This document shows, piece by piece, positions 1 through 64,000 of a DNA stretch of 64,000 nt. This stretch comes from an uncultured Clostridia bacterium (GTDB lineage: Bacteria > Bacillota > Clostridia > Christensenellales > Borkfalkiaceae), in contig CALVHS010000021.1 of NCBI GenBank assembly GCA_944328665.1, positions 62,001 to 126,000 on the forward strand, written 5' to 3'. Under the pieces are notes generated by a model, which was given only the letters and a program-made list of their open reading frames with translations, was not told where the DNA came from and did not search any database. Made by a program: the position numbers and the translations under genes. The number at the start of each line of letters is the position of its first letter. The stretch's first letter is position 1.

Positions 1-53
1 ACCGCTTTAAGTATTTTATTCAGTTCTAATTTTTCTGTCATCTTCCGATCCAT
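1..53 (-). CDS. 5' end of an unidentified gene, possibly endonuclease MutS2 (partial)
   Basis: An ATG at 53 (alternative ATG at 41) opens a frame that runs off the left edge. The visible peptide starts MDRKMTEKLELNKILKAV. A GGGGTGAT stretch upstream can serve as ribosome site. MutS2 proteins commonly begin with a short helix of the LEFNKIL kind, and mutS2 often lies next to the U32/DUF3656 gene in Clostridia, so MutS2 is my best guess. Only about 17 codons are visible, so the identity is weak although the start is convincing. Confidence 0.4.
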   Translation of the reverse strand, partial: MDRKMTEKLELNKILKA

Positions 54-99
54 CTTACATCACCCCTGCCCGATCCGCCCAAACGGCGCGGGCATATAT

Positions 100-2328
100 T
101 CAGCGCACGCCGGAAACGGACAGCCCCGCCGTGACGCGCGCGGGACGCCCTCCTCGCGCATAGGCGCGGATATCCTCTTCGGAAAGCGCCCGAAAATCGT
201 ACAGCGCCAACGAGGCTTCCCTCGGCGCGAGCGGCACGCAGTTGAAAAGCGTAAAGCGGCAGCCGGCGCTTTCATACCGCCTAAGCGGAAAGGCGCGCCC
301 CTGCTCATCCGTCAGCGTATAACTTGCCCGCCTGTCGCAGCGCGCGCACGTTTTGCCGAACGGACAATGCCCGAGTTCCATAAGCTCGATCGCCCCTCCC
401 GCGAAGAGGAACGCGTTTTGAAACGCCGCCGATTCCCGCGCGGAAAGTTCTTTGGAAAGCGCCGCCGCCACGAGCGCGCTTTCTTCCGCCAAGGCGCGCA
501 GCGAAACAGAATTGAAGAGATTGAACCCCGTTCCGGCAAACAGTTTTTTGCCGAACTCACGGCAAAATTCCGCCGTCCACGCGCCTTCGCCGAAAACGCC
601 GTCAAAACGTTCGATCATCGGCAGCGCCGCCGCGATGTCCGCATCCGTCATAAAAGCAGGCAAATACAAGAATATATGTCCGGCAGAATACTTCGCATAA
701 TTCAAAAATCGATCTGATGCCGCCAGATCTTTATAGTCATGCGGGGCATACACGAAACAATCCGACCGCATATCCCGCATTGCGGAAAAGGCGGACGCGT
801 CCGCGATCGCGGCCGAATGAAAAGGCGGTGCGGGCAGATCTTTCCCCTCTCCGATCCCGCGCGCGCACAGCGGCTGCCTCTCCCCCGCGAGGCGGGCATA
901 CAACCCCTCGTAAACTTCGCGCCGAAATGCGTTGAGCGCCGATCTGACGGCAAACGGTTTGCCCTCGACGGCCGCCGTGACGCGCACGGAAAAGGGCAGG
1001 ACATCTGTTTTAGAAAAACAGTCCTCCGCCTCTTCCTTCGTCAGCGCGCGCGTCTTTGCGGGCCCTGCGACGAACGAGGCTTCCGCCGCATACTCGCCGA
1101 AGGCGCCGCGCACGACGGCGCGCGGGCGTTCCCCTTCCGACACCGTCACATGCACGGTCAACGGCAGCGTGCGCCTGCGGGAAGCGACACGCGCGGCGAG
1201 GGAGACGTCCGTGGTGAGATAAACTCCGTCCCCTTCCCGAAGGAACGGGGCGGCAGGGAGATAAAACCCGCCCTCTCCGACAGGGCATGACGCCGTATAG
1301 ACGCACCCGCCCGCCTCGCGATCTCCGCGGACGATCTTGAAACCGTCCCCTTCCGTCGGGACATAAGAAGAGCGGACGAACACAAAGCGGGGGATCTTTT
1401 TTTTGCCCTCGGCGATCCTGCCGACCATTTCCCCTTTATGCCCCTGGATAGAAGCGGAGATCAGGCGCTCATCTTGCCCGAACAAATAACCTTTCGTATA
1501 ATCGCCGCGGTTATAGGTGCGGCGAAGATCGGAAAGATCCCGCGCTCCGTCCCCCGACCCGTCTAAAATATCGCGATAAAACCGCACTGCCGCGCCGACA
1601 TAGGCGGGCGAACGCATGCGGCCCTCGATCTTAAAGGAAAACACGCCCGCTTCCGCAAGTTTTCGGATATCCTTCCCGACTTGCAGATCGGCGAGAGAGA
1701 GGCGGTATGCATATGAATCGAACCCCGCCCGGTCTATCTTATATTTTTTGCGGCAGGGCTGCTTGCAAAAGCCGCGGTTGCCGCTGTTGCCGCCGACGAA
1801 AGCGGAAAAGTAGCACCTGCCCGAAAAGCAGGTACACAGCGCACCCTGAACAAACACTTCCGTCTCGATCTCCCGCGCGACGGCGGCGATCCCCTCGATC
1901 GGCGTTTCCCGCGCGAGAATGACACGAGAAAACCCGCACCTTTTTGCAAGGCGCGCGCCATAGACATTGCAGACGCCCGCCTGCGTCGAAAGGTGCAGCA
2001 CCATTTCTGGATACGCCTCTTTGAGCCGCTTGCCGAGAAAGAGATCCTGTACGATCAGCGCGTCCGCGCCCGCATCCCACGCCTGCCTCGCCCGCCGGAA
2101 AAAGCTGTCCAATTCCCCCTCCTTCACGAGCGTATTGAGCGCAATATAGACGCGCACGCCCAAAACATGCGCATAGGCCGCACATTTTTTCAGGCTTTCC
2201 GGAGAAAAATTCACGGCAGAGCCGCGAGCGGAAAAATCTTTCAAACCGAGATAGACGGCATCCGCGCCCGAATGCACGGCGGCATAAAAAGCCTCTTCAT
2301 CCCCCGCCGGAGCTAAAATTTCACTCAT
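100..2328 (-). CDS. U32 peptidase-family protein with C-terminal DUF3656-like region
   Basis: 742 aa. The N-terminal half is a U32 domain: it opens with LAPAGDEEAFYAAV and holds the family cysteine signature at about residues 160-195 (Cys165, 167, 172, 188, 192, with NRGFCKQPCR). Characterised U32 relatives (RlhA, TrhP) hydroxylate rRNA or tRNA bases rather than cut proteins, so an RNA-modification role is likely but inferred. The long C-terminal half fits the DUF3656 extension and carries another Cys cluster near residue 665 (HCPFGKTCARC). No ribosome site precedes the ATG. The TACAAT -10 box ends 6 nt before it, so the mRNA may be leaderless. The next gene in the same direction starts 46 bp downstream. 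Confidence 0.88.
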   Translation of the reverse strand: MSEILAPAGDEEAFYAAVHSGADAVYLGLKDFSARGSAVNFSPESLKKCAAYAHVLGVRVYIALNTLVKEGELDSFFRRARQAWDAGADALIVQDLFLGKRLKEAYPEMVLHLSTQAGVCNVYGARLAKRCGFSRVILARETPIEGIAAVAREIETEVFVQGALCTCFSGRCYFSAFVGGNSGNRGFCKQPCRKKYKIDRAGFDSYAYRLSLADLQVGKDIRKLAEAGVFSFKIEGRMRSPAYVGAAVRFYRDILDGSGDGARDLSDLRRTYNRGDYTKGYLFGQDERLISASIQGHKGEMVGRIAEGKKKIPRFVFVRSSYVPTEGDGFKIVRGDREAGGCVYTASCPVGEGGFYLPAAPFLREGDGVYLTTDVSLAARVASRRRTLPLTVHVTVSEGERPRAVVRGAFGEYAAEASFVAGPAKTRALTKEEAEDCFSKTDVLPFSVRVTAAVEGKPFAVRSALNAFRREVYEGLYARLAGERQPLCARGIGEGKDLPAPPFHSAAIADASAFSAMRDMRSDCFVYAPHDYKDLAASDRFLNYAKYSAGHIFLYLPAFMTDADIAAALPMIERFDGVFGEGAWTAEFCREFGKKLFAGTGFNLFNSVSLRALAEESALVAAALSKELSARESAAFQNAFLFAGGAIELMELGHCPFGKTCARCDRRASYTLTDEQGRAFPLRRYESAGCRFTLFNCVPLAPREASLALYDFRALSEEDIRAYARGGRPARVTAGLSVSGVR

Positions 2329-2334
2329 ATCTAT

Positions 2335-2363
2335 ATTGTATCATGTTTTATCCCGAATGCAAA
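2335..2363 (-). promoter_or_regulatory. sigma-A promoter of the U32 gene, possibly giving a leaderless mRNA
   Basis: On the minus strand TTTGCA (2358-2363), a 17-bp spacer and TACAAT (2335-2340). The expected +1 falls on or next to the A of the ATG at 2328. Confidence 0.5.
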
Positions 2364-2395
2364 GAAAAACGGGAGAAATTTATGCAGAAAATATA

Positions 2396-2415
2396 CCGCC
2401 GCATCCATGCGGCGG
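2396..2415 (-). terminator. Probable terminator after the hydrogenase gene
   Basis: A 9-bp stem with a 2-nt nominal loop (CCGCCGCAT / ATGCGGCGG) lies just past the hydrogenase stop. In minus-strand orientation it is followed by the weak T-rich run TATATTTTC. Confidence 0.5.
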
Positions 2416-2427
2416 CATAGCGTGTTT

Positions 2428-3939
2428 TCAGTCCAGACGGATCTCGGCAAGCTCTTTTGGCGGCACGGCGCTCGCTGAAGAGTCGACCGTCTTTTTTACG
2501 AGCGCGGCGGCCTTGGATACGGAAAGATTTGTCCCCGCCCCCGCGACGCAGCCGCCGGGGCAGCCCATGCCTTCGATCAGCGCGCCGTTGAGCTTTCCCA
2601 TCTTGGCAAGGAGCAGGATCTTGCGGCAGTCCTCCAATCCTTCGACATGTTTGATGTCCATCTCCGTTTCGGGATAATATGCGCGGATACACTTTTCGAT
2701 CGCTCCCGCGACGCCGCCCGCGACCGCATATCCTCTGCCCGCGCCCGTAGCGTCATTCATGGGCGGCTCTTCCTCCAAGGACGCAACGTCGATCCCTTTC
2801 GCCTCAAAGATGGCAGAAAGTTCTTCAAAAGTGATGACAAAGTCCACGTCGCTGCGCACGGAACGCCTAGAGGCTTCCAGCTTTTTTGCCGCACAGGGGC
2901 CGATAAAGACGACGCGGCACTCGGGATATTTCTTCTTGATCGTGCGCGCCGTCGCCACCATCGGCGTCAGCGTGTTGGAGATCTTATCCGCCGATTCGGG
3001 GAAATAATGGCGGATGAGCATCGCCCAGGACGGACAGCAAGAAGTGAGCATAAACGGCTGTTTGCCCGACGCCACCCGCTCCGCATAGTGCTGCGCCTCT
3101 GTCGCCGCGCCCATATCTGCTCCGAGCGCGACCTCGAATACGTCGATAAATCCAAGTTCCGACAGCGCCCGCTTGACTTTTCCCGGCGTCGCCTGTTCGC
3201 CGAACTGCCCCACGTAGGCGGGCGCGACCTCGGCGACGATCCGATCCCCCCGCCGCAGCGCGCGGATCAACTGAAAAAATTGCGACTTGTCGGCGATCGC
3301 GCCGAAGGGACAGTTGACCATGCACATGCCGCAGGAAACGCACTTGTCCGCATTGATCTTCGCCCTGCCCAAATCGTCCGATTCGATCGCCTTGACGCCG
3401 CACGCCTCCGCGCACGGGCGCGTCTGATGCGCGATCGCATCATACGGGCAGACGCTTTTACATTTGCCGCATTTGATGCAGCGGCTTTCGTCGATGACAG
3501 CCCTGCCGCCAACGACGGAAATACACTGCTTCGGGCAGACCGTCGTGCAGGGATGCGCGACGCAGCCGCGGCAGTTGTCCGTCACAAAATAGCGATTTGG
3601 CGGACACGCCGCGCACGCGGAAGGGATGACCTGCATCAGGGGCGGTTCATAATATTTATCCGCGATATCGCTGCCGGAAAGGCCGCTCGTGACATGCACG
3701 GGCGCATCCTCGGGGCGCAAAGAAAGCCCCATCGCCAAACGAACTCTTTCCGAGCAGATGGCGCGCTCCCGCCAGATACTCTCCCTGTATAACGGTTTAT
3801 CCCCCGGGGTGATCGCGTACGGGATCGCCTCGATGTCATCTTTGATCGTATCTTTATTGCTTTCGAACGCGACGCGGGCAAGTTCCACAAACACCTGTCT
3901 GCGCAGCTTTTTCAACGGCGTCAACAGCCCTCTCTCCAT
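2428..3939 (-). CDS. Monomeric [FeFe] hydrogenase, group B-like
   Basis: 503 aa. Makes or oxidises H2 with ferredoxin-type electron carriers in the cytoplasm. Two 4Fe-4S motifs stand at 154-164 and 200-210, with extra cysteines at 109-139. The three H-cluster motifs follow: TSCCPSW (299-305), GPCAAKK (347-353) and EGMGCPGGC (456-464). The second and third differ from group A enzymes (MPC..K and MACPGGC..GGGQP) and fit the less-studied group B. GGGAGG precedes the ATG. The gene starts 16 bp after malQ, so the two are probably co-transcribed. No HydE/F/G maturase gene is in the window. Direction of catalysis cannot be read from sequence. Confidence 0.88.
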   Translation of the reverse strand: MERGLLTPLKKLRRQVFVELARVAFESNKDTIKDDIEAIPYAITPGDKPLYRESIWRERAICSERVRLAMGLSLRPEDAPVHVTSGLSGSDIADKYYEPPLMQVIPSACAACPPNRYFVTDNCRGCVAHPCTTVCPKQCISVVGGRAVIDESRCIKCGKCKSVCPYDAIAHQTRPCAEACGVKAIESDDLGRAKINADKCVSCGMCMVNCPFGAIADKSQFFQLIRALRRGDRIVAEVAPAYVGQFGEQATPGKVKRALSELGFIDVFEVALGADMGAATEAQHYAERVASGKQPFMLTSCCPSWAMLIRHYFPESADKISNTLTPMVATARTIKKKYPECRVVFIGPCAAKKLEASRRSVRSDVDFVITFEELSAIFEAKGIDVASLEEEPPMNDATGAGRGYAVAGGVAGAIEKCIRAYYPETEMDIKHVEGLEDCRKILLLAKMGKLNGALIEGMGCPGGCVAGAGTNLSVSKAAALVKKTVDSSASAVPPKELAEIRLD

Positions 3940-3955
3940 AAATACCTCCCTGTTT

Positions 3956-5461
3956 TCAAACTCTGCCGAAGCGCACGAGTGCCTCGCGCAATCTTTCTCT
4001 CTCTTTTTCGCCGGGGAGCGCGCGCAGCCGGAAGCGCCAGTTGCCCGCAGGCACGGCGGGCGTATTCATGCGCGCCTCGCCGCCGAGATGCAAAATGTCC
4101 TGCACGGGAAGCACGGCAAGATATGACTTGCTCGCCAACGCGAGCGCACAGAGGGCGTCCGAAGCGCTCTTAACGCCCGAAACGCGCATCCCGATCCCCA
4201 TCGCCTTCAGCTGACTGCGCACCCGTGCCCGCACGGCGCCGCGCTCGCTCTCCGGCAGCGAAGACAGATACCCTGCCGCCGTATCGTTGTCATGCGTGCC
4301 CGTATAACAGACGCTGTTCTCCTCTATGTTTTCGGGAAGATACGGATTGGCGGGGTTGCCGTCAAAGGCAAATTGCAGCACCTTCATCCCGGGATAGCCC
4401 GTCCTCTTCATGAGGCGGTACACCCCTGCATCCAGCGTGCCCAGGTCTTCCGCAATAAAGTCGAGCCCGCCGAGTTTTTCCTTGACCGCCGCAAAGAAAG
4501 CCGCGCCCGGCCCCCTGCGCCAACCGCCGTCCACCGCCGTCTCCGCCCCCGCAGGGATCTCGTAATAGCGGTCAAACCCGCGGAAATGGTCGATGCGCAC
4601 GGTATCGTACAGCGCAAAAGCGCGGCGGATCCGCTCCGTCCACCATGCAAACCCCTCCGCTTCATGCGCTTTCCAATCGTAGACGGGATTGCCCCACAGC
4701 TGGCCGGTAGCGGAAAAATAATCGGGCGGCACGCCCGCAACCTTTTTGGGCCGCAGATCCCCTTTCAGCTTGAAAAGGGACGGATGCGCCCAAACGTCGG
4801 CGGAATCTGCCGCTACATAAAGCGGGATATCCCCGACGATGCGGATCCCCAGCCCGTTGACATACCGTTTCAGCGCGTGCCATTGATCGAAAAAGATAAA
4901 CTGCACAAAGAGCCAAAATAAGTATTCTTCTTTGTTGTCCCTTTTAAACGCGGCAAGCGCCTCTCCGTCCCGATACTTATAGCGCTTATCCCAAAGGTCG
5001 AAGCTCTTGTTGCCGCTCTTCGTCTTGATCGCCATATACAGCGCATACTCTTCAAAGCCGCCCTCTTCTGCAAAGGCGCAAAAATCGGAGCCGCTTACGT
5101 CAAAACGGGAAAAAGCGCGGCGCAGAACGGCGTACTTTTCCCGATACAAAAAGCCGTAATCGATCGGCCCTTTGCGGCAAACGGGAGCGATCTCGCTCTT
5201 TTTGAGGAGCCCTTTTTCCGCGAGCGCATATAAGTCGATAAAATAGGGGTTGCCTGAAGAGGCAAACACCGATTGATAGGGAGAGTCGCCGAATCCCGTC
5301 TGCACGAGCGGCAGCACCTGCCAATACCGCATGCCGCACGCCGCTAAAAAATCGGCAAAGCGATAAGCGCTTTCCCCCACCGTTCCGATCCCCTCTCTGC
5401 CCGGCAAAGAGGAAATATGCAGCAATATGCCCGCCGCACGCCCTCGCGTCTTTTTTTCCAT
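3956..5461 (-). CDS. malQ: 4-alpha-glucanotransferase (amylomaltase, GH77)
   Basis: 501 aa. Transfers alpha-1,4-glucan segments between maltodextrins, releasing glucose, in glycogen or maltodextrin use. GH77 motifs are in order: GDIPLYVAADSADVWAHP, the nucleophile region VRIDHFRGF, the acid/base AEDLG and YTGTHDNDT. Length matches bacterial MalQ. I start at the ATG at 5461, which follows GGGAGG; the longer frame opens only with TTG upstream of that ribosome site. It is the first gene of a malQ-hydrogenase pair and is separated from purA by a strong terminator. Confidence 0.95.
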   Translation of the reverse strand: MEKKTRGRAAGILLHISSLPGREGIGTVGESAYRFADFLAACGMRYWQVLPLVQTGFGDSPYQSVFASSGNPYFIDLYALAEKGLLKKSEIAPVCRKGPIDYGFLYREKYAVLRRAFSRFDVSGSDFCAFAEEGGFEEYALYMAIKTKSGNKSFDLWDKRYKYRDGEALAAFKRDNKEEYLFWLFVQFIFFDQWHALKRYVNGLGIRIVGDIPLYVAADSADVWAHPSLFKLKGDLRPKKVAGVPPDYFSATGQLWGNPVYDWKAHEAEGFAWWTERIRRAFALYDTVRIDHFRGFDRYYEIPAGAETAVDGGWRRGPGAAFFAAVKEKLGGLDFIAEDLGTLDAGVYRLMKRTGYPGMKVLQFAFDGNPANPYLPENIEENSVCYTGTHDNDTAAGYLSSLPESERGAVRARVRSQLKAMGIGMRVSGVKSASDALCALALASKSYLAVLPVQDILHLGGEARMNTPAVPAGNWRFRLRALPGEKERERLREALVRFGRV

Positions 5462-5510
5462 ACTTCCCTCCCGAAACAACTGCTCTGCCCTGCGCCGTAA
5501 ACGGCGTAAA

Positions 5511-5547
5511 AGGCAAGTACCGACGGCGCAGCCGGCGGTACTTGCCT
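5511..5547 (-). terminator. Rho-independent terminator of purA
   Basis: A 12-bp perfect outer stem (AGGCAAGTACCG and its complement) plus an inner GC stem, followed in minus-strand orientation by TTTTA. Confidence 0.8.
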
Positions 5548-5578
5548 CACAATGCGATCTTCTGCCGAATACGCCCCC

Positions 5579-6850
5579 TCACAGTTCGACGTAGGCGTCC
5601 CGCTCCGCGCCGACGGAAACATAGCGGATCTTGCATTCGCACGTCTCTTCGATAAAGCGGATATAATCGAGCGCCTCTTTCGGCAGATCTTCCTTTTTAC
5701 GGCATTTGGAAATATCTTGATTCCAGCCTTTGACCGTCTCGATGACGGGTTTGCATTCGTCCAAAACGTCGGTAAACGGAAATTCCGTCAAAAGCTGACC
5801 GTGCAGCGCATAGGCGACGCACACCTCGATCTCGTCGTGCCCGGAGAGGATGTCGAGTTTGGTGAGCGCGATCTCGTCCGCGCCCTGGCAGCGGATGCCG
5901 TATTTGGACGCGACCGCGTCAAACGGCCCGACCCGCCTCGGCCTGCCCGTAGCGGCACCGTACTCGCCGCCCGCCGCGCGCAGCTTTTCTGCCTTTTCGC
6001 CGAAGTATTCCGCCGTAAAAGGCCCCTCTCCCACGCAGGAAGAATACGCCTTCATGATGCCGATCGTCTTATCCAGCTTCAGATTCGGCACGCCCGCCCC
6101 GATGGGGCCGTACGCCGCGATGTTGTTGGAAGATGAGGTATACGGATAAATGCCGTAATCGATGTCGCGCAGGGCGCCGAGCTGCGCCTCGAGCATGATC
6201 TTTTTCCCCTCTTTATGCGCTCTGTTGAGATACAGGCCCGTGTCGCAGATATACTCCTGCAGCGGAGCCCCGTACTCTTCGAAATAGGCGAGCATCTCCT
6301 CCGCCTTGACGGGCGCCGCGCCGTATGCGTTGACGATGGTAAGATTTTTCCATTCCACGATGTCGGGAAGGCGCTTTTTTAAGAGGGCAAGGTTTTTTAA
6401 CTCACCCATGCGGAACGCCTTTTTCAGGTATTTGTCCGCATAGACGGGCGCGATGCCCCGCTTTGTAGAACCGAATTTTTTATCGGCGAGGCGCTCTTCC
6501 TCCAAGCAATCTTGCTGCACGTTGTACGGCATGGTGATGACCGCGCGGTCGGATATCTTCAGGTTTTCGGGCGAAATGCGGATCCCCGCTTCGCGCAGGC
6601 GCGCCATTTCTCCCGCGAGGTGCTTGATGTCGATGACCATGCCGGGGCCCATGACGCAGACGACCCCCTCGCGCAGGATCCCCGAAGGGAGAAGGTTGAG
6701 GATAAACTTGCCGCGCTCGTTGATGACGGTATGCCCCGCGTTGTTGCCCCCCTGATAGCGGCAGACGATGTCGTAATCTTTGGATAAAAGATCGACCATC
6801 CTGCCCTTTCCTTCGTCACCCCAGTTGATGCCGACGATTGCTGTTAACAT
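5579..6850 (-). CDS. purA: Adenylosuccinate synthetase
   Basis: 423 aa. Joins IMP and aspartate using GTP to make adenylosuccinate, the first committed step to AMP. The N-terminus MLTAIVGINWGDEGKG holds the GDEGKG loop with the catalytic Asp. GNNAGHT and GTKRGIAP-like (GSTKRGIAPVYADK) segments are also present. I use the ATG at 6850, preceded by GGAGTGGGGTG; a further 21 upstream codons in frame lie in the leader. A TATAAT at 6919-6924 (minus strand) with a poor -35 may drive it. It follows hprK in the same direction but appears to be a separate unit. Confidence 0.96.
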   Translation of the reverse strand: MLTAIVGINWGDEGKGRMVDLLSKDYDIVCRYQGGNNAGHTVINERGKFILNLLPSGILREGVVCVMGPGMVIDIKHLAGEMARLREAGIRISPENLKISDRAVITMPYNVQQDCLEEERLADKKFGSTKRGIAPVYADKYLKKAFRMGELKNLALLKKRLPDIVEWKNLTIVNAYGAAPVKAEEMLAYFEEYGAPLQEYICDTGLYLNRAHKEGKKIMLEAQLGALRDIDYGIYPYTSSSNNIAAYGPIGAGVPNLKLDKTIGIMKAYSSCVGEGPFTAEYFGEKAEKLRAAGGEYGAATGRPRRVGPFDAVASKYGIRCQGADEIALTKLDILSGHDEIEVCVAYALHGQLLTEFPFTDVLDECKPVIETVKGWNQDISKCRKKEDLPKEALDYIRFIEETCECKIRYVSVGAERDAYVEL

Positions 6851-7005
6851 GATACACCCCACTCCTGCATTGAACGTTTTTTGCGGCGAGGAAACTTCCG
6901 CCCCGAGCCACATATTCTATTATACCTTATTTTTCGCCGCAAGGAAAGCGAAAACATGCAAAAAGAAAAATTTCGCTGCAAATTTATGCAAAACTGCCGC
7001 ACGCT

Positions 7006-7920
7006 TCATCTGCCGATCGTCCTGCCGATCAATTCCTGCGCCGCGTCATAGCCCATGCTCTTGAGTCGGAAATTGCGGGCGGCCACTTCGATGATGATGG
7101 AAAGATTTCTGCCCGGCTTGACGGGAATGACATGCTTTAAGACCTTCATGCCGAGGATCGTCTCGTAGAGCGCCCCCTCGCCGAGGCGGTCGTAGACCTT
7201 CCCCTCCTCCCAGTTTTCCAATTCCATGACCAGCTCGATCTCCTTTTCGTTGAGGATGGAACCGGAACCGTACATATTTTTGATATTGATGATGCCGATG
7301 CCGCGCAATTCCATAAAATAGCGGATCATTTCGGGCGAAGAGCCGACAAGTTTATCCGAGACGCGTTTGATGATGACGCTGTCGTCGGCGACGAGGCGGT
7401 GTCCCCGTTTGATCAGCTCCATCGCCGTCTCGCTCTTGCCGATGCCGCTGTGCCCCGTCAGCAGGATGCCCACGCCCGATACGTCCATCAGCACGCCGTG
7501 CATGCTCGTCTGCGGCGCCAACTTTTTGTTGAGATAAAAGAAAAGCTCGTTCATGATCGCCGTCGTCACTTTATCGGTGCGTACGATCGGGCAGGCCGTC
7601 TTTCTCGCTTCCTTGATCAGCTCGTGCAAAACGGGCAGATCGCGCGAAAGGATGATGCAGGGGATATCCTTATACGACAGCAGTGTACGGATGCGTTCCT
7701 GCCGCACTTCGGCGGGCAGCGAGCGCAAAAACTCGTATTCGGAATTGCCGAACACGAGGATCCTCGTCGAATCGAAATATTTAAAAAAGCCGGCAAGCTG
7801 CAGTCCCGGGCGCGTCACGCTGTACGAAGAAAGGGTCACCCTTCCTCTGCCGGCAAACACGATCTCCAGATCGAGATCCCCGCAAAAGCGTTCCAGCAAG
7901 ATCACTTCCTGATCGTTCAT
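7006..7920 (-). CDS. hprK: HPr kinase/phosphorylase
   Basis: 304 aa. Bifunctional sensor that phosphorylates and dephosphorylates a serine of HPr-type proteins, controlling carbon catabolite repression in Bacillota. The Walker A GHSGIGKS is at 156-163, preceded by the HGVLMDVSGVG strand, and the family signature LRGIGIINIKNMYG sits near 205-218. Its ATG overlaps the stop of the HAD gene (ATGA), so it is translated as the last cistron of uvrC-HAD-hprK. An HPr-like protein that keeps the serine site but not the active histidine is encoded at 21925-22149. Confidence 0.95.
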   Translation of the reverse strand: MNDQEVILLERFCGDLDLEIVFAGRGRVTLSSYSVTRPGLQLAGFFKYFDSTRILVFGNSEYEFLRSLPAEVRQERIRTLLSYKDIPCIILSRDLPVLHELIKEARKTACPIVRTDKVTTAIMNELFFYLNKKLAPQTSMHGVLMDVSGVGILLTGHSGIGKSETAMELIKRGHRLVADDSVIIKRVSDKLVGSSPEMIRYFMELRGIGIINIKNMYGSGSILNEKEIELVMELENWEEGKVYDRLGEGALYETILGMKVLKHVIPVKPGRNLSIIIEVAARNFRLKSMGYDAAQELIGRTIGR

Positions 7921-8741
7921 ACTTCTTCCCCCAAAGCGAATTTTTTGATGACGTACGCGACGCCGTCCTCGTCGTTGCCGCGCGTGACGAAATCTGCCGC
8001 CGCGCGCGCCTCGGGCACGGCGTTGGCGACCGCGACGCCCAGGCCCGCCCTGCAGATCATCGGAATATCGTTATAATTGTCGCCGACGGCGATCGTCTCT
8101 TTCGGCGCAATGCCGTAATACGCACATAAAAAGCCGAGCGCCTCTCCTTTGTTGCAGCCCTTCGTCGTCAACTCCACGAGCATCTCCGAACTGGACGTCA
8201 CGTCATACGCTTCCCCGAAGCGCTCCGCCGCCCTCCGATAGACGGCGGCGTTTTCTTCGGGCGCATTCATGCACAAAACTTTCTGCGGGCACAGCTTTCT
8301 TTCCCGCACAAAGGAGGCGATGTCCTCCCCCGTACAGACGCCGCGCACGCCGCACGCCCGTTCGTAATAAGCGAGCATCTCGTCGGCACGGTTGACGTAT
8401 ACCCTCTCTCCGTCATAGACGTGGATGTGCCGCCCGAGAGCCTGCAAAAAATCACAGACCGCGGCGGCGCCTTCCCACCCGATGCGCACGTCGCGCAGCA
8501 GTTTGCCGCTGCCGATCTCGGCAATGACCGCACCCTGATAGGCGACGATCAGCCCGCCGAGAGAGAGCCCTTCCGCATACGGAAGAATGGAAGAGAGCAT
8601 GCGCCCCGTACAGAAGGCAAAGATGCCGCCCGCCTCCACATACCGCCGTATCGCGCGCGCGTTTTCGTCCGATATACCCCCTTCCGTCCGTCTGAGCGTG
8701 CCGTCAAAATCGGAGGCGACCAGCCGATATGCAAGTTTCAT
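7917..8741 (-). CDS. Cof-type HAD-superfamily hydrolase
   Basis: 274 aa. The nucleophile motif DFDGTLR is at 14-20, and GDNYNDIPM near residue 222 is motif IV. KGEALGFL carries the conserved Lys. Cof-type (IIB cap) members are mostly sugar-phosphate, FMN or PLP phosphatases; the substrate here is unknown. It overlaps uvrC upstream and hprK downstream by 4 bp each (ATGA), the usual sign of translational coupling. Confidence 0.9.
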   Translation of the reverse strand: MKLAYRLVASDFDGTLRRTEGGISDENARAIRRYVEAGGIFAFCTGRMLSSILPYAEGLSLGGLIVAYQGAVIAEIGSGKLLRDVRIGWEGAAAVCDFLQALGRHIHVYDGERVYVNRADEMLAYYERACGVRGVCTGEDIASFVRERKLCPQKVLCMNAPEENAAVYRRAAERFGEAYDVTSSSEMLVELTTKGCNKGEALGFLCAYYGIAPKETIAVGDNYNDIPMICRAGLGVAVANAVPEARAAADFVTRGNDEDGVAYVIKKFALGEEV

Positions 8742-10546
8742 ACGAGTTTTTCCTCAAAAAAATCCTTGATCTGTCCGGCAAGGACGCTGCCGATCCCTTC
8801 GACGGAGGCAAGTTCCTGCACGCTCGCGCGCATGATGCGGTCGAGCGTGCCGAAGCGCTCCATGAGAGCGCGGCGCTTTGCCTTGCCCACGCCGTCGATC
8901 TCCGTCAGCACGGACGCAAGCGTGTTTTTGCTGTGTATGTTCCTGAAATAGGTGATAGCGAAGCGGTGCGCCTCGTCGCGGATGCGCTGCAGCATCTGCA
9001 AGCAATAGTCGCGTTTGCCCAAAAGGACGCTCTCGGAAGAACCGACCGTAAAGATCTCCTCTTCCCTCTTGGCGAGAGAGATGAGGTCGATATCGTCCAC
9101 GCCCATCCGGGAAAAGATCTCCCGTACGGCGGAAAGCTGCCCTTTGCCGCCGTCGATGATGATGAGATCCGGCTTCGGAAAGCGCGCTTCTTCTTCCGTG
9201 CCCAACTTGGAAAGCCGCCGCAGGAGCACTTCCTGCAGGCTGGCAAAATCGTTTGCCCCCTCCACCGTCTTGACGCGGAAGCGCCTGTAACTTTGCCTGT
9301 CCGCCTCCCCGTCGATAAAGACGACCATCGACCCGACTTTATCCACACCGCTGATATTGGAGATGTCGTAACACTCCATCCTCCGCGGGTAGCGCGAAAG
9401 GTGCAAGAGCTCCTGTAAACGCTTGCAGGCGTTGACGGTCATGTCCTCCTTATGGCGGATCCTGTCCAGCGACTTTTCGAGATATTCGCGCGCGTTGTTT
9501 TCCGCCATCTCCACGAGTCGGCGGCGAATGCCCTGCTTTGGCAGCGTGACCGTCACGCTCTTGGCATAGTGCCCGCGGAAATATTCTTCCAGCAGCTTAT
9601 CCTCCACGAATTCCTGCGCGATGATCTCGTCGGGGATCCTGTGGTTGGCATAGTATTGCGTGAGGAAGGAGGAGACCGCCTCCGCATCCGCAGACGCGTT
9701 TTCAGCGGGAAAGGTGCTTGCCCCCTGCATGATGCCGCGGCGGATGATGAGGATATTGATCGCCGCGTACAGATTGTTGGAAACATAGGCGACGACGTCG
9801 GCGTTCACGTCACGGTTGATCGAGGTGATGCGCTTGAGTTTGATCTTATCCAACATTTCCAGCTTGTCGCGGCAGTCCATCGCCAATTCGAACTGCTCCG
9901 CCTCCGCGTATGCAGTCATCTTCTCTTTGAGCAGCTTTTCCACTTCCCCCTCTTCTCCGTCAAGGAAGCGCATCGCCCGTTTGACCCGCTCGCCGTATTC
10001 TTCTTCCGTGCACAGATGCGCACAGGGCGCGGAACACCTGCCGATGTGATATTCGAGGCAGGGTTTTTTGGGGCTATCGCCCACGGAAACGGCACAGGTA
10101 CGCACGCCGAATGCCATGTTGACGATCTCGAGGACATCTTTGACGCGCACCCCGCCCATATACGGCCCGAAATATCTGTTCCCTTTTTTCAGCTTGCGCG
10201 AGACGGAAAAGGCGGGATACTTCTCCGTCAGGGAGACGCGGATATACGGATACGTCTTATCGTCCTTCAGGAGGATATTATATTTCGGCTTATACTTTTT
10301 TATGAGGTTGTTTTCGAGCGCAAGCGCGTCGATCTCCGACTTGGTGATGATATAATAAAAGTCGGCGATGTTGGCGACCATCGCCTCCACCTTGTCCGGC
10401 TTGGCAGACGAATGAAAATACTGCCGCACGCGGTTTTTTAAGTTGCGCGCCTTGCCGACATAGATGACGTTTTTATCCGCATCCGACATGACGTAGACGC
10501 CCGGATCGTCCGGCAACAGCTTTAATTTTTCTTTGATCACGTCCAT
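8738..10546 (-). CDS. uvrC: Excinuclease ABC subunit C
   Basis: 602 aa. Makes the dual incisions in nucleotide excision repair with UvrA/B. It has an N-terminal GIY-YIG domain (DDPGVYVMSD..NVIYVGKA), a central UVR motif, the RNase H-like C-terminal nuclease (CYDISNISG, DLIIIDGGKGQL) and terminal helix-hairpin-helix repeats (LTEIDGVGKAKRRALM, ASVEGIGSVLAGQI). I start at the ATG at 10546 because the upstream frame runs through the promoter. The leader has no clear ribosome site near this ATG, but holds a small AGGC-GGAA-GCCT hairpin followed by six T, a possible weak attenuator. Confidence 0.95.
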   Translation of the reverse strand: MDVIKEKLKLLPDDPGVYVMSDADKNVIYVGKARNLKNRVRQYFHSSAKPDKVEAMVANIADFYYIITKSEIDALALENNLIKKYKPKYNILLKDDKTYPYIRVSLTEKYPAFSVSRKLKKGNRYFGPYMGGVRVKDVLEIVNMAFGVRTCAVSVGDSPKKPCLEYHIGRCSAPCAHLCTEEEYGERVKRAMRFLDGEEGEVEKLLKEKMTAYAEAEQFELAMDCRDKLEMLDKIKLKRITSINRDVNADVVAYVSNNLYAAINILIIRRGIMQGASTFPAENASADAEAVSSFLTQYYANHRIPDEIIAQEFVEDKLLEEYFRGHYAKSVTVTLPKQGIRRRLVEMAENNAREYLEKSLDRIRHKEDMTVNACKRLQELLHLSRYPRRMECYDISNISGVDKVGSMVVFIDGEADRQSYRRFRVKTVEGANDFASLQEVLLRRLSKLGTEEEARFPKPDLIIIDGGKGQLSAVREIFSRMGVDDIDLISLAKREEEIFTVGSSESVLLGKRDYCLQMLQRIRDEAHRFAITYFRNIHSKNTLASVLTEIDGVGKAKRRALMERFGTLDRIMRASVQELASVEGIGSVLAGQIKDFFEEKLV

Positions 10547-10577
10547 ACAGCACAAAAAAGGCTTCCGCCTCTCTTTT

Positions 10578-10606
10578 ATTATACAATAACCGCGAGAATT
10601 TTGCAA
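10578..10606 (-). promoter_or_regulatory. sigma-A promoter of the uvrC-HAD-hprK operon
   Basis: Minus strand: TTGCAA (10601-10606), 17-bp spacer, TATAAT (10578-10583). Confidence 0.75.
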
Positions 10607-10642
10607 TAAAAAATTGTATCTATTTCCGCCGCCCTTTTCCCT

Positions 10643-10987
10643 TCAATAGCCGATAAATTCCACACCCTTCAACAGCACGTCGTTCACCGTCTCGTTCTTC
10701 AGGCTGTAAAAGATGACCTTCCCCATCCTGAGCGTCTGCACGATGCCCGCATCCTTCAAAAAGCGCAGTTGGTGCGACACCGTCGTCTGGTTGATCTCCA
10801 GCACGCGCGAGATATCCGTCACGCACATCTCCGTGATGGCGAGCGCCGATAAGATGCGCACGCGCGTCGGGTCGGAAAAGATGGAAAAAAAACGCACCAA
10901 CCCTTCCAGCACTTCCCCTTCGGGAACATACTTTTCCACCAGGGCCTGCGTGCGCCCGTCCAACAGCAGCGTCGCCGTACTTTGCAT
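10643..10987 (-). CDS. ArsR/SmtB-family metal-responsive repressor
   Basis: 114 aa winged-helix regulator. The metal-site helix reads EMCVTDIS (residues 53-60): one cysteine of the classic ELCVCDL motif is kept and the second is Thr. The recognition helix is NQTTVSHQLRFLKDAGIV. It lies 121 bp downstream of copA in the same direction but has its own promoter. A Cu(I) or other soft-metal regulon is likely from context. GGAGG precedes the ATG and is part of an 11-bp inverted repeat described separately. Confidence 0.88.
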   Translation of the reverse strand: MQSTATLLLDGRTQALVEKYVPEGEVLEGLVRFFSIFSDPTRVRILSALAITEMCVTDISRVLEINQTTVSHQLRFLKDAGIVQTLRMGKVIFYSLKNETVNDVLLKGVEFIGY

Positions 10988-10990
10988 ATC

Positions 10991-11041
10991 CGCCCCCTCC
11001 GTATGATAGGATATATCTATTGTATCCCATCGGAGGGGGCG
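10991..11041 (-). repeat. Perfect 11-bp inverted repeat spanning the arsR promoter and ribosome site
   Basis: CGCCCCCTCCG (10991-11001) and CGGAGGGGGCG (11031-11041) are exact complements 29 bp apart. On the minus strand one arm covers the arsR Shine-Dalgarno sequence and the other lies between its -35 and -10 boxes, upstream of the expected start. It could be an operator or an RNA switch acting only on read-through from copA. Confidence 0.6.
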
Positions 11042-11048
11042 CTGTCAA
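11019..11048 (-). promoter_or_regulatory. sigma-A promoter of the arsR-type gene
   Basis: Minus strand: TTGACA (11043-11048), 18-bp spacer, TACAAT (11019-11024). An AT-rich imperfect dyad (GATATATC core) overlaps the start region. Confidence 0.7.
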
Positions 11049-11108
11049 TATGCTCGGGCGTCGGAATTTGCCGGATCGGCGCCCCTTTGCTCATCTTTTG
11101 CCGAAAGT

Positions 11109-11309
11109 TCAGCCGATCTTTTTGACATGATAGCCCGCGTCCTCGACGGCCTTGACGAGCACGTCGTCCGCGACGTCCCCTTCGACGGTCGCCCTCTTCT
11201 TTTTGAGGTCGACGTGCGCCTTGACTCCCTCGATCGCGTTGAGCGCGTTTTCCACGCGCGCCACGCAGTGCATGCAACTCATCCCTTCGATCGTCAGGAT
11301 CTTTTCCAT
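11109..11309 (-). CDS. copZ: CopZ-like copper chaperone start nested in frame at the 3' end of copA
   Basis: 66 aa heavy-metal-associated domain (GMSCMHCVARVENAL). Within the copA frame, codon 771 is an ATG preceded by AAAGGAG and an 8-nt gap, one of the best ribosome sites in the region. The same sequence can therefore be read as the C-terminal domain of CopA and as a free chaperone handing Cu(I) to it. There is no stop between the ATPase and this ATG. Whether a separate protein is made is inference. Confidence 0.5.
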   Translation of the reverse strand: MEKILTIEGMSCMHCVARVENALNAIEGVKAHVDLKKKRATVEGDVADDVLVKAVEDAGYHVKKIG

Positions 11310-13619
11310 GATATGTTCTCCTTTGCCGTTTACGGCTTTTTGATTTTTATCTTTCCCTTTGAAGCGCATCAGCCGCAGGGCGTTCGTCACTACAAAGACC
11401 GAACTTAAACTCATCGCCAGCGCCCCGTACATCGGGCTGAGAACGACGCCGACAGCGTACAGCGCCCCCGCCGCGATCGGGATGCACAACAGGTTATAAA
11501 TGAACGCCCAAAAGAGGTTTTCCTTGATGTTGCGCACCGTCGCCTTGCTCAGATCGATCGCCGCATTGACCGCGCGCAGATCCCCCGCCACCAGAACGAC
11601 GTCCGCAGAATCGATGGCGACGTCCGTGCCGCTCCCCATCGCAATGCCGACGTCCGCCTCTTTGAGCGCGGGAGAATCGTTGATACCGTCCCCCGCCATC
11701 GCCGTAACGCCCGCCTTTTTGCTGTTCTGCACGGCGGCAAGTTTCCCTTCCGGCAAGACGCCGGCGATGACCTCGTCGATGCCCGCCTGCTTTGCGATCG
11801 CCTTCGCGGCGCCCTCGGCGTCCCCGGTCAGCATGACGGGCGTGACGCCGCGCGCCTTTAAGCCCGCCACCGCCTCGGCGCTGCCTTCTTTGATGGTATC
11901 GGCGACGGCAAACAGCGCAGCCGTTTCACCCCCGCACGCAAAGTACAGCACCGTCTTTCCGTCCGCAGCAAGGCGCTCCGCTTCCGTTTCGGCACCGCCG
12001 CACGGGATGCCGTTCTCTTCGAGCAGCCGCCTATTGCCGATCAACAGGTGCACGCCGTCCCGCGCCGCCCGCGCGCCCTTGCCGGGAAGATAAGAAAAGT
12101 TTTCCGCCGCGGAAAGGGTAAGCCCCTCTTCCTTCGCCCGCTCGACGATGCTCGCCGCCAACGGATGATTGGAATTGAGTTCCACGCCGCCCGCCGCGGC
12201 CAACACTTCCGCGCGGGTATGCCCGCCGAAGAGGACGATATCCGTCACGCGCGGCTTCCCTTCGGTGATGGTCGCCGTCTTGTCGAGCAGAACGGTGCGG
12301 ATATCCTTAGCGCGCTGCAGCGCCTCCGCATCCTTATATAAGATGCCCATGGCTGCCCCGCGCCCCGTCGCCGCCATGACCGCGACGGGCGTCGCCAGCC
12401 CCAACGCGCAGGGACAGGAAATGACGAGCACGCTGATCGACATGCTCAAGATCTGCGGCACGGTCACGCCGACCGCGCCCGTTCCCCACAAGATCATCCA
12501 GACCGCAAAAGTGAGTGCCGCAATGCCGAGCACCACCGGCACGAAGATCCCCGCGATCTTGTCCACCGTCTTTTCGATGGGCGCTTTCGAGGCGCCCGCT
12601 TCACGCACCATCCGCACGATCTTGGACAGGACGGTGTCTTCTCCGACCTTCTCCGCGCGCACGCGGATGACGTTGCCTCTGTTGACGGAAGCGCTCGTGA
12701 CAAAATCGCCCGCACCCACTTCCACGGGCAGGCTTTCGCCCGTGATCGCCGATTTATCGACAAAGGAATCTCCCGCAAGGATGACGCCGTCCACGGGGAT
12801 GCTGTCTCCCTGCTTTACGACGACGGTGTCACCGATGGCGACCTCGGAAAGGCGCACCTTCCTCTGCACGCCGCCGCGCTCCACCGTCACCTCGTCCGGC
12901 GCGAGCTTCAAAAGTTTTTCCACCTCTTCGCCCGTCTTGCTCTTGGAACGCGCTTCCAGCCATTTGCCGAGAGTGACGAGGGTCAGCACCATCGCCGCCG
13001 ATTCGAAAAAGAGGTCGTTCTTCGCCAATGCATGCGCATCCGCAAAGGGCATGACAAACATGACGACGGCGCTGTAAAGATAGGAGACGGCAGAGCCGAG
13101 GCTGACGAGGGTATCCATATTGGGCACCCGCTTCCACAATGCCCGGATGCCGCTCGTAAAAAAGGCAAAGTTGATAAAGAGGATAGGCGTCGTCAACAAA
13201 AGCTGCAAGAGGGCAAAGTTTTCGGGATGCTCGTGCATGTCCCAAAAGAAAGGCAGCGGCGCGCCCGCCATATGGTGCAGCATGGTCAGATACATGAGCG
13301 GGACGAGAAAACCGAGGGAGACAAAAAAACGGCGCTTGAGTTTTTTTGCCTCATCGCCGAAAGAATTCGCCTTCTTCTCCCGTACCGGCGCGGCGGCGCT
13401 CTCCTCCCCGTCCGCAAGGCTCGCCCCGTAACCGAGATTGACGACGGCCTCTTCGATCTCCTCCGCCGTGATCGCTTTATCGTCATAGTCGACGGTCATA
13501 CACTCACCCATCAGGCTGACATCCGCACGCTCGACGCCGTCTAACTTGTTGACCGTCTTTTGGATGCCCGCCGAACACGCGGCGCAGGTCATCCCCGTGA
13601 TCTTGAACTTCTGTTCCAT
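11109..13619 (-). CDS. copA: Cu(I)-exporting P-type ATPase fused to a C-terminal CopZ-like domain
   Basis: 836 aa. Pumps Cu(I) out across the membrane. Order: HMA domain with GMTCAAC (9-15); actuator TGES (293-296); Cu site CPC (402-404); phosphorylation loop DKTAT (446-450); GDGIND near 665; then YN and MxxSS in the last two membrane segments, the Cu(I) signature; linker; second HMA with MSCMHC. DKTAT is odd: the family motif is DKTGT, and I checked the codon (GCG, Ala449). The C-terminal HMA starts at an internal ATG with a strong ribosome site (see copZ). Length without that domain, about 770 aa, is slightly longer than usual for single-HMA CopA. Confidence 0.93.
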   Translation of the reverse strand: MEQKFKITGMTCAACSAGIQKTVNKLDGVERADVSLMGECMTVDYDDKAITAEEIEEAVVNLGYGASLADGEESAAAPVREKKANSFGDEAKKLKRRFFVSLGFLVPLMYLTMLHHMAGAPLPFFWDMHEHPENFALLQLLLTTPILFINFAFFTSGIRALWKRVPNMDTLVSLGSAVSYLYSAVVMFVMPFADAHALAKNDLFFESAAMVLTLVTLGKWLEARSKSKTGEEVEKLLKLAPDEVTVERGGVQRKVRLSEVAIGDTVVVKQGDSIPVDGVILAGDSFVDKSAITGESLPVEVGAGDFVTSASVNRGNVIRVRAEKVGEDTVLSKIVRMVREAGASKAPIEKTVDKIAGIFVPVVLGIAALTFAVWMILWGTGAVGVTVPQILSMSISVLVISCPCALGLATPVAVMAATGRGAAMGILYKDAEALQRAKDIRTVLLDKTATITEGKPRVTDIVLFGGHTRAEVLAAAGGVELNSNHPLAASIVERAKEEGLTLSAAENFSYLPGKGARAARDGVHLLIGNRRLLEENGIPCGGAETEAERLAADGKTVLYFACGGETAALFAVADTIKEGSAEAVAGLKARGVTPVMLTGDAEGAAKAIAKQAGIDEVIAGVLPEGKLAAVQNSKKAGVTAMAGDGINDSPALKEADVGIAMGSGTDVAIDSADVVLVAGDLRAVNAAIDLSKATVRNIKENLFWAFIYNLLCIPIAAGALYAVGVVLSPMYGALAMSLSSVFVVTNALRLMRFKGKDKNQKAVNGKGEHIMEKILTIEGMSCMHCVARVENALNAIEGVKAHVDLKKKRATVEGDVADDVLVKAVEDAGYHVKKIG

Positions 13620-13655
13620 AAAGGCACTCTATCTCCTACCTATAAGGTCGCAATT

Positions 13656-13685
13656 ATTATAATATACCGCTCCGCGGGCTGTCAA
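13656..13685 (-). promoter_or_regulatory. sigma-A promoter of copA
   Basis: Minus strand: TTGACA (13680-13685), 18-bp spacer, TATAAT (13656-13661). The copA ribosome site AGGAG lies about 30 nt downstream. Confidence 0.75.
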
Positions 13686-13762
13686 TGATTTTGCGCTTGA
13701 AACGCGACCCGTTTTTGTATCGGTATCGGCGGGCACAAACCGAAAAGAATCACGTATTATGC

Positions 13763-13791
13763 TTGCCAAATTACTCTGCAAACGGTATAAT
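13763..13791 (+). promoter_or_regulatory. sigma-A promoter of the nucleotidyltransferase gene
   Basis: TTGCCA (13763-13768), 17-bp spacer, TATAAT (13786-13791). Confidence 0.7.
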
Positions 13792-13811
13792 ATTAAAAAA
13801 AGGAGGGGAGC

Positions 13812-14606
13812 ATGTACCCACACCACGCCGCATCTATCCAAAAACTCAAAGAATATTTCCTGCCCATGCCGGGCATGATCGCCATCGTTTTGGACGGCTC
13901 CATCGTCAAAGGGAACGAGCGCGCCGACTCGGACATAGACGCGCTCATCGTCGTCACGGAAGAATGCCACGCGCGGCTCGCCGCCGAAAACAGGCTGGCG
14001 GAAGTCATCGAAGGCCACTGCACCTATGCGGGCGGCTACTTCGACGTCAAATACAAGACAAAAACGCTGTTGCAGGCGGCAGCCGAACGCGCGAGCGAAC
14101 CGACGAGGAACGCCTACGTCAAAGCGCGCGTCCTCTACTCTTCCGATCCGGACATCGCCCCCCTATTGGAACGCATCGCGGCGTATCCCGAACACGAACG
14201 GGAAGGAAAGGTACGCTGCTTCAATGCCAACCTGCAGCTCAACCGCGGCTATTTTTTGGAATGCGTGCCCAAGGAAAACGCCTATATGCGCGCTCACCTC
14301 GCACAGGAGATCGTCTACAGCGTATACAGGCTCATCCTCGCGGAAAACAGGCAGCTGTTCCCGTGTAACCGCAGGCTGGAAGAGGCGGTGGAAAAATGTA
14401 AAAAACGGCCGCAGGACATCCTTGCCCTCGGCGCGGCGTTCTTAAAACGGATCGACCGGGAAAGCTGCGAAGCCTTTGTGCAGGCATTTTGGAAGCAGAG
14501 CGATCTTCCCCTCACCGACGATGTGAGCGAAAATTGTTCGCAATACGTCAAATATTATGAGGACTGGTGGAACGAGGAGCGCCCGCCCTTCCCCAACGAG
14601 TGGTGA
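13812..14606 (+). CDS. Nucleotidyltransferase-domain protein (substrate unknown)
   Basis: 264 aa. The pol-beta-like NTase motif is clear: Gly29-Ser30, Asp41-x-Asp43 (SDID) and a probable third Asp at 78 (YFDVK). The C-terminal 150 residues are helical and resemble the helical half of aminoglycoside adenylyltransferase-type proteins, but I cannot assign a substrate. AGGAGGGG precedes the ATG. The gene is single-cistron, divergent from copA and closed by a strong terminator. Resistance, tRNA-directed or toxin-like NTase roles all remain possible. Confidence 0.75.
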   Translation: MYPHHAASIQKLKEYFLPMPGMIAIVLDGSIVKGNERADSDIDALIVVTEECHARLAAENRLAEVIEGHCTYAGGYFDVKYKTKTLLQAAAERASEPTRNAYVKARVLYSSDPDIAPLLERIAAYPEHEREGKVRCFNANLQLNRGYFLECVPKENAYMRAHLAQEIVYSVYRLILAENRQLFPCNRRLEEAVEKCKKRPQDILALGAAFLKRIDRESCEAFVQAFWKQSDLPLTDDVSENCSQYVKYYEDWWNEERPPFPNEW

Positions 14607-14620
14607 TCTAAAAAAACGGT

Positions 14621-14652
14621 AAAAAGCCCGCGGTCGTCCCGCGGGCTTTTTT
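14621..14652. terminator. Bidirectional terminator between the nucleotidyltransferase gene and rpmF
   Basis: GCCCGCGG and CCGCGGGC form an 8-bp GC stem flanked by five A on the left and six T on the right, so it can end both converging transcripts. Confidence 0.88.
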
Positions 14653-14677
14653 GACAAGATCCATAGTTCCGAAAAAA

Positions 14678-14863
14678 TCACTTATTTTCTTCGGTATTGA
14701 CGACCTCTCTGCCGTCATAATAGCCGCACTTTTTGCAAACCTTGTGCGCCTCTTTCCATTCATGGCAATGGGGGCATTCCACCAGCGTAGGAGCCGTTGC
14801 CTTAAAGTTTGCGTATCTGGTATTGGTTCTCTGCTTGGACTGTTTTGACTTAGGTACCGCCAT
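14678..14863 (-). CDS. rpmF: 50S ribosomal protein L32
   Basis: 61 aa. Begins MAVPKSKQSKQRT, typical of L32, with the zinc-ribbon pair CPHC and CKKC at about 34-50. In Bacillota rpmF normally follows a DUF177/YceD gene in the tmcAL-pta-ackA neighbourhood. Here that gene is absent and two PH-domain membrane proteins stand between ackA and rpmF. GAGAGGTG about 11 nt upstream is the ribosome site. Confidence 0.97.
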   Translation of the reverse strand: MAVPKSKQSKQRTNTRYANFKATAPTLVECPHCHEWKEAHKVCKKCGYYDGREVVNTEENK

Positions 14864-14914
14864 CTTCTATACACCTCTCTTCCGAAATTTACATTTTTTC
14901 AAACCGACTTCAAA

Positions 14915-14943
14915 ATTATATACTATTCATTCGGGTTTGTCAA
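14915..14943 (-). promoter_or_regulatory. Consensus sigma-A promoter of rpmF
   Basis: Minus strand: TTGACA (14938-14943), 17-bp spacer, TATAAT (14915-14920). It overlaps the end of the upstream gene. Confidence 0.85.
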
Positions 14944-16312
14944 CTTTTTTTTCGAGTTTTTCCGTCAATTCGGAAAAATCGGCATCTTTGAGATACCCGA
15001 CCGCAAAAAATCCGGAATACTTGCCCACGGTCACGTCCACAGCGCAGATGCCCTTGCAGGAAGCGGCGATATTTTTCGTCGCCGAGACGCTTTTGACGGC
15101 GTCATAGGCGACGCAGAGGATATTCTTTTCGATGATGCCGTAACCGAACAAGGCGATCTTTTCGCCGAGCAGATACCTGCACCTGCGGCAGGCGATCGGG
15201 ATGCCCGCCGCGGGAAGGAGCAGCAAAAGCAGCATCCATGGCGTCAAAAAGATCCCCATGATCGCGGCAGCCAAGACAAACCAAAGAGAAGTCTCAAAAT
15301 ACGCCGCCAACGCGCCCGCGCCTGCCGTACGCGTCTCCCCCGCGTGACAGTCGGGCATGACGGCACCCACGATCGCTTCGACGGAGCGGCGATCGAGCAA
15401 AAAAGGAAAATAATTGTTATCGGAGATCCCCTTCGCTTTCTGCATGCTCTCCGCGGAGAGGCGATACAGCCCGAACGCTCTTTCCGTAAGGCTCTGCCGC
15501 AGGCGGAAAGCGAGCACGCTGTCAAAAAAGAGGTTATGCTCTCCTGCGGATACGCCGCCGTATGAGATCGTGAAGCGATCTCGCCCCACGCGCACGGAAT
15601 ACCCCGCAAAACGCGCCGCGATATAGACGAGCCGCCCCATACCGCCCGCCAGCACCGCCGCATACAGCGCCGCTATGGCGAGCAGAAAATACAACCCGTC
15701 CTTGATCCTCGGCAAGAGCGCCGCCACGGAGGGGAAGGTCACGGCAGTCAGGCACACAAACAGCGCCGTGACGCGCAAAAAACAGGAAAGGAAGGCGACC
15801 GCCCGCGCCCCTTTGGCAGGCAAAACACATGCCGCGCGTTCGCCTTCCTGCGCCGCTTCCCGCAGAGGAAAGACGGAAAGGAATGCCGCCACATCCTCGG
15901 AGGAGAGATAGACGGAAAATACGCCGAGATGCGTTTCGATCTCCACCTTGCGGATCCCGAGCAGTTTCCCCGCCGCACCGGAATTTTCGCGCAGGCCCGT
16001 GACGTCCGCAAAGCGAACGAAAGAGGTCTTGTTCCCCTTACGAAAAGTCAGCCCGCTTTCCGTCACGGTGACGGTCGGTTTTTTTTCTGTCAGGGAAAAG
16101 GCGAAAAAAAAGATGATCGCCGACCCCGCGGCGACGGAAAACACGGCGGCATATTCCGCCGCAGACAGTTCCCACAGTCTGCCGATCGCCATATTCGCCG
16201 CCCAAAAGGCGACGAAAGCCGCCAGCAAAAAGACGCCCAACGTATAAAACAGCGCCCTGTGACGACTCAGATAAAAAGTTTTATTTTCCCCTTGTGAAGG
16301 CTCGTTCGTCAT
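14927..16312 (-). CDS. YdbT-like membrane protein with three bacterial-PH-like domains
   Basis: 461 aa. Two hydrophobic segments near the N-terminus are followed by alternating soluble beta-rich modules and further membrane segments: modules near 85-150, 235-330 and 385-450. The last has GYGIIEKNILCVAYDAVKSV, typical of bPH2 (YdbT family). The role of YdbS/YdbT is poorly defined; an envelope-stress or antibiotic-tolerance role is family knowledge only. I start at the ATG at 16312, which follows AGGAG; the longer frame begins at TTG. It overlaps the preceding gene by 32 bp, so the two are coupled. Confidence 0.65.
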   Translation of the reverse strand: MTNEPSQGENKTFYLSRHRALFYTLGVFLLAAFVAFWAANMAIGRLWELSAAEYAAVFSVAAGSAIIFFFAFSLTEKKPTVTVTESGLTFRKGNKTSFVRFADVTGLRENSGAAGKLLGIRKVEIETHLGVFSVYLSSEDVAAFLSVFPLREAAQEGERAACVLPAKGARAVAFLSCFLRVTALFVCLTAVTFPSVAALLPRIKDGLYFLLAIAALYAAVLAGGMGRLVYIAARFAGYSVRVGRDRFTISYGGVSAGEHNLFFDSVLAFRLRQSLTERAFGLYRLSAESMQKAKGISDNNYFPFLLDRRSVEAIVGAVMPDCHAGETRTAGAGALAAYFETSLWFVLAAAIMGIFLTPWMLLLLLLPAAGIPIACRRCRYLLGEKIALFGYGIIEKNILCVAYDAVKSVSATKNIAASCKGICAVDVTVGKYSGFFAVGYLKDADFSELTEKLEKKVDKPE

Positions 16313-16835
16313 TTTTCTCCTCAAAATAGGAAAGCACCGCGGCGGCTTTTTCCTGCGAGAGATGTTTCAGGTCATATCTTCCGGAACCACAGCAGAGGCG
16401 CACGTCATAGAACGCCTCCTTTTCCGAAAGGAAGCGCACCGCCGAAGTGCCGCCGCCCCTATATTCCGAAACGTCCGCGCCCACTTTTTCTTTGCCGAAA
16501 TAGCGGCGCACACGCACACGGTCTACGTCCGCATAGCGAAGCACGCACAATTTGCGGCAGCAAAGCCCGCCGCAAACACGCAGCGTCGAAGGCGTGACCT
16601 CAAAGCAAAAGCGCTCCGCATAGCAGAGGCCGTTCGCCAGCACCAGCACGGCGTCGGCAGCCGCAGCGGCGAGCGCGAGCAGCAAAAACACCTCCCTAAA
16701 CCCCGGCGCCAAAAACATGAACACGACGAGCGCGGCGGGGACGAGGAGCAGGCAGCAAAAGAGCGCCGCCGTGCGCCTCTTGATCCGAGCAGCATAATTT
16801 TCGTCAAAAAAGACGAACCCGTCCCGCCGTTCCAT
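16281..16835 (-). CDS. YdbS-like small membrane protein with one bacterial-PH-like domain
   Basis: 184 aa. Two adjacent membrane segments (about 20-45 and 47-70) are followed by one soluble beta-rich domain (RYADVDRVRVRRYFG and later GRYDLKHLS). The size and layout match the single-bPH partner of YdbT-type proteins, and the downstream overlap with the larger partner supports a complex of the two. It starts 4 bp after the ackA stop and is probably the third gene of the pta operon. Confidence 0.6.
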   Translation of the reverse strand: MERRDGFVFFDENYAARIKRRTAALFCCLLLVPAALVVFMFLAPGFREVFLLLALAAAAADAVLVLANGLCYAERFCFEVTPSTLRVCGGLCCRKLCVLRYADVDRVRVRRYFGKEKVGADVSEYRGGGTSAVRFLSEKEAFYDVRLCCGSGRYDLKHLSQEKAAAVLSYFEEKNDERAFTRGK

Positions 16836-16839
16836 TTCG

Positions 16840-18036
16840 TTATACCAAAAGCTCCTTCGTTTCGCGCGCGATGACTAACTCCTCGTTGGTGGGGATGACG
16901 AGCACGCGCACCTTGGAGCCTTCGCCCGTGATGTCGTGCAGCGCACCGTCGTTCTTCATACCGTTCTTCTTTTCGTCGATACGGATGCCGAACACGTCCA
17001 TATTTTCACAGATCATCTTCCTGACCTGCCACGTATTCTCGCCGATGCCTGCCGTAAAGACAAGGCAATCCAACCCGTTCATCGCGGCGACGTACGCGCC
17101 GATGTATTTTTTGACCCCGTATGCGAACATGTCGAGGGCGAGCTGCGCGCGCTCGTTCCCCTCCGCCGCCGCCTTCGTCAGATCGCGAAAATCGCTGGAA
17201 ACGCCCGAGACGCCCGCCACACCGCACTGCTTGTTGAGGTAGTTGACACAGTCGAGCACGGAATAATTTTTCTTTGCCGCCAGGTATTCGAGCACGGCGG
17301 GGTCGATATCTCCAGAACGGGTGCCCATCGGCACGCCCGCGAGCGGAGTGAAGCCCATGCTCGTGTCCGCGCACTTGCCGCCCAGCACCGCGCTCACCGA
17401 GGAGCCGCCGCCGAGATGGCAGGTGATGATCTTTGTCTCGTTGGCAGGCTTGCCGAGGTACTTGATCGCCTCTTGAGAGACGTATTTATGGCTCGTACCA
17501 TGAAAACCGTACCGTCTGATCTTATAATTTTTGTAGTCGTCGTAATCAATGGCATACATATAGGCGTGCGGCGGCATGGTCGCATGGAACGCCGTATCGA
17601 ACACGAGCGCCATCGGCGTGTCCGGCATGACCTCACGGCACGCCTCGATGCCCAGGATGTTGGCGGGCATGTGCAGAGGCCCGAGTTCTGCGTTCTTCTT
17701 GCAGATGGCGAGCACTTCGTCCGTCAACAGCACAGAACGATCGAAATCGCCGCCGCTGTGGAGCACGCGGTGCCCCACGGCATCGATCTCGGACATGGAG
17801 CCGATCACACCGTATTCCGGATGTACGAGCGCCTGCAAGACGAGCTGCATGGCGACTTTATGGTTGGGCATATCCTGCTCGAGTTCCGTCTCGCCTTTCT
17901 CCGTCTTATGAGTCAGTTTAGAGCCGCGGATACCGATGCGCTCGCATCCGCCCTTGACGATGACCTTTTCGGTATCCATATCGAACAGCTGGTATTTGAG
18001 GGAAGAACTCCCCGCGTTCACGACCAAAATTTTCAT
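16840..18036 (-). CDS. ackA: Acetate kinase
   Basis: 398 aa. Converts acetyl phosphate and ADP to acetate and ATP. The N-terminus MKILVVNAGSSSLKYQLF is the family signature 1, and GHRVLHSGG, HLGGGSSVSAV and FTAGIGENT are present. I start at the ATG at 18036, preceded by GAGG. It follows pta by 37 bp and ends the acetyl-CoA to acetate pathway. Confidence 0.97.
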   Translation of the reverse strand: MKILVVNAGSSSLKYQLFDMDTEKVIVKGGCERIGIRGSKLTHKTEKGETELEQDMPNHKVAMQLVLQALVHPEYGVIGSMSEIDAVGHRVLHSGGDFDRSVLLTDEVLAICKKNAELGPLHMPANILGIEACREVMPDTPMALVFDTAFHATMPPHAYMYAIDYDDYKNYKIRRYGFHGTSHKYVSQEAIKYLGKPANETKIITCHLGGGSSVSAVLGGKCADTSMGFTPLAGVPMGTRSGDIDPAVLEYLAAKKNYSVLDCVNYLNKQCGVAGVSGVSSDFRDLTKAAAEGNERAQLALDMFAYGVKKYIGAYVAAMNGLDCLVFTAGIGENTWQVRKMICENMDVFGIRIDEKKNGMKNDGALHDITGEGSKVRVLVIPTNEELVIARETKELLV

Positions 18037-18073
18037 GGTTGATGACCTCATCTTTGATTTTTTCTATGTCCGC

Positions 18074-19129
18074 TCACATCTGCGTCTGCAGGGCGGTGAT
18101 GGCGATGGTCGCCACGACGTCCTCCCACTTGCACCCGCGGGAAAGATCGTTGATGGGCTTGGCAAACCCCTGACAGACGGGCCCGATCGCCTGGAAACCG
18201 CCGAGGCGTTCCGTCAGCTTGTAGCCGATGTTGCCCGCGTCGAGGTCGGGGAAGATGAGCACGTTCGCGTGCCCCGCCACCTTAGAACCGGGAGCCTTCG
18301 ATTTTGCCACGGAGGGCACGATGGCGGCATCCAGCTGCAATTCCCCGTCAATGTTGAGATCCGGCGCCTTCTCTTTGGCGAGCGCGAGCGCCGCCGTCAC
18401 CTTATCGATATCCGCATGCTTGGCGCTGCCCTTCGTGGAGAAGGAGAGCATAGCGACGCGCGGCTCGATGCCGGCGATCTTTTCTGCCGTCTTGGCGGAG
18501 ATCACGGCGATATCGGAGAGTTGTTCGCTGTTCGGATTTTCGTTGAGGCCGCAATCGGAATAGATGAACACTCCGTCCTCGCAATATTTATTCCCTTCGG
18601 GAGGCGCAACCATCAAAAAACAGCTGGAAACGAGGGGTACGCCCGGCGCCGCTTTGACGATCTGCAAACCGGGGCGCAAAGTGTTGGCAGTCGAATGGCA
18701 GGCACCGGAAACGAGCCCGTCCGCATCTCCCGCCTTGACCATCAATACGCCGTAATAGGTATTGTCGTAAGAGAGCTTGTCCGCTTCCTCCTCCGTCATC
18801 CCCTTCGCCTTGCGGAGCGCATACAGGAGCGCCGCGTATTCCGACCTCTTTTCGCTCTTTGCGGGATCGACGATCTCGATGCCCGAAAGATCTTTGTCGG
18901 AATGCGCCTTTTCGATCTCCTCTTTGTTCCCGAGCAGCGTGATCCTGGCGATCTTCTGCGCGGCGGCCTCCACCGCCGCCTTTACGACGCGCGCATCTTC
19001 CCCTTCCGGCAGTACGATGTGCTTATTGAGCGCCGCCGCACGGCGCTTGACCCCCGCCAGGAAGGGGCTGTCCTCTTCCGAAGTCAAAGAAGAGATCTTA
19101 TCTTTGATCTTGTCGAAAAAACCTGCCAT
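18074..19129 (-). CDS. pta: Phosphate acetyltransferase
   Basis: 351 aa. Converts acetyl-CoA and phosphate to acetyl phosphate. It is the short, single-domain bacterial form (HIVLPEGEDARVVKAA, DGLVSGACHSTANTLRPGLQ, SFSTKGSAKH, NVLIFPDLDAGNIGYKL). First gene of pta-ackA, with a strong promoter in the intergenic region shared with the divergent tmcAL. Confidence 0.97.
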   Translation of the reverse strand: MAGFFDKIKDKISSLTSEEDSPFLAGVKRRAAALNKHIVLPEGEDARVVKAAVEAAAQKIARITLLGNKEEIEKAHSDKDLSGIEIVDPAKSEKRSEYAALLYALRKAKGMTEEEADKLSYDNTYYGVLMVKAGDADGLVSGACHSTANTLRPGLQIVKAAPGVPLVSSCFLMVAPPEGNKYCEDGVFIYSDCGLNENPNSEQLSDIAVISAKTAEKIAGIEPRVAMLSFSTKGSAKHADIDKVTAALALAKEKAPDLNIDGELQLDAAIVPSVAKSKAPGSKVAGHANVLIFPDLDAGNIGYKLTERLGGFQAIGPVCQGFAKPINDLSRGCKWEDVVATIAITALQTQM

Positions 19130-19191
19130 AAAAACCTTGCACCTCTTTTCGCTTTATTTTTTGCCGCTTTTCGTGTATAATCATGGCGTAA

Positions 19192-19205
19192 GACGAAGCT
19201 TCGTC
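19192..19205. promoter_or_regulatory. 14-bp perfect palindrome in the tmcAL leader
   Basis: GACGAAGCTTCGTC is fully self-complementary. It begins 11 bp after a TATAAT (19176-19181) that could be the tmcAL -10 box, so it would span the transcript start. Candidate operator or leader hairpin; no -35 is evident for that promoter. Confidence 0.4.
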
Positions 19206-19242
19206 CCCGCGGGAGAAGCACTGCGCGGCATCCACGGCTACC

Positions 19243-19271
19243 ATTATAGCTTATTTTGGAAAAAATGTAAA
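19243..19271 (-). promoter_or_regulatory. sigma-A promoter of pta-ackA
   Basis: Minus strand: TTTACA (19266-19271), 17-bp spacer, TATAAT (19243-19248). The leader is about 100 nt. The -35 box is only 16 bp from the divergent tmcAL start codon, so tmcAL transcription must cross it. Confidence 0.8.
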
Positions 19272-19287
19272 GGTTTTAACTGAAAAA

Positions 19288-20466
19288 ATGAAAATTTGCG
19301 GCATCATCTGTGAATACAATCCCTTCCATAACGGACATGCCTACCTGATCGGCAAAGCGAAAAAAGAGAGCGGCTGCGAGGCGCTCGTCTGCGTCATGAG
19401 CGGGCCGTTCACCCAGCGCGGCGAACCCGCCTGCCTGGACAAATATGCCCGCGCGAAGCACGCCGTGCTCGCGGGGGCGGATGCGGTCATAGAATTGCCC
19501 GTCCCCTTCGCGGCGGCGCCCGCCGAGATCTTTGCGCGCGGCGCCGTACGCCTGCTTGCCGCCCTGCCCGGCTTTGCCTTCCTCGCCTTCGGCTGCGAAA
19601 GCGGAGACAAGGAGAGCTTTACCGCCGCGGCGCGGGCGCTCGCAAACGAAGGCCGCGAAATGAAAGCGGTCATCCGCGAAAACCTGAAAAAGGGCATGGG
19701 GCTTCCCCGCGCCCGCTATGAAGCGGTCATGTCGTCGGACGCGGGGCTGCATGCTCCCCTGCTCTCCTCCCCCAACAACCTGCTCGGCGTGGAATATGCA
19801 AAGGCGCTCCTCGCCGAAGAGAGCGCCGCCGCGCTGCTGCCCGTGCCGCGCACGGGAGGCGCACACGCGGATACGGAACTGAAAGAGGGCGTCTCTTCCG
19901 CATCCGCCATACGCACGGCGCTGGCGGAAGGAAAGCTGCGCGCCATCCGCAAAAGCGTCCCGGAATTTGTGTTGGACGACCTCAAAGGCGCGCCCGACCT
20001 GTCCGCCTACGGCACCCTCGCTGTCTACGCCGCCCTTTCGCGCCCTGCCGAAGAACTGAAAGGCATCCTCGACTGTACGGAAGGGCTGGAAAACCGCATC
20101 AAAGCGCTCGCCAAAAGCAATCACGATTATGCCGAACTCGTCGCAAAGATCACGACGAAGCGCTACATTTCCTCCCGCATACGGCGCATTTTAGCGGCGG
20201 CAGTCCTCGGGATCGGCGAAGATCTCGTGCGCAAGAGCCTGAAAAGCAAACTGTATCTCAACGTATTGGCGATCAAAAAGGAACGCGCGGACGAACTTCT
20301 GCCCGCCCTGAACGCTTCCGCCTTCCCCGTCTTGACGCGCAAGAGCGACGAAAAAAAATTGTCCGCGCGCGCGCGTGCCTGCTACGAAAAGGACGTGCTT
20401 GCGGAAGACGTCTACGCCTTCCTGTCGGGCGCCCCCGCCCGTGCGGGCAAGACAGTGTTCGTATGA
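19288..20466 (+). CDS. tmcAL: tRNA(Met) cytidine acetate ligase
   Basis: 392 aa. Activates acetate with ATP and acetylates C34 of elongator tRNA(Met) (YlbM/TmcAL family). The HIGH-like nucleotidyl-transfer motif is EYNPFHNGH at 9-17, followed by MSGPFTQRGEPA. The C-terminal half has KITTKRYISSRIRR, typical of the family. It lies divergently from pta-ackA, whose product acetate is its substrate; this grouping is common in Bacillota. The ribosome site is weak (AAAGG about 14 nt upstream). Confidence 0.93.
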   Translation: MKICGIICEYNPFHNGHAYLIGKAKKESGCEALVCVMSGPFTQRGEPACLDKYARAKHAVLAGADAVIELPVPFAAAPAEIFARGAVRLLAALPGFAFLAFGCESGDKESFTAAARALANEGREMKAVIRENLKKGMGLPRARYEAVMSSDAGLHAPLLSSPNNLLGVEYAKALLAEESAAALLPVPRTGGAHADTELKEGVSSASAIRTALAEGKLRAIRKSVPEFVLDDLKGAPDLSAYGTLAVYAALSRPAEELKGILDCTEGLENRIKALAKSNHDYAELVAKITTKRYISSRIRRILAAAVLGIGEDLVRKSLKSKLYLNVLAIKKERADELLPALNASAFPVLTRKSDEKKLSARARACYEKDVLAEDVYAFLSGAPARAGKTVFV

Positions 20467-20467
20467 G

Positions 20468-20512
20468 AAAAAGCGCGCCGCCGCGGGATCGTCCCGCGGC
20501 GGCGCGCTTTTT
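20468..20512. terminator. Bidirectional terminator between tmcAL and the Nudix gene
   Basis: A perfect 21-bp stem including flanking A5/T5 with a TCG loop, suited to end both converging transcripts. Confidence 0.92.
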
Positions 20513-20521
20513 ACCTTCCTT

Positions 20522-21058
20522 TTATTTCCGCACTTCCGAAAGGAGGACGTGCTGGATCGCCACGATCGTCTTGGCGTCCTTGATCTCTCCCCGTTCGATC
20601 ATTTCTTTTGCCGTTGCGACGGGATAAAACGCCGAAGTGAGAAATTCCCCCTCGTCTAAATGCACGCTGCCCTGCCGCACGCCTTCCGCACGATAAATAT
20701 AGATCTTTTCGTTCGTATAGCCGGGCGTAGGATACAGGGTATACAGATGCTCCATCCGTTCAGGGATAAGACCCGCCTCTTCTTCCAGTTCGCGCGCCGC
20801 CGTCAAGGCAGGATCCTCCCCCTTTTCCAGCTTGCCCGCGGGGATCTCGTACAGCTCTTCGCCGTAAGCATAGCGGAACTGCTTTACGAGCAGCACGGCG
20901 CCTTCTCGTATGTACAACACCGCCGCGCCGCCGCCGTGTTCGACGATCTCGCGCTTGCAGGGCGTGCCGTCCGGCAAAACGGCGTCGTCGCAGCGCACGT
21001 TGATGATCCTGCCGCGGAACACATAGTTTTTATTGACCGTCTTCTCTTCAAAATTCAT
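20522..21058 (-). CDS. Nudix hydrolase, ADP-ribose pyrophosphatase type
   Basis: 178 aa. The Nudix box runs from Gly75 to Gly97 (GKLEKGEDP then ARELEEEAG). The sequence resembles the NudF/ADP-ribose pyrophosphatase group (VKQFRYAYGEELYEIPAG, YPTPGYTNEKIYIY). Substrate assignment is by family only. Its ATG overlaps the stop of the upstream unknown gene (ATGA). Confidence 0.9.
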   Translation of the reverse strand: MNFEEKTVNKNYVFRGRIINVRCDDAVLPDGTPCKREIVEHGGGAAVLYIREGAVLLVKQFRYAYGEELYEIPAGKLEKGEDPALTAARELEEEAGLIPERMEHLYTLYPTPGYTNEKIYIYRAEGVRQGSVHLDEGEFLTSAFYPVATAKEMIERGEIKDAKTIVAIQHVLLSEVRK

Positions 21059-21768
21059 ATGATCTCCTCCGGAGAAGCAAAGCGTTTATACAATTCGTCC
21101 AGTCCTTCGCTCCTACGGCCGACGCTCGCCGCAAAATATTTGTATCCGACCGTGAGCCCCGCGATCATCCCCCCGCTTCCGCGCTCCGCGCAGGCGGCGA
21201 GGGCATTTAAGATCATCAGCGCGTCCACCTTTTTCCTGTCGGAAAGGTCGCTCTTGAACACGCCTTCCCGCTCGTCGGCGACAAGGCGCGCAAGGTCAGC
21301 GCGGGCACGGTGCTTTTCGACGGCGTCGCTGAGCCTTTGGTCGCGGAACAGCATGCGCACGGCGCTCTTGAACGGCTTGACGACCTGATTGGTGAAGGCG
21401 TAAAAACTGCCGTAAACGCTGCCGTCCTCATAAAAATATTGCTGCAAAAACGCGTCGAGATCCAATCTGCCCGTATCAAAATCGACGAGCAGGCAAAAGA
21501 CGAAGGCGAGCCGCTCGGCGGGATCTTCCGGGAAGCGCAGCTTGCCGACATTGCGCGCGCCGTCCGCGGCGGGGAGCATGTACTTGCGCTTGGCGGCGGC
21601 ATAATCGAAATCTTTGGTGAGGTCGCGAAAAAACGCATACAAAAGATCGCTCGTGGCGATGGCTTTAAGCACCTCTCCGATCTTGGTGTCGGCGAGGATG
21701 AACTTACATTGCATCAACTCGTCGCACTTTTTCAAAAAAAGATCGATCTCTTCCTTGGCGGCATCCAT
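21055..21768 (-). CDS. Unknown cytoplasmic helical protein
   Basis: 237 aa; I do not recognise it. There is no signal peptide or membrane segment. It is rich in charged helices, with a short conserved-looking ending (GGMIAGLTVGYKYFAASVG). AAAGGAGGGG precedes the ATG and an extended -10 (TGCTATAAT) is at 21819-21824 on the minus strand. It overlaps the Nudix gene by 4 bp, so the two proteins are made together. It is divergent from the HPr-like gene. Confidence 0.7.
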   Translation of the reverse strand: MDAAKEEIDLFLKKCDELMQCKFILADTKIGEVLKAIATSDLLYAFFRDLTKDFDYAAAKRKYMLPAADGARNVGKLRFPEDPAERLAFVFCLLVDFDTGRLDLDAFLQQYFYEDGSVYGSFYAFTNQVVKPFKSAVRMLFRDQRLSDAVEKHRARADLARLVADEREGVFKSDLSDRKKVDALMILNALAACAERGSGGMIAGLTVGYKYFAASVGRRSEGLDELYKRFASPEEII

Positions 21769-21866
21769 ACGCCCCTCCTTTTCTGTGCAATTTTGATAAC
21801 TTTTACCCTTCGCGTATCATTATAGCACAAATTTGTTTTTTTATTAAGTTATTTTCGGGAAATATC

Positions 21867-21895
21867 TTGATTTTCCCGTTTTTTTTATGTATAAT
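21867..21895 (+). promoter_or_regulatory. sigma-A promoter of the HPr-like gene
   Basis: TTGATT (21867-21872), 17-bp spacer, TATAAT (21890-21895). Confidence 0.72.
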
Positions 21896-21924
21896 ATAGA
21901 AAATAAACTTGGAGGTTTATCTTT

Positions 21925-22149
21925 ATGAAATCCGTTAAAATCTCTCTCCAGATGGCGCAGAACGTAAAAGACTTTGTCAAAGTCGTACAGGATTATCCTT
22001 ACGAGATCGATCTCAAGAGCGATAAATACGTCGTCGACGCGAAATCCATCCTCGGTATTTTCAGCCTCGACCTGTCCAAACCGCTCGTCGTCGAGATCCA
22101 TTCGGATAACTGCGACGACCTCCTCGAAGCGCTCAAAAAATTTGCATAA
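21925..22149 (+). CDS. HPr-family protein lacking the phosphocarrier histidine
   Basis: 74 aa. The second half matches HPr: DAKSILGIFSL around Ser41 corresponds to the regulatory Ser46 region, and the C-terminal helix DDLLEALKKF is typical. The first half lacks the GLHARPA active site; the residue aligned with His15 falls at about Met10/Gln9. It therefore cannot carry PTS phosphate, but could be a substrate of HprK (7006-7920), like Crh of Bacillus. Good ribosome site (TTGGAGG), own promoter and own terminator, so it is a stand-alone, probably well-expressed gene. Confidence 0.8.
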   Translation: MKSVKISLQMAQNVKDFVKVVQDYPYEIDLKSDKYVVDAKSILGIFSLDLSKPLVVEIHSDNCDDLLEALKKFA

Positions 22150-22189
22150 GTAAAAAAACCGGTATTTGTTACTGTATGGATCGGGCAGA

Positions 22190-22220
22190 AATCCGCTTTT
22201 ACCATAAAAGCGGATTTTTT
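22190..22220 (+). terminator. Terminator of the HPr-like gene
   Basis: AATCCGCTTTTA and its near-complement TAAAAGCGGATT close on a short loop, followed by T6. Confidence 0.85.
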
Positions 22221-22261
22221 GTCCGCACTGAAAAAGGCGGCACGGGCAGAGGCACAGAGGC

Positions 22262-22786
22262 ATGCAGATCCAGGGTGAAACTTTTGTCAACAAGTTAATA
22301 CTGCTGTTCGTCTTCGATAAAATGGAAAGCGCCCTTTCGGAAAGGACGCTTGTCGACATGTGTTCGACCAGCAACGACTGGCTGACCTATATGGACTGCG
22401 TGATGATCATCGGGCAGCTGCTCGAAGACGGGTTCATCTGCACGGTGGAAACAAACGACGACACCCTGTACACCATCACGCCCGACGGGCGCAGCTGCCT
22501 TGCCAACTTTTACATCAACATACCGAAAAGCACCCGCGAAGAAATTTCGATCTTCGTCAAAAACAACAGCGCGCGATACCGCAACCGGCAGGAATGTAAA
22601 GCAGATTATTATCAGAACAAGGACGGCACTTATACCGTCTTTTTGCGCATCCTCGCCCCCGCACAACCCATGCTCGAACTGAAATTCGTCGTCCCCGACA
22701 GAAAGACGGCGCAAAACATCTACAAAAAATGGGAATTGAAAGCGGCAGACGTCTATGCCGTGATCTATGAAAACTTGGTCGACTAA
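22262..22786 (+). CDS. DUF4364 family protein (winged-helix-like)
   Basis: 174 aa. The N-terminus (VNKLILLFVFDKMESALSERTLVDMC) and the middle YTITPDGRSCLANFY fit the DUF4364 family, found in Clostridia and predicted to contain a winged helix. No partner or target is known. The ribosome site is weak (AGAGGC). It is 17 bp upstream of the TSCPD gene, so both are likely one transcript. Confidence 0.75.
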   Translation: MQIQGETFVNKLILLFVFDKMESALSERTLVDMCSTSNDWLTYMDCVMIIGQLLEDGFICTVETNDDTLYTITPDGRSCLANFYINIPKSTREEISIFVKNNSARYRNRQECKADYYQNKDGTYTVFLRILAPAQPMLELKFVVPDRKTAQNIYKKWELKAADVYAVIYENLVD

Positions 22787-22803
22787 CGGAGAAACGTATC
22801 AAA

Positions 22804-23070
22804 ATGTTCACTTACAACACGAAAGGCACCTGTTCGCGCCAGATCATCTTCGACGTGGACGGAGAAAATAAGATCCACAACGTAAAATTCATCGGCGGAT
22901 GCGGCGGCAACCTGCAAGGCATCGCCCGCCTCGTCGAAGGAAAGCCGATCGACGAGGTGGAAAGCACCCTCATCGGCATCAAGTGCAGGAACAACACTTC
23001 CTGCCCCGATCAGCTGGCACACGCGATCGACGCGTACCGCCACCGCGAGATCAAACAACCAAAACTATAA
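22804..23070 (+). CDS. TSCPD domain-containing protein
   Basis: 88 aa. Matches the small stand-alone TSCPD family: CSRQIIFDVD, FIGGCGGNLQGI, then CRNNTSCPDQLAHAI. Cysteines at 9, 33, 60 and 66 could bind metal. The same domain occurs at the end of some vitamin B12-dependent ribonucleotide reductases; the free form has no assigned function. GGAGAAAC precedes the ATG. Confidence 0.85.
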   Translation: MFTYNTKGTCSRQIIFDVDGENKIHNVKFIGGCGGNLQGIARLVEGKPIDEVESTLIGIKCRNNTSCPDQLAHAIDAYRHREIKQPKL

Positions 23071-23074
23071 ACGG

Positions 23075-23116
23075 CAGACGCGGGCGCGGCGGATGATTCC
23101 GCCGCGCCCGCGTCTG
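23075..23116. terminator. Convergent hairpin between TSCPD and DUF5677 genes
   Basis: A 19-bp perfect stem (CAGACGCGGG... and complement) with a TGAT loop. T-runs are weak on both sides, but the stem is very stable and sits exactly between the two stop codons. Confidence 0.7.
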
Positions 23117-24235
23117 TTATTTGCCCGCATACTTGACGGCGACGATGCGGTTGTTGCGCTCGATCATATTCAAATAGCCGTCGATATTTTTCGCATAATT
23201 GGCACATTCGGCGGGCTTTGCGGAACAGCCGCCGTACTGCGCGAGATATTTTTTGATCTCCCCCACAAGATTGGCGAGCGATCTTTGCAGCTCGAAGAGG
23301 GTGAACTTGTAAAACTTATCGTCCCGGATGGCGACCACCCATGCGGAGGGATGCAGGATCTTGCTCGCGCTCGCATAGGCGACAAAACGGGCGGTGAGCC
23401 CCGCCGCCTTTTGCAGCCCGTCCTTAAAATTCAGCCTGTATTCCTTTCCCATCCCCTCGCGGAAACCGGGCACGTACAACAGCCAGCCGTAATTGACGAA
23501 GGCATTGCGTTCTTTGACCCCGTACGCTTTACATTCCTCCGAAAGGCGGGCGTTCAGTTCGTCCGCATGCGGATTCCCCTCCATGTTAAGGTATTCCATA
23601 TGCCGGACGTAACGAAAAAAGAGATCGTCGTCCCCGCCCCCCAATACGGTCAGCACGCATTCTAATTCATGCAGGTGCCGCCAAAGGATGACCGCGTCGC
23701 AGCTGTTGCCCGCAGCCAGCAGCCCCACTACGCTTTTGACGGTGACGAGCGCCTTTTTGAGGAGGTTGTTCATGCCGTGCATGCGGCGGTCTTCCCCCTT
23801 GATGCTGCCGAGGACATACAAAGAAAAGCTGCACGCCATATTGAACGCAGCGATCTCGGGCGAATACTCGGAAGTGTTCGACCGCTTCGCCACGTTGAGA
23901 TGCTCGTTGATAACGATATACACGGCGACGTCCCGCACGAGCAGGTCGCGATAAGACGGGTCCCCTTCCAATTTTTTGACGAGCTGCGCGGGAAGGTGCG
24001 CGGTGTGGAAGTAATGATAATAGAAGATATAACTCACGACCTCATCCAGACGCGCGCCGTCCAGTTCGCGCAGGCGGATCTTGCGCTTTTGCAATTCCTG
24101 TATGTAGCGCACTTTGACGAGACGGTACATCTCCCCGATAAAGTCGCCGTCAGGCGACGTGCCCGTCAGCCGCGAGAGACGCGCCAGCTGCGCCGCAAAG
24201 ATGCGGGATTCCATTTCGTCGATCAAGTTTGCCAT
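23117..24235 (-). CDS. DUF5677-like protein
   Basis: 372 aa, cytoplasmic and helical. The segment VVGLLAAGNSCDAVILWRHLHELECVL with ADELNARL resembles DUF5677 proteins, a poorly characterised family related to HEPN-type helical folds. No catalytic motif is certain. I start at the ATG at 24235 (GGAAGGGGGTG upstream); the 51 extra upstream codons would run into the promoter region of the divergent gene. Single gene, no operon partner. Confidence 0.6.
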   Translation of the reverse strand: MANLIDEMESRIFAAQLARLSRLTGTSPDGDFIGEMYRLVKVRYIQELQKRKIRLRELDGARLDEVVSYIFYYHYFHTAHLPAQLVKKLEGDPSYRDLLVRDVAVYIVINEHLNVAKRSNTSEYSPEIAAFNMACSFSLYVLGSIKGEDRRMHGMNNLLKKALVTVKSVVGLLAAGNSCDAVILWRHLHELECVLTVLGGGDDDLFFRYVRHMEYLNMEGNPHADELNARLSEECKAYGVKERNAFVNYGWLLYVPGFREGMGKEYRLNFKDGLQKAAGLTARFVAYASASKILHPSAWVVAIRDDKFYKFTLFELQRSLANLVGEIKKYLAQYGGCSAKPAECANYAKNIDGYLNMIERNNRIVAVKYAGK

Positions 24236-24320
24236 ATCGATCCCACCCCCTTCCTTGTCATTATACAACAAAAAAAGCAAAAACGCAAGGAAATGCCTCT
24301 CCGCTTTTTTCGGGCAACGA

Positions 24321-24349
24321 TTGACAAAACGCGCCGCACGGTCTATAAT
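24321..24349 (+). promoter_or_regulatory. Perfect-consensus sigma-A promoter of the aldo/keto reductase gene
   Basis: TTGACA (24321-24326), 17-bp spacer, TATAAT (24344-24349). It is an exact match to consensus and implies strong constitutive expression. Confidence 0.88.
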
Positions 24350-24382
24350 AATAGGCAAGAAAAGACAAAGGAGCCTTGTACC

Positions 24383-25357
24383 ATGCAATATAGGAACCTC
24401 GGAAAATGGGGCTTAAAAGTGAGCGAGATCGCCCTCGGAAGCTGGATGACCGACCTTTCCGGCTCTGCCGCCGCGGAGACGGCAAAGCAGAGCATCCGCG
24501 CCGCTTTCGACGCGGGCGTCAACTTTTTCGACTGCGCCGACGCTTACAGCGGCGGCGAAGCGGAAAAATTTCTCGGAAAAGTGCTGCGGGAGCACCCGAG
24601 AAGTTCGTATGTCGTCTCTTCCAAGGTATTTTTCCCGATGGGACCCGGCGCGAACGACTGGGGGCTTTCGAGAAAGCACATCGTCGAACAACTGGACAGA
24701 TCTCTGAAAAATATGGGGCTCGATTACTTGGACATGTATTTTTGCCACCGCTTTGATCCCACGACCCCCGTCGAAGAGACGATGCAGGTACTCTCCGACA
24801 TGGTCGCGGCGGGCAAGATCCTCTATTACGGCGTGAGCGAATGGTCGCCCGTGCAGATCACGGAGGCAGTCGCCGCGACGAAGGAACTGCACCTGCGCCC
24901 CCTGAGCGTCATCCAGCCGCAATACAACATGGCAGACCGCTACATCGAGGACGAGATCGTGGGTATCTGCCGCAAAAACGGCATCGGCATCGTCCCCTTC
25001 TCCCCTCTTGCGCAGGGGCTTTTGACGGGAAAATACCGCAAGGGTCAGCCGCTGCCCGTCGGTTCACGCGCCACCCATCAGGCAGATAAACAGATCAACC
25101 ACCTGCTGACGGATGAAAACCTGGACAAAGTAGAAAAGCTGTCCGCCATCGCGGCAGACTTGAACGTCCCTCTGTCCGTGTTGGCGCTCGCATGGATCCT
25201 GCGCCTTTCGGAGATCTCTTCCGTCATCACGGGCGCTTCCCGCCCCGAACAGTTGGACAGCAACGTCGCCGCCAGCGGGCTGAAACTTTCCGACGACGTG
25301 CTCGCGGAGATCGACGGCATCCTCGCTTATCGGCCGTTCGTCCGCAAGATAGGATAA
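24383..25357 (+). CDS. Aldo/keto reductase (Kv-beta/YghZ-like)
   Basis: 324 aa. NADPH-dependent carbonyl reductase fold. The catalytic tetrad is visible: Asp50, Tyr55, Lys81 and His122 (FDCADAYSGG, SSKVFF, FCHRFD). GITTGASRPEQL-like GVITGASRPEQLDSN occurs near the end (SVITGASRPEQLDSN). FFPMGPGANDWGLSRKHI is typical of the Kv-beta/YghZ branch. Physiological substrate unknown. AAAGGAG precedes the ATG. I start at 24383; the open frame extends far upstream only as antisense to the DUF5677 gene. Confidence 0.9.
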   Translation: MQYRNLGKWGLKVSEIALGSWMTDLSGSAAAETAKQSIRAAFDAGVNFFDCADAYSGGEAEKFLGKVLREHPRSSYVVSSKVFFPMGPGANDWGLSRKHIVEQLDRSLKNMGLDYLDMYFCHRFDPTTPVEETMQVLSDMVAAGKILYYGVSEWSPVQITEAVAATKELHLRPLSVIQPQYNMADRYIEDEIVGICRKNGIGIVPFSPLAQGLLTGKYRKGQPLPVGSRATHQADKQINHLLTDENLDKVEKLSAIAADLNVPLSVLALAWILRLSEISSVITGASRPEQLDSNVAASGLKLSDDVLAEIDGILAYRPFVRKIG

Positions 25358-25374
25358 AAAAGAAAAATGCCGAA

Positions 25375-25411
25375 GGGCGCGCAGCAAATGCTGCGCGCCC
25401 TGTCTGTTTTA
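25375..25411 (+). terminator. Terminator of the aldo/keto reductase gene
   Basis: GGGCGCGCAGC and complement with an AAAT loop, followed by TGTCTGTTTT. Confidence 0.8.
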
Positions 25412-25425
25412 TCAAAACGATCCGT

Positions 25426-25448
25426 CCGCGGGGGCAATGTCCCCGCGG
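25426..25448 (-). terminator. Probable terminator of the surface-protein gene
   Basis: CCGCGGGG (25426-25433) pairs with CCCCGCGG (25441-25448). On the minus strand it is followed within 10 nt by CGTTTTGAT, a weak T tract. Confidence 0.55.
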
Positions 25449-25461
25449 CCTTTTGCCCATT

Positions 25462-27627
25462 TTACTTTCTGTTCTTCCTCTTTTCGGAAAGATCGCCCGT
25501 TTCCGCGCCTTCCGCCTCCGCGCTCTTGTCCTTGGGCTTGATGAGGAAAAGTACGATGATGCCGATCAGGCAGACACCGGCGATGCAGATAAACACGACG
25601 GTGAGGACATTGTTTTCCAACCAGTACGTCTCGCCCGGGAGGGTGTCTGCGCGAGAGGAGATATTCGCCACGACCGCTTCCGTCTTAGCCTCGGTGCTCA
25701 AGCCGCTGTCATAAGCGCGCAGCGTCATACCGAAATATCCCGCACGCTTGGGGACAAAAGAACGAGAAGACGCGCTCCAAGAATCGGCATATTCGCCCTC
25801 TTCCTCTTCGTCGTCCGTCTCTTCGATCTCCACCCAAGTGCCGTACGTGCAGGAACCGTCCTCGCCGCGTTCGAGCAGCGATCTGCGCAGATCTTCCGAA
25901 GAGATCGTCTTGCCGTCATATTCGTCCGAAGGGACGAGATAATACAGCTTATATTCCTCGACCGTCTCCGTGAGCGTATCGGAAAGGGCGATGATCTCGA
26001 ACTCGTCAAAAGTATAGGTGATATCGATATAACCGTCGTCCGTATCTTCCGGCTCTTCGATGCTCAAACCGTTGTACTGCACCGTAAAGGTGAACGTCGG
26101 GATGCCGGCGATCGTCCAAATGTTGCTCGACGAGACGGAACTGACGGGTTCGCCGTTCTTGTCCGTCACTTCGATCTCGTTGCCGAGATAATTGACGGGA
26201 ACGACGCGGAATTCATATTTCCCTTCTTCCGTCAATTCGATGCGCAGATCGTCATAATCCAGCCCCGTGCTGCTCTGCGTATCCGAAGATTTTGTCCTCC
26301 AATAGAGGTTGAAAGTCATGTCGGTATAGCCGCAGGTCTCGTCCACGATATACGGGCGCAGGGTCGGGATATAATAGTAGGCGCCGTCACCCACCTGGAT
26401 GCTGTTCCCTTCGTCATCCAAAGCCGCCTCATCGACAGCCGCCTGATATTCGGCGATATCGTTGGCGCCGACGGTAGATCCTTCTTCCGCCGTTTCATCG
26501 TTGAACGTATACGAAGGCGCGACATCCACCGATCCGGGACGAACCACACGGATATAATCGTATTCCGCCTGCGTGCTCAACGCCCCGGGATCGGCATACC
26601 ATTCGAGATAATAATATGCTTCGTTGTCCCCGTCGGAAAGATTGAACGCCACGCTGAGGCAGCCTTCGCCCGTCTCGGCATAAGTAGAAAATTCGTTTTC
26701 AAAGAAGCGCTTGTCCGAATCGAACTCTTCATACGTGGTCTCCGCCTCTTCATCCTCGGTGTCGAGCGCGACGCGGGGATCGTCCGCATCATATGCATAA
26801 TAGTAACGGGACGTGGAAACGGAGCTGTCCAACACGTCGATGGCGACGTAATCGAAACCCGCCGTCGATCCGAACGCAAGCAGCTTGATGTCGCTGTTGA
26901 CTACGAGCACGGGAGCCTCATCGTCGACGACGCTGTTCGAGTCGTTGAGCGCCAACGACTGCCCGTTGAGGGAACGCACGACAAAGAGCTGCGACGTGCT
27001 GCCCTCCGCGAGTTCGACGCTGAAGGTCAAAGGCGTGATCGGCGTGTCGGAAGCGGAGGAAGCATAGTTGGCATAATATCTGCCGATGTTTGTGAACTCG
27101 CCCGCCTCGGCGCCGTTGACGGAAACGGCATACGCGCCGTCCGCATCCGAAGTGAAGGCGACGGTGACGACGCCTTCCTCCTCGCCTTCCGCCGCAGGCA
27201 CGTCGATCGCCTCCGCACCGTTGACGGAAACGTCGAGCGCGCCGTCCTCTCCCACCGTAAAGGCGAGCTCGTTGGCGCTTTTGCCCTCTTTGTTGGCGGT
27301 AAAGGGCGCCGCTTCCATCTTCAGCGTAAACGTTTCAAAGTTGTACTCGTCACCGAATGAAAACGCCGTAGAAAAATATGCGGGCGCGCCTTCGCCTTCG
27401 TACCACTTGAGCGCCAGGTTCTTCCTGTAATAGACGTTCGCACCGTCGCTGAGGTCATAAGCGATGTACCCCTCGGTGGTGTTGGACGTCGCGTTCGAGG
27501 TGGAAAAAACGCTGCTCGGCCCGTACGTCGTTTCGGCTGCGGCAAACACCGCCGAGAAACAGGCGAACGCCGTGCACAGCGCAAAGACGACCGCGAGGCT
27601 GAGGATCTTGAACTTATGTCTTTTCAT
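25462..27627 (-). CDS. Large acidic membrane-anchored extracellular protein
   Basis: 721 aa. A signal peptide is clear: MKRHKFK, a hydrophobic stretch, then AVFAAAETT. Near the C-terminus one membrane helix (VVFICIAGVCLIGIIVLFLI) and a short charged tail anchor it (type I topology). The 620-residue ectodomain is strongly acidic and rich in Tyr, Thr and Ser, with beta-strand-like stretches such as LYWRTKSSDTQSSTG and YKLYYLVPSDEYDGK that suggest Ig-like or carbohydrate-binding modules. I recognise no defined domain and no sortase motif. I start at 27627, after GGGAG; the upstream ATG at 27645 lacks a ribosome site. Confidence 0.75.
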   Translation of the reverse strand: MKRHKFKILSLAVVFALCTAFACFSAVFAAAETTYGPSSVFSTSNATSNTTEGYIAYDLSDGANVYYRKNLALKWYEGEGAPAYFSTAFSFGDEYNFETFTLKMEAAPFTANKEGKSANELAFTVGEDGALDVSVNGAEAIDVPAAEGEEEGVVTVAFTSDADGAYAVSVNGAEAGEFTNIGRYYANYASSASDTPITPLTFSVELAEGSTSQLFVVRSLNGQSLALNDSNSVVDDEAPVLVVNSDIKLLAFGSTAGFDYVAIDVLDSSVSTSRYYYAYDADDPRVALDTEDEEAETTYEEFDSDKRFFENEFSTYAETGEGCLSVAFNLSDGDNEAYYYLEWYADPGALSTQAEYDYIRVVRPGSVDVAPSYTFNDETAEEGSTVGANDIAEYQAAVDEAALDDEGNSIQVGDGAYYYIPTLRPYIVDETCGYTDMTFNLYWRTKSSDTQSSTGLDYDDLRIELTEEGKYEFRVVPVNYLGNEIEVTDKNGEPVSSVSSSNIWTIAGIPTFTFTVQYNGLSIEEPEDTDDGYIDITYTFDEFEIIALSDTLTETVEEYKLYYLVPSDEYDGKTISSEDLRRSLLERGEDGSCTYGTWVEIEETDDEEEEGEYADSWSASSRSFVPKRAGYFGMTLRAYDSGLSTEAKTEAVVANISSRADTLPGETYWLENNVLTVVFICIAGVCLIGIIVLFLIKPKDKSAEAEGAETGDLSEKRKNRK

Positions 27628-27706
27628 TGCTCTGCTTGCTCCCATGGCAAAATTGAGATCGTGACGGGGGCGCTGGCGCACCTCCCGTTTTAAACTGTAC
27701 CTATTT

Positions 27707-27735
27707 ATTTTACACTCTGACGAAATATTTGTCAA
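27707..27735 (-). promoter_or_regulatory. sigma-A promoter of the surface-protein gene
   Basis: Minus strand: TTGACA (27730-27735), 17-bp spacer, TAAAAT (27707-27712). The leader is about 75 nt and contains a second GGGAGG far from the start codon. Confidence 0.7.
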
Positions 27736-27793
27736 ACGCATTTTCCGCTTTGCGGCAAAATTTTGCGCCTTTTTACCGCCTTTTACCCGCCTG

Positions 27794-28489
27794 TCACAAT
27801 TCCATGGCTTTGGAAAGGTCAAAATATTTCCAAGGAACATTTTCTGCGGGCGGTTCGAGCATAAAACGCAGCCGCTCTTTGGTGACGGGATGCGTAAAAG
27901 TCAGAGAATACGCCCACAACGCGAGGTTCCCTTTTTTGGCGGACTCTCCGCCGTAACGCATATCGCCGTAGACGGGATGCGAGATGCCCGCCATCTGTAC
28001 GCGGATCTGATGCGTCCTGCCCGTATGCAGCTTGATCTCCGTCAGGCAATGTCCGCCCTTTTCCTCCAATACGCGGTATTCGAGGGAAGCGAGCTTCGCC
28101 CCGTCCGTCGTCTGGGTACAGATATAGACCATGTTGTTGACGGGATTTTTTTTCAGGTAATTGACGAGGGTCGCCTTCGGTTCTTTGGGAACGCCGACCA
28201 AAACGGCGAGATACTTCTTTTCAAAATCGCCCCCGCGCATCTGCTCGGCAAGGCGGGATGCCGCCTTGCTCGTCTTGGCAAAGACCATGATCCCCCCCGT
28301 CGGCCTGTCCAACCGATGGATGAGCCCGATATAGACGTTGCCCGGCTTATTGTATTTCTCCTTGACGTAGCGGCGCACCTGTTCGAGCATGCTGTCATCC
28401 CCGCTCTCGTCCCCGCAGGAAGCCAATCCCTGCGGCTTCATGACGACGATGATGTGATTGTCCTCGTGTAAGATGGTAAGATCATCCAT
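27794..28489 (-). CDS. RluA-family pseudouridine synthase
   Basis: 231 aa. The catalytic motif HRLDRPTGG is at 58-66, with Asp61 the nucleophile. TGRTHQIRVQMAGISHPVYGDMRYG is the other family block. It lacks an S4 domain, as in short RluC/RluD-like enzymes of Bacillota; the RNA site is unknown. I start at the ATG at 28489, behind GGGAGG; it overlaps the methyltransferase gene by 8 bp. Confidence 0.9.
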   Translation of the reverse strand: MDDLTILHEDNHIIVVMKPQGLASCGDESGDDSMLEQVRRYVKEKYNKPGNVYIGLIHRLDRPTGGIMVFAKTSKAASRLAEQMRGGDFEKKYLAVLVGVPKEPKATLVNYLKKNPVNNMVYICTQTTDGAKLASLEYRVLEEKGGHCLTEIKLHTGRTHQIRVQMAGISHPVYGDMRYGGESAKKGNLALWAYSLTFTHPVTKERLRFMLEPPAENVPWKYFDLSKAMEL

Positions 28490-29342
28490 AAATATACATT
28501 CCTCCCGCCCCGCACGGCAGCGGGATGCCCTCCTCCGTGGCGATCCCCACCTCGTACGCATCGATCGTTCCGCCGCGCCCTCGCAGGCAGAGTTTTAAAA
28601 TATTGTGCAGCACCATCGGCTGCAGGCCCGTCGTGTAACTGTTTATGAGAAAAAAGAGGGGCTCCTCCGAAAGCAGGCGCGCGCACAGCCCGACGAAAGG
28701 AAAGAGGCTCTCCTCGATCTTCCACATCTCGCCGCCGGGGCCTCTGCCGTAGGAAGGCGGATCCATGATGACAGCGTCATAGCGGCTGCCGCGGCGGATC
28801 TCGCGCAGAACAAACTTTTTGCAGTCGTCCACGATGTAGCGGATCCCCTTTCCGATGCCGGAAAGGCGGGCGTTTTCTCCCGCGCGTTCGACCATGCCCT
28901 TCGCCGCGTCCACATGCGTGACTTCCGCCCCCGCTTTGGCGCAGGCGACGCTCGCCCCGCCCGTATAGGCAAAGAGGTTGAGCACTTTGACCGGCCGCCC
29001 CGCCCCGCGGATGAGGGACGCCATGCAGTCCCAATTGACCGCCTGCTCCGGGAAAAGCCCCGTGTGTTTGAAGCCCATCGGCTTGACTTTGAAAGTAAGA
29101 TCGCGATAGCCGACCGTCCATTCTTCGGGCATCGGCTTTCTGTATTCCCACGCGCCGCCGCCCCTGTCGCTGCGGCGGTAAACGGCATGGATGCGCGGGT
29201 CGGCAAACAGATCCCTCTCCGCCTTCCAGATGACCTGCGGGTCCGGCCGGAGCAGAAAGACGTCCTTCCAGCGCTCGAGCTTATAGCCGTCCCCCGTGGC
29301 GAGCACGGCATACTCTTTCCAGTTCTCCGCGATCTTCATCAT
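28482..29342 (-). CDS. Class I SAM-dependent methyltransferase, RlmI/RlmK-like
   Basis: 286 aa. The SAM-binding motif VLNLFAYTGGASVACAKAG lies near 120-138, acidic loop VTHVDAAKGM follows, and the catalytic-type motif is VIMDPPSYGRGPGGEMW. This arrangement is typical of the COG1092 rRNA cytosine-C5 methyltransferase-like family, though without an evident N-terminal PUA domain. The start (ATGATG at 29342) overlaps the ileS stop, so translation is coupled to ileS and to the pseudouridine synthase downstream. Confidence 0.85.
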   Translation of the reverse strand: MMKIAENWKEYAVLATGDGYKLERWKDVFLLRPDPQVIWKAERDLFADPRIHAVYRRSDRGGGAWEYRKPMPEEWTVGYRDLTFKVKPMGFKHTGLFPEQAVNWDCMASLIRGAGRPVKVLNLFAYTGGASVACAKAGAEVTHVDAAKGMVERAGENARLSGIGKGIRYIVDDCKKFVLREIRRGSRYDAVIMDPPSYGRGPGGEMWKIEESLFPFVGLCARLLSEEPLFFLINSYTTGLQPMVLHNILKLCLRGRGGTIDAYEVGIATEEGIPLPCGAGGMYIYG

Positions 29343-32300
29343 ATCTTGACCACGGTCAGCGTCGCCTTGTCTCCGACGATGTCCCATTCTTTGGTATATC
29401 CCGCCGCAGAGCCCTCCTCGATGCCGTCGGCGAGCACGATCTTGGCGATCGCCTCTTTATGCCCGGCGAGCACTTCGGCGGCATTCCCTTCCGCCTTATA
29501 GTACACGCGGATGCGGTCTGTCACTTCGAATCCCGCCTCCTTGCGCATCGTCTGCAACTTGGAGACGAGTTCGCGCTCGATGCCCTCTTCGATGAGCGCG
29601 GGGGTGAGCGCCGTGTTGAGGGCGACCGTGATGCCCTTGTCGGAAGCGGAAATAAAGCCCGCCGCGCTTTCGGTAGAGACGAGCAGGTCGTCCTCACCGA
29701 GTTCCACCTCCGCACCGCCGATCTCCGTCCGGAAAACGCCGCCGTTTTTAACGGCTGCGACCACGGCGGCACCGTCACACGTCTCGAGAAACGCGCGGAT
29801 GCCGTTCAAAAGTTTGCCGTATTTGGGCCCCAGCGTCTTCATCTGCGGCTTGATCTTATAGGTGATGAACGCGCCTGCGTCCTTCGCCTCTTTATATTCT
29901 TTGATGTTGAGTTCGTCGAGGATGACTCCTTTCAGTTCGTCGTTCAAATCGAGTTCCCTCTCCGTGACGACGACCATCTCCGAAAGGGGCTGCCTGTTTT
30001 TGACATTGCCCGCGTTGCGCGCGGCGCGCCCCAGGACGACGATATCGAGCACGGAATCCATCCCCTTTTCGAGGTCTGCATCGAACGCGCTTTCGTCCGC
30101 TGCGGGGAACGGGCACATGTGCACCGACTTGGGCGCCTCTTTATAAAAAGCGGGAACGAGGTTCTGATACATCTGCTCGGCGATGAACGGGGTAAAGGGC
30201 GCGGTCAGTTTGGCTATTGTGACAAGCACGGTATACAGCGTCGTATACGCCGCCGCCTTGTCCTCCGTCATGCCGCTGCCCCAATAGCGCTCGCGGCCGC
30301 GGCGCACATACCAGTTGGAGAGCACATCCGCAAAGTCCTGCAGCGCGCGGGCGCTGTCGGTGATATCGTACGCGGCAAGCCCGGCATCCACCGTCCCGAT
30401 CAGCGTGTTCAGCTTGGATAAGATCCATTTGTCCATCAGCGTCAGCCTGCACCGCTGCAGGCTGTAAGCGGAGGGATCGTATTTATCGATATCGGCATAC
30501 AAAACAAAGAAAGCATAGGTGTTCCAAAGGGTGCCGATATATTTTCTCTGCGCCTCGGAGACCGCTTCCGGATAAAAACGGGAAGGCAGCCACGGCGCGC
30601 TCGACGTGTAAAAATACCAGCGCACCGCATCCGCGCCCTGCTTGTCCAGCACGCTCCACGGGTCGACCACGTTGCCCTTGTGTTTGGACATCTTGACGCC
30701 GTTTTTATCGTTGACGTGCCCCAAAACGATACAGTTTTTAAAGGGCGCCTTGCCGAAGAGGATGGTCGAGATGACGAGCAGCGTATAAAACCAACCGCGC
30801 GTCTGGTCGACCGCTTCGGAGATAAAGTCGGCGGGAAACGTCTCGTCGAAGAGATCTTTGTTTTCAAACGGATAATGATACTGCGCAAAGGGCATGGAGC
30901 CGGAATCGAACCAGCAGTCGATGACCTCGGGAGTGCGCTTCATCGTGCCGCCGCACTCGCAGGCAAAGGTACAACCGTCGATATACGGGCGGTGCAGCTC
31001 GATATCTTCCCCGATGCCGCATTTTTCTTTCAGTTCCGCCTTGCTGCCGACGACGTGCACTTTGCCGCACCTTTCGCACACCCAAACGGGGAGCGGCGTA
31101 CCCCAATACCGGTCGCGGGACAGCCCCCAGTCGATGACGTTTTCGAGGAAATTGCCCATGCGGCCCGTGCGGATGGTGTCCGGCATCCAATGAACGGAAT
31201 CGTTCGCCTTGAGCAGGGCGTCCTTGACTGCCGTGACTTTGATGAACCAGCTCTCCCGCGCATAATAGATAAGAGGAGTGTCGCACCGCCAGCAGTGCGG
31301 ATAGCTGTGCTCGTAAGGCATTTCTTTGAAAAGCAAGCCCTTTTCTTTGAGCAGCGCGATGATCCCTTTATCCGCTTTTTTGACAAACGTACCCGCAAAC
31401 TCCGTCACGGCGGGCTTAAAGCAACCTCTCTCGTCCACAAGATTCACGACGGGCAAACCGTATTTCTGCCCGACGCGATAGTCGTCCTCGCCGAAGGCGG
31501 GGGCGATATGCACGACGCCCGTGCCGTCCGTCAGCGTGACGTAGCCGTCGCAGACGACGTAATGCGCCTTTTCTCGAAAGCTCCCTTCGGCATAAGAAAA
31601 GAGCGGTTCATATTCGGCATATTCGTACTCTTTCCCTTTTTTGACGGAAAGTTTTGTGTACTTTTCGAAAAGTGCCGGCACGAGCGCATCCGCCAACACA
31701 TAGCGAGCGCCGTCCTCCCCCTCTATCTCGGCATAATCTTCGTCCGCGTTCATGCAGAGCGCGACGTTGGAAGGCAGCGTCCAAGGCGTCGTCGTCCAAG
31801 CGAGGAAATAGGCGTTCTCTTCCCCCTTCCGTTTGAAGCGGACAAAGACGGACGTCTCCTTTACGTCCTTATATCCCTGCGCCACCTCGTGCGAGGAGAG
31901 CGCCGTGCCACATCGGGGGCAGTACGGGACGATCTTGTGCCCCTTATAAAGGAGTCCCTTTTTCCAGATCTCTTTGAGCGCCCACCAGACCGATTCGATG
32001 TATTTGTCGTCATAGGTGACGTACGGATCTTCCATATCCGCCCAATAGCCGACCCGCTCGGACATCCTTTCCCATTCGCCTTTGTATTTCCAGACGCTCT
32101 CTTTACACTTTTTGATGAAAGGCTCGATCCCGAACTTTTCGATATCCTGCTTGCCGTCCATGCCGAGGGACTTTTCCACTTCCAGCTCGACGGGCAGGCC
32201 GTGCGTGTCCCAGCCCGCCTTGCGCAGGACGTGCTTGCCCTTCATCGTTTGATAGCGCGGAATGATATCCTTCATGACGCGGGTGGGGATGTGCCCGATA

Positions 32301-32464
32301 TGCGGCTTGCCGTTCGCCGTGGGTGGGCCGTCGTAAAAGGAGAATTCCTCTCCCCCTTCCCGCTCTTCGATGCTGTCCTCAAAGACGTGATTTTCCTTCC
32401 AAAATTCGATGACTTCTTTTTCTCTGTCGACGAAATGCATCGACGTGTCTACTTTTTTATACAT
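29339..32464 (-). CDS. ileS: Isoleucyl-tRNA synthetase
   Basis: 1041 aa. Charges tRNA(Ile). HIGH motif (GKPHIGHIP), KMSK-type motif (GVKMSKHKGN) and the editing-domain WTTTPWTLPSN are in order. CERCGKVHVVGSKAEL and CECGG cysteines are the zinc-type insert. The long form with a C-terminal extension is of the eukaryote-like class seen in some Clostridia. I start at the ATG at 32464; the open frame upstream runs through the T-box leader. First gene of ileS-methyltransferase-pseudouridine synthase. Confidence 0.97.
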   Translation of the reverse strand: MYKKVDTSMHFVDREKEVIEFWKENHVFEDSIEEREGGEEFSFYDGPPTANGKPHIGHIPTRVMKDIIPRYQTMKGKHVLRKAGWDTHGLPVELEVEKSLGMDGKQDIEKFGIEPFIKKCKESVWKYKGEWERMSERVGYWADMEDPYVTYDDKYIESVWWALKEIWKKGLLYKGHKIVPYCPRCGTALSSHEVAQGYKDVKETSVFVRFKRKGEENAYFLAWTTTPWTLPSNVALCMNADEDYAEIEGEDGARYVLADALVPALFEKYTKLSVKKGKEYEYAEYEPLFSYAEGSFREKAHYVVCDGYVTLTDGTGVVHIAPAFGEDDYRVGQKYGLPVVNLVDERGCFKPAVTEFAGTFVKKADKGIIALLKEKGLLFKEMPYEHSYPHCWRCDTPLIYYARESWFIKVTAVKDALLKANDSVHWMPDTIRTGRMGNFLENVIDWGLSRDRYWGTPLPVWVCERCGKVHVVGSKAELKEKCGIGEDIELHRPYIDGCTFACECGGTMKRTPEVIDCWFDSGSMPFAQYHYPFENKDLFDETFPADFISEAVDQTRGWFYTLLVISTILFGKAPFKNCIVLGHVNDKNGVKMSKHKGNVVDPWSVLDKQGADAVRWYFYTSSAPWLPSRFYPEAVSEAQRKYIGTLWNTYAFFVLYADIDKYDPSAYSLQRCRLTLMDKWILSKLNTLIGTVDAGLAAYDITDSARALQDFADVLSNWYVRRGRERYWGSGMTEDKAAAYTTLYTVLVTIAKLTAPFTPFIAEQMYQNLVPAFYKEAPKSVHMCPFPAADESAFDADLEKGMDSVLDIVVLGRAARNAGNVKNRQPLSEMVVVTERELDLNDELKGVILDELNIKEYKEAKDAGAFITYKIKPQMKTLGPKYGKLLNGIRAFLETCDGAAVVAAVKNGGVFRTEIGGAEVELGEDDLLVSTESAAGFISASDKGITVALNTALTPALIEEGIERELVSKLQTMRKEAGFEVTDRIRVYYKAEGNAAEVLAGHKEAIAKIVLADGIEEGSAAGYTKEWDIVGDKATLTVVKI

Positions 32465-32489
32465 CGCCTGGCTCCTGAAAATTTTTCTC

Positions 32490-32736
32490 AAAAGAAAAGC
32501 CCTCTTGTTTTCGGAAAACAAAAGGACCACCAAAACATACAAGCATACGCCCGTTTTCATAACGCGGACGGGATACCGCGCACATGGCTACGCTCCGCAA
32601 AAAAGCGGGTCTCGCCGTGCGGGCGCGAACGGTGATACCTGCATGCGCCCCGCACGCCGCCTTTCACCTCGCCGCGGCTCTCTTTCGAACGGGCATCGCA
32701 TACGGCTTGTCCTTCGTGAACGCCGTATTCATTTAC
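32490..32736 (-). promoter_or_regulatory. T-box riboswitch, Ile (AUC) specifier, transcription termination type
   Basis: The leader shows the stem I landmarks in order on the minus strand: ACGAAGGACAAG (32717-32706), AGAGAG (32683-32678), GGTGAAA (32668-32662) and a specifier segment AGGTATCACC with ATC at 32636-32634. GGCG and CGCC can close stem I. The terminator is CCTTTTGTTTT paired with AAAACAAGAGG (32525-32501) followed by GCTTTTCTTTT. The antiterminator GTTTTGGTGGTCC (32536-32524) carries TGGT for the tRNA ACCA end and can pair with CCGAAAAC of the terminator, excluding it. The usual GGTACCGCG sequence is missing, so the 3' part is divergent. Uncharged tRNA(Ile) should allow read-through into ileS. 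Confidence 0.72.
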
Positions 32737-32742
32737 CGCTCT

Positions 32743-32771
32743 ATTGTAGCAGGAAGCGCGGCTTTTGTAAA
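32743..32771 (-). promoter_or_regulatory. sigma-A promoter of the T-box-ileS operon
   Basis: Minus strand: TTTACA (32766-32771), 17-bp spacer, TACAAT (32743-32748). Confidence 0.78.
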
Positions 32772-32814
32772 GCGATTTTGCGGCGATTGCCGAAATCCGC
32801 GCATTTTTCGCCGT

Positions 32815-33537
32815 TCAGCGGTAATCTTCGAGGATCTTGCTCACATCGGGCAAGTCTGCCGGCGTGATGATGTTTTCGATGCGCTCCCCCACGGAACCGT
32901 GTTCGCTGACGAGCACGGCGAGCAGCTTTTTGTTCTTCTCGAAAGCGTCCGTCACGTCCTGCAGCGTATCCTGCCTGCCGAGATATTTATAATATGCGAA
33001 CAGGTCGCTCTCCTGCAAGATCTCTCCTACCGGCGTTTCGGACGCGAACGCGTCCAGATCGTCCCCCCGCTCCAATACATCGCCGAGCGCCTTGATCACG
33101 CGGCGGTTGTTGACGATGCCCGCCATCCGCTTGCCGCGGTAGACAGGGATGTTGGAATACCCCGTGCGCGCGATCAGCAAGATTGCCTGGCGCACGCTGA
33201 TCGCGTCGTCCACGCTCACGATCTTTTTCTGGCGGATGGTCTCGCCGATGCGGGGCGGCGTGCAGAGCAGCCGCTCGATGAGGCGGATCTCCTCCACCAC
33301 CTCGTCGCAGGGCACGGCGATGATGCGCCCGTCCGAACTTTGATGGACGATCGCGTTGCGCAGGCGGGCGAAATCCATGAGATCGCTCTCGTATTTGCGC
33401 ACGACGGAATTTTCTTCCGCGCTCCTGCGCACCATATCCGAAAAAGACTGCGAAGCTTTAAACCGATACAACTGCCGCAGCTGCGCATCGATCCCGTTAT
33501 AAGCGTCGATAAATTCCGCCGCATTCCTCTTATCCAT
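32815..33537 (-). CDS. HEPN-like helical domain fused to paired CBS domains
   Basis: 240 aa. Residues 1-85 are helical and include DFARLRNAIVHQS, where Arg60-Asn61-x3-His65 fits the Rx4H motif of HEPN ribonucleases. Two CBS domains follow: about 90-150 (KIVSVDDAISVRQAILLIARTGYSNIPVYRG) and 165-238 (TPVGEILQES to TPADLPDV). CBS pairs bind adenine nucleotides or similar ligands, so a ligand-gated RNase or RNA-binding switch is conceivable. That is inference. GGGAGG precedes the ATG at 33537. The nitrilase-like gene lies 84 bp upstream in the same direction; a promoter lies between. Confidence 0.78.
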   Translation of the reverse strand: MDKRNAAEFIDAYNGIDAQLRQLYRFKASQSFSDMVRRSAEENSVVRKYESDLMDFARLRNAIVHQSSDGRIIAVPCDEVVEEIRLIERLLCTPPRIGETIRQKKIVSVDDAISVRQAILLIARTGYSNIPVYRGKRMAGIVNNRRVIKALGDVLERGDDLDAFASETPVGEILQESDLFAYYKYLGRQDTLQDVTDAFEKNKKLLAVLVSEHGSVGERIENIITPADLPDVSKILEDYR

Positions 33538-33575
33538 GCTTCTCCTCCCTTTTGACTGCTTGCTATGCCGCATAT

Positions 33576-33604
33576 AGTATATCATATTTCCCGCAAATTG
33601 CAAA
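33576..33604 (-). promoter_or_regulatory. Promoter of the HEPN-like/CBS gene
   Basis: Minus strand: TTTGCA (33599-33604), 17-bp spacer, TATACT (33576-33581). Confidence 0.6.
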
Positions 33605-33621
33605 GCCTGCGCCGCTATTTT

Positions 33622-34296
33622 TTAAAAATCGGCGCAAGTACGGCGGCAAAACCCGCGGCGGCGGCAGGATACGATGTGATATTCGCGCGCGGTCGAAAGG
33701 GTAAAGGCGCATTCCTTTTTCGGAGAGACCAGGGCGATCTCCCCCGTGGCGGAGGCGACCTGCGCGATCCCCGCCCCGCACATGGCGGCAGGCACCCCCG
33801 CGACGAAGGCGTCCGCGCGCAGCATCAGGCGGGGCGTAAAGTCGACGACATCCTCGAATATGCTGAAAAGGACGTCCGCGTCGCACAGGGAGAGCATCTG
33901 GGCGATCTCCGGAAAAAAGAGATCTTCCGCGATGAGGATGCCCAACTTGCCCGCCGAGGTGTCATACACTTTGATCGTTCCGCCGCTCTTGAATTCGGAC
34001 GGTTCGACGGCGGAGAACATATCCGAAACGCCGAGGATACGCCCTTTGTCGGCGACGGCGGCGCTTTTGCGGCGGATACCGCAGGAATCTGTATAACAGC
34101 CGCTGACGACGGTGCAGCCCGCTTCGCGGCTCAAAATGGCGGCGTCCTCGAGCTTGGAAGTCGCTCCGCTGAGTTCAAGAGCATAGTGTACCTCTCCGAG
34201 CCCCGAAAAACCGAACGCGAGCACGTCGCACGACGGCATGCGGGCGCCCTCCCAAAACTCGTTGAGCGTTCCTTCCGTCACAAAATGGATCCTCAT
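33622..34296 (-). CDS. Nitrilase-fold protein without the catalytic triad (pseudoenzyme)
   Basis: 224 aa, slightly short for the family. The fold is recognisable from KSAAVADKGRILG, TSAGKLGILIAEDLFFPEIAQML and the later RADAFVAGVPAAMCGAGIAQVASATGE. The catalytic Cys position in the ICxDxRFPE block is Ala123 (LIAEDLFFPE). The usual Glu (PE) reads GF (VLAFGFSG), and no Lys stands where K-x-H is expected. It is therefore unlikely to hydrolyse C-N bonds and may act as a binding or regulatory subunit. AGGAG precedes the ATG at 34296. Confidence 0.7.
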   Translation of the reverse strand: MRIHFVTEGTLNEFWEGARMPSCDVLAFGFSGLGEVHYALELSGATSKLEDAAILSREAGCTVVSGCYTDSCGIRRKSAAVADKGRILGVSDMFSAVEPSEFKSGGTIKVYDTSAGKLGILIAEDLFFPEIAQMLSLCDADVLFSIFEDVVDFTPRLMLRADAFVAGVPAAMCGAGIAQVASATGEIALVSPKKECAFTLSTAREYHIVSCRRRGFCRRTCADF

Positions 34297-34413
34297 GGCG
34301 TTCCTCTCCTCTTCCCAGTATATTGCACCGCGCGGCAAAAAGTTCCGCGCCGCCGCACTTTCTGCCGTACATTGTGCAATTTTGCCGAATTTGCAGATTT
34401 ATATTGCAATCGG

Positions 34414-34442
34414 TTGATATTCATCCGGCAAAATGATATAAT
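34414..34442 (+). promoter_or_regulatory. sigma-A promoter of ktrB-ktrA
   Basis: TTGATA (34414-34419), 17-bp spacer, TATAAT (34437-34442). I see no c-di-AMP (ydaO-type) riboswitch in the short leader of about 45 nt. Confidence 0.75.
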
Positions 34443-34492
34443 GTTAAAGGGAATTTTGTTACGGAATTTTATTTCGTTCAAACGGAGACTAT

Positions 34493-35881
34493 ATGCAACG
34501 AAAAATACGCCTTACCCCGGTAAGGCTGCTCGTATTGGGTTATCTCGCCGTCATCCTGATCGGCACGCTCTTGCTCATTATCCCGTTTTCTTCGAAGATC
34601 ACCGGCTCCGCCTCCTTTATGGACGCGCTGTTCACGACCGTCTCCGCTTCCTGCGTGACAGGGCTGGTCGTGCAGGACACGGCGACGCACTGGTCAACCT
34701 TCGGGCAGGTCGTCATCCTCTTTCTCATCCAGATCGGCGGCATCGGTTTCATGACCGTCGTCTATACCGTCCTGATGCTGGGAGGGAAAAAGATCGGCTT
34801 AAAAGAACGCACCTTTATGCAAGAAGCCGTCAGCGCCCCCAACCTCAGCGGCATGGGCAAACTGACGCTGACCATCCTCGTCGGCACCTTGCTCTTTGAA
34901 ACGCTGGGCGCGATCGTGCTCAGCTTTCGCTTTGTTCCCGACCACGGATGGGGAGAAGGGATCTGGATGGCTGTCTTTACCTCGGTTTCCGCTTTTTGCA
35001 ACGCGGGCTTCGATCTGATGGGAGACAAGAGCGGCAAATTTTCTTCCCTGACCGCCTATGCGGGCGATCCCGTCGTCTGCCTGACCGTCCCCTTTCTGAT
35101 CATCATCGGCGGCCTCGGTTTTTTCGTCTGGAAAGACCTCAAAGATAACCGCTTCCGCTTCAGGAAATACGAACTGCACACCAAACTCGTACTGATCATG
35201 ACGGCGATCCTCGTCGTCGTGCCCACACTGCTCATCTTTTTCGGAGAAGACTGGTCAAAATGGAGCGACGACCCCGTTTGGTACAAGAGCCTGTTCTCCT
35301 CTTTCTTTACGGCGGTCACGCCGAGGACGGCGGGCTTCAACGTCCTTCCCCTGGCGGGCGCGGCGAGCGTGCGCTCAATCACCGTTCTTTTGACCGTCAT
35401 CTTGATGTTCATCGGCGGTTCGTCCGGCTCGACGGCAGGCGGTATCAAGACGAACACACTGGCGGTACTCTTTCTCTCCGTATTTTCTCTCGTGCGCGGC
35501 AAGCGCTCGGTGGAATGCTTCGGACGGCGCCTCGATGAAAGCAACGTCAAAAACGCCGCGCAGTTCGTCACCATCTTTCTGGCGCTGATCGTCGCCGGAT
35601 CGATACTTCTTTGCCTGTTCGAAGCAAACAGCGCGCTTTGGCCGGACGCGCCCGAAACGATCGGCATCACGCCGACGGAGGCGGTCTTTGAAGTGGTCTC
35701 CGCCCTCGCCACGGTCGGGCTGACGACGGGCATCACCCCCTATCTGACCCTGCCGTCACAGATCGTACTGTGCGTGCTCATGTTTTTAGGGCGGGCAGGC
35801 TGCATGACCGTCATGCTTTCCTGGAAAACCCCTTCCGCACCCGCGGCCGAACTGCCGCTGGAAAAGGTGCGTATCGGCTGA
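34493..35881 (+). CDS. ktrB: Potassium uptake protein, TrkH/KtrB family
   Basis: 462 aa integral membrane protein with four P-loop repeats. K+ filter-type segments include TTVSASCVTGLV, TSVSAFCNAGFD, TAVTPRTAGFN and SALATVGLTTG. It opens with RLTPVRLLVLGYLAVILIG, typical of KtrB. CGGAGA precedes the ATG. Paired with ktrA 32 bp downstream, giving a Na+-dependent or proton-linked K+ uptake system. Confidence 0.93.
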   Translation: MQRKIRLTPVRLLVLGYLAVILIGTLLLIIPFSSKITGSASFMDALFTTVSASCVTGLVVQDTATHWSTFGQVVILFLIQIGGIGFMTVVYTVLMLGGKKIGLKERTFMQEAVSAPNLSGMGKLTLTILVGTLLFETLGAIVLSFRFVPDHGWGEGIWMAVFTSVSAFCNAGFDLMGDKSGKFSSLTAYAGDPVVCLTVPFLIIIGGLGFFVWKDLKDNRFRFRKYELHTKLVLIMTAILVVVPTLLIFFGEDWSKWSDDPVWYKSLFSSFFTAVTPRTAGFNVLPLAGAASVRSITVLLTVILMFIGGSSGSTAGGIKTNTLAVLFLSVFSLVRGKRSVECFGRRLDESNVKNAAQFVTIFLALIVAGSILLCLFEANSALWPDAPETIGITPTEAVFEVVSALATVGLTTGITPYLTLPSQIVLCVLMFLGRAGCMTVMLSWKTPSAPAAELPLEKVRIG

Positions 35882-35913
35882 CACACGCCAAAATTTATAA
35901 ACAGGAGAAAATC

Positions 35914-36558
35914 ATGAAATCGGTACTCATCATCGGCCTCGGCAGATTCGGGATGTATATGGCCAAAAAGTTCACGGAACTCGGCAACCATGTCATGGCG
36001 CTCGACACCGACGAAGAAAAAATCAACGAGATCCTCCCCTTTGTGACCAGCGCGCAGATCGGCGACGGCACCAAGGCGGCGGTGCTCGAATCCATCGGCA
36101 TCGACAACTTCGACATCTGCGTGGTGTGCGTGGGCGAAAATTTTCAGTCCTCACTGGAAACGACCTCCCTTCTAAAAGAAGGGGGAGCCAAGTTTGTCCT
36201 GTCGCGGGCGTCCACGGAGATCCAGGCAAAATTTTTGCTCCGCAACGGCGCGGACGAAGTCGTCTTTGCCGAAAAAGAGATGGCGGAGCGGCTCGCCGTC
36301 AAATACAGCGCCAACAACATCTTCGACTATATCCAACTCACCAACGAATACGCGATCTATGAGATCCCCACCCCCAAAACATGGGAAGGAAAGACCATTC
36401 GCGACAAAGGGGTGCGCGTCAAATACAATCTGAATATCCTCGCCATCAAACGCGGAGGCAACCTCATCCCCCAGCCCTCGCCCGATTATGTGTTCAACAG
36501 CAGGGAAAGGCTGATCGTGATGTGCAGAAAATCGGATATCGACAAGATCGTGCATTGA
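35914..36558 (+). CDS. ktrA: KtrA, regulatory RCK subunit of the K+ transporter
   Basis: 214 aa. The N-terminal Rossmann RCK_N domain has GLGRFGMYMAKKF (8-20) and Asp32 for the nucleotide ribose; an RCK_C domain starts near residue 135. Binds ATP/ADP (RCK_N) and, in characterised homologues, c-di-AMP (RCK_C) to gate KtrB. I start at the ATG at 35914 behind AGGAG. The longer open frame overlaps ktrB. Confidence 0.93.
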   Translation: MKSVLIIGLGRFGMYMAKKFTELGNHVMALDTDEEKINEILPFVTSAQIGDGTKAAVLESIGIDNFDICVVCVGENFQSSLETTSLLKEGGAKFVLSRASTEIQAKFLLRNGADEVVFAEKEMAERLAVKYSANNIFDYIQLTNEYAIYEIPTPKTWEGKTIRDKGVRVKYNLNILAIKRGGNLIPQPSPDYVFNSRERLIVMCRKSDIDKIVH

Positions 36559-36563
36559 TACAA

Positions 36564-36605
36564 CAAAGCGGGGCGCGGCTCAAACAAGAGCCGCGCCCCG
36601 CTTTG
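36564..36605. terminator. Strong convergent terminator after ktrA
   Basis: A perfect 18-bp stem (arms 36564-36581 and 36588-36605) with an AAACAA loop, flanked by short A and T runs. It serves ktrA and the converging reductase gene. Confidence 0.82.
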
Positions 36606-36615
36606 CCTTATCCGC

Positions 36616-37629
36616 CTATCGGCGGATAAGGTCGTCATACCGCGCGATATTGGCAAAGGAGATGGGATATTTCCCTTCCTCGATGCCGTGCACCAATTCC
36701 ACCGTCCTGTCATTGAACGGGGTGGCAACGCCGACCTTTCTGCCGTATTCACAGACGACGCCGTTGATAAAATCGATCTCGCACGTCTTCCCCTTTTTCA
36801 GATCCTGCAACATGCTGGAGATCAGTTTTCCGTGTTTTTTCATCGCCACGGGGATGAGCGCGAAGGAAATCGCCTTTTTCAGCCGACCCTGATAGTCGAA
36901 TAATTTATCGATGCGGTGCCCCTGTACGGGCTCGACGGCGATATCCGCCGCTTTTGCCACGTCGATACACTCTTTGATCAGCCTTTGCGCCACCCTGCGG
37001 GACGCCTTTTGAACGGACACATCGCCGAAAGTGCCGCCCGTGACCGTGGAAAGCCCGGAAAAAGTGCTGTTGATCAACAGCTTCGACCAGCGCGCGCCGA
37101 TAAAATTATTTTCCACCGTGACCTGTCCCATACATTCGAGCAATGCCTTGACATCCTGCAAATGGTTGCCTTTGCCGTATGCCCCGAGGGAAAAGGTGAG
37201 CGCCGACGGGTCGGAAGTGAGTTCGGAAACGCCCTCCCCGCGGAAAGTCGCGCCCCAGGCAATGGCGCAGCCGAGCGTCCTGTCCGCCCCGATGATCTCG
37301 GCGATCTTCGGCTCGGGCAATCCGTTTTGACAGGTACACAGCGCGCCGTCCTCCTTGAGATACTCCTTTAAGAAGGTCACGATCTGCGCATTGTCCCGCT
37401 GTTTTGTCATCAGCAAAATGACGTCGTAACGCTCCGTCATCTCCGAAGGCAAAAGCGCACGTACCTTTTGCGTGAATTCTACCGTCCCCACGACGTGCGC
37501 GCCTTTTTCCTTGAGGGCAGCCACATGTTTCTGATTGCGGTTGATGAGGTCGATCTCTTTTCCCGCTTTGGCGATATACGCACCGAGTACCGTGCCCATC
37601 GCTCCCGCACCGTAAATGGCACATTTCAT
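36616..37629 (-). CDS. Ketopantoate reductase family protein
   Basis: 337 aa. NADPH-binding GAGAMGTVLGAYIA is at 7-20. The conserved Lys and Asn/Ser of ApbA/PanE enzymes appear in ARWSKLLINSTFSG. The C-terminal block KTCEIDFINGVVCEYGRKVGVATPFN is typical. It could be PanE in pantothenate synthesis, but distant paralogues with other substrates are common and no panB/panC gene is nearby. Confidence 0.85.
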   Translation of the reverse strand: MKCAIYGAGAMGTVLGAYIAKAGKEIDLINRNQKHVAALKEKGAHVVGTVEFTQKVRALLPSEMTERYDVILLMTKQRDNAQIVTFLKEYLKEDGALCTCQNGLPEPKIAEIIGADRTLGCAIAWGATFRGEGVSELTSDPSALTFSLGAYGKGNHLQDVKALLECMGQVTVENNFIGARWSKLLINSTFSGLSTVTGGTFGDVSVQKASRRVAQRLIKECIDVAKAADIAVEPVQGHRIDKLFDYQGRLKKAISFALIPVAMKKHGKLISSMLQDLKKGKTCEIDFINGVVCEYGRKVGVATPFNDRTVELVHGIEEGKYPISFANIARYDDLIRR

Positions 37630-37745
37630 TGTCCGATCCTCCGAATGTCGTTTCCGCCTTTTTCCCGGCGCGATCTCCGCCTTATCGGAAAGCCCCGTTT
37701 TTGATTTTCGCCATGACGGATCCGAACTCTTTTTTGATTTTTATG

Positions 37746-37776
37746 AGGAAAGGGCACCGCTCGGGTGCCCTTTCCT
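37746..37776 (-). terminator. Terminator of the tRNA-Thr gene
   Basis: A 13-bp perfect stem (AGGAAAGGGCACC and complement) with a 5-nt loop starts 2 nt after the encoded CCA. The T content is in the 3' arm (CCCTTTCCT). Confidence 0.7.
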
Positions 37777-37777
37777 T

Positions 37778-37853
37778 TGGAGCTACTGGCCGGACTTGAA
37801 CCGGCGACCTGCTGATTACGAATCAGCTGCTCTACCGACTGAGCCACAGTAGC
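37778..37853 (-). tRNA. tRNA-Thr (anticodon CGT)
   Basis: 76 nt with CCA encoded. Minus strand: acceptor GCTACTG paired with CAGTAGC, D-arm GCTC/GAGC, anticodon arm GCTGA-TTCGTAA-TCAGC giving anticodon CGT, T-arm GCCGG-TTCAAGT-CCGGC and discriminator T. All four stems pair without mismatch. Three partial, degenerate copies of its 5' half lie directly upstream. Confidence 0.96.
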
Positions 37854-38060
37854 ACATTTACGATTCAATTTTCCCAGCTCGTCTCTCGCAACGGATCAGC
37901 TGGAGCGACTGAGCCACAGTAGCACATTTACGATTCAATTTTCCCTGCTCGTCTCTCGCAACGAATCAGCCGGAGCGACTGAGCCGCAGCAGCACATCTA
38001 CGATTCAATTTTCCCTGCTTGTCTCTCGCAACGGATCAGCCGGAGCGGCCGAACAACGGA
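37851..38060 (-). repeat. Three tandem 70-bp repeats derived from the 5' half of tRNA-Thr
   Basis: Units 37851-37920, 37921-37990 and 37991-38060 have an exact 70-bp period and differ at few positions, except the far end of the third. In the tRNA direction each holds a remnant such as GGCTCAGTCG...GCTGATTCGTTG, matching the tRNA acceptor/D-arm and anticodon 5' part. The rest (containing GAGAGACGAGC and AAAATTGAATCG) is not tRNA-like. The array fills most of the 335-bp stretch between the tRNA and the lipid-kinase gene and lies inside the probable tRNA leader. Confidence 0.9.
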
Positions 38061-38106
38061 CGGCAATATGAACGATACAAGGAGCAAGCCTCGTTTCAGC
38101 CTGTCT

Positions 38107-38115
38107 ATTATAGCA
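38107..38115 (-). promoter_or_regulatory. Extended -10 promoter upstream of the repeats and tRNA-Thr
   Basis: Minus strand TGCTATAAT. A poor -35 (TTGCTT, 16-bp spacer) lies upstream. A transcript from here would run about 250 nt through the three repeats before the tRNA. Confidence 0.6.
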
Positions 38116-38188
38116 TATTTTGCAGAAAAAGCAAATCTTTTTAGCCGCTTTTTTCCCTTTTTTTTATTTTATCCGTATACAAAAAACG

Positions 38189-39100
38189 TCAGATATCTTT
38201 TTTCCCCTTCGGGACGATCATATTGATCCGCTTGGGCAAAACCTCGATCTTCACGCTGCCGCTCACGCCCTTTTCTCCGTCAAAATTCCAAACAACGTTT
38301 TCACCCGCCTCGATCTCGAAAAAAGCCCCCTGCAATCGGACGATCTGTTTTTCCCTGACCCTGTATCCGAATAAAAAGAGATGCGCCAGCGCGAAAAAGG
38401 CACGGATCTTTTTGAAGAGGTCGGGATCTTTCTTTTGGCGTATTATGGCGGCTTCGATCTTTCCGTCGCGCATGCTGCCGTTTTTATTCAGTTTTATCCC
38501 CGCAACATAGCGGCCGTTCATCAGCATGACAAAGACGCTGTCCGTCTTGACCGCTTCGCCTTCCCCCCGCACATCCACGTCAAAGACATCGAAGCGCAGG
38601 TTTTTGCGGATACCTTCGATCCCGTATGCGATGCGCCCGATCTGTTTTTTCTGCGATTGGGGGGTGGTGTATGTCGCGCTCGTAAAGGCGCCCGCCGCCA
38701 CCACATACATCGCATAGCGGTCGTTGACGCGCATACAATCGAGCAGGACGTTTTCTCCCTTTAAGATCACTTTGACGGCGCGCCGCACGCTTTTGGGGAT
38801 CCCCAACGTATGGGCGATATCGTTGACTGTGCCGCCGGGGATATAGCCGAGTTCCGGCGGGCGTTCCATGCCGCCCACAGCCTGAACCGTTTCATTGAAA
38901 GAACCGTCCCCTCCGGAAAAGACGATCGCATCGAATTTGTCCGCCGCTTCGCGCACGGCGCGCTCCATATCGCCCGCGCCCTTAGTGGCATACACCACGA
39001 CCTCGTCATATTTTTCCCGCAATTTCCGCGCGATGTAACCGGATCTTTTTGCGATCCTCCCCCTGCCGCTGACAGGATTGTAGACAAAAAAGCAACGCAT
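38189..39100 (-). CDS. Diacylglycerol kinase family lipid kinase (YegS/BmrU-like)
   Basis: 303 aa. N-terminal FVYNPVSGRGR and the nucleotide-binding SGGDGSFNETV (GGDGS at 63-67) mark the DAGK catalytic domain. GYIPGGTVNDIAHTLGIP is the second family motif. The C-terminal half is the beta-rich YegS-type domain. Likely phosphorylates a membrane lipid; the substrate is undefined. Confidence 0.92.
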   Translation of the reverse strand: MRCFFVYNPVSGRGRIAKRSGYIARKLREKYDEVVVYATKGAGDMERAVREAADKFDAIVFSGGDGSFNETVQAVGGMERPPELGYIPGGTVNDIAHTLGIPKSVRRAVKVILKGENVLLDCMRVNDRYAMYVVAAGAFTSATYTTPQSQKKQIGRIAYGIEGIRKNLRFDVFDVDVRGEGEAVKTDSVFVMLMNGRYVAGIKLNKNGSMRDGKIEAAIIRQKKDPDLFKKIRAFFALAHLFLFGYRVREKQIVRLQGAFFEIEAGENVVWNFDGEKGVSGSVKIEVLPKRINMIVPKGKKDI

Positions 39101-39138
39101 GCCCTTCCCGCCTGAAAAAACAAAAAATGAACACCTCT

Positions 39139-39167
39139 ATTATATAAAAAAGCGGAGGGTTTTGCAA
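39139..39167 (-). promoter_or_regulatory. sigma-A promoter of the lipid kinase gene
   Basis: Minus strand: TTGCAA (39162-39167), 17-bp spacer, TATAAT (39139-39144). Confidence 0.72.
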
Positions 39168-39236
39168 CCGCTTGCCGAAAATTTTTTATAAACTGCCTAA
39201 AAATAGACAGTTTTGCCGTTTTTTTTGAAAATCACT

Positions 39237-39264
39237 TTGCTTTTACTCCCTTTTTGTGTATAAT
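39237..39264 (+). promoter_or_regulatory. Promoter of the DUF6062 gene
   Basis: TTGCTT (39237-39242), 16-bp spacer, TATAAT (39259-39264). The -35 is weak. Confidence 0.55.
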
Positions 39265-39294
39265 ATTACACAGCAACTTATATGGGGGAAAACC

Positions 39295-39972
39295 ATGAAC
39301 TATCACATCGGCAACATGCTCATCTATCAGGAGTTTAACGGCAAAAACGAATGCCCGCTCTGCAGGATACGCAACATCTTAGAAAAACGCCTGGTCGATC
39401 AATACCTGAACGAATCGGTCATGGAAGACTTTCAGCGCCGCATGGTCAACGAACTCGGCTTTTGCAGCCATCATACGGAAATGCTGAGGTCGCGGCCAAA
39501 CAAACTATCCCTCGCGCTGCAGCACATCACCCGTCTGACCGCCCTCAAGGGCAAGATCGAGGTGACGGAGGACGCAAAAGCCGCCGATAGGATGGCGGAT
39601 ACGTTTATGCGTTCGGGAAAGACGTGCGTCATCTGCGAAGGCGTGGAAGTCAACATGATCCGCTATTATAAAACGGTCGCCGAGATGTATTGCGCGGAGG
39701 AAAAATTCAAAGGCATCCTGCTGTCCACAAACGGGTTTTGCCTCGAACACTTCGGCGCGCTGCTCAAATACGCGAAATATGCGCGCGGAAAGAGAAAGGA
39801 ATATGTGTACGAGCTGACAAAGCTGGAAAAGGAAGTTTTGACAAAACTGCTCGAAGATCTGCAATGGTTCGCCGCCAAGCACGATTACCGCAATGCGGAC
39901 AAGCCCTGGAACGGCGCAGAAAACGCGCTCGAACGCTCCGTCTATAAACTGCACGGCATCGAGGCGAAATGA
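39295..39972 (+). CDS. DUF6062 family protein with duplicated Cys/His motif
   Basis: 225 aa, cytoplasmic. Two similar modules are visible: CPLC (20-23) with FCSHH (56-60), and CVIC (111-114) with FCLEHF (148-153). Each offers CxxC plus Cys/His, which suggests two metal sites from an internal duplication. Function unknown. I start at the ATG at 39295 (GGGGGAAAACC upstream), as the upstream frame contains the promoter. Confidence 0.8.
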   Translation: MNYHIGNMLIYQEFNGKNECPLCRIRNILEKRLVDQYLNESVMEDFQRRMVNELGFCSHHTEMLRSRPNKLSLALQHITRLTALKGKIEVTEDAKAADRMADTFMRSGKTCVICEGVEVNMIRYYKTVAEMYCAEEKFKGILLSTNGFCLEHFGALLKYAKYARGKRKEYVYELTKLEKEVLTKLLEDLQWFAAKHDYRNADKPWNGAENALERSVYKLHGIEAK

Positions 39973-39978
39973 CGATAC

Positions 39979-40004
39979 AAGCCGCGCGAGATCGCGCGGC
40001 TTTT
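39979..40004 (+). terminator. Terminator of the DUF6062 gene
   Basis: AAGCCGCGCG and complement with an AGAT loop, then TTTTCC. Confidence 0.8.
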
Positions 40005-40014
40005 CCTGTTTCCG

Positions 40015-40902
40015 TCATTTTGCAATGGATCTTTTGACGATCGCCGTATACGGCTTGATCAGTCCTCTTTTCAGCAAGCACTCGTCCGAGAGCGGAGGAT
40101 AGTGATAGTCGGTATATGCGCAGCCGACGTCGCCGAGAGACAGCCTTTCGGCGAGGATGCCGACCAATTCTTTTGCCTGCCGCAAAGAACGGCTGCCCGT
40201 GATGCGCACCTTCATCGGCGTTTTTGCATATGACTTTTTTTCGGAAGCGTCGGAAAAGCGGTACTTGCTCTCCTCGAACGCCTGCGGATCGAGCGCGAGA
40301 TACAGAACGAGCGTCTTGCCTCTGATACAGAGTTTGGCAATGCGCCTTCTGCCCGCGCGAAACACTTCTCCGCTCTGACAGAGGCGGGATTTTACGCCCG
40401 CATACCCGCCGAAAACATTTTTCAGTTCCGTATAGAGATCCTGCACCGCGCCGTTTTGAATGAGTCTGGCGAGAAAAGTGCGCCGATAGCGGGTAACGCG
40501 TTCATACCCCTCGGGCAGAACGGGCGCGCCCATGATCTCTTCCGCCGCCCGCACGGGATCGGAGGGCCTTCCGGAACTTCCCTCCGCCAACATCGCGGCC
40601 GTCATTTCTTCCGCGCACTCTTCCCGCAGGATATCGGCAGTCTCACGCGAGGGCGCGCCGCTTTCCCCAAGATCCGGCGGTTCTTCCGCCTCGATCTCCT
40701 CGAGGGCGAGGCGCATTTTATGGCGCAATTCCGCTTTGGCGCAGGGATATGTCTCCCCGCGGCGGCAATGGCGGCAATATGCCATCGCGCCGCACAGATC
40801 GCGGCCCGCCCGCTCGCTGGCGAGCCATTTTTCTACGTCGAGCACATGTTGGCGCGCCGCAAAATCGCAGCTGTCGATCCCGGACAGATCTTTTGTATCC
40901 AT
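40015..40902 (-). CDS. Unknown protein with N-terminal Cys cluster
   Basis: 295 aa. Cysteines at 37, 43, 46 and 54 (CRHCRRGETYPC) form a zinc-ribbon-like cluster. Residues about 135-255 contain YRRTFLARLIQ, YTELKNVFGGYAGVKSR and GKTLVLYLALDP. I have seen this module in other gut Clostridia proteins but know no name or function. There is no membrane segment. GGGGGAAAA precedes the ATG. A GC palindrome sits just upstream. Confidence 0.7.
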   Translation of the reverse strand: MDTKDLSGIDSCDFAARQHVLDVEKWLASERAGRDLCGAMAYCRHCRRGETYPCAKAELRHKMRLALEEIEAEEPPDLGESGAPSRETADILREECAEEMTAAMLAEGSSGRPSDPVRAAEEIMGAPVLPEGYERVTRYRRTFLARLIQNGAVQDLYTELKNVFGGYAGVKSRLCQSGEVFRAGRRRIAKLCIRGKTLVLYLALDPQAFEESKYRFSDASEKKSYAKTPMKVRITGSRSLRQAKELVGILAERLSLGDVGCAYTDYHYPPLSDECLLKRGLIKPYTAIVKRSIAK

Positions 40903-40914
40903 TTTTCCCCCTTT

Positions 40915-40941
40915 GCCGCCGTACGGCGGCTTTTCTTTTTT
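40915..40941 (+). terminator. Terminator-like hairpin facing away from its neighbour genes
   Basis: The palindrome GCCGCCGTACGGCGGC (40915-40930) is followed on the plus strand by TTTTCTTTTTT. Both adjacent genes run on the minus strand, so as a terminator it would stop antisense transcripts leaving the 40015-40902 gene. In the sense leader it is simply a hairpin before the ribosome site. Confidence 0.5.
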
Positions 40942-40986
40942 ATAACGATATCGCCGCGTGAAAAAAGCAGGGACAGCGCAAAAATC

Positions 40987-41703
40987 TTATCCGCGCAAAA
41001 AAGGCATCTCCTTGCAATCCCCGCCCCCTTCCGCCTGCCTTTCCAGGCACTCGATCCTCCTGCGGATGGCGAGCATGCGCGCGTCCGTCGCGGCGATCGT
41101 CTCCGCGCAGCTCTTCAGTTCCGCCGCGATCTCCGGCCGGTCGGCGCTCTCTTTTTTATATTTCATCTGGTGTTCGAGGCTCGCCCAAAAATCCATCGCC
41201 ACCGTGCGGATCTGGATCTCCACGCGCATCATCTGCTTCCCCTCCGAAAAGAATACGGGGATCTCCACGATCATGTGATAGCTTCTGTACCCGTTCGGCT
41301 TGGGGTTGCGGATATAATCTTTGACCTGCACGACGGTGATGTCGTCCTGCACGGAGAGCATTTCCGCCACCTTATAAATGTCGTCGATAAAAGAGCAGAT
41401 GACGCGAATGCCCGCCACGTCGTTCAGGAAGGCAGACACGGCTTCCACCGTGACCGGCTTGCCGAGGCGGCGCAGCTTCCCCGCGATGGACAGCGGACGC
41501 TTGACCCGGGAAGTGATGCTTTCGATCGGGTTGCGGCCCGCTTTATAGGACAACTCTTCGTTGAGCACTTCAAACTTGGTGCGCACTTCGCGGATGGCGC
41601 AGTCGTAACGGGTCATCAGCCCGACAAAGCGGTTGATCTTCTCATACGCATCCCCTTCTCCTTCCAAAAATTCGCCGAGCAGCTGTTCCTCGTTTTCGTA
41701 CAT
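40987..41703 (-). CDS. Small alarmone synthetase (RelP/RelQ-type GTP pyrophosphokinase)
   Basis: 238 aa. Single RelA/SpoT synthetase domain with no HD hydrolase or regulatory C-terminus: AGIRVICSFIDDIY (97-110), KPNGYRSYHMIV (135-146), RVEIQIRTVAMDFWASLEHQMKYK (160-183). Makes (p)ppGpp from GTP/GDP and ATP. The sequence does not let me choose RelP or RelQ. It has its own promoter and a leader of about 70 nt with an ATTCCG/CGGAAT hairpin. Confidence 0.92.
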   Translation of the reverse strand: MYENEEQLLGEFLEGEGDAYEKINRFVGLMTRYDCAIREVRTKFEVLNEELSYKAGRNPIESITSRVKRPLSIAGKLRRLGKPVTVEAVSAFLNDVAGIRVICSFIDDIYKVAEMLSVQDDITVVQVKDYIRNPKPNGYRSYHMIVEIPVFFSEGKQMMRVEIQIRTVAMDFWASLEHQMKYKKESADRPEIAAELKSCAETIAATDARMLAIRRRIECLERQAEGGGDCKEMPFLRG

Positions 41704-41775
41704 CTCTTTTTTCCTCGCCGCGATAAAATATTCCGCCGAAGCGTCAGACGGAATACCCCGCCCTCTTCCGGATCT

Positions 41776-41804
41776 ATTGTATCACGCGCGCGCCTGTTTG
41801 TAAA
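41776..41804 (-). promoter_or_regulatory. sigma-A promoter of the alarmone synthetase gene
   Basis: Minus strand: TTTACA (41799-41804), 17-bp spacer, TACAAT (41776-41781). It overlaps no gene and lies just past the ABC operon terminator. Confidence 0.78.
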
Positions 41805-41814
41805 GCGTTCCGCG

Positions 41815-41839
41815 AAAAAGCCCCGCCTGACGGCGGGGC
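41815..41839 (-). terminator. Terminator of the GntR-ABC operon
   Basis: GCCCCGCC / GGCGGGGC stem with a 4-nt loop, followed on the minus strand by five T. Confidence 0.85.
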
Positions 41840-41855
41840 AAGATCGACGGATCTG

Positions 41856-42458
41856 TCAAAAATCTTTTTTGCGGTATACAGAACAGGAGACCGCAAAAGA
41901 GATCGGCACGCTCACGATCCCCGCCGCAAGCAAAACGGCGGCGACGACGGGGACGGCGCCTTCCGCAAGCCCGAAAAAGGACGCCAGGCCCGCGCTGCAC
42001 AGCATGACGGCGAGGATGACGACGATGTATACGGCGCGCGCCTTTTCTGTACCCATTTTAAACACGAGAGGAAGCACGACGCTCATGACCAGAAGCCCCA
42101 TACCGCCAAACGTCAGCACGGCAAGCAAGTTTTCCGCCGTGCGGAACGAAGGCAGCACAAAGAGGAGAAAGGAAAGCCCCCATACGGGGAAAAAGCTCGC
42201 CAGCCCCAAGAGATAGCGTGAAAGCGCCAGCCTGCCGCGCGTCACGCCCGCCGCAAGGGCAAACCGTTCCCAGTTGTCCTTTTCGTCATACGCGACGGCG
42301 GAAAGGGGCACCGCCACCCCGCAAAAGCAAGAGATGCCCGCATAAAAATAGAGATTGCCCGTCACGGCAGCGACGGCAAAAAAGACGGCAATGATGACCG
42401 CATAATAGGCGATCTGCCCGCGAATATTGAGAATATCCTTCAAAAGCATCCCCTTCAT
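41856..42458 (-). CDS. ABC-2 type transporter permease
   Basis: 200 aa with about six hydrophobic segments. It begins MKGMLLKDILNIRGQ, typical of the small ABC-2 permeases paired with YtrA-type operons. AYDEKDNWERFALAAGVTRGRLALSRYL is the conserved cytoplasmic loop. It overlaps the ATPase gene by 4 bp. The cargo is unknown (antimicrobial peptide or envelope-stress export is typical of the class). Confidence 0.85.
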   Translation of the reverse strand: MKGMLLKDILNIRGQIAYYAVIIAVFFAVAAVTGNLYFYAGISCFCGVAVPLSAVAYDEKDNWERFALAAGVTRGRLALSRYLLGLASFFPVWGLSFLLFVLPSFRTAENLLAVLTFGGMGLLVMSVVLPLVFKMGTEKARAVYIVVILAVMLCSAGLASFFGLAEGAVPVVAAVLLAAGIVSVPISFAVSCSVYRKKDF

Positions 42459-43303
42459 ACCCGTTCTCCCCGCACAAAATACAACATGATGTCCTCGATG
42501 CCTGCCCTATCGAGCGGCGTGCCCGCAGGCACCTTGTCCCGATATACGAGCGCACTCATCCCGAAATCGCCGCGCATATAGGCGGCGACCGCGCCCCTGC
42601 CAAAAGCGCCGACCTCTTCCGCGCTCCCCCTAAACAGGGCGTACCGCTCGGTCAAAACGTCCTTTTCCTCCGCGAACACGATCTTCCCGCCGTGGATAAA
42701 GACGATATGATCGCACAGCTTTTCGAGGTCGGACAGGATATGAGAGGAAAGCAGCACCGAACGGCACTCGTCCTGCATAAAATCATATAAAACGTCGAGG
42801 ATCTCGTCCCGCGCCACGGGATCCAGCCCCGCGGTCGGCTCGTCGAGCAACAGCAGCCTCGCCCCGTGCGAGAGAGCGGCCGACAGCGCCGCCTTCTGCC
42901 GCATGCCTCCCGAAAAGGAGCGCAGCTTTTTGTTCTCCGGCAAAGCAAACCTCTTCACAAAGGAAAAAAACTCCCCTTCCTGCCAGCCGCGAAAGATGCG
43001 GCGCATCACCGCATTCACTTCTCGCAGGGTAAGATCTTGCGGCAGGCAATGCTCCCCGAGCACGGCACCGATATCGCCTTTATCCTCCTCCGTCAAAAGC
43101 CGGGCATCCTTCCCGAACACCTCTATCCTGCCGCCATCCGTATTGACGAGCCCCAATATACTCTTGATGGTCGTGCTTTTTCCCGCGCCGTTTTCGCCGA
43201 TAAAGCCGACCACGCTGCCCGCAGGCACGTCGAAAGAGACGTCGTCGAGCAAAAAATCACCGAAGCGCTTGCTGAGCGCACGGATGCGAACGTTGTCTTG
43301 CAT
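42455..43303 (-). CDS. ABC transporter ATP-binding protein
   Basis: 282 aa. Walker A GENGAGKST, signature SFSGGMRQK, Walker B LLLLDEPTAGLD and the H-loop SSHILSDLEKL are all present. The C-terminal 70 residues are the variable accessory region of exporter ATPases. It sits between the GntR regulator (3 bp gap) and the permease. Confidence 0.93.
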   Translation of the reverse strand: MQDNVRIRALSKRFGDFLLDDVSFDVPAGSVVGFIGENGAGKSTTIKSILGLVNTDGGRIEVFGKDARLLTEEDKGDIGAVLGEHCLPQDLTLREVNAVMRRIFRGWQEGEFFSFVKRFALPENKKLRSFSGGMRQKAALSAALSHGARLLLLDEPTAGLDPVARDEILDVLYDFMQDECRSVLLSSHILSDLEKLCDHIVFIHGGKIVFAEEKDVLTERYALFRGSAEEVGAFGRGAVAAYMRGDFGMSALVYRDKVPAGTPLDRAGIEDIMLYFVRGERV

Positions 43304-43306
43304 GCT

Positions 43307-43681
43307 TTATTCTCCTTTGAGCAACAGGGAAAACAACTCCCCGATCTCCCCGTCCGAAATACCGCCCGCCCGCGCGAGAGAGATCCCCTCGGCAAACTTT
43401 TCTTCCGCGCCTTTCAGATGCTCTTCGCGGACGAGCTCTCGATTCTTCGCCGCCACAAAGCTGCCCTTCCCCGGTACCGTATAAATAAAACCGTCCCGTT
43501 CAAGGTCATCGAAGGCGCGCTTTGTGGTGATGGCGCTGATGCGCAGTTCCTTGGCAAGGGCGCGGATGGAAGGAAGCAATTCCCCCTCCTTCGCCTCGCC
43601 GCGCAGGATCGCCCCCTTGATCTGGGTATACACCTGCTCATAAATGGGCTTGTCGCTCGCATTGCTGACGATGATCTGCAT
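43307..43681 (-). CDS. GntR-family regulator, YtrA type
   Basis: 124 aa. N-terminal winged helix KPIYEQVYTQIKGAILRGEAKEGELLPSIRALAKELRISAITTKRAFDDLERDGFI, followed by the short dimerisation tail of the YtrA subfamily. I start at the ATG at 43681: the earlier ATG at 43693 is part of its GGAGG ribosome site. It likely represses its own ABC operon; a dyad overlaps the -10 box. Confidence 0.9.
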   Translation of the reverse strand: MQIIVSNASDKPIYEQVYTQIKGAILRGEAKEGELLPSIRALAKELRISAITTKRAFDDLERDGFIYTVPGKGSFVAAKNRELVREEHLKGAEEKFAEGISLARAGGISDGEIGELFSLLLKGE

Positions 43682-43703
43682 GCCGCCCTCCATTGTATCG
43701 ACT

Positions 43704-43722
43704 GTATATATACATTATATAC
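43704..43722. promoter_or_regulatory. Probable GntR/YtrA operator
   Basis: On the minus strand GTATAT and ATATAC are perfect 6-bp half-sites around a 7-bp centre, overlapping the -10 box of the operon. A GTGTATA direct repeat lies alongside. Confidence 0.55.
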
Positions 43723-43741
43723 ACTATACACGATTTGTCAA
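43714..43741 (-). promoter_or_regulatory. sigma-A promoter of the GntR-ABC operon
   Basis: Minus strand: TTGACA (43736-43741), 16-bp spacer, TATAAT (43714-43719). Confidence 0.8.
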
Positions 43742-43753
43742 GCGTTTTCACGC

Positions 43754-43787
43754 AAAAAATCCCCCGCGCCGAAAAAAAGCGCGGGGG
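43754..43787 (-). terminator. Terminator of the metY-metA-adh transcript
   Basis: CCCCCGCGC / GCGCGGGGG stem, then ATTTTTTG on the minus strand. Confidence 0.85.
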
Positions 43788-43807
43788 AACTACGCGATCG
43801 AAAACGA

Positions 43808-44899
43808 TCAGACGCCGACCGAATTTTTCAGGACGCGAAAGAGATCTTCTTCCCCGAAAAAGACGGAGCAATTTTTGATGTTCTTATTGACGGAAGCCTT
43901 GCCCGCGTAGGCGCGCAGCGCCTCGTCGCCGATCTTTTCGCGCTCGCCCAACAGGGGCGCGAGAGCATCCGCCAGCGCCGCGGAGGAGGAAAAACCTGCG
44001 GCGCGCAGGATCTCGGCGGTACGTTCGGGCGCTTTTTGTGCGCAAACTTCAAAAAAAGCCGGTAACAGCAGACCGTTCGCCCTGCCGTGCGGCGCACCGT
44101 GAAAATAGGTGAGCGAATACCCCATCGAATGCACGGGACTGGTGCCCGTGTTGGCGATGACCATCCCAGCAAGCGTCGCCGCCAACAGCAGCGCGTCACG
44201 GTCGGCGTCCGTATATGCGCCCGCCGTCAGGGCGGGCAGCTCTGCATGCAGCAAGCGCAGGCTCTCCGCGGCGAGCGCGTCCGTAACGGCGCCCGCACGG
44301 ACGGAAAGCATCCCCTCCATCGCGTGCGACATCGCGTCGATCGCGGTATAGGCAGCCGTGCTCTGCGGCAATCCGCGCATATATTTTCCGTCCAAAAAGG
44401 CGACCTTCGGGAAAAATGCGGGATGAGAGATGCTCGTCTTGGTTTGCTTTTCATCGTTGGTCAAAATGGCATAGGGCGTGACTTCGCTGCCCGTCCCCGC
44501 CGTGGTCGGGATATGCAGCATGGGCAGTACGTCGTCCGTCGGCCTATAAGAAAACAGATCGTCCGCATCCTGACGCGCAAGCATGGCGATCGCCTTCGCC
44601 GCGTCCATGGGGGAACCGCCCCCGACGGCGACGATGAACTCCGCGCCGAAGGCGCGGGCAAGCGCGCCGCCCTCCCGCACGCATGCCACGGTCGGGTTGG
44701 GCGGGATCTTGTCATAGACGGCTGCCTGCTGACCGTTGGCAAAAAGCGCCGCCGATACATCGGCGAGGGCGCCGTTTTTTGCCGAACTTTTACCCGTAAC
44801 GATCAACGCCTTTTTGCCGAACGACGCAAAGACGGGCGCGCTCTTTGCGACGCAGTCCCGTCCGCGAACGATCTTCACGGGCATATAATATTGTTGCAT
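43808..44899 (-). CDS. Iron-containing alcohol dehydrogenase
   Basis: 363 aa. NAD(P)-binding GGGSPMDAAKAIA and the metal ligands of family III dehydrogenases: Asp and His in AIDAMSHAMEG, His in PVHSMGYSLTYFHGAPHGRANG. It may reduce an aldehyde in fermentation; substrate is open. I start at the ATG at 44899 (AAAGGAG upstream). It is 51 bp after metA, probably at the end of that operon without an obvious link to methionine. Confidence 0.92.
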   Translation of the reverse strand: MQQYYMPVKIVRGRDCVAKSAPVFASFGKKALIVTGKSSAKNGALADVSAALFANGQQAAVYDKIPPNPTVACVREGGALARAFGAEFIVAVGGGSPMDAAKAIAMLARQDADDLFSYRPTDDVLPMLHIPTTAGTGSEVTPYAILTNDEKQTKTSISHPAFFPKVAFLDGKYMRGLPQSTAAYTAIDAMSHAMEGMLSVRAGAVTDALAAESLRLLHAELPALTAGAYTDADRDALLLAATLAGMVIANTGTSPVHSMGYSLTYFHGAPHGRANGLLLPAFFEVCAQKAPERTAEILRAAGFSSSAALADALAPLLGEREKIGDEALRAYAGKASVNKNIKNCSVFFGEEDLFRVLKNSVGV

Positions 44900-44950
44900 C
44901 TTCCCTCTCTCCTTTTGAACTTTTATGTCACGCAGAGTACTTTGCAATTA

Positions 44951-45856
44951 TTAAAAACGAAAGGGCGTGACCTGATAGACATAGTAATTCAGCCAATTTG
45001 TATAAAACAGATTGGCGGCGCTCGACCAAGTAACGTTGACGGAAGTATTGCTTTCGTCCGCAAAATAATGACAGGGCGGACGGATGGCGAGCCCTTTGGC
45101 AAGGTCGCGCTCGTATTCCGCTTTCAACGTATCGCGGTCGTACTCCATATGACCGAGCAAAAAGATCTTTTTATTGTCTTTGGACTTAGCGATCGCCAAG
45201 CCGACCTCTCCCCCGTCGCAGAGGATGACCAGATCGTCCGCCTTTTCCGCGTCCTCGCGATATATCGTCGTGTGACGGGAATGCGGCACATAAAACACGT
45301 CGTCGATCCCCTTCAGGAGCGGGTCGTGCTGTTCGAGATACTTTTTATGCGGAAATACGCCGAACAGTTTTTCCGCCAGCGGCCGCTTGGGGATGCCGTA
45401 ATGATAATAGAGCGCCGCCTGCGCCCCCCAGCAGATGTAGATGGTGCTCGTCACCTGCCTGTCGGCAAAGTCGAAAAGCTTTTTCAGTTCTTCCCAATAA
45501 GCGACCTCTTCAAAGGGCATCGTCTCCACGGGCGCGCCCGTGATGATCATGCCGTCAAAGTGTTTATCCTTGATATCGTCGAACTTTTTATAAAAGCGTT
45601 CGAGATGCGCCGCCGCCGTGTTCTTGCTCTTATATGATTCGGTATATATGAGCGTCACGTTCACTTGCAAAGGGGAATTGGAAAGAAGGCGCATGAACTG
45701 CGTCTCCGTCTCCACCTTGGTGGGCATGAGATTGAGGATGGCGATCTCCAAAGGACGGATATCCTGAGAGAAGGCGCGCTCGTCGTTCATGACGAAAATA
45801 TTTTCCGCCTTGAGGGCGGCATAGGCAGGAATGTCCTGCGGGATGACGATCGGCAT
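44951..45856 (-). CDS. metA: Homoserine O-acetyltransferase (MetA family)
   Basis: 301 aa. Acylates homoserine for methionine synthesis. Catalytic Cys142 is in ICWGAQA, with His and Glu in LGHMEYD. Residue 111 is Glu (TGAPVE), which in characterised MetA homologues selects acetyl-CoA, whereas Gly selects succinyl-CoA. Together with the O-acetylhomoserine-type MetY next door, this makes acetyl transfer likely although MetA is often annotated as succinyltransferase. AAAGGAGGG precedes the ATG. Confidence 0.95.
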   Translation of the reverse strand: MPIVIPQDIPAYAALKAENIFVMNDERAFSQDIRPLEIAILNLMPTKVETETQFMRLLSNSPLQVNVTLIYTESYKSKNTAAAHLERFYKKFDDIKDKHFDGMIITGAPVETMPFEEVAYWEELKKLFDFADRQVTSTIYICWGAQAALYYHYGIPKRPLAEKLFGVFPHKKYLEQHDPLLKGIDDVFYVPHSRHTTIYREDAEKADDLVILCDGGEVGLAIAKSKDNKKIFLLGHMEYDRDTLKAEYERDLAKGLAIRPPCHYFADESNTSVNVTWSSAANLFYTNWLNYYVYQVTPFRF

Positions 45857-45880
45857 CGGCCGTATCCCTCCTTTTCGTTT

Positions 45881-47155
45881 TTATCGGATGTGCTCCAACG
45901 CCCCCTCGAGATCGGCGATGATATCGTCGGGATGCTCGATGCCGACGGACAGCCGCACGAGATTTTCCGGCACGCCCGCCTGCGCGAGCTCCTCTTTCGT
46001 CAGCTGACGGTGGGTGGTCGAAGCGGGATGCAGCACACAGCTGCGCGCGTCGGCGACGTGCGTTTCCTGCGTGATAAGGCGCAGCGCCTCCATAAACTTC
46101 GCCGCCTGACGTACATCTCCTTTGATCCCGAAGCTGAGCATGCCGCCCTGCCCGTCCGGCAGATACTTTTCGGCGAGCGCGCGATATTTGTTGCCGGGAA
46201 GCGACGCATGCCAGACCCAATCGATCTTGGGATGCGACGCGAGGTATGCCGCCACCGCTTCGGCGTTGGAAGAGTGCCGCTCCATGCGCAGCGCCAGCGT
46301 ATCGCAGCCGAGCCAACTCAAAAAGGCATTTTGCGGACTCATCATCGCGCCCATGTCGCGCATCATCTGCGCGCGGCACTTCACCGCGAACTGCGCGGCG
46401 GGAAGATCGGCATACACCAGCCCGTGATAGCTTTCGTCCGGCCGATTAAAGGAGAGGTATCGCGGATTGTCTTTAAAGGAGAATTTGCCCCCGTCCACGA
46501 TCATGCCGCCGAGCGCCGCAGCATGCCCGTCGAGATATTTCGAAGAAGAGTGAACGACGAGATCCGCCCCCCATTCGAAGGGTCTGCAAAGGATGGGTGT
46601 GGCGAGGGTGTTGTCCACGGCGAACAGGATGCCGTACTTCCGGGCGATCTCTGCAAACTTGTCGAAATCGAGGATCTTGATGGCAGGATTGGCGATCGTC
46701 TCGGTAAAGAGCAGCTTCGTCCTCCCGTCGATCAGTTTTTCGATCTCCTCCGCGGGCGCGTCCGGGTCGAAAAAACGGGTCTCGATGCCGAGTTTGGGCA
46801 GCGTCACCGCAAACAAATTAAACGTGCCGCCGTAGATCGCGGAGGAGGAAAGAATATTGTCGCCCGCCTCGCAGAGGGTGAATACCGTAAGTGTGATCGC
46901 CGCCATCCCCGACGAACAGCCGATGCCCGCGGCGCCCCCTTCGAGCGCCGCTACCTTCCCTTCGAATGCGGCGACGGTAGGATTGGCAAGGCGGGTATAA
47001 AAATATCCGTCCGCCTTCAGATCGAACAGATCCGCCATGTCCTGCGTCTTTTCGTAGACGAAGGTGGTACTTTGGCAAATGGGGGGGATACGGCTCTCTT
47101 CCGTTCCGGGCCGATACCCGCCCTGCACACAGATCGTATCTTTTTTGTATGGCAT
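45881..47155 (-). CDS. metY: O-acetylhomoserine sulfhydrylase (PLP enzyme)
   Basis: 424 aa. Cys/Met metabolism PLP-enzyme family; the PLP lysine is in HSSSKYLDGHA. The start KKDTICVQGGYRPG and the long form (about 425 aa) are typical of MetY, which makes homocysteine directly from O-acetylhomoserine and sulfide. It is 24 bp upstream of metA. The 45-bp gap to smpB holds a good ribosome site but no SAM or other methionine riboswitch. Confidence 0.95.
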   Translation of the reverse strand: MPYKKDTICVQGGYRPGTEESRIPPICQSTTFVYEKTQDMADLFDLKADGYFYTRLANPTVAAFEGKVAALEGGAAGIGCSSGMAAITLTVFTLCEAGDNILSSSAIYGGTFNLFAVTLPKLGIETRFFDPDAPAEEIEKLIDGRTKLLFTETIANPAIKILDFDKFAEIARKYGILFAVDNTLATPILCRPFEWGADLVVHSSSKYLDGHAAALGGMIVDGGKFSFKDNPRYLSFNRPDESYHGLVYADLPAAQFAVKCRAQMMRDMGAMMSPQNAFLSWLGCDTLALRMERHSSNAEAVAAYLASHPKIDWVWHASLPGNKYRALAEKYLPDGQGGMLSFGIKGDVRQAAKFMEALRLITQETHVADARSCVLHPASTTHRQLTKEELAQAGVPENLVRLSVGIEHPDDIIADLEGALEHIR

Positions 47156-47200
47156 AGTACTCTGCTCCTCCCTGTTTTTTGTCTTTTATCCTGCTGAAGA

Positions 47201-47650
47201 TCAGAAATTTTCTCTGATGCGCCTCTCCGCATCTCTCTTCAGGTCTTTTTCCTTCAAACTCTGTTTTTTATCGTAGGTATGCTTGCCGCGGCAGAGCGCG
47301 ACCTCCGCCTTGACGAGAGAATCTTTGAAATACACCTTAAGCGGCACGAGGGTATACCCCTTTTCGTTGACTTTGCCCGCGATCTTGGCGATCTCTGCCT
47401 TGTGCAAAAGCAGCCGCCTGTCCCTGCGTGAATCGCGCGTATTGAAGGCGCCGCTCTTGTCATACACGGCGATGTGCATATTTTTGAGCGTGACTTCCCC
47501 TTTGCGCACAAAGCAAAACGCGTCGCTGAGACTGCAATTGTTCTTGCGTATGGACTTGACCTCGCTCCCTTCGAGCACGATGCCCGCTTCGAACCTTTCC
47601 TCGATGAAATATTCGAAGGAGGCAGACCTATTGACCGCTACGATCTTCAT
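47201..47650 (-). CDS. smpB: SsrA-binding protein
   Basis: 149 aa. Binds tmRNA for trans-translation of stalled ribosomes. GIVLEGSEVKSIR, VYDKSGAFNTRDSRRDRRLLLHKAEI, GYTLVPLKVYFK and the basic C-tail are diagnostic. In Bacillota smpB follows rnr, as here, with a GNAT gene between. ssrA is not in the window. Confidence 0.97.
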   Translation of the reverse strand: MKIVAVNRSASFEYFIEERFEAGIVLEGSEVKSIRKNNCSLSDAFCFVRKGEVTLKNMHIAVYDKSGAFNTRDSRRDRRLLLHKAEIAKIAGKVNEKGYTLVPLKVYFKDSLVKAEVALCRGKHTYDKKQSLKEKDLKRDAERRIRENF

Positions 47651-48161
47651 ATCCCGACCCCTTTATAAGCGCGTACATGACGCTGTCGAAAAATTTTCCT
47701 CTCTTATAGACGCTCTTTTGTTTGACGCCCTCGCGCGCAAAGCCGCACTTTTCGAGCACCTTGCAGGACGCCGTATTGACGGCAAACGGCTCTGCGTAAA
47801 TGCGGACGATATCCGTACCCGCAAACACATCGGCACACGCGGCGCGCACCGCCGCCGTCATCACGCCCCTGCCCCAATACGCAGGGGACAGCCAATACCC
47901 CAATTCGCCGCTCTTTTGAAAGACATCCTTGCCCCGCGTCACGGCGACGGCGCCCGCCGCCGTTCCGTCGACGACGATCGCGCGGTAATAGTCTCCCCGC
48001 GCGCTCTCCGCACAGGCAAAGCGGATAAACGCCAGCGCGTCCTCCTCTGTATAGGGATAGGGAAAGGAATCCCGCAAAAAGCGGGAGACGCGCGCATCCT
48101 TTGCGCCTTCGGCGATCGGCTTCGCAAAAGCGAAGCTCCATTTTTCCAATCGAATGTCCAT
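47628..48161 (-). CDS. GNAT-family N-acetyltransferase (RimJ/RimL type)
   Basis: 177 aa. Acetyl-CoA-binding region LGYWLSPAYWGRGVMTAAVRAA near 108-129 and the family ending NTASCKVLEKCGFAREGVKQKSVYKRGKFFD. Likely acetylates a protein N-terminus or small molecule. AGGAGAGG precedes the ATG at 48161. Its 3' end overlaps smpB by 23 bp, so it belongs to the rnr-smpB operon. Confidence 0.88.
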   Translation of the reverse strand: MDIRLEKWSFAFAKPIAEGAKDARVSRFLRDSFPYPYTEEDALAFIRFACAESARGDYYRAIVVDGTAAGAVAVTRGKDVFQKSGELGYWLSPAYWGRGVMTAAVRAACADVFAGTDIVRIYAEPFAVNTASCKVLEKCGFAREGVKQKSVYKRGKFFDSVMYALIKGSGYEDRSGQ

Positions 48162-48228
48162 CCTCTCCTCCCCGCCGATACTGCCATTATACCATATCCT
48201 TTCGGAAATGGACAGCATTTCGGCGTAT

Positions 48229-50304
48229 TTATTCTTCCGCGAGCAAAAAACCGCACTTCCTTGCGCCGATATCGCAGGACGCGACGGCGATCTTTACACT
48301 GTCGCCGATCTTAAAAGCGCGCAGCTTGCCTTGCAGGATATAATTTTTTTCCTGAAAGACATACTCGTCGGGGGGCAGATCTTCGATCCCGATGCGCCCT
48401 TCGACGGTGTTGGCAAGCTCCACAAAGAGGGCGAACGCCGTCACGCCCGACACGACCCCCGCAAATGTCTCGCCGATGTGCGCGCGCATCGACCAAACTT
48501 TGTACAGTTCGTCCACGCTGCGCTCCGCTTCGTCCGCGCGGCGCTCCGCCTCCGAGCAATGCACGGCGGCATTCTCGGCAAAATTTTCCATGCGCAGCGC
48601 CTCCTCCGCCCGCCCGTCGAGCATCAGCTTCACGACGCGGTGGACGAACAAATCCGGATAACGGCGGATGGGAGAGGTAAAATGGCAATAACAGCGGGAC
48701 GCCAATCCGAAATGCCCGACGTTCTCCGTACTGTATTTTGCCTTGCTCATGGAACGCAGCATCACCCGGTTGACGATCTGGCGCAAGGGGCTCCCCGCGA
48801 GGGAAGAAAGCACTTTGCCGTATTCTCCGGGCCGCACGTTTTCGGGATGAAAACGTGCGGGGATGCCCAGTTCGGCAAGATATGCCCGCAGCGACGACGC
48901 CTTTTCCTCGGAAGGCTTTTCGTGCACGCGATAGAGGAAGGGCAGTTCGTAACCGGAGATATATCCCGCCACCGTCTCGTTGGCAAGGATCATGAACTCC
49001 TCGATCATCCTGTGCGCCTCCGTGCGCTCGTACGGGGCGACGGTCACCTCCCCCGCCTCGGAGAGGGAGATCTTCGTTTCGGGCACGTCGAGATCGATGC
49101 TGCCGCGCCCGTCACGCCCGGCGGCGAGCAGCTTTGCAAGATCCCTGCCCGCTTCCAGCAGGGGCAAAAGGTGCGCATACCGCTCCCGCAGGACGGCGTC
49201 GCCCTCCAAGATCTTCGCCACGTCCGTATACGTCATGCGGTTGCGGGAACGGATGATCGATCTCACGATCTCGCTGTCGACGACGTTCCCTTTTCCGTCA
49301 AGGCGAATGATGCAGGAAAGGGTCAGCCTGTCCTCGCCCTCCCGTAGAGAACACGCACCGTTGGAGAGGGCCTCGGGCAGCATGGGGAGCACGCGGTCCG
49401 GAAAATACACGCTCGTACCGCGCGCATATGCCGCCTTGTCGAGCGCGCTGCCGCGGCGCACATAATGAGAGACGTCCGCGATGTGCACATACAGGAGAAA
49501 TCCCTCCCCTTCCCGCACCACGCCGATCGCGTCGTCAAAATCTTTAGCGTCCTCTCCGTCGATCGTAACGGCAAGTTCTCCGCGCAGATCACGCCTGCCC
49601 TCCGGCAAAACTTTTTCCGACGCAGACCTCTCCGCCTCTGTCAGCGCTTTCTGCGAAAACCCCTCTTCCAGCCCCGCGGTCAGGATGAGCGCCTCCTCTT
49701 CAACGGAAAGATCGCCGCCCCTGCCCAGCACTTCCGCGATCTCTCCTTCCGGCTTTTTTCCTTCCGGCCATGCCGTGATCTTGACGAATACCTTTTCGCC
49801 CGAAAAAGCGCGCTTTTTGCCGCCCGAGATGCGGATCTCTTCGAAATACCGCCTGTCGTCGGGCAGGACGCAGCCGCCCCGCTCCTCCCGGTAATATGTG
49901 CCCGCCAGCCCTTTGACGCCGCGCCGCAGGACGGAGTACACCTCCGCTTCATCCCCCCGCTCGCCACCGACGAGCCTTACAAAAACCTCGTCCTTGTGCT
50001 GCGCGCCGTGCAGGGCGCGGTGCGGGATAAAGAGATCGGGCGCCCCTTCCCGCACGAGAAAGGCATACCCGCGCTCGTTGCCCGCAATAACGCCGCGCAC
50101 GAGGGAGAGTTTTTCGGGCGTAACGAACCTGCCGCGCTCGTCCCGCACGATCTCGCCCTCCTTTACAAGTTCTGCAAGCACCGACGCGAGCGCTTCCTTG
50201 CCCGATCGGGCGGAAACGCCCAACAGGCGGCAGATCTCGCCCGTGCGCTTATATTGCAGGATCCCGCTATGAAATTTTTGCAGCAATTCTTCCTTTGCCG
50301 GCAT
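48229..50304 (-). CDS. rnr: Ribonuclease R
   Basis: 691 aa. Processive 3'-5' exoribonuclease that degrades structured RNA and works with SmpB/tmRNA. N-terminal winged helix, cold-shock domains, RNB catalytic core with DAKDFDDAIGV and HYVRRGSALDKAAYARGTSVYFPDRVLPMLPE, and a C-terminal S1 domain (GETFAGVVSGVTAFALFVEL). I choose the ATG at 50304 behind GGAGAAGG; the ATG 33 bp upstream lies in the secG terminator. Confidence 0.95.
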   Translation of the reverse strand: MPAKEELLQKFHSGILQYKRTGEICRLLGVSARSGKEALASVLAELVKEGEIVRDERGRFVTPEKLSLVRGVIAGNERGYAFLVREGAPDLFIPHRALHGAQHKDEVFVRLVGGERGDEAEVYSVLRRGVKGLAGTYYREERGGCVLPDDRRYFEEIRISGGKKRAFSGEKVFVKITAWPEGKKPEGEIAEVLGRGGDLSVEEEALILTAGLEEGFSQKALTEAERSASEKVLPEGRRDLRGELAVTIDGEDAKDFDDAIGVVREGEGFLLYVHIADVSHYVRRGSALDKAAYARGTSVYFPDRVLPMLPEALSNGACSLREGEDRLTLSCIIRLDGKGNVVDSEIVRSIIRSRNRMTYTDVAKILEGDAVLRERYAHLLPLLEAGRDLAKLLAAGRDGRGSIDLDVPETKISLSEAGEVTVAPYERTEAHRMIEEFMILANETVAGYISGYELPFLYRVHEKPSEEKASSLRAYLAELGIPARFHPENVRPGEYGKVLSSLAGSPLRQIVNRVMLRSMSKAKYSTENVGHFGLASRCYCHFTSPIRRYPDLFVHRVVKLMLDGRAEEALRMENFAENAAVHCSEAERRADEAERSVDELYKVWSMRAHIGETFAGVVSGVTAFALFVELANTVEGRIGIEDLPPDEYVFQEKNYILQGKLRAFKIGDSVKIAVASCDIGARKCGFLLAEE

Positions 50305-50323
50305 ATCCTTCTCCAAATCATAA

Positions 50324-50354
50324 AATAAGGCGGCCATCCTTGCGAACAGCCGCC
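50324..50354 (-). terminator. Hairpin between secG and rnr
   Basis: GGCGGC (50329-50334) pairs with GCCGCC (50349-50354) over a 14-nt loop; TTATTTTAT follows on the minus strand. Probably a partial terminator, leaving rnr dependent on read-through. Confidence 0.55.
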
Positions 50355-50377
50355 ATAAAAATCATCCGAAAGGGAGA

Positions 50378-50689
50378 TCAAGCCCCCACGCCGATCTGCA
50401 AAACGTAGAACACGATCGCGAGCACCGCGAGCACGACGAGGGAAATGACCGTCCATCTCTTCATCTTGCTCTCAAACGAACGGCCCTTGTTCTTACCGAA
50501 AAAGGTCTCGCTCGAACCGCCGAGCGCATCGATGCCCGTCGAGTTTCCGGGCTGGATGAGCACGATGACGATCGCGACGACGGACGCCACGAGCATCACG
50601 AGCAAAAGGACAAATCTGGCGATCGCATACGGATTGTAGTTATCCAAAGGCGCCAATAAGTTTGACATCCAAAACATCATGTCAGACAT
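50378..50689 (-). CDS. secG: Preprotein translocase subunit SecG
   Basis: 103 aa. Two membrane helices (about 28-48 and 80-100) flank VLIQPGNSTGIDALGGSSETFFGKNKG, the conserved SecG loop. Part of the SecYEG channel. I start at the ATG at 50689, 8 nt after GGAG; the longer frame begins with GTG inside that ribosome site. It has its own promoter after gpmI. Confidence 0.93.
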   Translation of the reverse strand: MSDMMFWMSNLLAPLDNYNPYAIARFVLLLVMLVASVVAIVIVLIQPGNSTGIDALGGSSETFFGKNKGRSFESKMKRWTVISLVVLAVLAIVFYVLQIGVGA

Positions 50690-50731
50690 TCGTATCACTC
50701 CGATTTTTCTTTATTTGCAGAATACCCGATA

Positions 50732-50760
50732 AGTATACCACATTGCGGCAAATTTTTCAA
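50732..50760 (-). promoter_or_regulatory. sigma-A promoter of secG-rnr
   Basis: Minus strand: TTGAAA (50755-50760), 17-bp spacer, TATACT (50732-50737). Confidence 0.72.
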
Positions 50761-50805
50761 CCGTTTTTCGGTCGGATCCGCGATATTTTTTCGAAAATCG
50801 CCCTA

Positions 50806-52344
50806 TCAGCGCACGATCAGGCTCTTGCCCGTCATCTCCGCGGGGATGGGCAGCCCCATCATGTCGAGCAGCGTGGGCGCCAGGTCGGCAAGCACCCCGC
50901 CCGAACGCAGCTTTGCATGTTGCAACGCGTCGCAGACGAGCACGACGGGCACGGGGTTGGTCGTATGGGCGGTGAAAGGAGAGCCGTCCTCGGCGATCAT
51001 CCTGTCCGCGTTGCCGTGATCGGCCGTAAGCAACGCGCCGCCCCCCATCGAAAGGATCTTTTGCAGGACTTTGTCCACGCAGTCGTCCACGGCGGCGACC
51101 GCCCGTTCCGCCGCCTCTAAAACGCCCGTGTGCCCGACCATGTCGCAATTGGCAAAGTTCAGGATCATGACGTCGTATTCGCCCGTGGAAAGCTGCTCAA
51201 GCACCTGTTCCGTCACCTCGTAAGCGCTCATTTCCGGCTTCAGATCGTACGTCGCCACCTTCGGGGAGGGAACGAGCACGCGCACTTCCCCTTCGTTAGG
51301 CGCTTCCACGCCGCCGTTGAAAAAGAAGGTGACGTGCGCATATTTTTCCGTTTCCGCGATGCGCAGCTGCTTTTTGCCGAGGGAGGCGAGGTATTCGCCC
51401 AGCGTGTTTTTCAGGCTCTGCGGCTTGAAAGCGACCTCGACGTGCCCGAAAGTCGCGTCATATTGCGTAAAGCAGACATAATGAGGTGCAAGATACCCCG
51501 TCTTGCGCTCGAATCCGTTGAAATCGGGCTCGGTAAAGGCGCGGGTGATCTCCCTCGCCCTGTCCGGCCTAAAATTGAAGAAAATGACGCTGTCCCCTTT
51601 TTCTACCAGCGCGACGGGCCTGCCGTCCCTGACGATGTTGGTGGGCAAGATAAATTCGTCCGTCACGTCCCGCCGATAGGATGCCTCGATCGCTTCCGCG
51701 GCGTCTTCCGCCTGCACGCCGTTGCCGACGGTGAGCATCTCATACGCTTTGACGACGCGTTCCCATCTGTTGTCCCTGTCCATCGCGTAATACCTGCCCG
51801 AGACGGACGCTATCGTACCGAAGCCGAGATCATCCATCTCCGCCTGCAACGCGCGCACGAAGCCGGCGCCCGACGTGGGAGAGACATCCCTGCCGTCCAT
51901 AAAGCAATGCACATAGGCATTCTCCAGCCCCTGCTCTTTGCACATCCGCAGCAGGGCATAGAGGTGGGTGTTGTGGCTGTGCACGCCGCCGTCCGATACC
52001 AGCCCCCAGATATGCATCTTTTTACCGTTCGCCTTGGCGTTTTTCATCGCGCCGAGCAGGGCGGGATTTTTGAAAAAGCTGCCGTCCTCGATCTCTTTCG
52101 TGATCTTGGTCAGTTCTTGATAGACAATGCGGCCGGCGCCCATATTGAGGTGCCCGACCTCGGAATTGCCCATCTGTCCGTCAGGCAGTCCGACGCTCAT
52201 GCCGCTGGCGCCCAGCTGCGAAGAAGGGTACTCCCTCTCGTAGCGCTTGACGTTGGGGCTGCCCTCCAATTCAATGGCATTCCCCTCCTTTTCGGGATCG
52301 ATCCCGTATCCGTCCATAATGACGATCGCATAAGGTCTTTTCAT
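50806..52344 (-). CDS. gpmI: 2,3-bisphosphoglycerate-independent phosphoglycerate mutase
   Basis: 512 aa. Interconverts 3- and 2-phosphoglycerate using two Mn2+. MDGYGIDPEKEGNAI with the nucleophilic Ser region QMGNSEVGHLNMGAGR, GRDVSPTSG and LTADHGNADRM are the family blocks. Phosphatase-type metal ligands Asp/His are in DMVGHTG and ADHGNAD. It has its own promoter. Confidence 0.97.
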   Translation of the reverse strand: MKRPYAIVIMDGYGIDPEKEGNAIELEGSPNVKRYEREYPSSQLGASGMSVGLPDGQMGNSEVGHLNMGAGRIVYQELTKITKEIEDGSFFKNPALLGAMKNAKANGKKMHIWGLVSDGGVHSHNTHLYALLRMCKEQGLENAYVHCFMDGRDVSPTSGAGFVRALQAEMDDLGFGTIASVSGRYYAMDRDNRWERVVKAYEMLTVGNGVQAEDAAEAIEASYRRDVTDEFILPTNIVRDGRPVALVEKGDSVIFFNFRPDRAREITRAFTEPDFNGFERKTGYLAPHYVCFTQYDATFGHVEVAFKPQSLKNTLGEYLASLGKKQLRIAETEKYAHVTFFFNGGVEAPNEGEVRVLVPSPKVATYDLKPEMSAYEVTEQVLEQLSTGEYDVMILNFANCDMVGHTGVLEAAERAVAAVDDCVDKVLQKILSMGGGALLTADHGNADRMIAEDGSPFTAHTTNPVPVVLVCDALQHAKLRSGGVLADLAPTLLDMMGLPIPAEMTGKSLIVR

Positions 52345-52380
52345 TTTCGTTACCTCTGATGATCTTTTTTTCCATACAAT

Positions 52381-52409
52381 ATTATATATGATTGCCCGCG
52401 TTTTGGCAA
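52381..52409 (-). promoter_or_regulatory. sigma-A promoter of gpmI
   Basis: Minus strand: TTGCCA (52404-52409), 17-bp spacer, TATAAT (52381-52386). The stretch from here to 52508 shows nothing else. Confidence 0.72.
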
Positions 52410-52508
52410 GCGGCTAAACGGATATTTTTCCCTCTTCCCTCATTTTCCTCCCCCTCGGTTTGTTTGTAACGAACAAGAAATGCGGCAAATAAAAGCATGC
52501 CGAATCGC

Positions 52509-52537
52509 TTGACAAAAAATGACCGCTGTGCTATGAT
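52509..52537 (+). promoter_or_regulatory. sigma-A promoter of the paired XRE genes
   Basis: TTGACA (52509-52514), 17-bp spacer, TATGAT (52532-52537). A 4-codon frame (ATGAACGGTCTGTAA, 52565-52579) ends directly against the XRE start codon. Confidence 0.75.
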
Positions 52538-52579
52538 ATAGCCAGAAATGAAAAAAATAAATACATGAACGGTCTGTAA

Positions 52580-52810
52580 ATGGGTAGCATAGATTTGTCA
52601 GACGGGATACGGCATCGCCTGCGCGAAGCGATCGAAAAGAGCGGCTTGAGCCAAAAAGAGATCGCCCGGCTGGTCGGGATCCACCCCACCACGGTAAATA
52701 AATACGTCAAGGCGGAAAAGTGTCCTTCCCTCGATACGTTTGCCTTGCTGTGCAAGGCGCTCAGCGTATCTTCCGACATGATTTTGGGACTTTCACCCGA
52801 AAAACAATGA
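52580..52810 (+). CDS. Small XRE-family transcriptional regulator (first of a pair)
   Basis: 76 aa, little more than the helix-turn-helix: KSGLSQKEIARLVGIHPTTVNKYVKAEKCPSLDTFALLCKAL. No effector domain. There is no clear ribosome site; the preceding 4-codon frame ends in TAA immediately before the ATG, so re-initiation is possible. It sits 72 bp before a second XRE gene, with a nested inverted repeat between. Confidence 0.85.
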   Translation: MGSIDLSDGIRHRLREAIEKSGLSQKEIARLVGIHPTTVNKYVKAEKCPSLDTFALLCKALSVSSDMILGLSPEKQ

Positions 52811-52823
52811 TCTACGCCGGTAT

Positions 52824-52869
52824 CATGCGGACATTGAAAACGTTCGTTTTCAAAATCCCCTTCCGCATG
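52824..52869. repeat. Nested inverted repeats between the two XRE genes
   Basis: Inner arms TTGAAAACG (52834-52842) and CGTTTTCAA (52845-52853) are perfect around TT. Outer arms CATGCGG (52824-52830) and CCGCATG (52863-52869) are also perfect. The inner dyad looks like an operator; the whole could fold in RNA and cover the start region of the second gene. Confidence 0.7.
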
Positions 52870-52882
52870 CGATAGTATATTT

Positions 52883-53206
52883 ATGTTTGCCAAAATTTTG
52901 AAAACTCTGCGAAAAGAAAACGGCACTACCCAGTGCGAGCTTGCAGAAAAGCTCGGCGTCAAACAGTCGACCGTCAGCAGTTGGGAGATCGGGCGCTCCA
53001 GACCTACTTTCGAGCAGGTCATCGAGATCTCGAGCCTCTTCAACGCGTCGACCGACTACCTCCTCGGGAAGTCCGATTATGAAAACAACTATGTCTACAC
53101 CGACAATAAAACGTTACAGAATTTTTATGTGGACTTCAGCAAGCTGAGCAAGTCCGAGCAGAATTTTATTGTCAAAGCGGTACATGCCTACGTCGAAAAC
53201 AAGTGA
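52883..53206 (+). CDS. XRE-family transcriptional regulator (second of a pair)
   Basis: 107 aa. N-terminal helix-turn-helix (TTQCELAEKLGVKQSTVSSWEIGRSRPTFEQVIEISSLFNASTDYLLG) followed by a 35-residue tail ending in LSKSEQNFIVKAVHAYVENK. No ribosome site is visible before the ATG. It is closed by a strong terminator. Targets unknown. Confidence 0.88.
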   Translation: MFAKILKTLRKENGTTQCELAEKLGVKQSTVSSWEIGRSRPTFEQVIEISSLFNASTDYLLGKSDYENNYVYTDNKTLQNFYVDFSKLSKSEQNFIVKAVHAYVENK

Positions 53207-53223
53207 GCCGTTTCGTACGGCTG

Positions 53224-53257
53224 CGGCGCGCGGTTTTTTGCCGCGCGCCGTTTTTTT
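53224..53257 (+). terminator. Terminator of the XRE pair
   Basis: CGGCGCGCGG / CCGCGCGCCG stem followed by T7. Confidence 0.9.
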
Positions 53258-53276
53258 ATTGTTCTCACTATGAAAA

Positions 53277-53305
53277 GCGCCCTCCGCATCGTATGCGGAG
53301 GGCGC
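53277..53305 (-). terminator. Terminator of gapA
   Basis: A 13-bp perfect stem (GCGCCCTCCGCAT and complement) with a 3-nt loop, then TTTT on the minus strand. Confidence 0.85.
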
Positions 53306-53319
53306 CCCTCTATCCCAAA

Positions 53320-54336
53320 TTATTTCAATTCGGCGAAATATTTAATGGTACGAACCATCTGGCTGGTATAAGAGTTCTCGTTATCGTACCAAGAGACGAC
53401 CTTGACGAGCGTCGTGCCGTCCCCCATGGGCATGCACTTGGTCTGCGTGCCGTCGAACAAGGAACCGTAGGTGATCCCGATGACATCGGAAGAGACGATC
53501 TCGTCCTCGGTATAGCCGAAAGATTCGGAAGCGGCCGCCTTCATCGCCGCATTTACGCCGTCCTTGTCCACTTCGCCCTCGACGATCGCGATGAGCTGTG
53601 TCAGCGAACCTGTGGGAACGGGAACGCGCTGCGCGCAGCCGTCCAAAACGCCGTTGAGTTCGGGGATGACCAAGCCGATCGCCTTCGCGGCGCCCGTGCT
53701 GTTCGGGGTGATGTTGACCGCGGCAGCCCTCGCGCGGCGCAGATCGCCTTTGCGGTGCGGCCCGTCGAGCGTCATCTGGTCGCCCGTGTATGCGTGGATA
53801 GTGGTCATATAACCCTTCTTGATCTTCGCGTACTTATTGAGCGCGTTCGCCATCGGCGCGAGGCAGTTGGTCGTGCAAGAAGCCGCAGAAATGATGGTAT
53901 CTTCGGATTTGAGAGTCTTTTCGTTGACGCTGTAGACGATGGTCGGCAGATCGTTGCCCGCGGGAGCGGAAATTACGACCTTCTTAGCGCCCGCATCGAT
54001 GTGCGCCTGGCTCTTCGCTTTGGAAGTATAGAAGCCCGTGCACTCGAGCACGACGTCGACGCCGATCTCGCCCCAAGGCAGATCCTTCGCGTCCTTTTCG
54101 GCATAGATCTTGATCTCTTTGCCGTCGACGATGATGGAATTGTCGGTCGAGGTCACTTTATCCGCCAAAGCATACCTGCCCTGCGCGGAATCGTACTTGA
54201 GAAGGTGCGCCAGCATCTTCGGGCTGGTGAGGTCGTTGATCGCGACGACTTCGTACCCTTTCGCGCCGAACATCTGCCTGAAAGCGAGGCGGCCGATACG
54301 GCCGAACCCGTTGATCGCAACTCTTACATTAGCCAT
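53320..54336 (-). CDS. gapA: Glyceraldehyde-3-phosphate dehydrogenase
   Basis: 338 aa. NAD-binding [12 protein letters not shown] at 10-21 and the catalytic Cys in [13 protein letters not shown]. Oxidises G3P with phosphate and NAD+ in glycolysis. GGAGGAAC precedes the ATG. It is alone here: pgk and tpi are not adjacent, unlike the usual gapA-pgk-tpi-gpmI order. Confidence 0.98.
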
Positions 54337-54396
54337 TTGAAAGTTCCTCCATTTATTAAAATTTGCTTTTTTATCGCGCTTCGATCCAGCATATTT

Positions 54397-54425
54397 ATTA
54401 TAGCAAAATCACCTCGTTTAGTCAA
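54397..54425 (-). promoter_or_regulatory. Strong sigma-A promoter of gapA
   Basis: Minus strand: TTGACT (54420-54425), 17-bp spacer ending in TGC, TATAAT (54397-54402). It combines a -35 with an extended -10. Confidence 0.85.
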
Positions 54426-54516
54426 TAGTTTGCGCGAAATAACTTCCGGACAGAGCATTTTATGAATAAAACGCACAAAATCGCCGCCGTTTTCACGCAA
54501 ATTGCCCAAACCGCCC

Positions 54517-55632
54517 TTATTTGAGATTCTCGGGATTGAGGCAGGCAAGTTCCTCGACGACAAAGCGTCCGTCCTTGCGGATGAGCATATCGTCGAAATA
54601 GATCTCCCCGCCGCCCCATTCGGGCGTCTGGATGAGCACCATGTCCCAATGCACGCTCGACTTGTTGCCGTTGAAAGCGTCGTCATAGGCGCAGCCGGGG
54701 GTAAAATGGATAGAGCCGGAGATCTTTTCGTCAAAGAGGATATCGAGCATGGGCGAAGTGACATACGGATTGACGCCGATGGCAAATTCGCCCACATAGC
54801 GCGCGCCTTCGTCGGTGTCAAGCACGTCGTTGAGCGCCTTTGTATTGGAAGAGGTCGCCTCGACGATCTTGCCGTCCTTAAAGACAAGGCGGACATTTTC
54901 GTGCTTGATGCCGTTTTCCAGCGTGGGCGCGTTATAGGTGATGACGCCGTTGACACTGTCCTTGACGGGCGCCGTGTACACCTCCCCGTCGGGGATGTTC
55001 ATGTGCCCTGCACACTTGACGGCGGGGATGCCCTTGATGGAGAAGGTCAGATCGGTGCCCTCGGCGACGAGGCGCACCTTGTCCGTCTTTTCCATCAACG
55101 CCTGCAGCGCGTCCATCGCCCTGTCCATCTTGGAATAATCGAGGGTACAGACATCGAAATAGAAATCTTCAAACTGTTCCGTAGATTTGCCCGCATTCTG
55201 CGCCATGGACGGATTAGGATAGCGCAAAACCACCCACTTCGTCTTTTTCACGCGCGTCTCGTGATGCACGGGGAAAGAATAGGTGCGGTCATATACCTGC
55301 ATGTTCTCCGCGGGGACGTCGGACAACTCGAAGGTGTTGGAGCCGCCGCGGATGCCGATATAGCAATCCATGTCCTCCATCCTGTATTTCGCATACTTCG
55401 CGCGCAGTTCGCAATGGGCTTGGTTTGTCCCCATCAGCAGCGCGCGTTCCACGGAAAGGTCGATGACGTCCGCAAACGGATAGCCGCCCGCGGCGAACAC
55501 TTTTTCCACGCACGCTTTGATGAGTTCCGCGTCCACGCCGCGCCCCTCGATGAGCACCTTTTCGCCTTTTTGGCAATGCACCGAATAATTGACAAGAACA
55601 TCCGCCAGTTTATCGATTCTTGCGTCTCTCAT
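54517..55632 (-). CDS. M29-family metallo-aminopeptidase
   Basis: 371 aa. Thermophilic-type (AmpS/PepS) aminopeptidase. Candidate metal ligands are in LVAEGTDLTF, GEVYTAPVKDSVNG, YVGEFAIGVNP, HFTPGCAYDDAFNGNKSSVHWDMVL. I start at the ATG at 55632 after AAAGGAG. An extended -10 (TGCTATAAT) lies upstream. Single gene. Confidence 0.92.
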   Translation of the reverse strand: MRDARIDKLADVLVNYSVHCQKGEKVLIEGRGVDAELIKACVEKVFAAGGYPFADVIDLSVERALLMGTNQAHCELRAKYAKYRMEDMDCYIGIRGGSNTFELSDVPAENMQVYDRTYSFPVHHETRVKKTKWVVLRYPNPSMAQNAGKSTEQFEDFYFDVCTLDYSKMDRAMDALQALMEKTDKVRLVAEGTDLTFSIKGIPAVKCAGHMNIPDGEVYTAPVKDSVNGVITYNAPTLENGIKHENVRLVFKDGKIVEATSSNTKALNDVLDTDEGARYVGEFAIGVNPYVTSPMLDILFDEKISGSIHFTPGCAYDDAFNGNKSSVHWDMVLIQTPEWGGGEIYFDDMLIRKDGRFVVEELACLNPENLK

Positions 55633-55752
55633 AAAAAATTCTCCTTTGGACTTAGCGCCGCACAACGGCGCCGCCTCTCTTTTTCTCCGTATATTATAGC
55701 ACTCCTGCAAAAAAAAATAAAAGCGATTTGCAGAGATTTTCCGAAATTATTA

Positions 55753-55781
55753 TTGATTTTTATTCCCTTTTAGTGTAAAAT
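55753..55781 (+). promoter_or_regulatory. sigma-A promoter of fba
   Basis: TTGATT (55753-55758), 17-bp spacer, TAAAAT (55776-55781). Confidence 0.68.
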
Positions 55782-55818
55782 AAGAACAGATAAAAAATTT
55801 GATCGGAGGAAGTGTATC

Positions 55819-56754
55819 ATGCCTTTGGTTACATCAACCGAAATGTTCAAAAAAGCCTATCAGGGCGGCTATGCGGTCGGCGCGTTCAACGTCAACAATA
55901 TGGAAACCATCCAGGGTATCGTGGAAGCGGGACAAGAGTGCAAGTCCCCCCTCATCCTGCAGGTGTCCGCAGGCGCGCGCAAATACGCGAACCCCGTCTA
56001 CCTCAAGCACCTCATCGAGGCGGCGGTCGAAACGACGAATATCCCCATCGTCATGCACCTCGACCACGGCGCGGACTTCGAAGCATGCAAATCCGCGATC
56101 GACGACGGCTTCACGTCCGTCATGATCGACGCCTCGCATCACGCGTTCAACGAAAATATCGAGATCACCAAAAAAGTGGTCGCCTACGCGCATGACAGGG
56201 GCGTCGTCGTCGAGGCGGAACTCGGCCAGCTCGCCGGCATCGAGGATGCGGTCAACGTCAAGGCGGAGGACGCCTGCTTCACCCATCCCGACGAAGTCTG
56301 CGAATTTACCGAAAAAACGGGCTGCGACTCCCTCGCTATCGCCATCGGCACCAGCCACGGCGCCTATAAATTCAAACCCGGCCAGAAGCCGCAGCTGCGC
56401 TTCGATATCCTCGAAGAAGTGGGCAAGCGCCTGCCCGGCTTCCCCATCGTGCTGCACGGCGCCTCCTCCGTCCCGCAAGACAAAGTGGCAGTCATCAATC
56501 AATTCGGCGGCAAGATGCCCGACGCGATCGGCATCCCCGAAGAGATGCTCCGGCAGGCGGCGACGATGGCTGTCTGTAAGATCAACATCGACTCCGACCT
56601 GCGCGTGGCTTGCACGGCAGCGGTGCGCAAGCACTTTGCTGAGCACCCCGACCATTTCGATCCCCGCCAGTATCTCGGCGATGCGCGCGCGGCGATCAAA
56701 GAGCTCGTTAAGCACAAGATCGTCGACGTGCTCGGCTCCGAAAACAAGGCATAG
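55819..56754 (+). CDS. fba: Class II fructose-bisphosphate aldolase
   Basis: 311 aa. Zn-dependent aldol cleavage of fructose-1,6-bisphosphate. VMHLDHGADFEACKSAIDDGFTSVMIDAS holds metal ligands; GTSHGAYKF and LHGASSVP are the phosphate/metal segments. CGGAGG precedes the ATG. Single gene with its own promoter and terminator. Confidence 0.96.
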   Translation: MPLVTSTEMFKKAYQGGYAVGAFNVNNMETIQGIVEAGQECKSPLILQVSAGARKYANPVYLKHLIEAAVETTNIPIVMHLDHGADFEACKSAIDDGFTSVMIDASHHAFNENIEITKKVVAYAHDRGVVVEAELGQLAGIEDAVNVKAEDACFTHPDEVCEFTEKTGCDSLAIAIGTSHGAYKFKPGQKPQLRFDILEEVGKRLPGFPIVLHGASSVPQDKVAVINQFGGKMPDAIGIPEEMLRQAATMAVCKINIDSDLRVACTAAVRKHFAEHPDHFDPRQYLGDARAAIKELVKHKIVDVLGSENKA

Positions 56755-56768
56755 ACCTTTTCCGAAAG

Positions 56769-56799
56769 ACGTCCCCGCGGACTTTATCCGCGGGGACGT
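56769..56799. terminator. Convergent terminator after fba
   Basis: ACGTCCCCGCGG and its complement form a 12-bp stem with a 7-nt loop, followed by ATCTTT. Confidence 0.75.
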
Positions 56800-56807
56800 A
56801 TCTTTCG

Positions 56808-57416
56808 CTATTTCCCTTTCCTGAAGAAGAAATCGCACACGTCGTGCCCGGTGGCGAGCTCTCCCTTCCGCCCGCCGACGATCTTGGGCGCCAATCCGCG
56901 GAAAGCGGTGTCCTCATAATCGCAGAACACGGCGCAAAGTTCGGGACAGCCGAACTTCCGCGTGATCGTATAATACAGGCACTCCTTGACCTGAAAACCG
57001 ACCTTCCCCCTCCCCGCTTTGGGCGGCGTGCATACCCACGCACCCGCAGGGAACTTATATGCCATAAAATTTTTGATGTTGCGGCGGAAAGCATAGAACG
57101 GGAAATGCTTCCTCGTCTGCGCATGCAGGATGTCCCCGCTGTTTTTTGCCGCCTTTTCCGCCGCCGCCCGCACAAAGGCGACAGCCTCCGGTTCGCGCAC
57201 CCCCTCCGCAAGCAGCGTCTTATAATAGGCAATGACGGGATAGACGAGCATTTTGAGCTGCCTTTCGAGCAGCGGGCTGTTCTTATAGTCGGTCGTCACC
57301 GAAAGTTCGGCATACAGCTTCGCCGCGCGGCGAAAGATCTTTGCCCCCTTCTTTTCCCCGAATTGCAGCGCGCAATCCCTTTCCAAAAAATGCAACTCCG
57401 TATTCTGATAATCCAT
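56808..57416 (-). CDS. L-2-amino-thiazoline-4-carboxylic acid hydrolase-family protein
   Basis: 202 aa. The C-terminal block CPELCAVFCDYEDTAFRGLAPKI followed by GELATGHDVCDFFF matches the family named after Pseudomonas ATC hydrolase, with the conserved cysteines and acidic residues. In Clostridia such proteins are widespread and their true substrates unknown, so the name should not be read as a function. Confidence 0.72.
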   Translation of the reverse strand: MDYQNTELHFLERDCALQFGEKKGAKIFRRAAKLYAELSVTTDYKNSPLLERQLKMLVYPVIAYYKTLLAEGVREPEAVAFVRAAAEKAAKNSGDILHAQTRKHFPFYAFRRNIKNFMAYKFPAGAWVCTPPKAGRGKVGFQVKECLYYTITRKFGCPELCAVFCDYEDTAFRGLAPKIVGGRKGELATGHDVCDFFFRKGK

Positions 57417-57446
57417 ATCCCCAAGCGCCCTCGCTTTCCTTTATCT

Positions 57447-57476
57447 ATTATAAAACATCGGGGGGCGGCTTGTCAA
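57447..57476 (-). promoter_or_regulatory. sigma-A promoter of the ATC hydrolase-like gene
   Basis: Minus strand: TTGACA (57471-57476), 18-bp spacer, TATAAT (57447-57452). Confidence 0.72.
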
Positions 57477-57503
57477 CAGATGAAAAAATTTTCCGAAAAA
57501 TCC

Positions 57504-57531
57504 TTGACAAACGGCGAATGTGTGCTATAAT
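57504..57531 (+). promoter_or_regulatory. sigma-A promoter of perR-rbr-hrb
   Basis: TTGACA (57504-57509), 16-bp spacer, TATAAT (57526-57531). Confidence 0.8.
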
Positions 57532-57535
57532 ATAA

Positions 57536-57551
57536 TCAATAATTATTATCA
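57536..57551. promoter_or_regulatory. PerR/Fur-type box at the transcription start
   Basis: On the minus strand TGATAATAATTATTGA, close to the 7-1-7 Fur-family consensus TGATAATnATTATCA. It lies 4 bp after the -10 box, fitting autorepression. Confidence 0.7.
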
Positions 57552-57563
57552 ATAAGAAGAGAG

Positions 57564-57938
57564 ATGAATCACAGAAACACCATGCAGAGGCAGCTCGTCC
57601 TCGCGACGGTGCGCGCGCTGCGCCACCCGGATGCGGAGCATGTCTATCGCGAGATCGTACAGGAACATCCGCGCGTCAGCAAGGCGACGGTATACAGAAA
57701 CTTGAACCTGCTGGCGGAGCAGGGCGCCATCCGCAAGATCAACGTGAGCGAAGGCGCCGACCGTTACGATGCGCACACCGACGAGCACTACCACATGCGC
57801 TGCCGCCGCTGCAGCAGACTGTACGACGCGCCTCCGGGCGCGGCAAACGTGACGCTTACGGGAAACACGGACGGCTTTTTTGTGGAGAACATCCGCATTG
57901 AGCTGATCGGCATCTGTCCCGCCTGCAAAAATAAATGA
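57564..57938 (+). CDS. perR: PerR-type peroxide-sensing Fur-family repressor
   Basis: 124 aa, a little shorter than usual. DNA-binding helix SKATVYRNLNLL. The regulatory metal site is complete: His21, Asp69, His75, His77 and Asp88 (the Asp that distinguishes PerR from Fur). Structural zinc cysteines are Cys80/83 and Cys118/121. Oxidation of the site histidines by peroxide should release DNA. First gene of an operon with rubrerythrin (20 bp gap). Confidence 0.88.
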   Translation: MNHRNTMQRQLVLATVRALRHPDAEHVYREIVQEHPRVSKATVYRNLNLLAEQGAIRKINVSEGADRYDAHTDEHYHMRCRRCSRLYDAPPGAANVTLTGNTDGFFVENIRIELIGICPACKNK

Positions 57939-57958
57939 CGGATCGGAGGTAAAAGATC

Positions 57959-58504
57959 ATGGCTAAGGAACTGAAAGGCACCAAGACGGAACAAAACTTG
58001 CAGACCGCGTTCGCGGGCGAATCGCAAGCGAGGAACAAGTACACATACTATGCGAGCAAAGCCAAAAAGGACGGCTTTGTACAGATCGCCAACATCTTCG
58101 AAGAGACGGCAAACAACGAAAAGGAACACGCTAAGATCTGGTTCAAACTGCTGCACGGCGGAGACATCCCCTCCACGGAAGAAAATCTGATCGACGCTGC
58201 GGCAGGCGAAAATTACGAGTGGACGGACATGTACGCGACCTTCGCCAAAGAAGCCAAAGAAGAAGGCTTCGACCACATCGCTTACCTCTTCGAAAAGGTG
58301 GGAGAGATCGAAAAAGAACACGAAAAGCGCTATCTTGCCCTGTTGGACAACGTAAAGAACGAGCTGGTTTTCTCCCGCGACGAAGATTGCATCTGGCAGT
58401 GCTCTAACTGCGGGCACATCGTCATCGGCAAAAAAGCGCCCGAGATCTGCCCCGTCTGCTCTCATCCGAAGGCTTATTTCCAGCTGAAGGCAGAAAACTA
58501 TTGA
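57959..58504 (+). CDS. rbr: Rubrerythrin
   Basis: 181 aa. An N-terminal four-helix diiron domain ([45 protein letters not shown] with the Glu/His ligands) and a C-terminal rubredoxin domain (CSNCG and CPVC). Reduces hydrogen peroxide to water in anaerobes. Ribosome site CGGAGG. Under PerR with hrb downstream, which could supply electrons. Confidence 0.96.
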
Positions 58505-58514
58505 TCGAGGCAGT

Positions 58515-59150
58515 ATGACCCCCAAAGCATTTCACGCCATGTCCTACGGCGTTTATATCGTTTCTACTTGGGACAACGGCAGGCCGACGGGCTGCACCGC
58601 CAATTGCGCCGCGCAGATCACCTCGTCGCCCGCAACCGTCATGGTCAGCATCAATAAGGACAATCATACCAACCGCTGCATCGCAGACTGCGGATATTTT
58701 GCCATCTCCGTCCTCTCCGAAAAGACAGATCCGTCCGTCATCGGTACCTTCGGTTTCCGTTCCGGGAAGGACTTCGACAAATTTTCCGCCGTGCCCTATG
58801 CCGTCCTCGGCAAGCTGCCCGTCGTGACCGACGCCTGCGCCTATATCGTCTGCAAAGTCGTCAAAACGATGGATACATCCACGCACACCGTCTTTTTGGG
58901 CGAGGTGACGGACGCAGACGTGCTTAGCGACGACCCGCCCATGACTTATGCGTACTACCATACCGTGATCAAGGGCAAAACGGCGAAAAACGCACCCACC
59001 TATATCGCGGAAGAAGCGCCGAAAGACAAATACGTCTGCTCCGTCTGCGGTTATGTCTACGAAGGAGCGATCCCCTTTGCGGAACTTCCCGAAGATTGGT
59101 CGTGCCCCGTCTGCGGCAGGCCGAAATCTGTTTTCCGTAAAACACCGTGA
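58515..59150 (+). CDS. hrb: Flavin reductase-rubredoxin fusion (high-molecular-weight rubredoxin, Hrb-like)
   Basis: 211 aa. Residues 1-150 form a flavoredoxin/flavin-reductase FMN domain ([39 protein letters not shown]). Residues 168-211 are a rubredoxin ([21 protein letters not shown]). This architecture passes electrons from NAD(P)H to rubrerythrin or flavodiiron proteins. It begins 10 bp after rbr, behind GAGG, and ends at a strong terminator. Confidence 0.92.
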
Positions 59151-59157
59151 CGTAAAC

Positions 59158-59228
59158 CAAAAAGCATCCGCACAGAGCGGATGCTTTTTACATTTCTCAT
59201 TCGTTTTTATAGCTTTCTGTCGATTTCC
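59158..59228 (-). ncRNA. Candidate small RNA of about 70 nt opposite hrb
   Basis: A good minus-strand promoter (59234-59262) would start transcription near 59227. The transcript would meet the hairpin at 59159-59189 (AAAAAGCATCCGC/GCGGATGCTTTTT), which is a proper terminator in this direction too. No credible reading frame fits between. The promoter spacer carries an XRE-type operator-like palindrome, so expression would be regulated by the neighbouring XRE gene. No expression evidence is available here. Confidence 0.35.
59159..59189. terminator. Bidirectional terminator after hrb
   Basis: A 13-bp perfect stem with flanking A5/T5 and a 5-nt loop. It ends perR-rbr-hrb on the plus strand and would end the candidate small RNA on the minus strand. 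Confidence 0.9.
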
Positions 59229-59233
59229 TTCCT

Positions 59234-59262
59234 ATTGTATCACACCGATTGGCGTAAGTCAA
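59234..59262 (-). promoter_or_regulatory. Minus-strand sigma-A promoter opposite the third XRE gene
   Basis: TTGACT (59257-59262), 17-bp spacer, TACAAT (59234-59239). The spacer is filled by an operator-like palindrome. Confidence 0.68.
59240..59257. promoter_or_regulatory. Operator-like palindrome 1
   Basis: TCACACC-GATT-GGCGTAA: imperfect dyad with the same design as the larger palindrome 7 bp to the right. It lies between the -35 and -10 boxes of the minus-strand promoter. Confidence 0.6.
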
Positions 59263-59263
59263 G

Positions 59264-59289
59264 TATTTTACACCAATCGGTGTAAAATA
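59264..59289. promoter_or_regulatory. Operator-like palindrome 2
   Basis: Perfect 11-bp arms TATTTTACACC and GGTGTAAAATA around AATC. It lies 5 bp before the XRE start codon and covers its likely -10 box (TAAAAT, 59283-59288). Confidence 0.75.
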
Positions 59290-59294
59290 ATGAT

Positions 59295-59501
59295 ATGTAT
59301 GTGGAAAAATTCGCAGAAACACTCAAAGAACTGATCGGCGACAGAAGCATCAGCAGCGTCGCCAAGGAGATCGGCATACCCCAGCAAACGCTGTCGCGCT
59401 ATCTGCACGGCAAACGGGAGATCGGGATCGAAAACCTCTGTAAGATCGCCGATCACTTCGACATCGACCTCGACCTATTGACGGGAAGAAGAGACTTCTG
59501 A
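59295..59501 (+). CDS. Minimal XRE-family regulator
   Basis: 68 aa: DRSISSVAKEIGIPQQTLSRYLHGKREIGIENLCKIADHFDIDLDLLTG is the whole DNA-binding domain, with no effector part. The ATG has no ribosome site and an in-frame TAA lies four codons upstream. The TAAAAT box ends 6 nt before it, so a leaderless mRNA is plausible. It very likely binds the two palindromes upstream and represses itself and the divergent small transcript. Confidence 0.85.
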   Translation: MYVEKFAETLKELIGDRSISSVAKEIGIPQQTLSRYLHGKREIGIENLCKIADHFDIDLDLLTGRRDF

Positions 59502-59546
59502 TCGCGCCGCAAACACATCCTCTCGTCCTTCGGCATAAAATGAAGC

Positions 59547-60038
59547 ATGGAAACGACCGGATACGACCGCCGGAAAGCGGCGGCGTATGCACAAAAATGG
59601 GCATACCGCCGCAATCCCTCCTACTATGATTTCTCTCGCATCGGCGGCGACTGCACGAGCTTTGTCTCTCAATGCCTGTTTGCGGGAAGCGGCGTCATGA
59701 ACTTTACGCCGGAAACGGGCTGGTATTATCGGAGCGCCGACGACCGCGCGCCCGCCTGGACGGGCGTGGAATTTTTATACGCCTTTCTCGTCCGCGACCG
59801 CGGACGGGGGCCCTTTGCCGAAGAGACAACGCTGCGCGGACTGCGCCTCGGCGACGTCGTCCAACTCGGCAGGGAGACGGGAGATTTCTATCACACCTGC
59901 CTGGTGAGCGGCTTCTTTTTCGGGATCCCGCTCGTCGCGGCACATTCGTATGACGCCTACGACAAACCTCTGACCGCCTACCGCTTCGAAAAGCTGCGCT
60001 GCCTGCATATCCTCGGCGTGCGCGGCGGTTCTCCGTAA
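59547..60038 (+). CDS. Amidase-domain protein (Amidase_6-like, cysteine peptidase fold)
   Basis: 163 aa. It opens with YDRRKAAAYAQKWAYRRNPSYYDFS and GGDCTSFVSQC (Cys36 the likely nucleophile), as in the putative amidase domain often found in sporulation or cell-wall proteins of Clostridia. His116 (FYHTCLVSG) and Asp/His in AAHSYDAYD could complete the site. There is no signal peptide, so it is cytoplasmic or exported by an unseen route. No good ribosome site is visible. Confidence 0.82.
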   Translation: METTGYDRRKAAAYAQKWAYRRNPSYYDFSRIGGDCTSFVSQCLFAGSGVMNFTPETGWYYRSADDRAPAWTGVEFLYAFLVRDRGRGPFAEETTLRGLRLGDVVQLGRETGDFYHTCLVSGFFFGIPLVAAHSYDAYDKPLTAYRFEKLRCLHILGVRGGSP

Positions 60039-60071
60039 AAAAATGCCGTCCGAACAAGGACGGCATTTTTT
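60038..60071. terminator. Bidirectional terminator between the amidase gene and pnp
   Basis: A 14-bp perfect stem including A6/T6 flanks with a GAACAA loop. Confidence 0.9.
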
Positions 60072-60081
60072 ATCGTGAGGT

Positions 60082-62181
60082 TCAACCCTCCAATTTTTCG
60101 AGAAGTTTCAGGTCGATCCCCTTTTCGCCGATCTTGATGATCTCCACTTTGACGACGTCCCCGATGTTCAGAACGTCCTCCACCTGGTTGACGCGCTTGT
60201 CGGAAAGGCGGGAAATATGAATCATGCCGTCCTTGCCCGGCGCAAGTTCGACAAAGGCGCCGACCTTGGAAAGAACGCGCACGACGGAACCGATGAACAT
60301 ATCCCCCACTTCGGGATCACGCGCGATCGAGAGAATGATCTCTTTGGCGCGCTCGGCATTCTGCGTATTTTCGCCATACGTCGCGATGCAGACCTTTCCG
60401 TCGTCGTCGATATCGATCTTGACGTTTGTCTCTTCAATGATCTTATTGATGACTTTGCCGCCGCTGCCGATGACTTCGCGGATCTTTTCCGGATCGATGT
60501 TAAAGGTGATGATCTTGGGCGCATATTTGGACAGATGATCGCGGGGCGCGGGCAGCACGTCGAGCATCTTATGCAGGATGAACTGCCTTCCTTCGTTCGC
60601 CTGCGCGATCGCGCGGCGAAGGATATCTTCGGAAATTCCCTTGATCTTGATATCCATCTGGATGGCGGTGATCCCCTTTTCGGTACCCGCCACCTTGAAG
60701 TCCATGTCGCCGAGAAAATCTTCCAACCCCTGGATATCGGTCAAGATCGCGACGCGGTCGCTTTCCGCATCCTTGATGAGCCCCATCGCGCAGCCCGCCA
60801 CGGGCGCCTTGATGGGCACGCCCGCATCCATGAGCGCGAGGGTGGAACCGCAGACGCTCGCCTGCGAAGTAGACCCGTTGGAACTCATGACGTCGGACAC
60901 CATGCGGATCGCGTACGGGAACTCGTCCGCGCTCGGCACGACCGGCTCGAGCGCGCGCTCCGCAAGGGCGCCGTGCCCGATCTCGCGGCGGCCGGGGCTC
61001 TTGAGTCCTTTCGCTTCGCCCGTGGAGTAGCCGGGGAAATTATACTGATGCATGTAGCGTTTGGACGTCTCGTCGTCGAGGCCGTCCAGCTTCTGCACTT
61101 CGGACAGGGTGCCGAGGGTACAGGTGGAAAGCACCTGCGTCTGCCCCCTCGTGAACACGGCGGAACCGTGCACGCGGGGAAGGACGCCCGCTTCGCACCA
61201 GATCGGCCTGATCTCTTTCAAAGACCTGCCGTCGGGACGGATGCCCTTGTCCAAGATCTTGGCGCGCACCTTCTCTTTGGTGAGATAATAGAGGCTGTCC
61301 TTTATTTCACGCGACTTGTCGGGATAGATGTCGGCAAAATGCGCGAGGACGTCCTTTTCCACTTCGTCCTGCTTCGCTTCGCGCGCGGCGCGATCGTATT
61401 CTTCGAGCGCGGCGTCCAGTTTTGCGGAGGCATACGCGCGGACGGCGGCATCGATGTCCGCGGGAACGTGATACAACTCCATCTCACGCTTGGGTTTGCC
61501 GATCTCCTTTTGGATCTGCTCGATGAAGGCGCACTGTTTTTTGATCTCTTCATGCCCGAAGAGGATGGCGCCGACCATCTCCTCGTCGGAGATCTCCTTC
61601 GCGCCCGCTTCGACCATCATGATCGCGTCTTTCGTGCCCGAAAGCCCGAGGCTGAGGCGGCTCTTTTCCCTCTGCGCGTTGTCGGGATTGATGACATACT
61701 CTCCGTCTATGAGGCCGACCTGCACCGAACCCGTGGGACCTGCCCAGGGGATATCGGAAATGCTCAGCGCGATCGAGCTGCCCATCATCGCAAACGGTTC
61801 GGGAGGGATGTTTGTATCGACGGAAAGGGCGGTCGCGATGACCACGACGTCGTTATACAGCCCCTTCGGGAACAGCGGACGGATGGGACGGTCGATGAGG
61901 CGGGAGGTGAGGATGCCCTTATCGCTCGCCCTCCCCTCGCGCTTTTTGAAGCCGCCGGGGATCTTGCCTACCGCATACATCTTCTCTTCGAAATCGACCT
62001 GCAGAGGGAAAAAGTCCATTCCCTCTCTCGGCGTTTCCGACATGGTCACGTTGACCATGACGACGGTATCGCCGCAGCGCACGACGCACGAGCCGTTTGC
62101 CTGTTCGGCGTATTTGCCCGTCTCGACGATGACCTTTTTGCCGCCGACCTCCGTTTCAAATTGTCTGAATGTTTTTGTCAT
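60082..62181 (-). CDS. pnp: Polyribonucleotide nucleotidyltransferase (PNPase)
   Basis: 699 aa. Two RNase PH-like domains joined by a helical linker, then KH (VIGSGGKVINKIIEETNVKIDIDDDG) and S1 (GDMFIGSVVRVLSKVGAFVEL) domains. Catalytic-domain motifs include FPGYSTGEAKGLKSPGRREIGHGALAERAL and ILTDIQGLEDFLGDMDFKVAGT. Phosphorolytic mRNA decay. It follows rpsO by 86 bp, the usual rpsO-pnp order. Confidence 0.97.
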   Translation of the reverse strand: MTKTFRQFETEVGGKKVIVETGKYAEQANGSCVVRCGDTVVMVNVTMSETPREGMDFFPLQVDFEEKMYAVGKIPGGFKKREGRASDKGILTSRLIDRPIRPLFPKGLYNDVVVIATALSVDTNIPPEPFAMMGSSIALSISDIPWAGPTGSVQVGLIDGEYVINPDNAQREKSRLSLGLSGTKDAIMMVEAGAKEISDEEMVGAILFGHEEIKKQCAFIEQIQKEIGKPKREMELYHVPADIDAAVRAYASAKLDAALEEYDRAAREAKQDEVEKDVLAHFADIYPDKSREIKDSLYYLTKEKVRAKILDKGIRPDGRSLKEIRPIWCEAGVLPRVHGSAVFTRGQTQVLSTCTLGTLSEVQKLDGLDDETSKRYMHQYNFPGYSTGEAKGLKSPGRREIGHGALAERALEPVVPSADEFPYAIRMVSDVMSSNGSTSQASVCGSTLALMDAGVPIKAPVAGCAMGLIKDAESDRVAILTDIQGLEDFLGDMDFKVAGTEKGITAIQMDIKIKGISEDILRRAIAQANEGRQFILHKMLDVLPAPRDHLSKYAPKIITFNIDPEKIREVIGSGGKVINKIIEETNVKIDIDDDGKVCIATYGENTQNAERAKEIILSIARDPEVGDMFIGSVVRVLSKVGAFVELAPGKDGMIHISRLSDKRVNQVEDVLNIGDVVKVEIIKIGEKGIDLKLLEKLEG

Positions 62182-62233
62182 GTTTCACTCCTCTTTACAT
62201 TGTTCTTACGAGGAAAACTCCTCTATTTGATAA

Positions 62234-62259
62234 AAGGGCCGAGCACCTGCTCCGCCCTT
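62234..62259 (-). terminator. Imperfect hairpin between rpsO and pnp
   Basis: AAGGGC and GCCCTT enclose GAGC/GCTC with one mismatch on each side; TTTTATC follows on the minus strand. Likely partial terminator or RNA-processing site. Confidence 0.55.
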
Positions 62260-62267
62260 CAACGCAC

Positions 62268-62531
62268 TTATTTCCTCAATTCGAGGCGCGCGATGATATC
62301 CCTGTACTTTTCGATATCCTTAGATTTGATATAATCGAGCAGCCCGCGCCTCTGTCCGACCATCTTTAAAAGCCCGCGGCGGCTGTGGTTGTCGTGCGGA
62401 TGCGCCTGAAGATGCTCGTTGAGGTGGTTGATCCGCTCCGTCAAAAGAGCGATCTGCACTTCGGAAGAGCCGGTGTCGCCGTCATGACGCTTGTACTCGT
62501 TGATGATCTGTGTCTTTCTTTCCTTTTCCAT
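62268..62531 (-). CDS. rpsO: 30S ribosomal protein S15
   Basis: 87 aa, typical length. [24 protein letters not shown] and [23 protein letters not shown] are the family signature. AAGGAG precedes the ATG. Confidence 0.98.
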
Positions 62532-62567
62532 TATTTTTATACTCCTTGGAAATTTTATTCACGCAAA

Positions 62568-62599
62568 CAAAGCTCGGCGAGGAGAACCGCACGCCTTTG
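62568..62599 (-). promoter_or_regulatory. Possible S15 autoregulatory leader hairpin
   Basis: In the rpsO leader CAAAG (minus strand, 62599-62595) pairs with CTTTG (62572-62568), with an inner GGCG/CGCC stem. S15 represses its own mRNA through varied leader folds in several bacteria; that it does so here is inference. Confidence 0.35.
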
Positions 62600-62615
62600 A
62601 TTACGCACCTTTTAT

Positions 62616-62644
62616 ATTCTACCATAAAACGTTTTGCTTGTAAA
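62616..62644 (-). promoter_or_regulatory. sigma-A promoter of rpsO
   Basis: Minus strand: TTTACA (62639-62644), 17-bp spacer, TAGAAT (62616-62621). Confidence 0.7.
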
Positions 62645-62714
62645 CTGTTTAATACCCGCAACGGAAAATCTCACAATTTTTTTGTCCGGGATCGTTAACT
62701 AAGGATGAGACCGC

Positions 62715-62743
62715 TTGACAAAACGGCGAATCCGCCTTATACT
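62715..62743 (+). promoter_or_regulatory. sigma-A promoter of the HNH gene
   Basis: TTGACA (62715-62720), 17-bp spacer, TATACT (62738-62743). Confidence 0.7.
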
Positions 62744-62787
62744 TTAACCCTAAGATAAAACATGGCAAAAAATCATGGAGAGCAAAA

Positions 62788-63615
62788 ATGAACGTTCTTG
62801 CCGCCGTGCTTTCAATCATTTTGGTCTTGATCGGCGTCGCCGTGACCGTCTTGTTGTATCAAAGGCGGCAAAAATATGACCGTTTCCTTTTGCAGCACAG
62901 TCTTTGCTTAAAAACATTAAGAGAAATCAATGCACGTTATCGATTTTTTCCCTGCGTCTCTTTCGATCAACAACATACATACGATAACGAATATTTTTTT
63001 AATAACATTTCCTGCGAAGATTATTTGATCTATCAATTGCAGTTTATAAAGAAAGACGTCTCTTCTCAAATCGAAAAAATAAGAACAAACCGCCAATTAT
63101 ACGCAAACTACACCGAAGAGAGGAACAAGATCTCACAATTCGGGCAGTTCCAAACCGCACCAGACAAATTAAACGAACAAGTGTTGCTGAAAAGGGAACA
63201 GCACCTGCTGAAAAAGCAGACCCTTGCCCCCGCTATGCAATTCAATATAGCCGTTACGCTCTATTGTTCCAAAATCAACGGATATGTCTATAGAAGAAAG
63301 AGGGCGCGTTTTACGGATGCCGAGATCTTGGCTTATATTTCCCGTTTGGAACAAAAAAACGGTAACTTTTACACGGATCGTAAAATTTGGAATTCCATCT
63401 GCCGCGTAGAAAGAGGAAAAGTTTCAAATAAAATGAGATTTTCCATTTTCGCGCGGGACGGGTACAGATGCCGGATATGCGGCGCTTCGGGGAAATTCGC
63501 CCGATTGGAGATCGATCATATCATACCGATCGCAAAGGGAGGAAGATCTACGTATAATAACCTGCAAACGCTGTGCCACAGCTGCAATACGAAAAAAGGG
63601 AGCAAAATACTGTAA
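62788..63615 (+). CDS. Membrane-anchored HNH endonuclease-domain protein
   Basis: 275 aa. One N-terminal membrane helix (about 4-24), a charged helical middle (25-200) and a C-terminal HNH domain: CRIC (228-231), EIDHIIPIAKGG with Asp243-His244, Asn258, and CHSC (263-266). All metal and catalytic positions of the cysteine-containing HNH class are present. The gene is clearly more AT-rich than its neighbours, a sign of recent transfer. It has its own promoter and GGAG site. No modification, defence or phage gene is next to it. Confidence 0.85.
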   Translation: MNVLAAVLSIILVLIGVAVTVLLYQRRQKYDRFLLQHSLCLKTLREINARYRFFPCVSFDQQHTYDNEYFFNNISCEDYLIYQLQFIKKDVSSQIEKIRTNRQLYANYTEERNKISQFGQFQTAPDKLNEQVLLKREQHLLKKQTLAPAMQFNIAVTLYCSKINGYVYRRKRARFTDAEILAYISRLEQKNGNFYTDRKIWNSICRVERGKVSNKMRFSIFARDGYRCRICGASGKFARLEIDHIIPIAKGGRSTYNNLQTLCHSCNTKKGSKIL

Positions 63616-63652
63616 ATTGCCTGAAAGCAGCCGTGCGATCGCGCCGCTTTTT

Positions 63653-64000
63653 TTATTGCTTTTCCCCAAAAAATCTGCGCTTTTCTTCCACGATCTCATC
63701 GATCTTTTGTATATACGTCGGGATATCTTTGGGCGAGCCGATGCGCTCGATGCGCCCTTCCTCAAAAAACACGCGCTTGGAGACGGCGTTGGCGCCGCAG
63801 GCGACGTTGTCGGCGATCTCCTCCATCACGTCCACATTGTAAACGCATGCCTTGCCCGGCTTTGTCCAACCCGTGTTTTCGGCGTTGCCCGCCGCATATT
63901 TTTGCCGGTACATATAATAAGGGATATAGCCCGCCGCATACAATGTTTCCCGCGCGTAGGCGATCATTTTTCCGATATCGGCGACGAAGAGGCGGCTCTC
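63653..64000 (-). CDS. hemZ: Coproporphyrinogen dehydrogenase HemZ-like radical SAM protein (C-terminal part)
   Basis: The frame is open to the right edge, beginning ESRLFVADIGKM. GYIPYYMYRQKYAAGNAENTGW, YNVDVMEEIADNVACGANAVSKRV and DIPTYIQKIDEIVEEKRRFF match the C-terminal region of HemZ-type oxygen-independent coproporphyrinogen oxidase-like proteins. The radical SAM CxxxCxxC lies outside the window. In Clostridia these proteins may serve haem or other chemistry. Confidence 0.82.
   Translation of the reverse strand, partial: ESRLFVADIGKMIAYARETLYAAGYIPYYMYRQKYAAGNAENTGWTKPGKACVYNVDVMEEIADNVACGANAVSKRVFFEEGRIERIGSPKDIPTYIQKIDEIVEEKRRFFGEKQ

Follow-up and report, generated by a model that had tools for sequence, protein, structure and literature searches.

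Tandem 5′ tRNA-Thr(CGT) fragments in the leader of the tRNA-Thr(CGT) gene of Candidatus Borkfalkia: possible scars of an integration hotspot

Why should a tRNA gene be preceded, inside its own probable transcript, by partial copies of itself? The question is raised by a 64,000-nucleotide stretch of DNA (the window) from a metagenome-assembled genome of 1.81 Mb, labelled G000, of an uncultured Clostridia bacterium. ARAGORN found a single tRNA in the window, tRNA-Thr(CGT), and three 70-bp units lie between this intact gene and a probable promoter (Table 1). A sequence-only reading had described this layout, which TRF, a repeat search, and ARAGORN all bore out, and had proposed that the units are processing signals, RNA decoys or sponges, or scars left at the tRNA gene by repeated integration or by slippage.

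The array in the tRNA-Thr(CGT) leader

TRF placed the array at 37836-38047 with a period of 70, 3.0 copies, a match of 94%, and 0 indels, and the repeat search agreed, giving three copies at 100, 95, and 88%. The longest exact tRNA word within 300 bp upstream of the gene is 18 nt, far above the maxima of 11 in 2000 shuffles and 10 in 2000 segments of 300 bp drawn at random from the window, which indicated that the resemblance of the array to the tRNA is not due to chance. The probable promoter comprises a −35 element TTGCTT (38134-38129), a 16-nt spacing, and an extended −10 element, TGCTATAAT, with its TATAAT at 38112-38107; judging from these elements, transcription would be expected to start near 38100. 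A strict sigma-70 consensus scan of the window did not list this promoter, and a terminator scan of the window did not list the inverted repeat beyond the tRNA. The same promoter, in the form TTGATT-16-TGGTATAAT-AAGCTG, stands before tRNA-Thr(CGT) throughout the genus. A gene for tRNA-Thr(TGT) is also encoded in G000.

Table 1. Features of the tRNA-Thr(CGT) locus in the window, and occurrences of the T-loop cassette
Feature	Position or loci	Strand	Basis
Intact tRNA-Thr(CGT)	37778..37853	−	ARAGORN; Rfam RF00005, 73.4 bits
Unit 1 (proximal)	37854..37923	−	Repeat finding, unit alignment, folding
Unit 2	37924..37993	−	Repeat finding, unit alignment
Unit 3 (distal, decayed)	37994..38063	−	Repeat finding, sequence reading
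Probable promoter	38107..38134	−	Read from sequence; same promoter genus-wide
Inverted repeat (13 bp, perfect), probably terminates the tRNA transcript	37746..37776	−	Repeat finding
T-loop cassette, own genome	G000:C1:22260-22295; G000:C2:331-357		
T-loop cassette, loci	L161, L162, L104, L105, L106, L164, L178, and others		

The units are 5′-end fragments of the adjacent tRNA gene, upstream of it and on the same strand, and follow the tRNA from position 1 to the anticodon loop (about position 36) before passing into non-tRNA sequence, which spans only about 32 bp from the fragment to the next unit or the tRNA. Unit 1 comprises GCTACTGTGGCTCAGTCG (tRNA positions 1 to 18), CTCC, AGCTGATCCGT (tRNA positions 26 to 36, with one change), TGCGAGAGACGAGC, which holds the TGCGAG motif, and an A-rich spacer that stops just short of the next copy or the tRNA. 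It is predicted to form a hairpin, GGCUC/GAGCU, with an inner CUCCAGC/GUUG.GAG. In unit 2, the tRNA 5′ part GCTGCTGCGGCTCAGTCG is followed by CTCC, GGCTGATTCGT, TGCGAG, and a spacer. Unit 3 has lost its acceptor part and is recognizable only from 38047 down, as CGCTCCGGCTGATCCG, TTGCGAG, and a spacer, so the acceptor 5′ strand that had been read in every unit is present in units 1 and 2 and missing from unit 3. The D-arm remnant that had been read in each unit also needs qualification. The D-stem 3′ strand is absent from the units, and CTCC stands in place of GGTAGAGC of the tRNA, where the gene has GTAGAGC.

Distribution and concerted evolution in the genus

The sample consisted of 40 genomes of Candidatus Borkfalkia and further loci, and the locus was readable in 36 species. 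The array is present in 25 of these, with one to five units (counted from the locus listing, decayed distal units included) and a period of 64 to 71 bp, and units are missing at tRNA-Thr(CGT) in the other 11. Wherever a contig holds both the conserved promoter and the tRNA, the array lies between them; in G018, units without the tRNA lie at a contig end. In a bacterial genome collection, the exact unit core returned only loci of the same kind, and those naming a species belong to Candidatus Borkfalkia, while outside the genus the array-locus search matched the tRNA alone. The search of relatives for the unit and its copy number thus revealed homologous arrays across the genus, with a conserved unit core. 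On an rpoB tree, the presence and absence of units are scattered, with at least seven changes forced by well-supported (starred) branches. The proposals of an RNA decoy or sponge and of a processing signal are at most possible, and 11 of the 36 species have no units.

Between species, identity is 93% in the tRNA-derived columns, 87% in CTCC, 76% in YGCGR, and 42% in the spacer, compared with 30% for shuffled letters. The segment AAAATTGAATCG, which the sequence-only reading had singled out as conserved non-tRNA sequence, is conserved within the array only, since identity between species drops to 42% there. Spacers are homogenized within species, identity between units being 0.81 within a species and 0.42 between species. 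A CRISPR-like arrangement was ruled out because one array repeats the same spacer. The D-loop allele of the units tracks that of the tRNA of the same species (Fisher p 7.5e-9): where the tRNA has GTTG, so do 10 of 10 scored units, and where the tRNA has GTCG, 31 units have GTCG and 1 has GTTG. This indicated recombination among the units and between units and tRNA, which homogenizes them with the gene. The proximal unit usually reads CTCCAG, and distal units more often read CTCCGG and carry further A-to-G and T-to-C changes.

The break point and integration at tRNA genes

Mobile DNA integrates most commonly at tRNA genes. In 39 of the 48 units, identity to the tRNA stops at position 36. In elements integrated at tRNA-Thr(CGT), the displaced 3′ half begins at T32, TTCGTAATCAGC (L061 and L062; distal end of the element in G009 and G005). 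The 5′ units, ending at T36, and the island 3′ halves, starting at T32, share only the TTCGT of the anticodon loop, as expected if a single crossover core gave rise to both. Tyrosine integrase genes end 44 to 137 bp past the tRNA 3′ end in G034, G008, G009, and G005; the two tested against Pfam (G034 and G005) match PF00589 with E values of 9.5e-23 and 1.1e-20, and those of G008 and G009 are homologues. An integrase remnant lies at tRNA-Thr(CGT) in G012. Array-bearing species with islands at the same gene are G034, G008, and G009. No integrase island was found between the 5′ fragment and the tRNA at the tRNA-Thr(CGT) loci (the Islander criterion being more than 2 kb), and because the gap is about 32 bp, an integration origin is proposed by analogy.

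Integration or slippage scars are the best supported of the three original explanations, as the units end at the island crossover of the same gene and several other tRNA genes have fragments, joined to conserved half-sites, next to them (see below). Our preferred reading, to which we give roughly even chances, is that the tRNA-Thr(CGT) gene is an integration hotspot and that the array consists of its displaced 5′ fragments, each with an attachment half-site, multiplied by recombination, probably transcribed in the leader, and mostly tolerated. Each unit contains the TTCGT core and the attB left arm, and the units could conceivably serve at the DNA level as extra 5′ half-sites that absorb integrases and shield the tRNA gene. 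We consider this extremely improbable, as the right arm of the anticodon-stem site (TCAGC) is missing from the units and the three array-bearing species named above still have islands at the gene.

In the Islander data, the anticodon loop is a crossover sublocation, and upstream 5′ tDNA fragments were reported at 159 of 3919 islands (PMC4383910). Like those displaced fragments, the units come from the end of a tRNA gene, have the 5′-type side and orientation, and break in the anticodon loop. Unlike them, they form a 70-bp tandem array, have neither an island nor an integrase separating them from the gene, share a fixed internal change (CTCC), and sit inside the probable tRNA transcript. Dehalococcoides carries tandem ssrA fragments, each preceded by a conserved 15-bp motif, with the junction in the T-loop (PMC3146451). 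The two cases are alike in having many tandem RNA-gene fragments, each next to a conserved short insertion-point motif, but the ssrA repeats are 3′ fragments that bound islands, with serine recombinases and the T-loop involved. Partial tRNA duplication by integration is also a point of likeness with the pieces of tRNA genes that were mistaken for tRNA genes in archaeal genomes (PMC9897764), although those are single fragments and not leader arrays. On these comparisons, the array is probably a variant of known displaced tDNA fragments.

Partial self-copies are also found in the leaders of tRNA-Arg(CCT) and tRNA-Leu(TAA) in G000, and tRNA-Pro(AGG) has one downstream; the remaining tRNA genes of G000 have no self-copy longer than about 13 nt. 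In relatives (L107, L109, L110, and L126), the Arg(CCT) leader runs from a 5′ half (positions 1 to 42) through about 170 bp of element-like sequence to the whole tRNA, and displaced 3′ halves of Arg(CCT) begin at position 32. The leader stretch looks like the remnants of an element that restored the 5′ half. Leu(TAA) leaders of relatives contain 5′ halves cut past the anticodon loop. Two side observations concern these leaders. The stretch of about 170 bp contains repeated GGTATAA motifs, and a near-identical stretch of about 58 bp, adjoining remnants of the tRNA anticodon arm, precedes tRNA-Leu(TAA) genes of differing sequence in four species (L136, L138, L147, and L148).

The leaders of tRNA-Arg(CCT), tRNA-Gly(CCC), and tRNA-Glu(CTC) contain tandem near-complete tRNA copies with a 50- to 60-nt cassette in the T-loop. 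This T-loop cassette has the pattern GTTCG-YGCGAG-P1 hairpin-NGCCGAGG...TCGGCN-GAT (core GCCGAGG...TCGGC), and the exact pattern GTTCG-YGCGAG...GCCGAGG...TCGGC was found at 52 places in 19 of the 40 genomes of the genus. It also occurs in two more genera of Borkfalkiaceae, and sits in partial tRNA copies on either side of many of the family's tRNA genes. Among the 46 listed occurrences, in which overlapping loci cause some places to be counted twice, 30 lie within 400 bp of a tRNA. The cassette has the strand of the tRNA at every locus showing one, and most of those on loci without a tRNA end in a tRNA 3′ end or lie near a contig end. The basal pair of the second hairpin, P2, is T-A in 20 cases, G-C in 8, A-T in 4, C-G in 3, and G-T in 1, a clear covariation, and the cassette matched no Rfam family; it is probably an undescribed structured element. 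In both the cassette and the Thr unit, the TTCG of a tRNA loop is followed, directly or one base on, by YGCGAG, an arrangement that makes a common half-site plausible, though not proven.

These fragments also bear on plain slippage or unequal crossing-over, that is, a chance tandem duplication running from the tRNA interior into the leader, with no recombinase. A head-to-tail array, homogenized within each species and variable in copy number, is what such a process would yield. It leaves unexplained, however, the coincidence of the break with the island crossover core, the similar YGCGAG after TTCG in the T-loop fragments of other tRNAs, and the recurrence of the same kind of fragment in several tRNA leaders, and we consider it quite improbable.

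Several mobile origins were rejected. Cassette ends beside GAAC/CAAG hinted at an IS91-type rolling-circle origin, but no Y2 transposase was found in the 40 genomes, a weak negative because the control genomes were blank too. Transposases of the IS200 (Y1) type are patchy and absent from many species with units or cassettes. As for carriage by phages or plasmids, phage and plasmid collections matched the tRNA alone, and the exact unit and cassette patterns were absent from viral contigs.

Repeats were also observed downstream of tRNA-Thr(CGT) in relatives. Tandem repeats of 139 to 173 bp (L014, L022, L025, L029, L010, and L045) consist, in order, of a terminator, an inverted tRNA 3′ arm, TGCCGAAATAACGTGACGCGAT...GCTGTTCCGTCGC...CTCCTTA, and a direct tRNA 3′ end, CAAGTCCGGCCAGTAGCTCCA; they represent a second cassette type, with ends resembling the reverse complement of the T-loop cassette. 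Another repeat, of about 180 bp (L013, L009, L046, L048, and L032), has GGGGTCCCCAAAAAAAGGCG...CGCATTTTTTTGGGG before GGTCGCCGGTTCAAGTCCGGCCAGTAGCTCCA and is distinct from both cassettes.

Transcription, folding, and meaning of the array

E. coli tyrT has a 178-bp repeat structure, and the RtT RNAs of enterobacterial tRNA operons have been proposed to be trans-acting RNAs. Like the array, these are tandem repeats in a tRNA operon that include part of the neighboring tRNA, but they contain the tRNA 3′ end, lie downstream, and match the array neither in sequence nor by covariance model. Could the units be released from the tRNA transcript as trans-acting small RNAs of this type? Their position inside that transcript, the tRNA 3′ end in the downstream 139- to 173-bp repeats of relatives, and RtT candidates upstream of tRNA genes in Pasteurellaceae (PMC4986893) are consistent with this. 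The repeats in the window are nevertheless 5′ and not 3′ fragments, and Rfam gave no RtT match in the window or related loci, where tRNA was the only known RNA family recovered. Such a role thus appears very improbable.

With the tRNA-derived part held fixed, units had lower folding energy with the spacers of their own species than with dinucleotide-shuffled ones (mean z −1.40 in 23 species; p < 0.05 in 6 of the 23), the combined p of 3.5e-7 being optimistic because the species are related and not independent. The RNAalifold consensus of proximal units had a better energy than column shuffles, with a covariation gain of nil, and folding of the whole leader was not unusually stable (z −0.53). 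The retention of CTCC and YGCGR amid a nearly randomized spacer, and spacer-unit pairing above that of shuffles, suggest constraint and not pure tolerance, and on this modeling an RNA role for the units is possible. In silico, the units vie with the 5′ half of the tRNA for pairing with the 3′ half, and one unit lowers the equilibrium probability of the cloverleaf from ln −0.3 to about ln −6, versus about ln −2.5 for a shuffled unit. Real spacers neither raised nor lowered this probability relative to shuffled ones (p 0.92), so neither protection by the spacers nor a tuned disturbance of the tRNA is supported, and the notion that spacers fold to insulate the tRNA was abandoned.

These tests address whether the array is a functional leader RNA, in which unit hairpins set the yield of tRNA-Thr(CGT) and copy number tunes the effect, for example by competition with the tRNA 5′ half for the 3′ half or by offering sites for a maturation nuclease. 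The placement of units between promoter and tRNA in 25 of 36 species, the conserved CTCC and YGCGR, the complementarity of spacers to the unit, and the effect of one unit on the cloverleaf argue for such a leader. Against it, 11 species do without units, competition is a trivial consequence of copying a 5′ half, real spacers affect the cloverleaf no differently from shuffled ones, and the z value of the whole leader is not unusual; we regard it as possible but doubtful. A broader form seems unlikely, namely a genus-wide class of leaders in which recombination-maintained 5′-half copies, shifting in number by unequal recombination, would compete intramolecularly and thereby tune how a minor isoacceptor tRNA matures, with kindred T-loop cassettes doing likewise elsewhere.

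If the array consists of scars at an integration hotspot, as we prefer, an ancestral site-specific recombination at the anticodon loop, with its crossover in TTCGT, would have left, ahead of a tRNA restored to full length, a tRNA 5′ half, TTCGT, the half-site YGCGAG, and a short spacer. Each unit opens with a stretch of about 18 bp that matches the tRNA exactly, and through it later unequal recombination could add units (up to five), delete them (11 species have none), and keep their tRNA part in step with the gene. Lying between promoter and tRNA, the units are probably transcribed as the 5′ leader of the tRNA, and RNase P would presumably remove them from the precursor. They may persist mainly by tolerance at tRNA-Thr(CGT), a C34 isoacceptor that is probably backed up by the U34 tRNA-Thr(TGT) of the same genome. 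Two features fit the scar reading poorly, the conserved YGCGR and the fixed change to CTCC. The latter speaks against scars in particular, as almost every unit has CTCC in place of GTAGAGC and a displaced original half would not be expected to show this at birth.

Fragments are seldom left 5′ of a tRNA gene, and they are not usually seen to form long-lived arrays within the tRNA's own transcript. Arrays of this kind have lasted across the genus Candidatus Borkfalkia, in concerted evolution with the tRNA. They offer a natural series of 0 to 5 copies, in which it may be asked whether transcribed tRNA halves upstream of a tRNA alter its folding or maturation.
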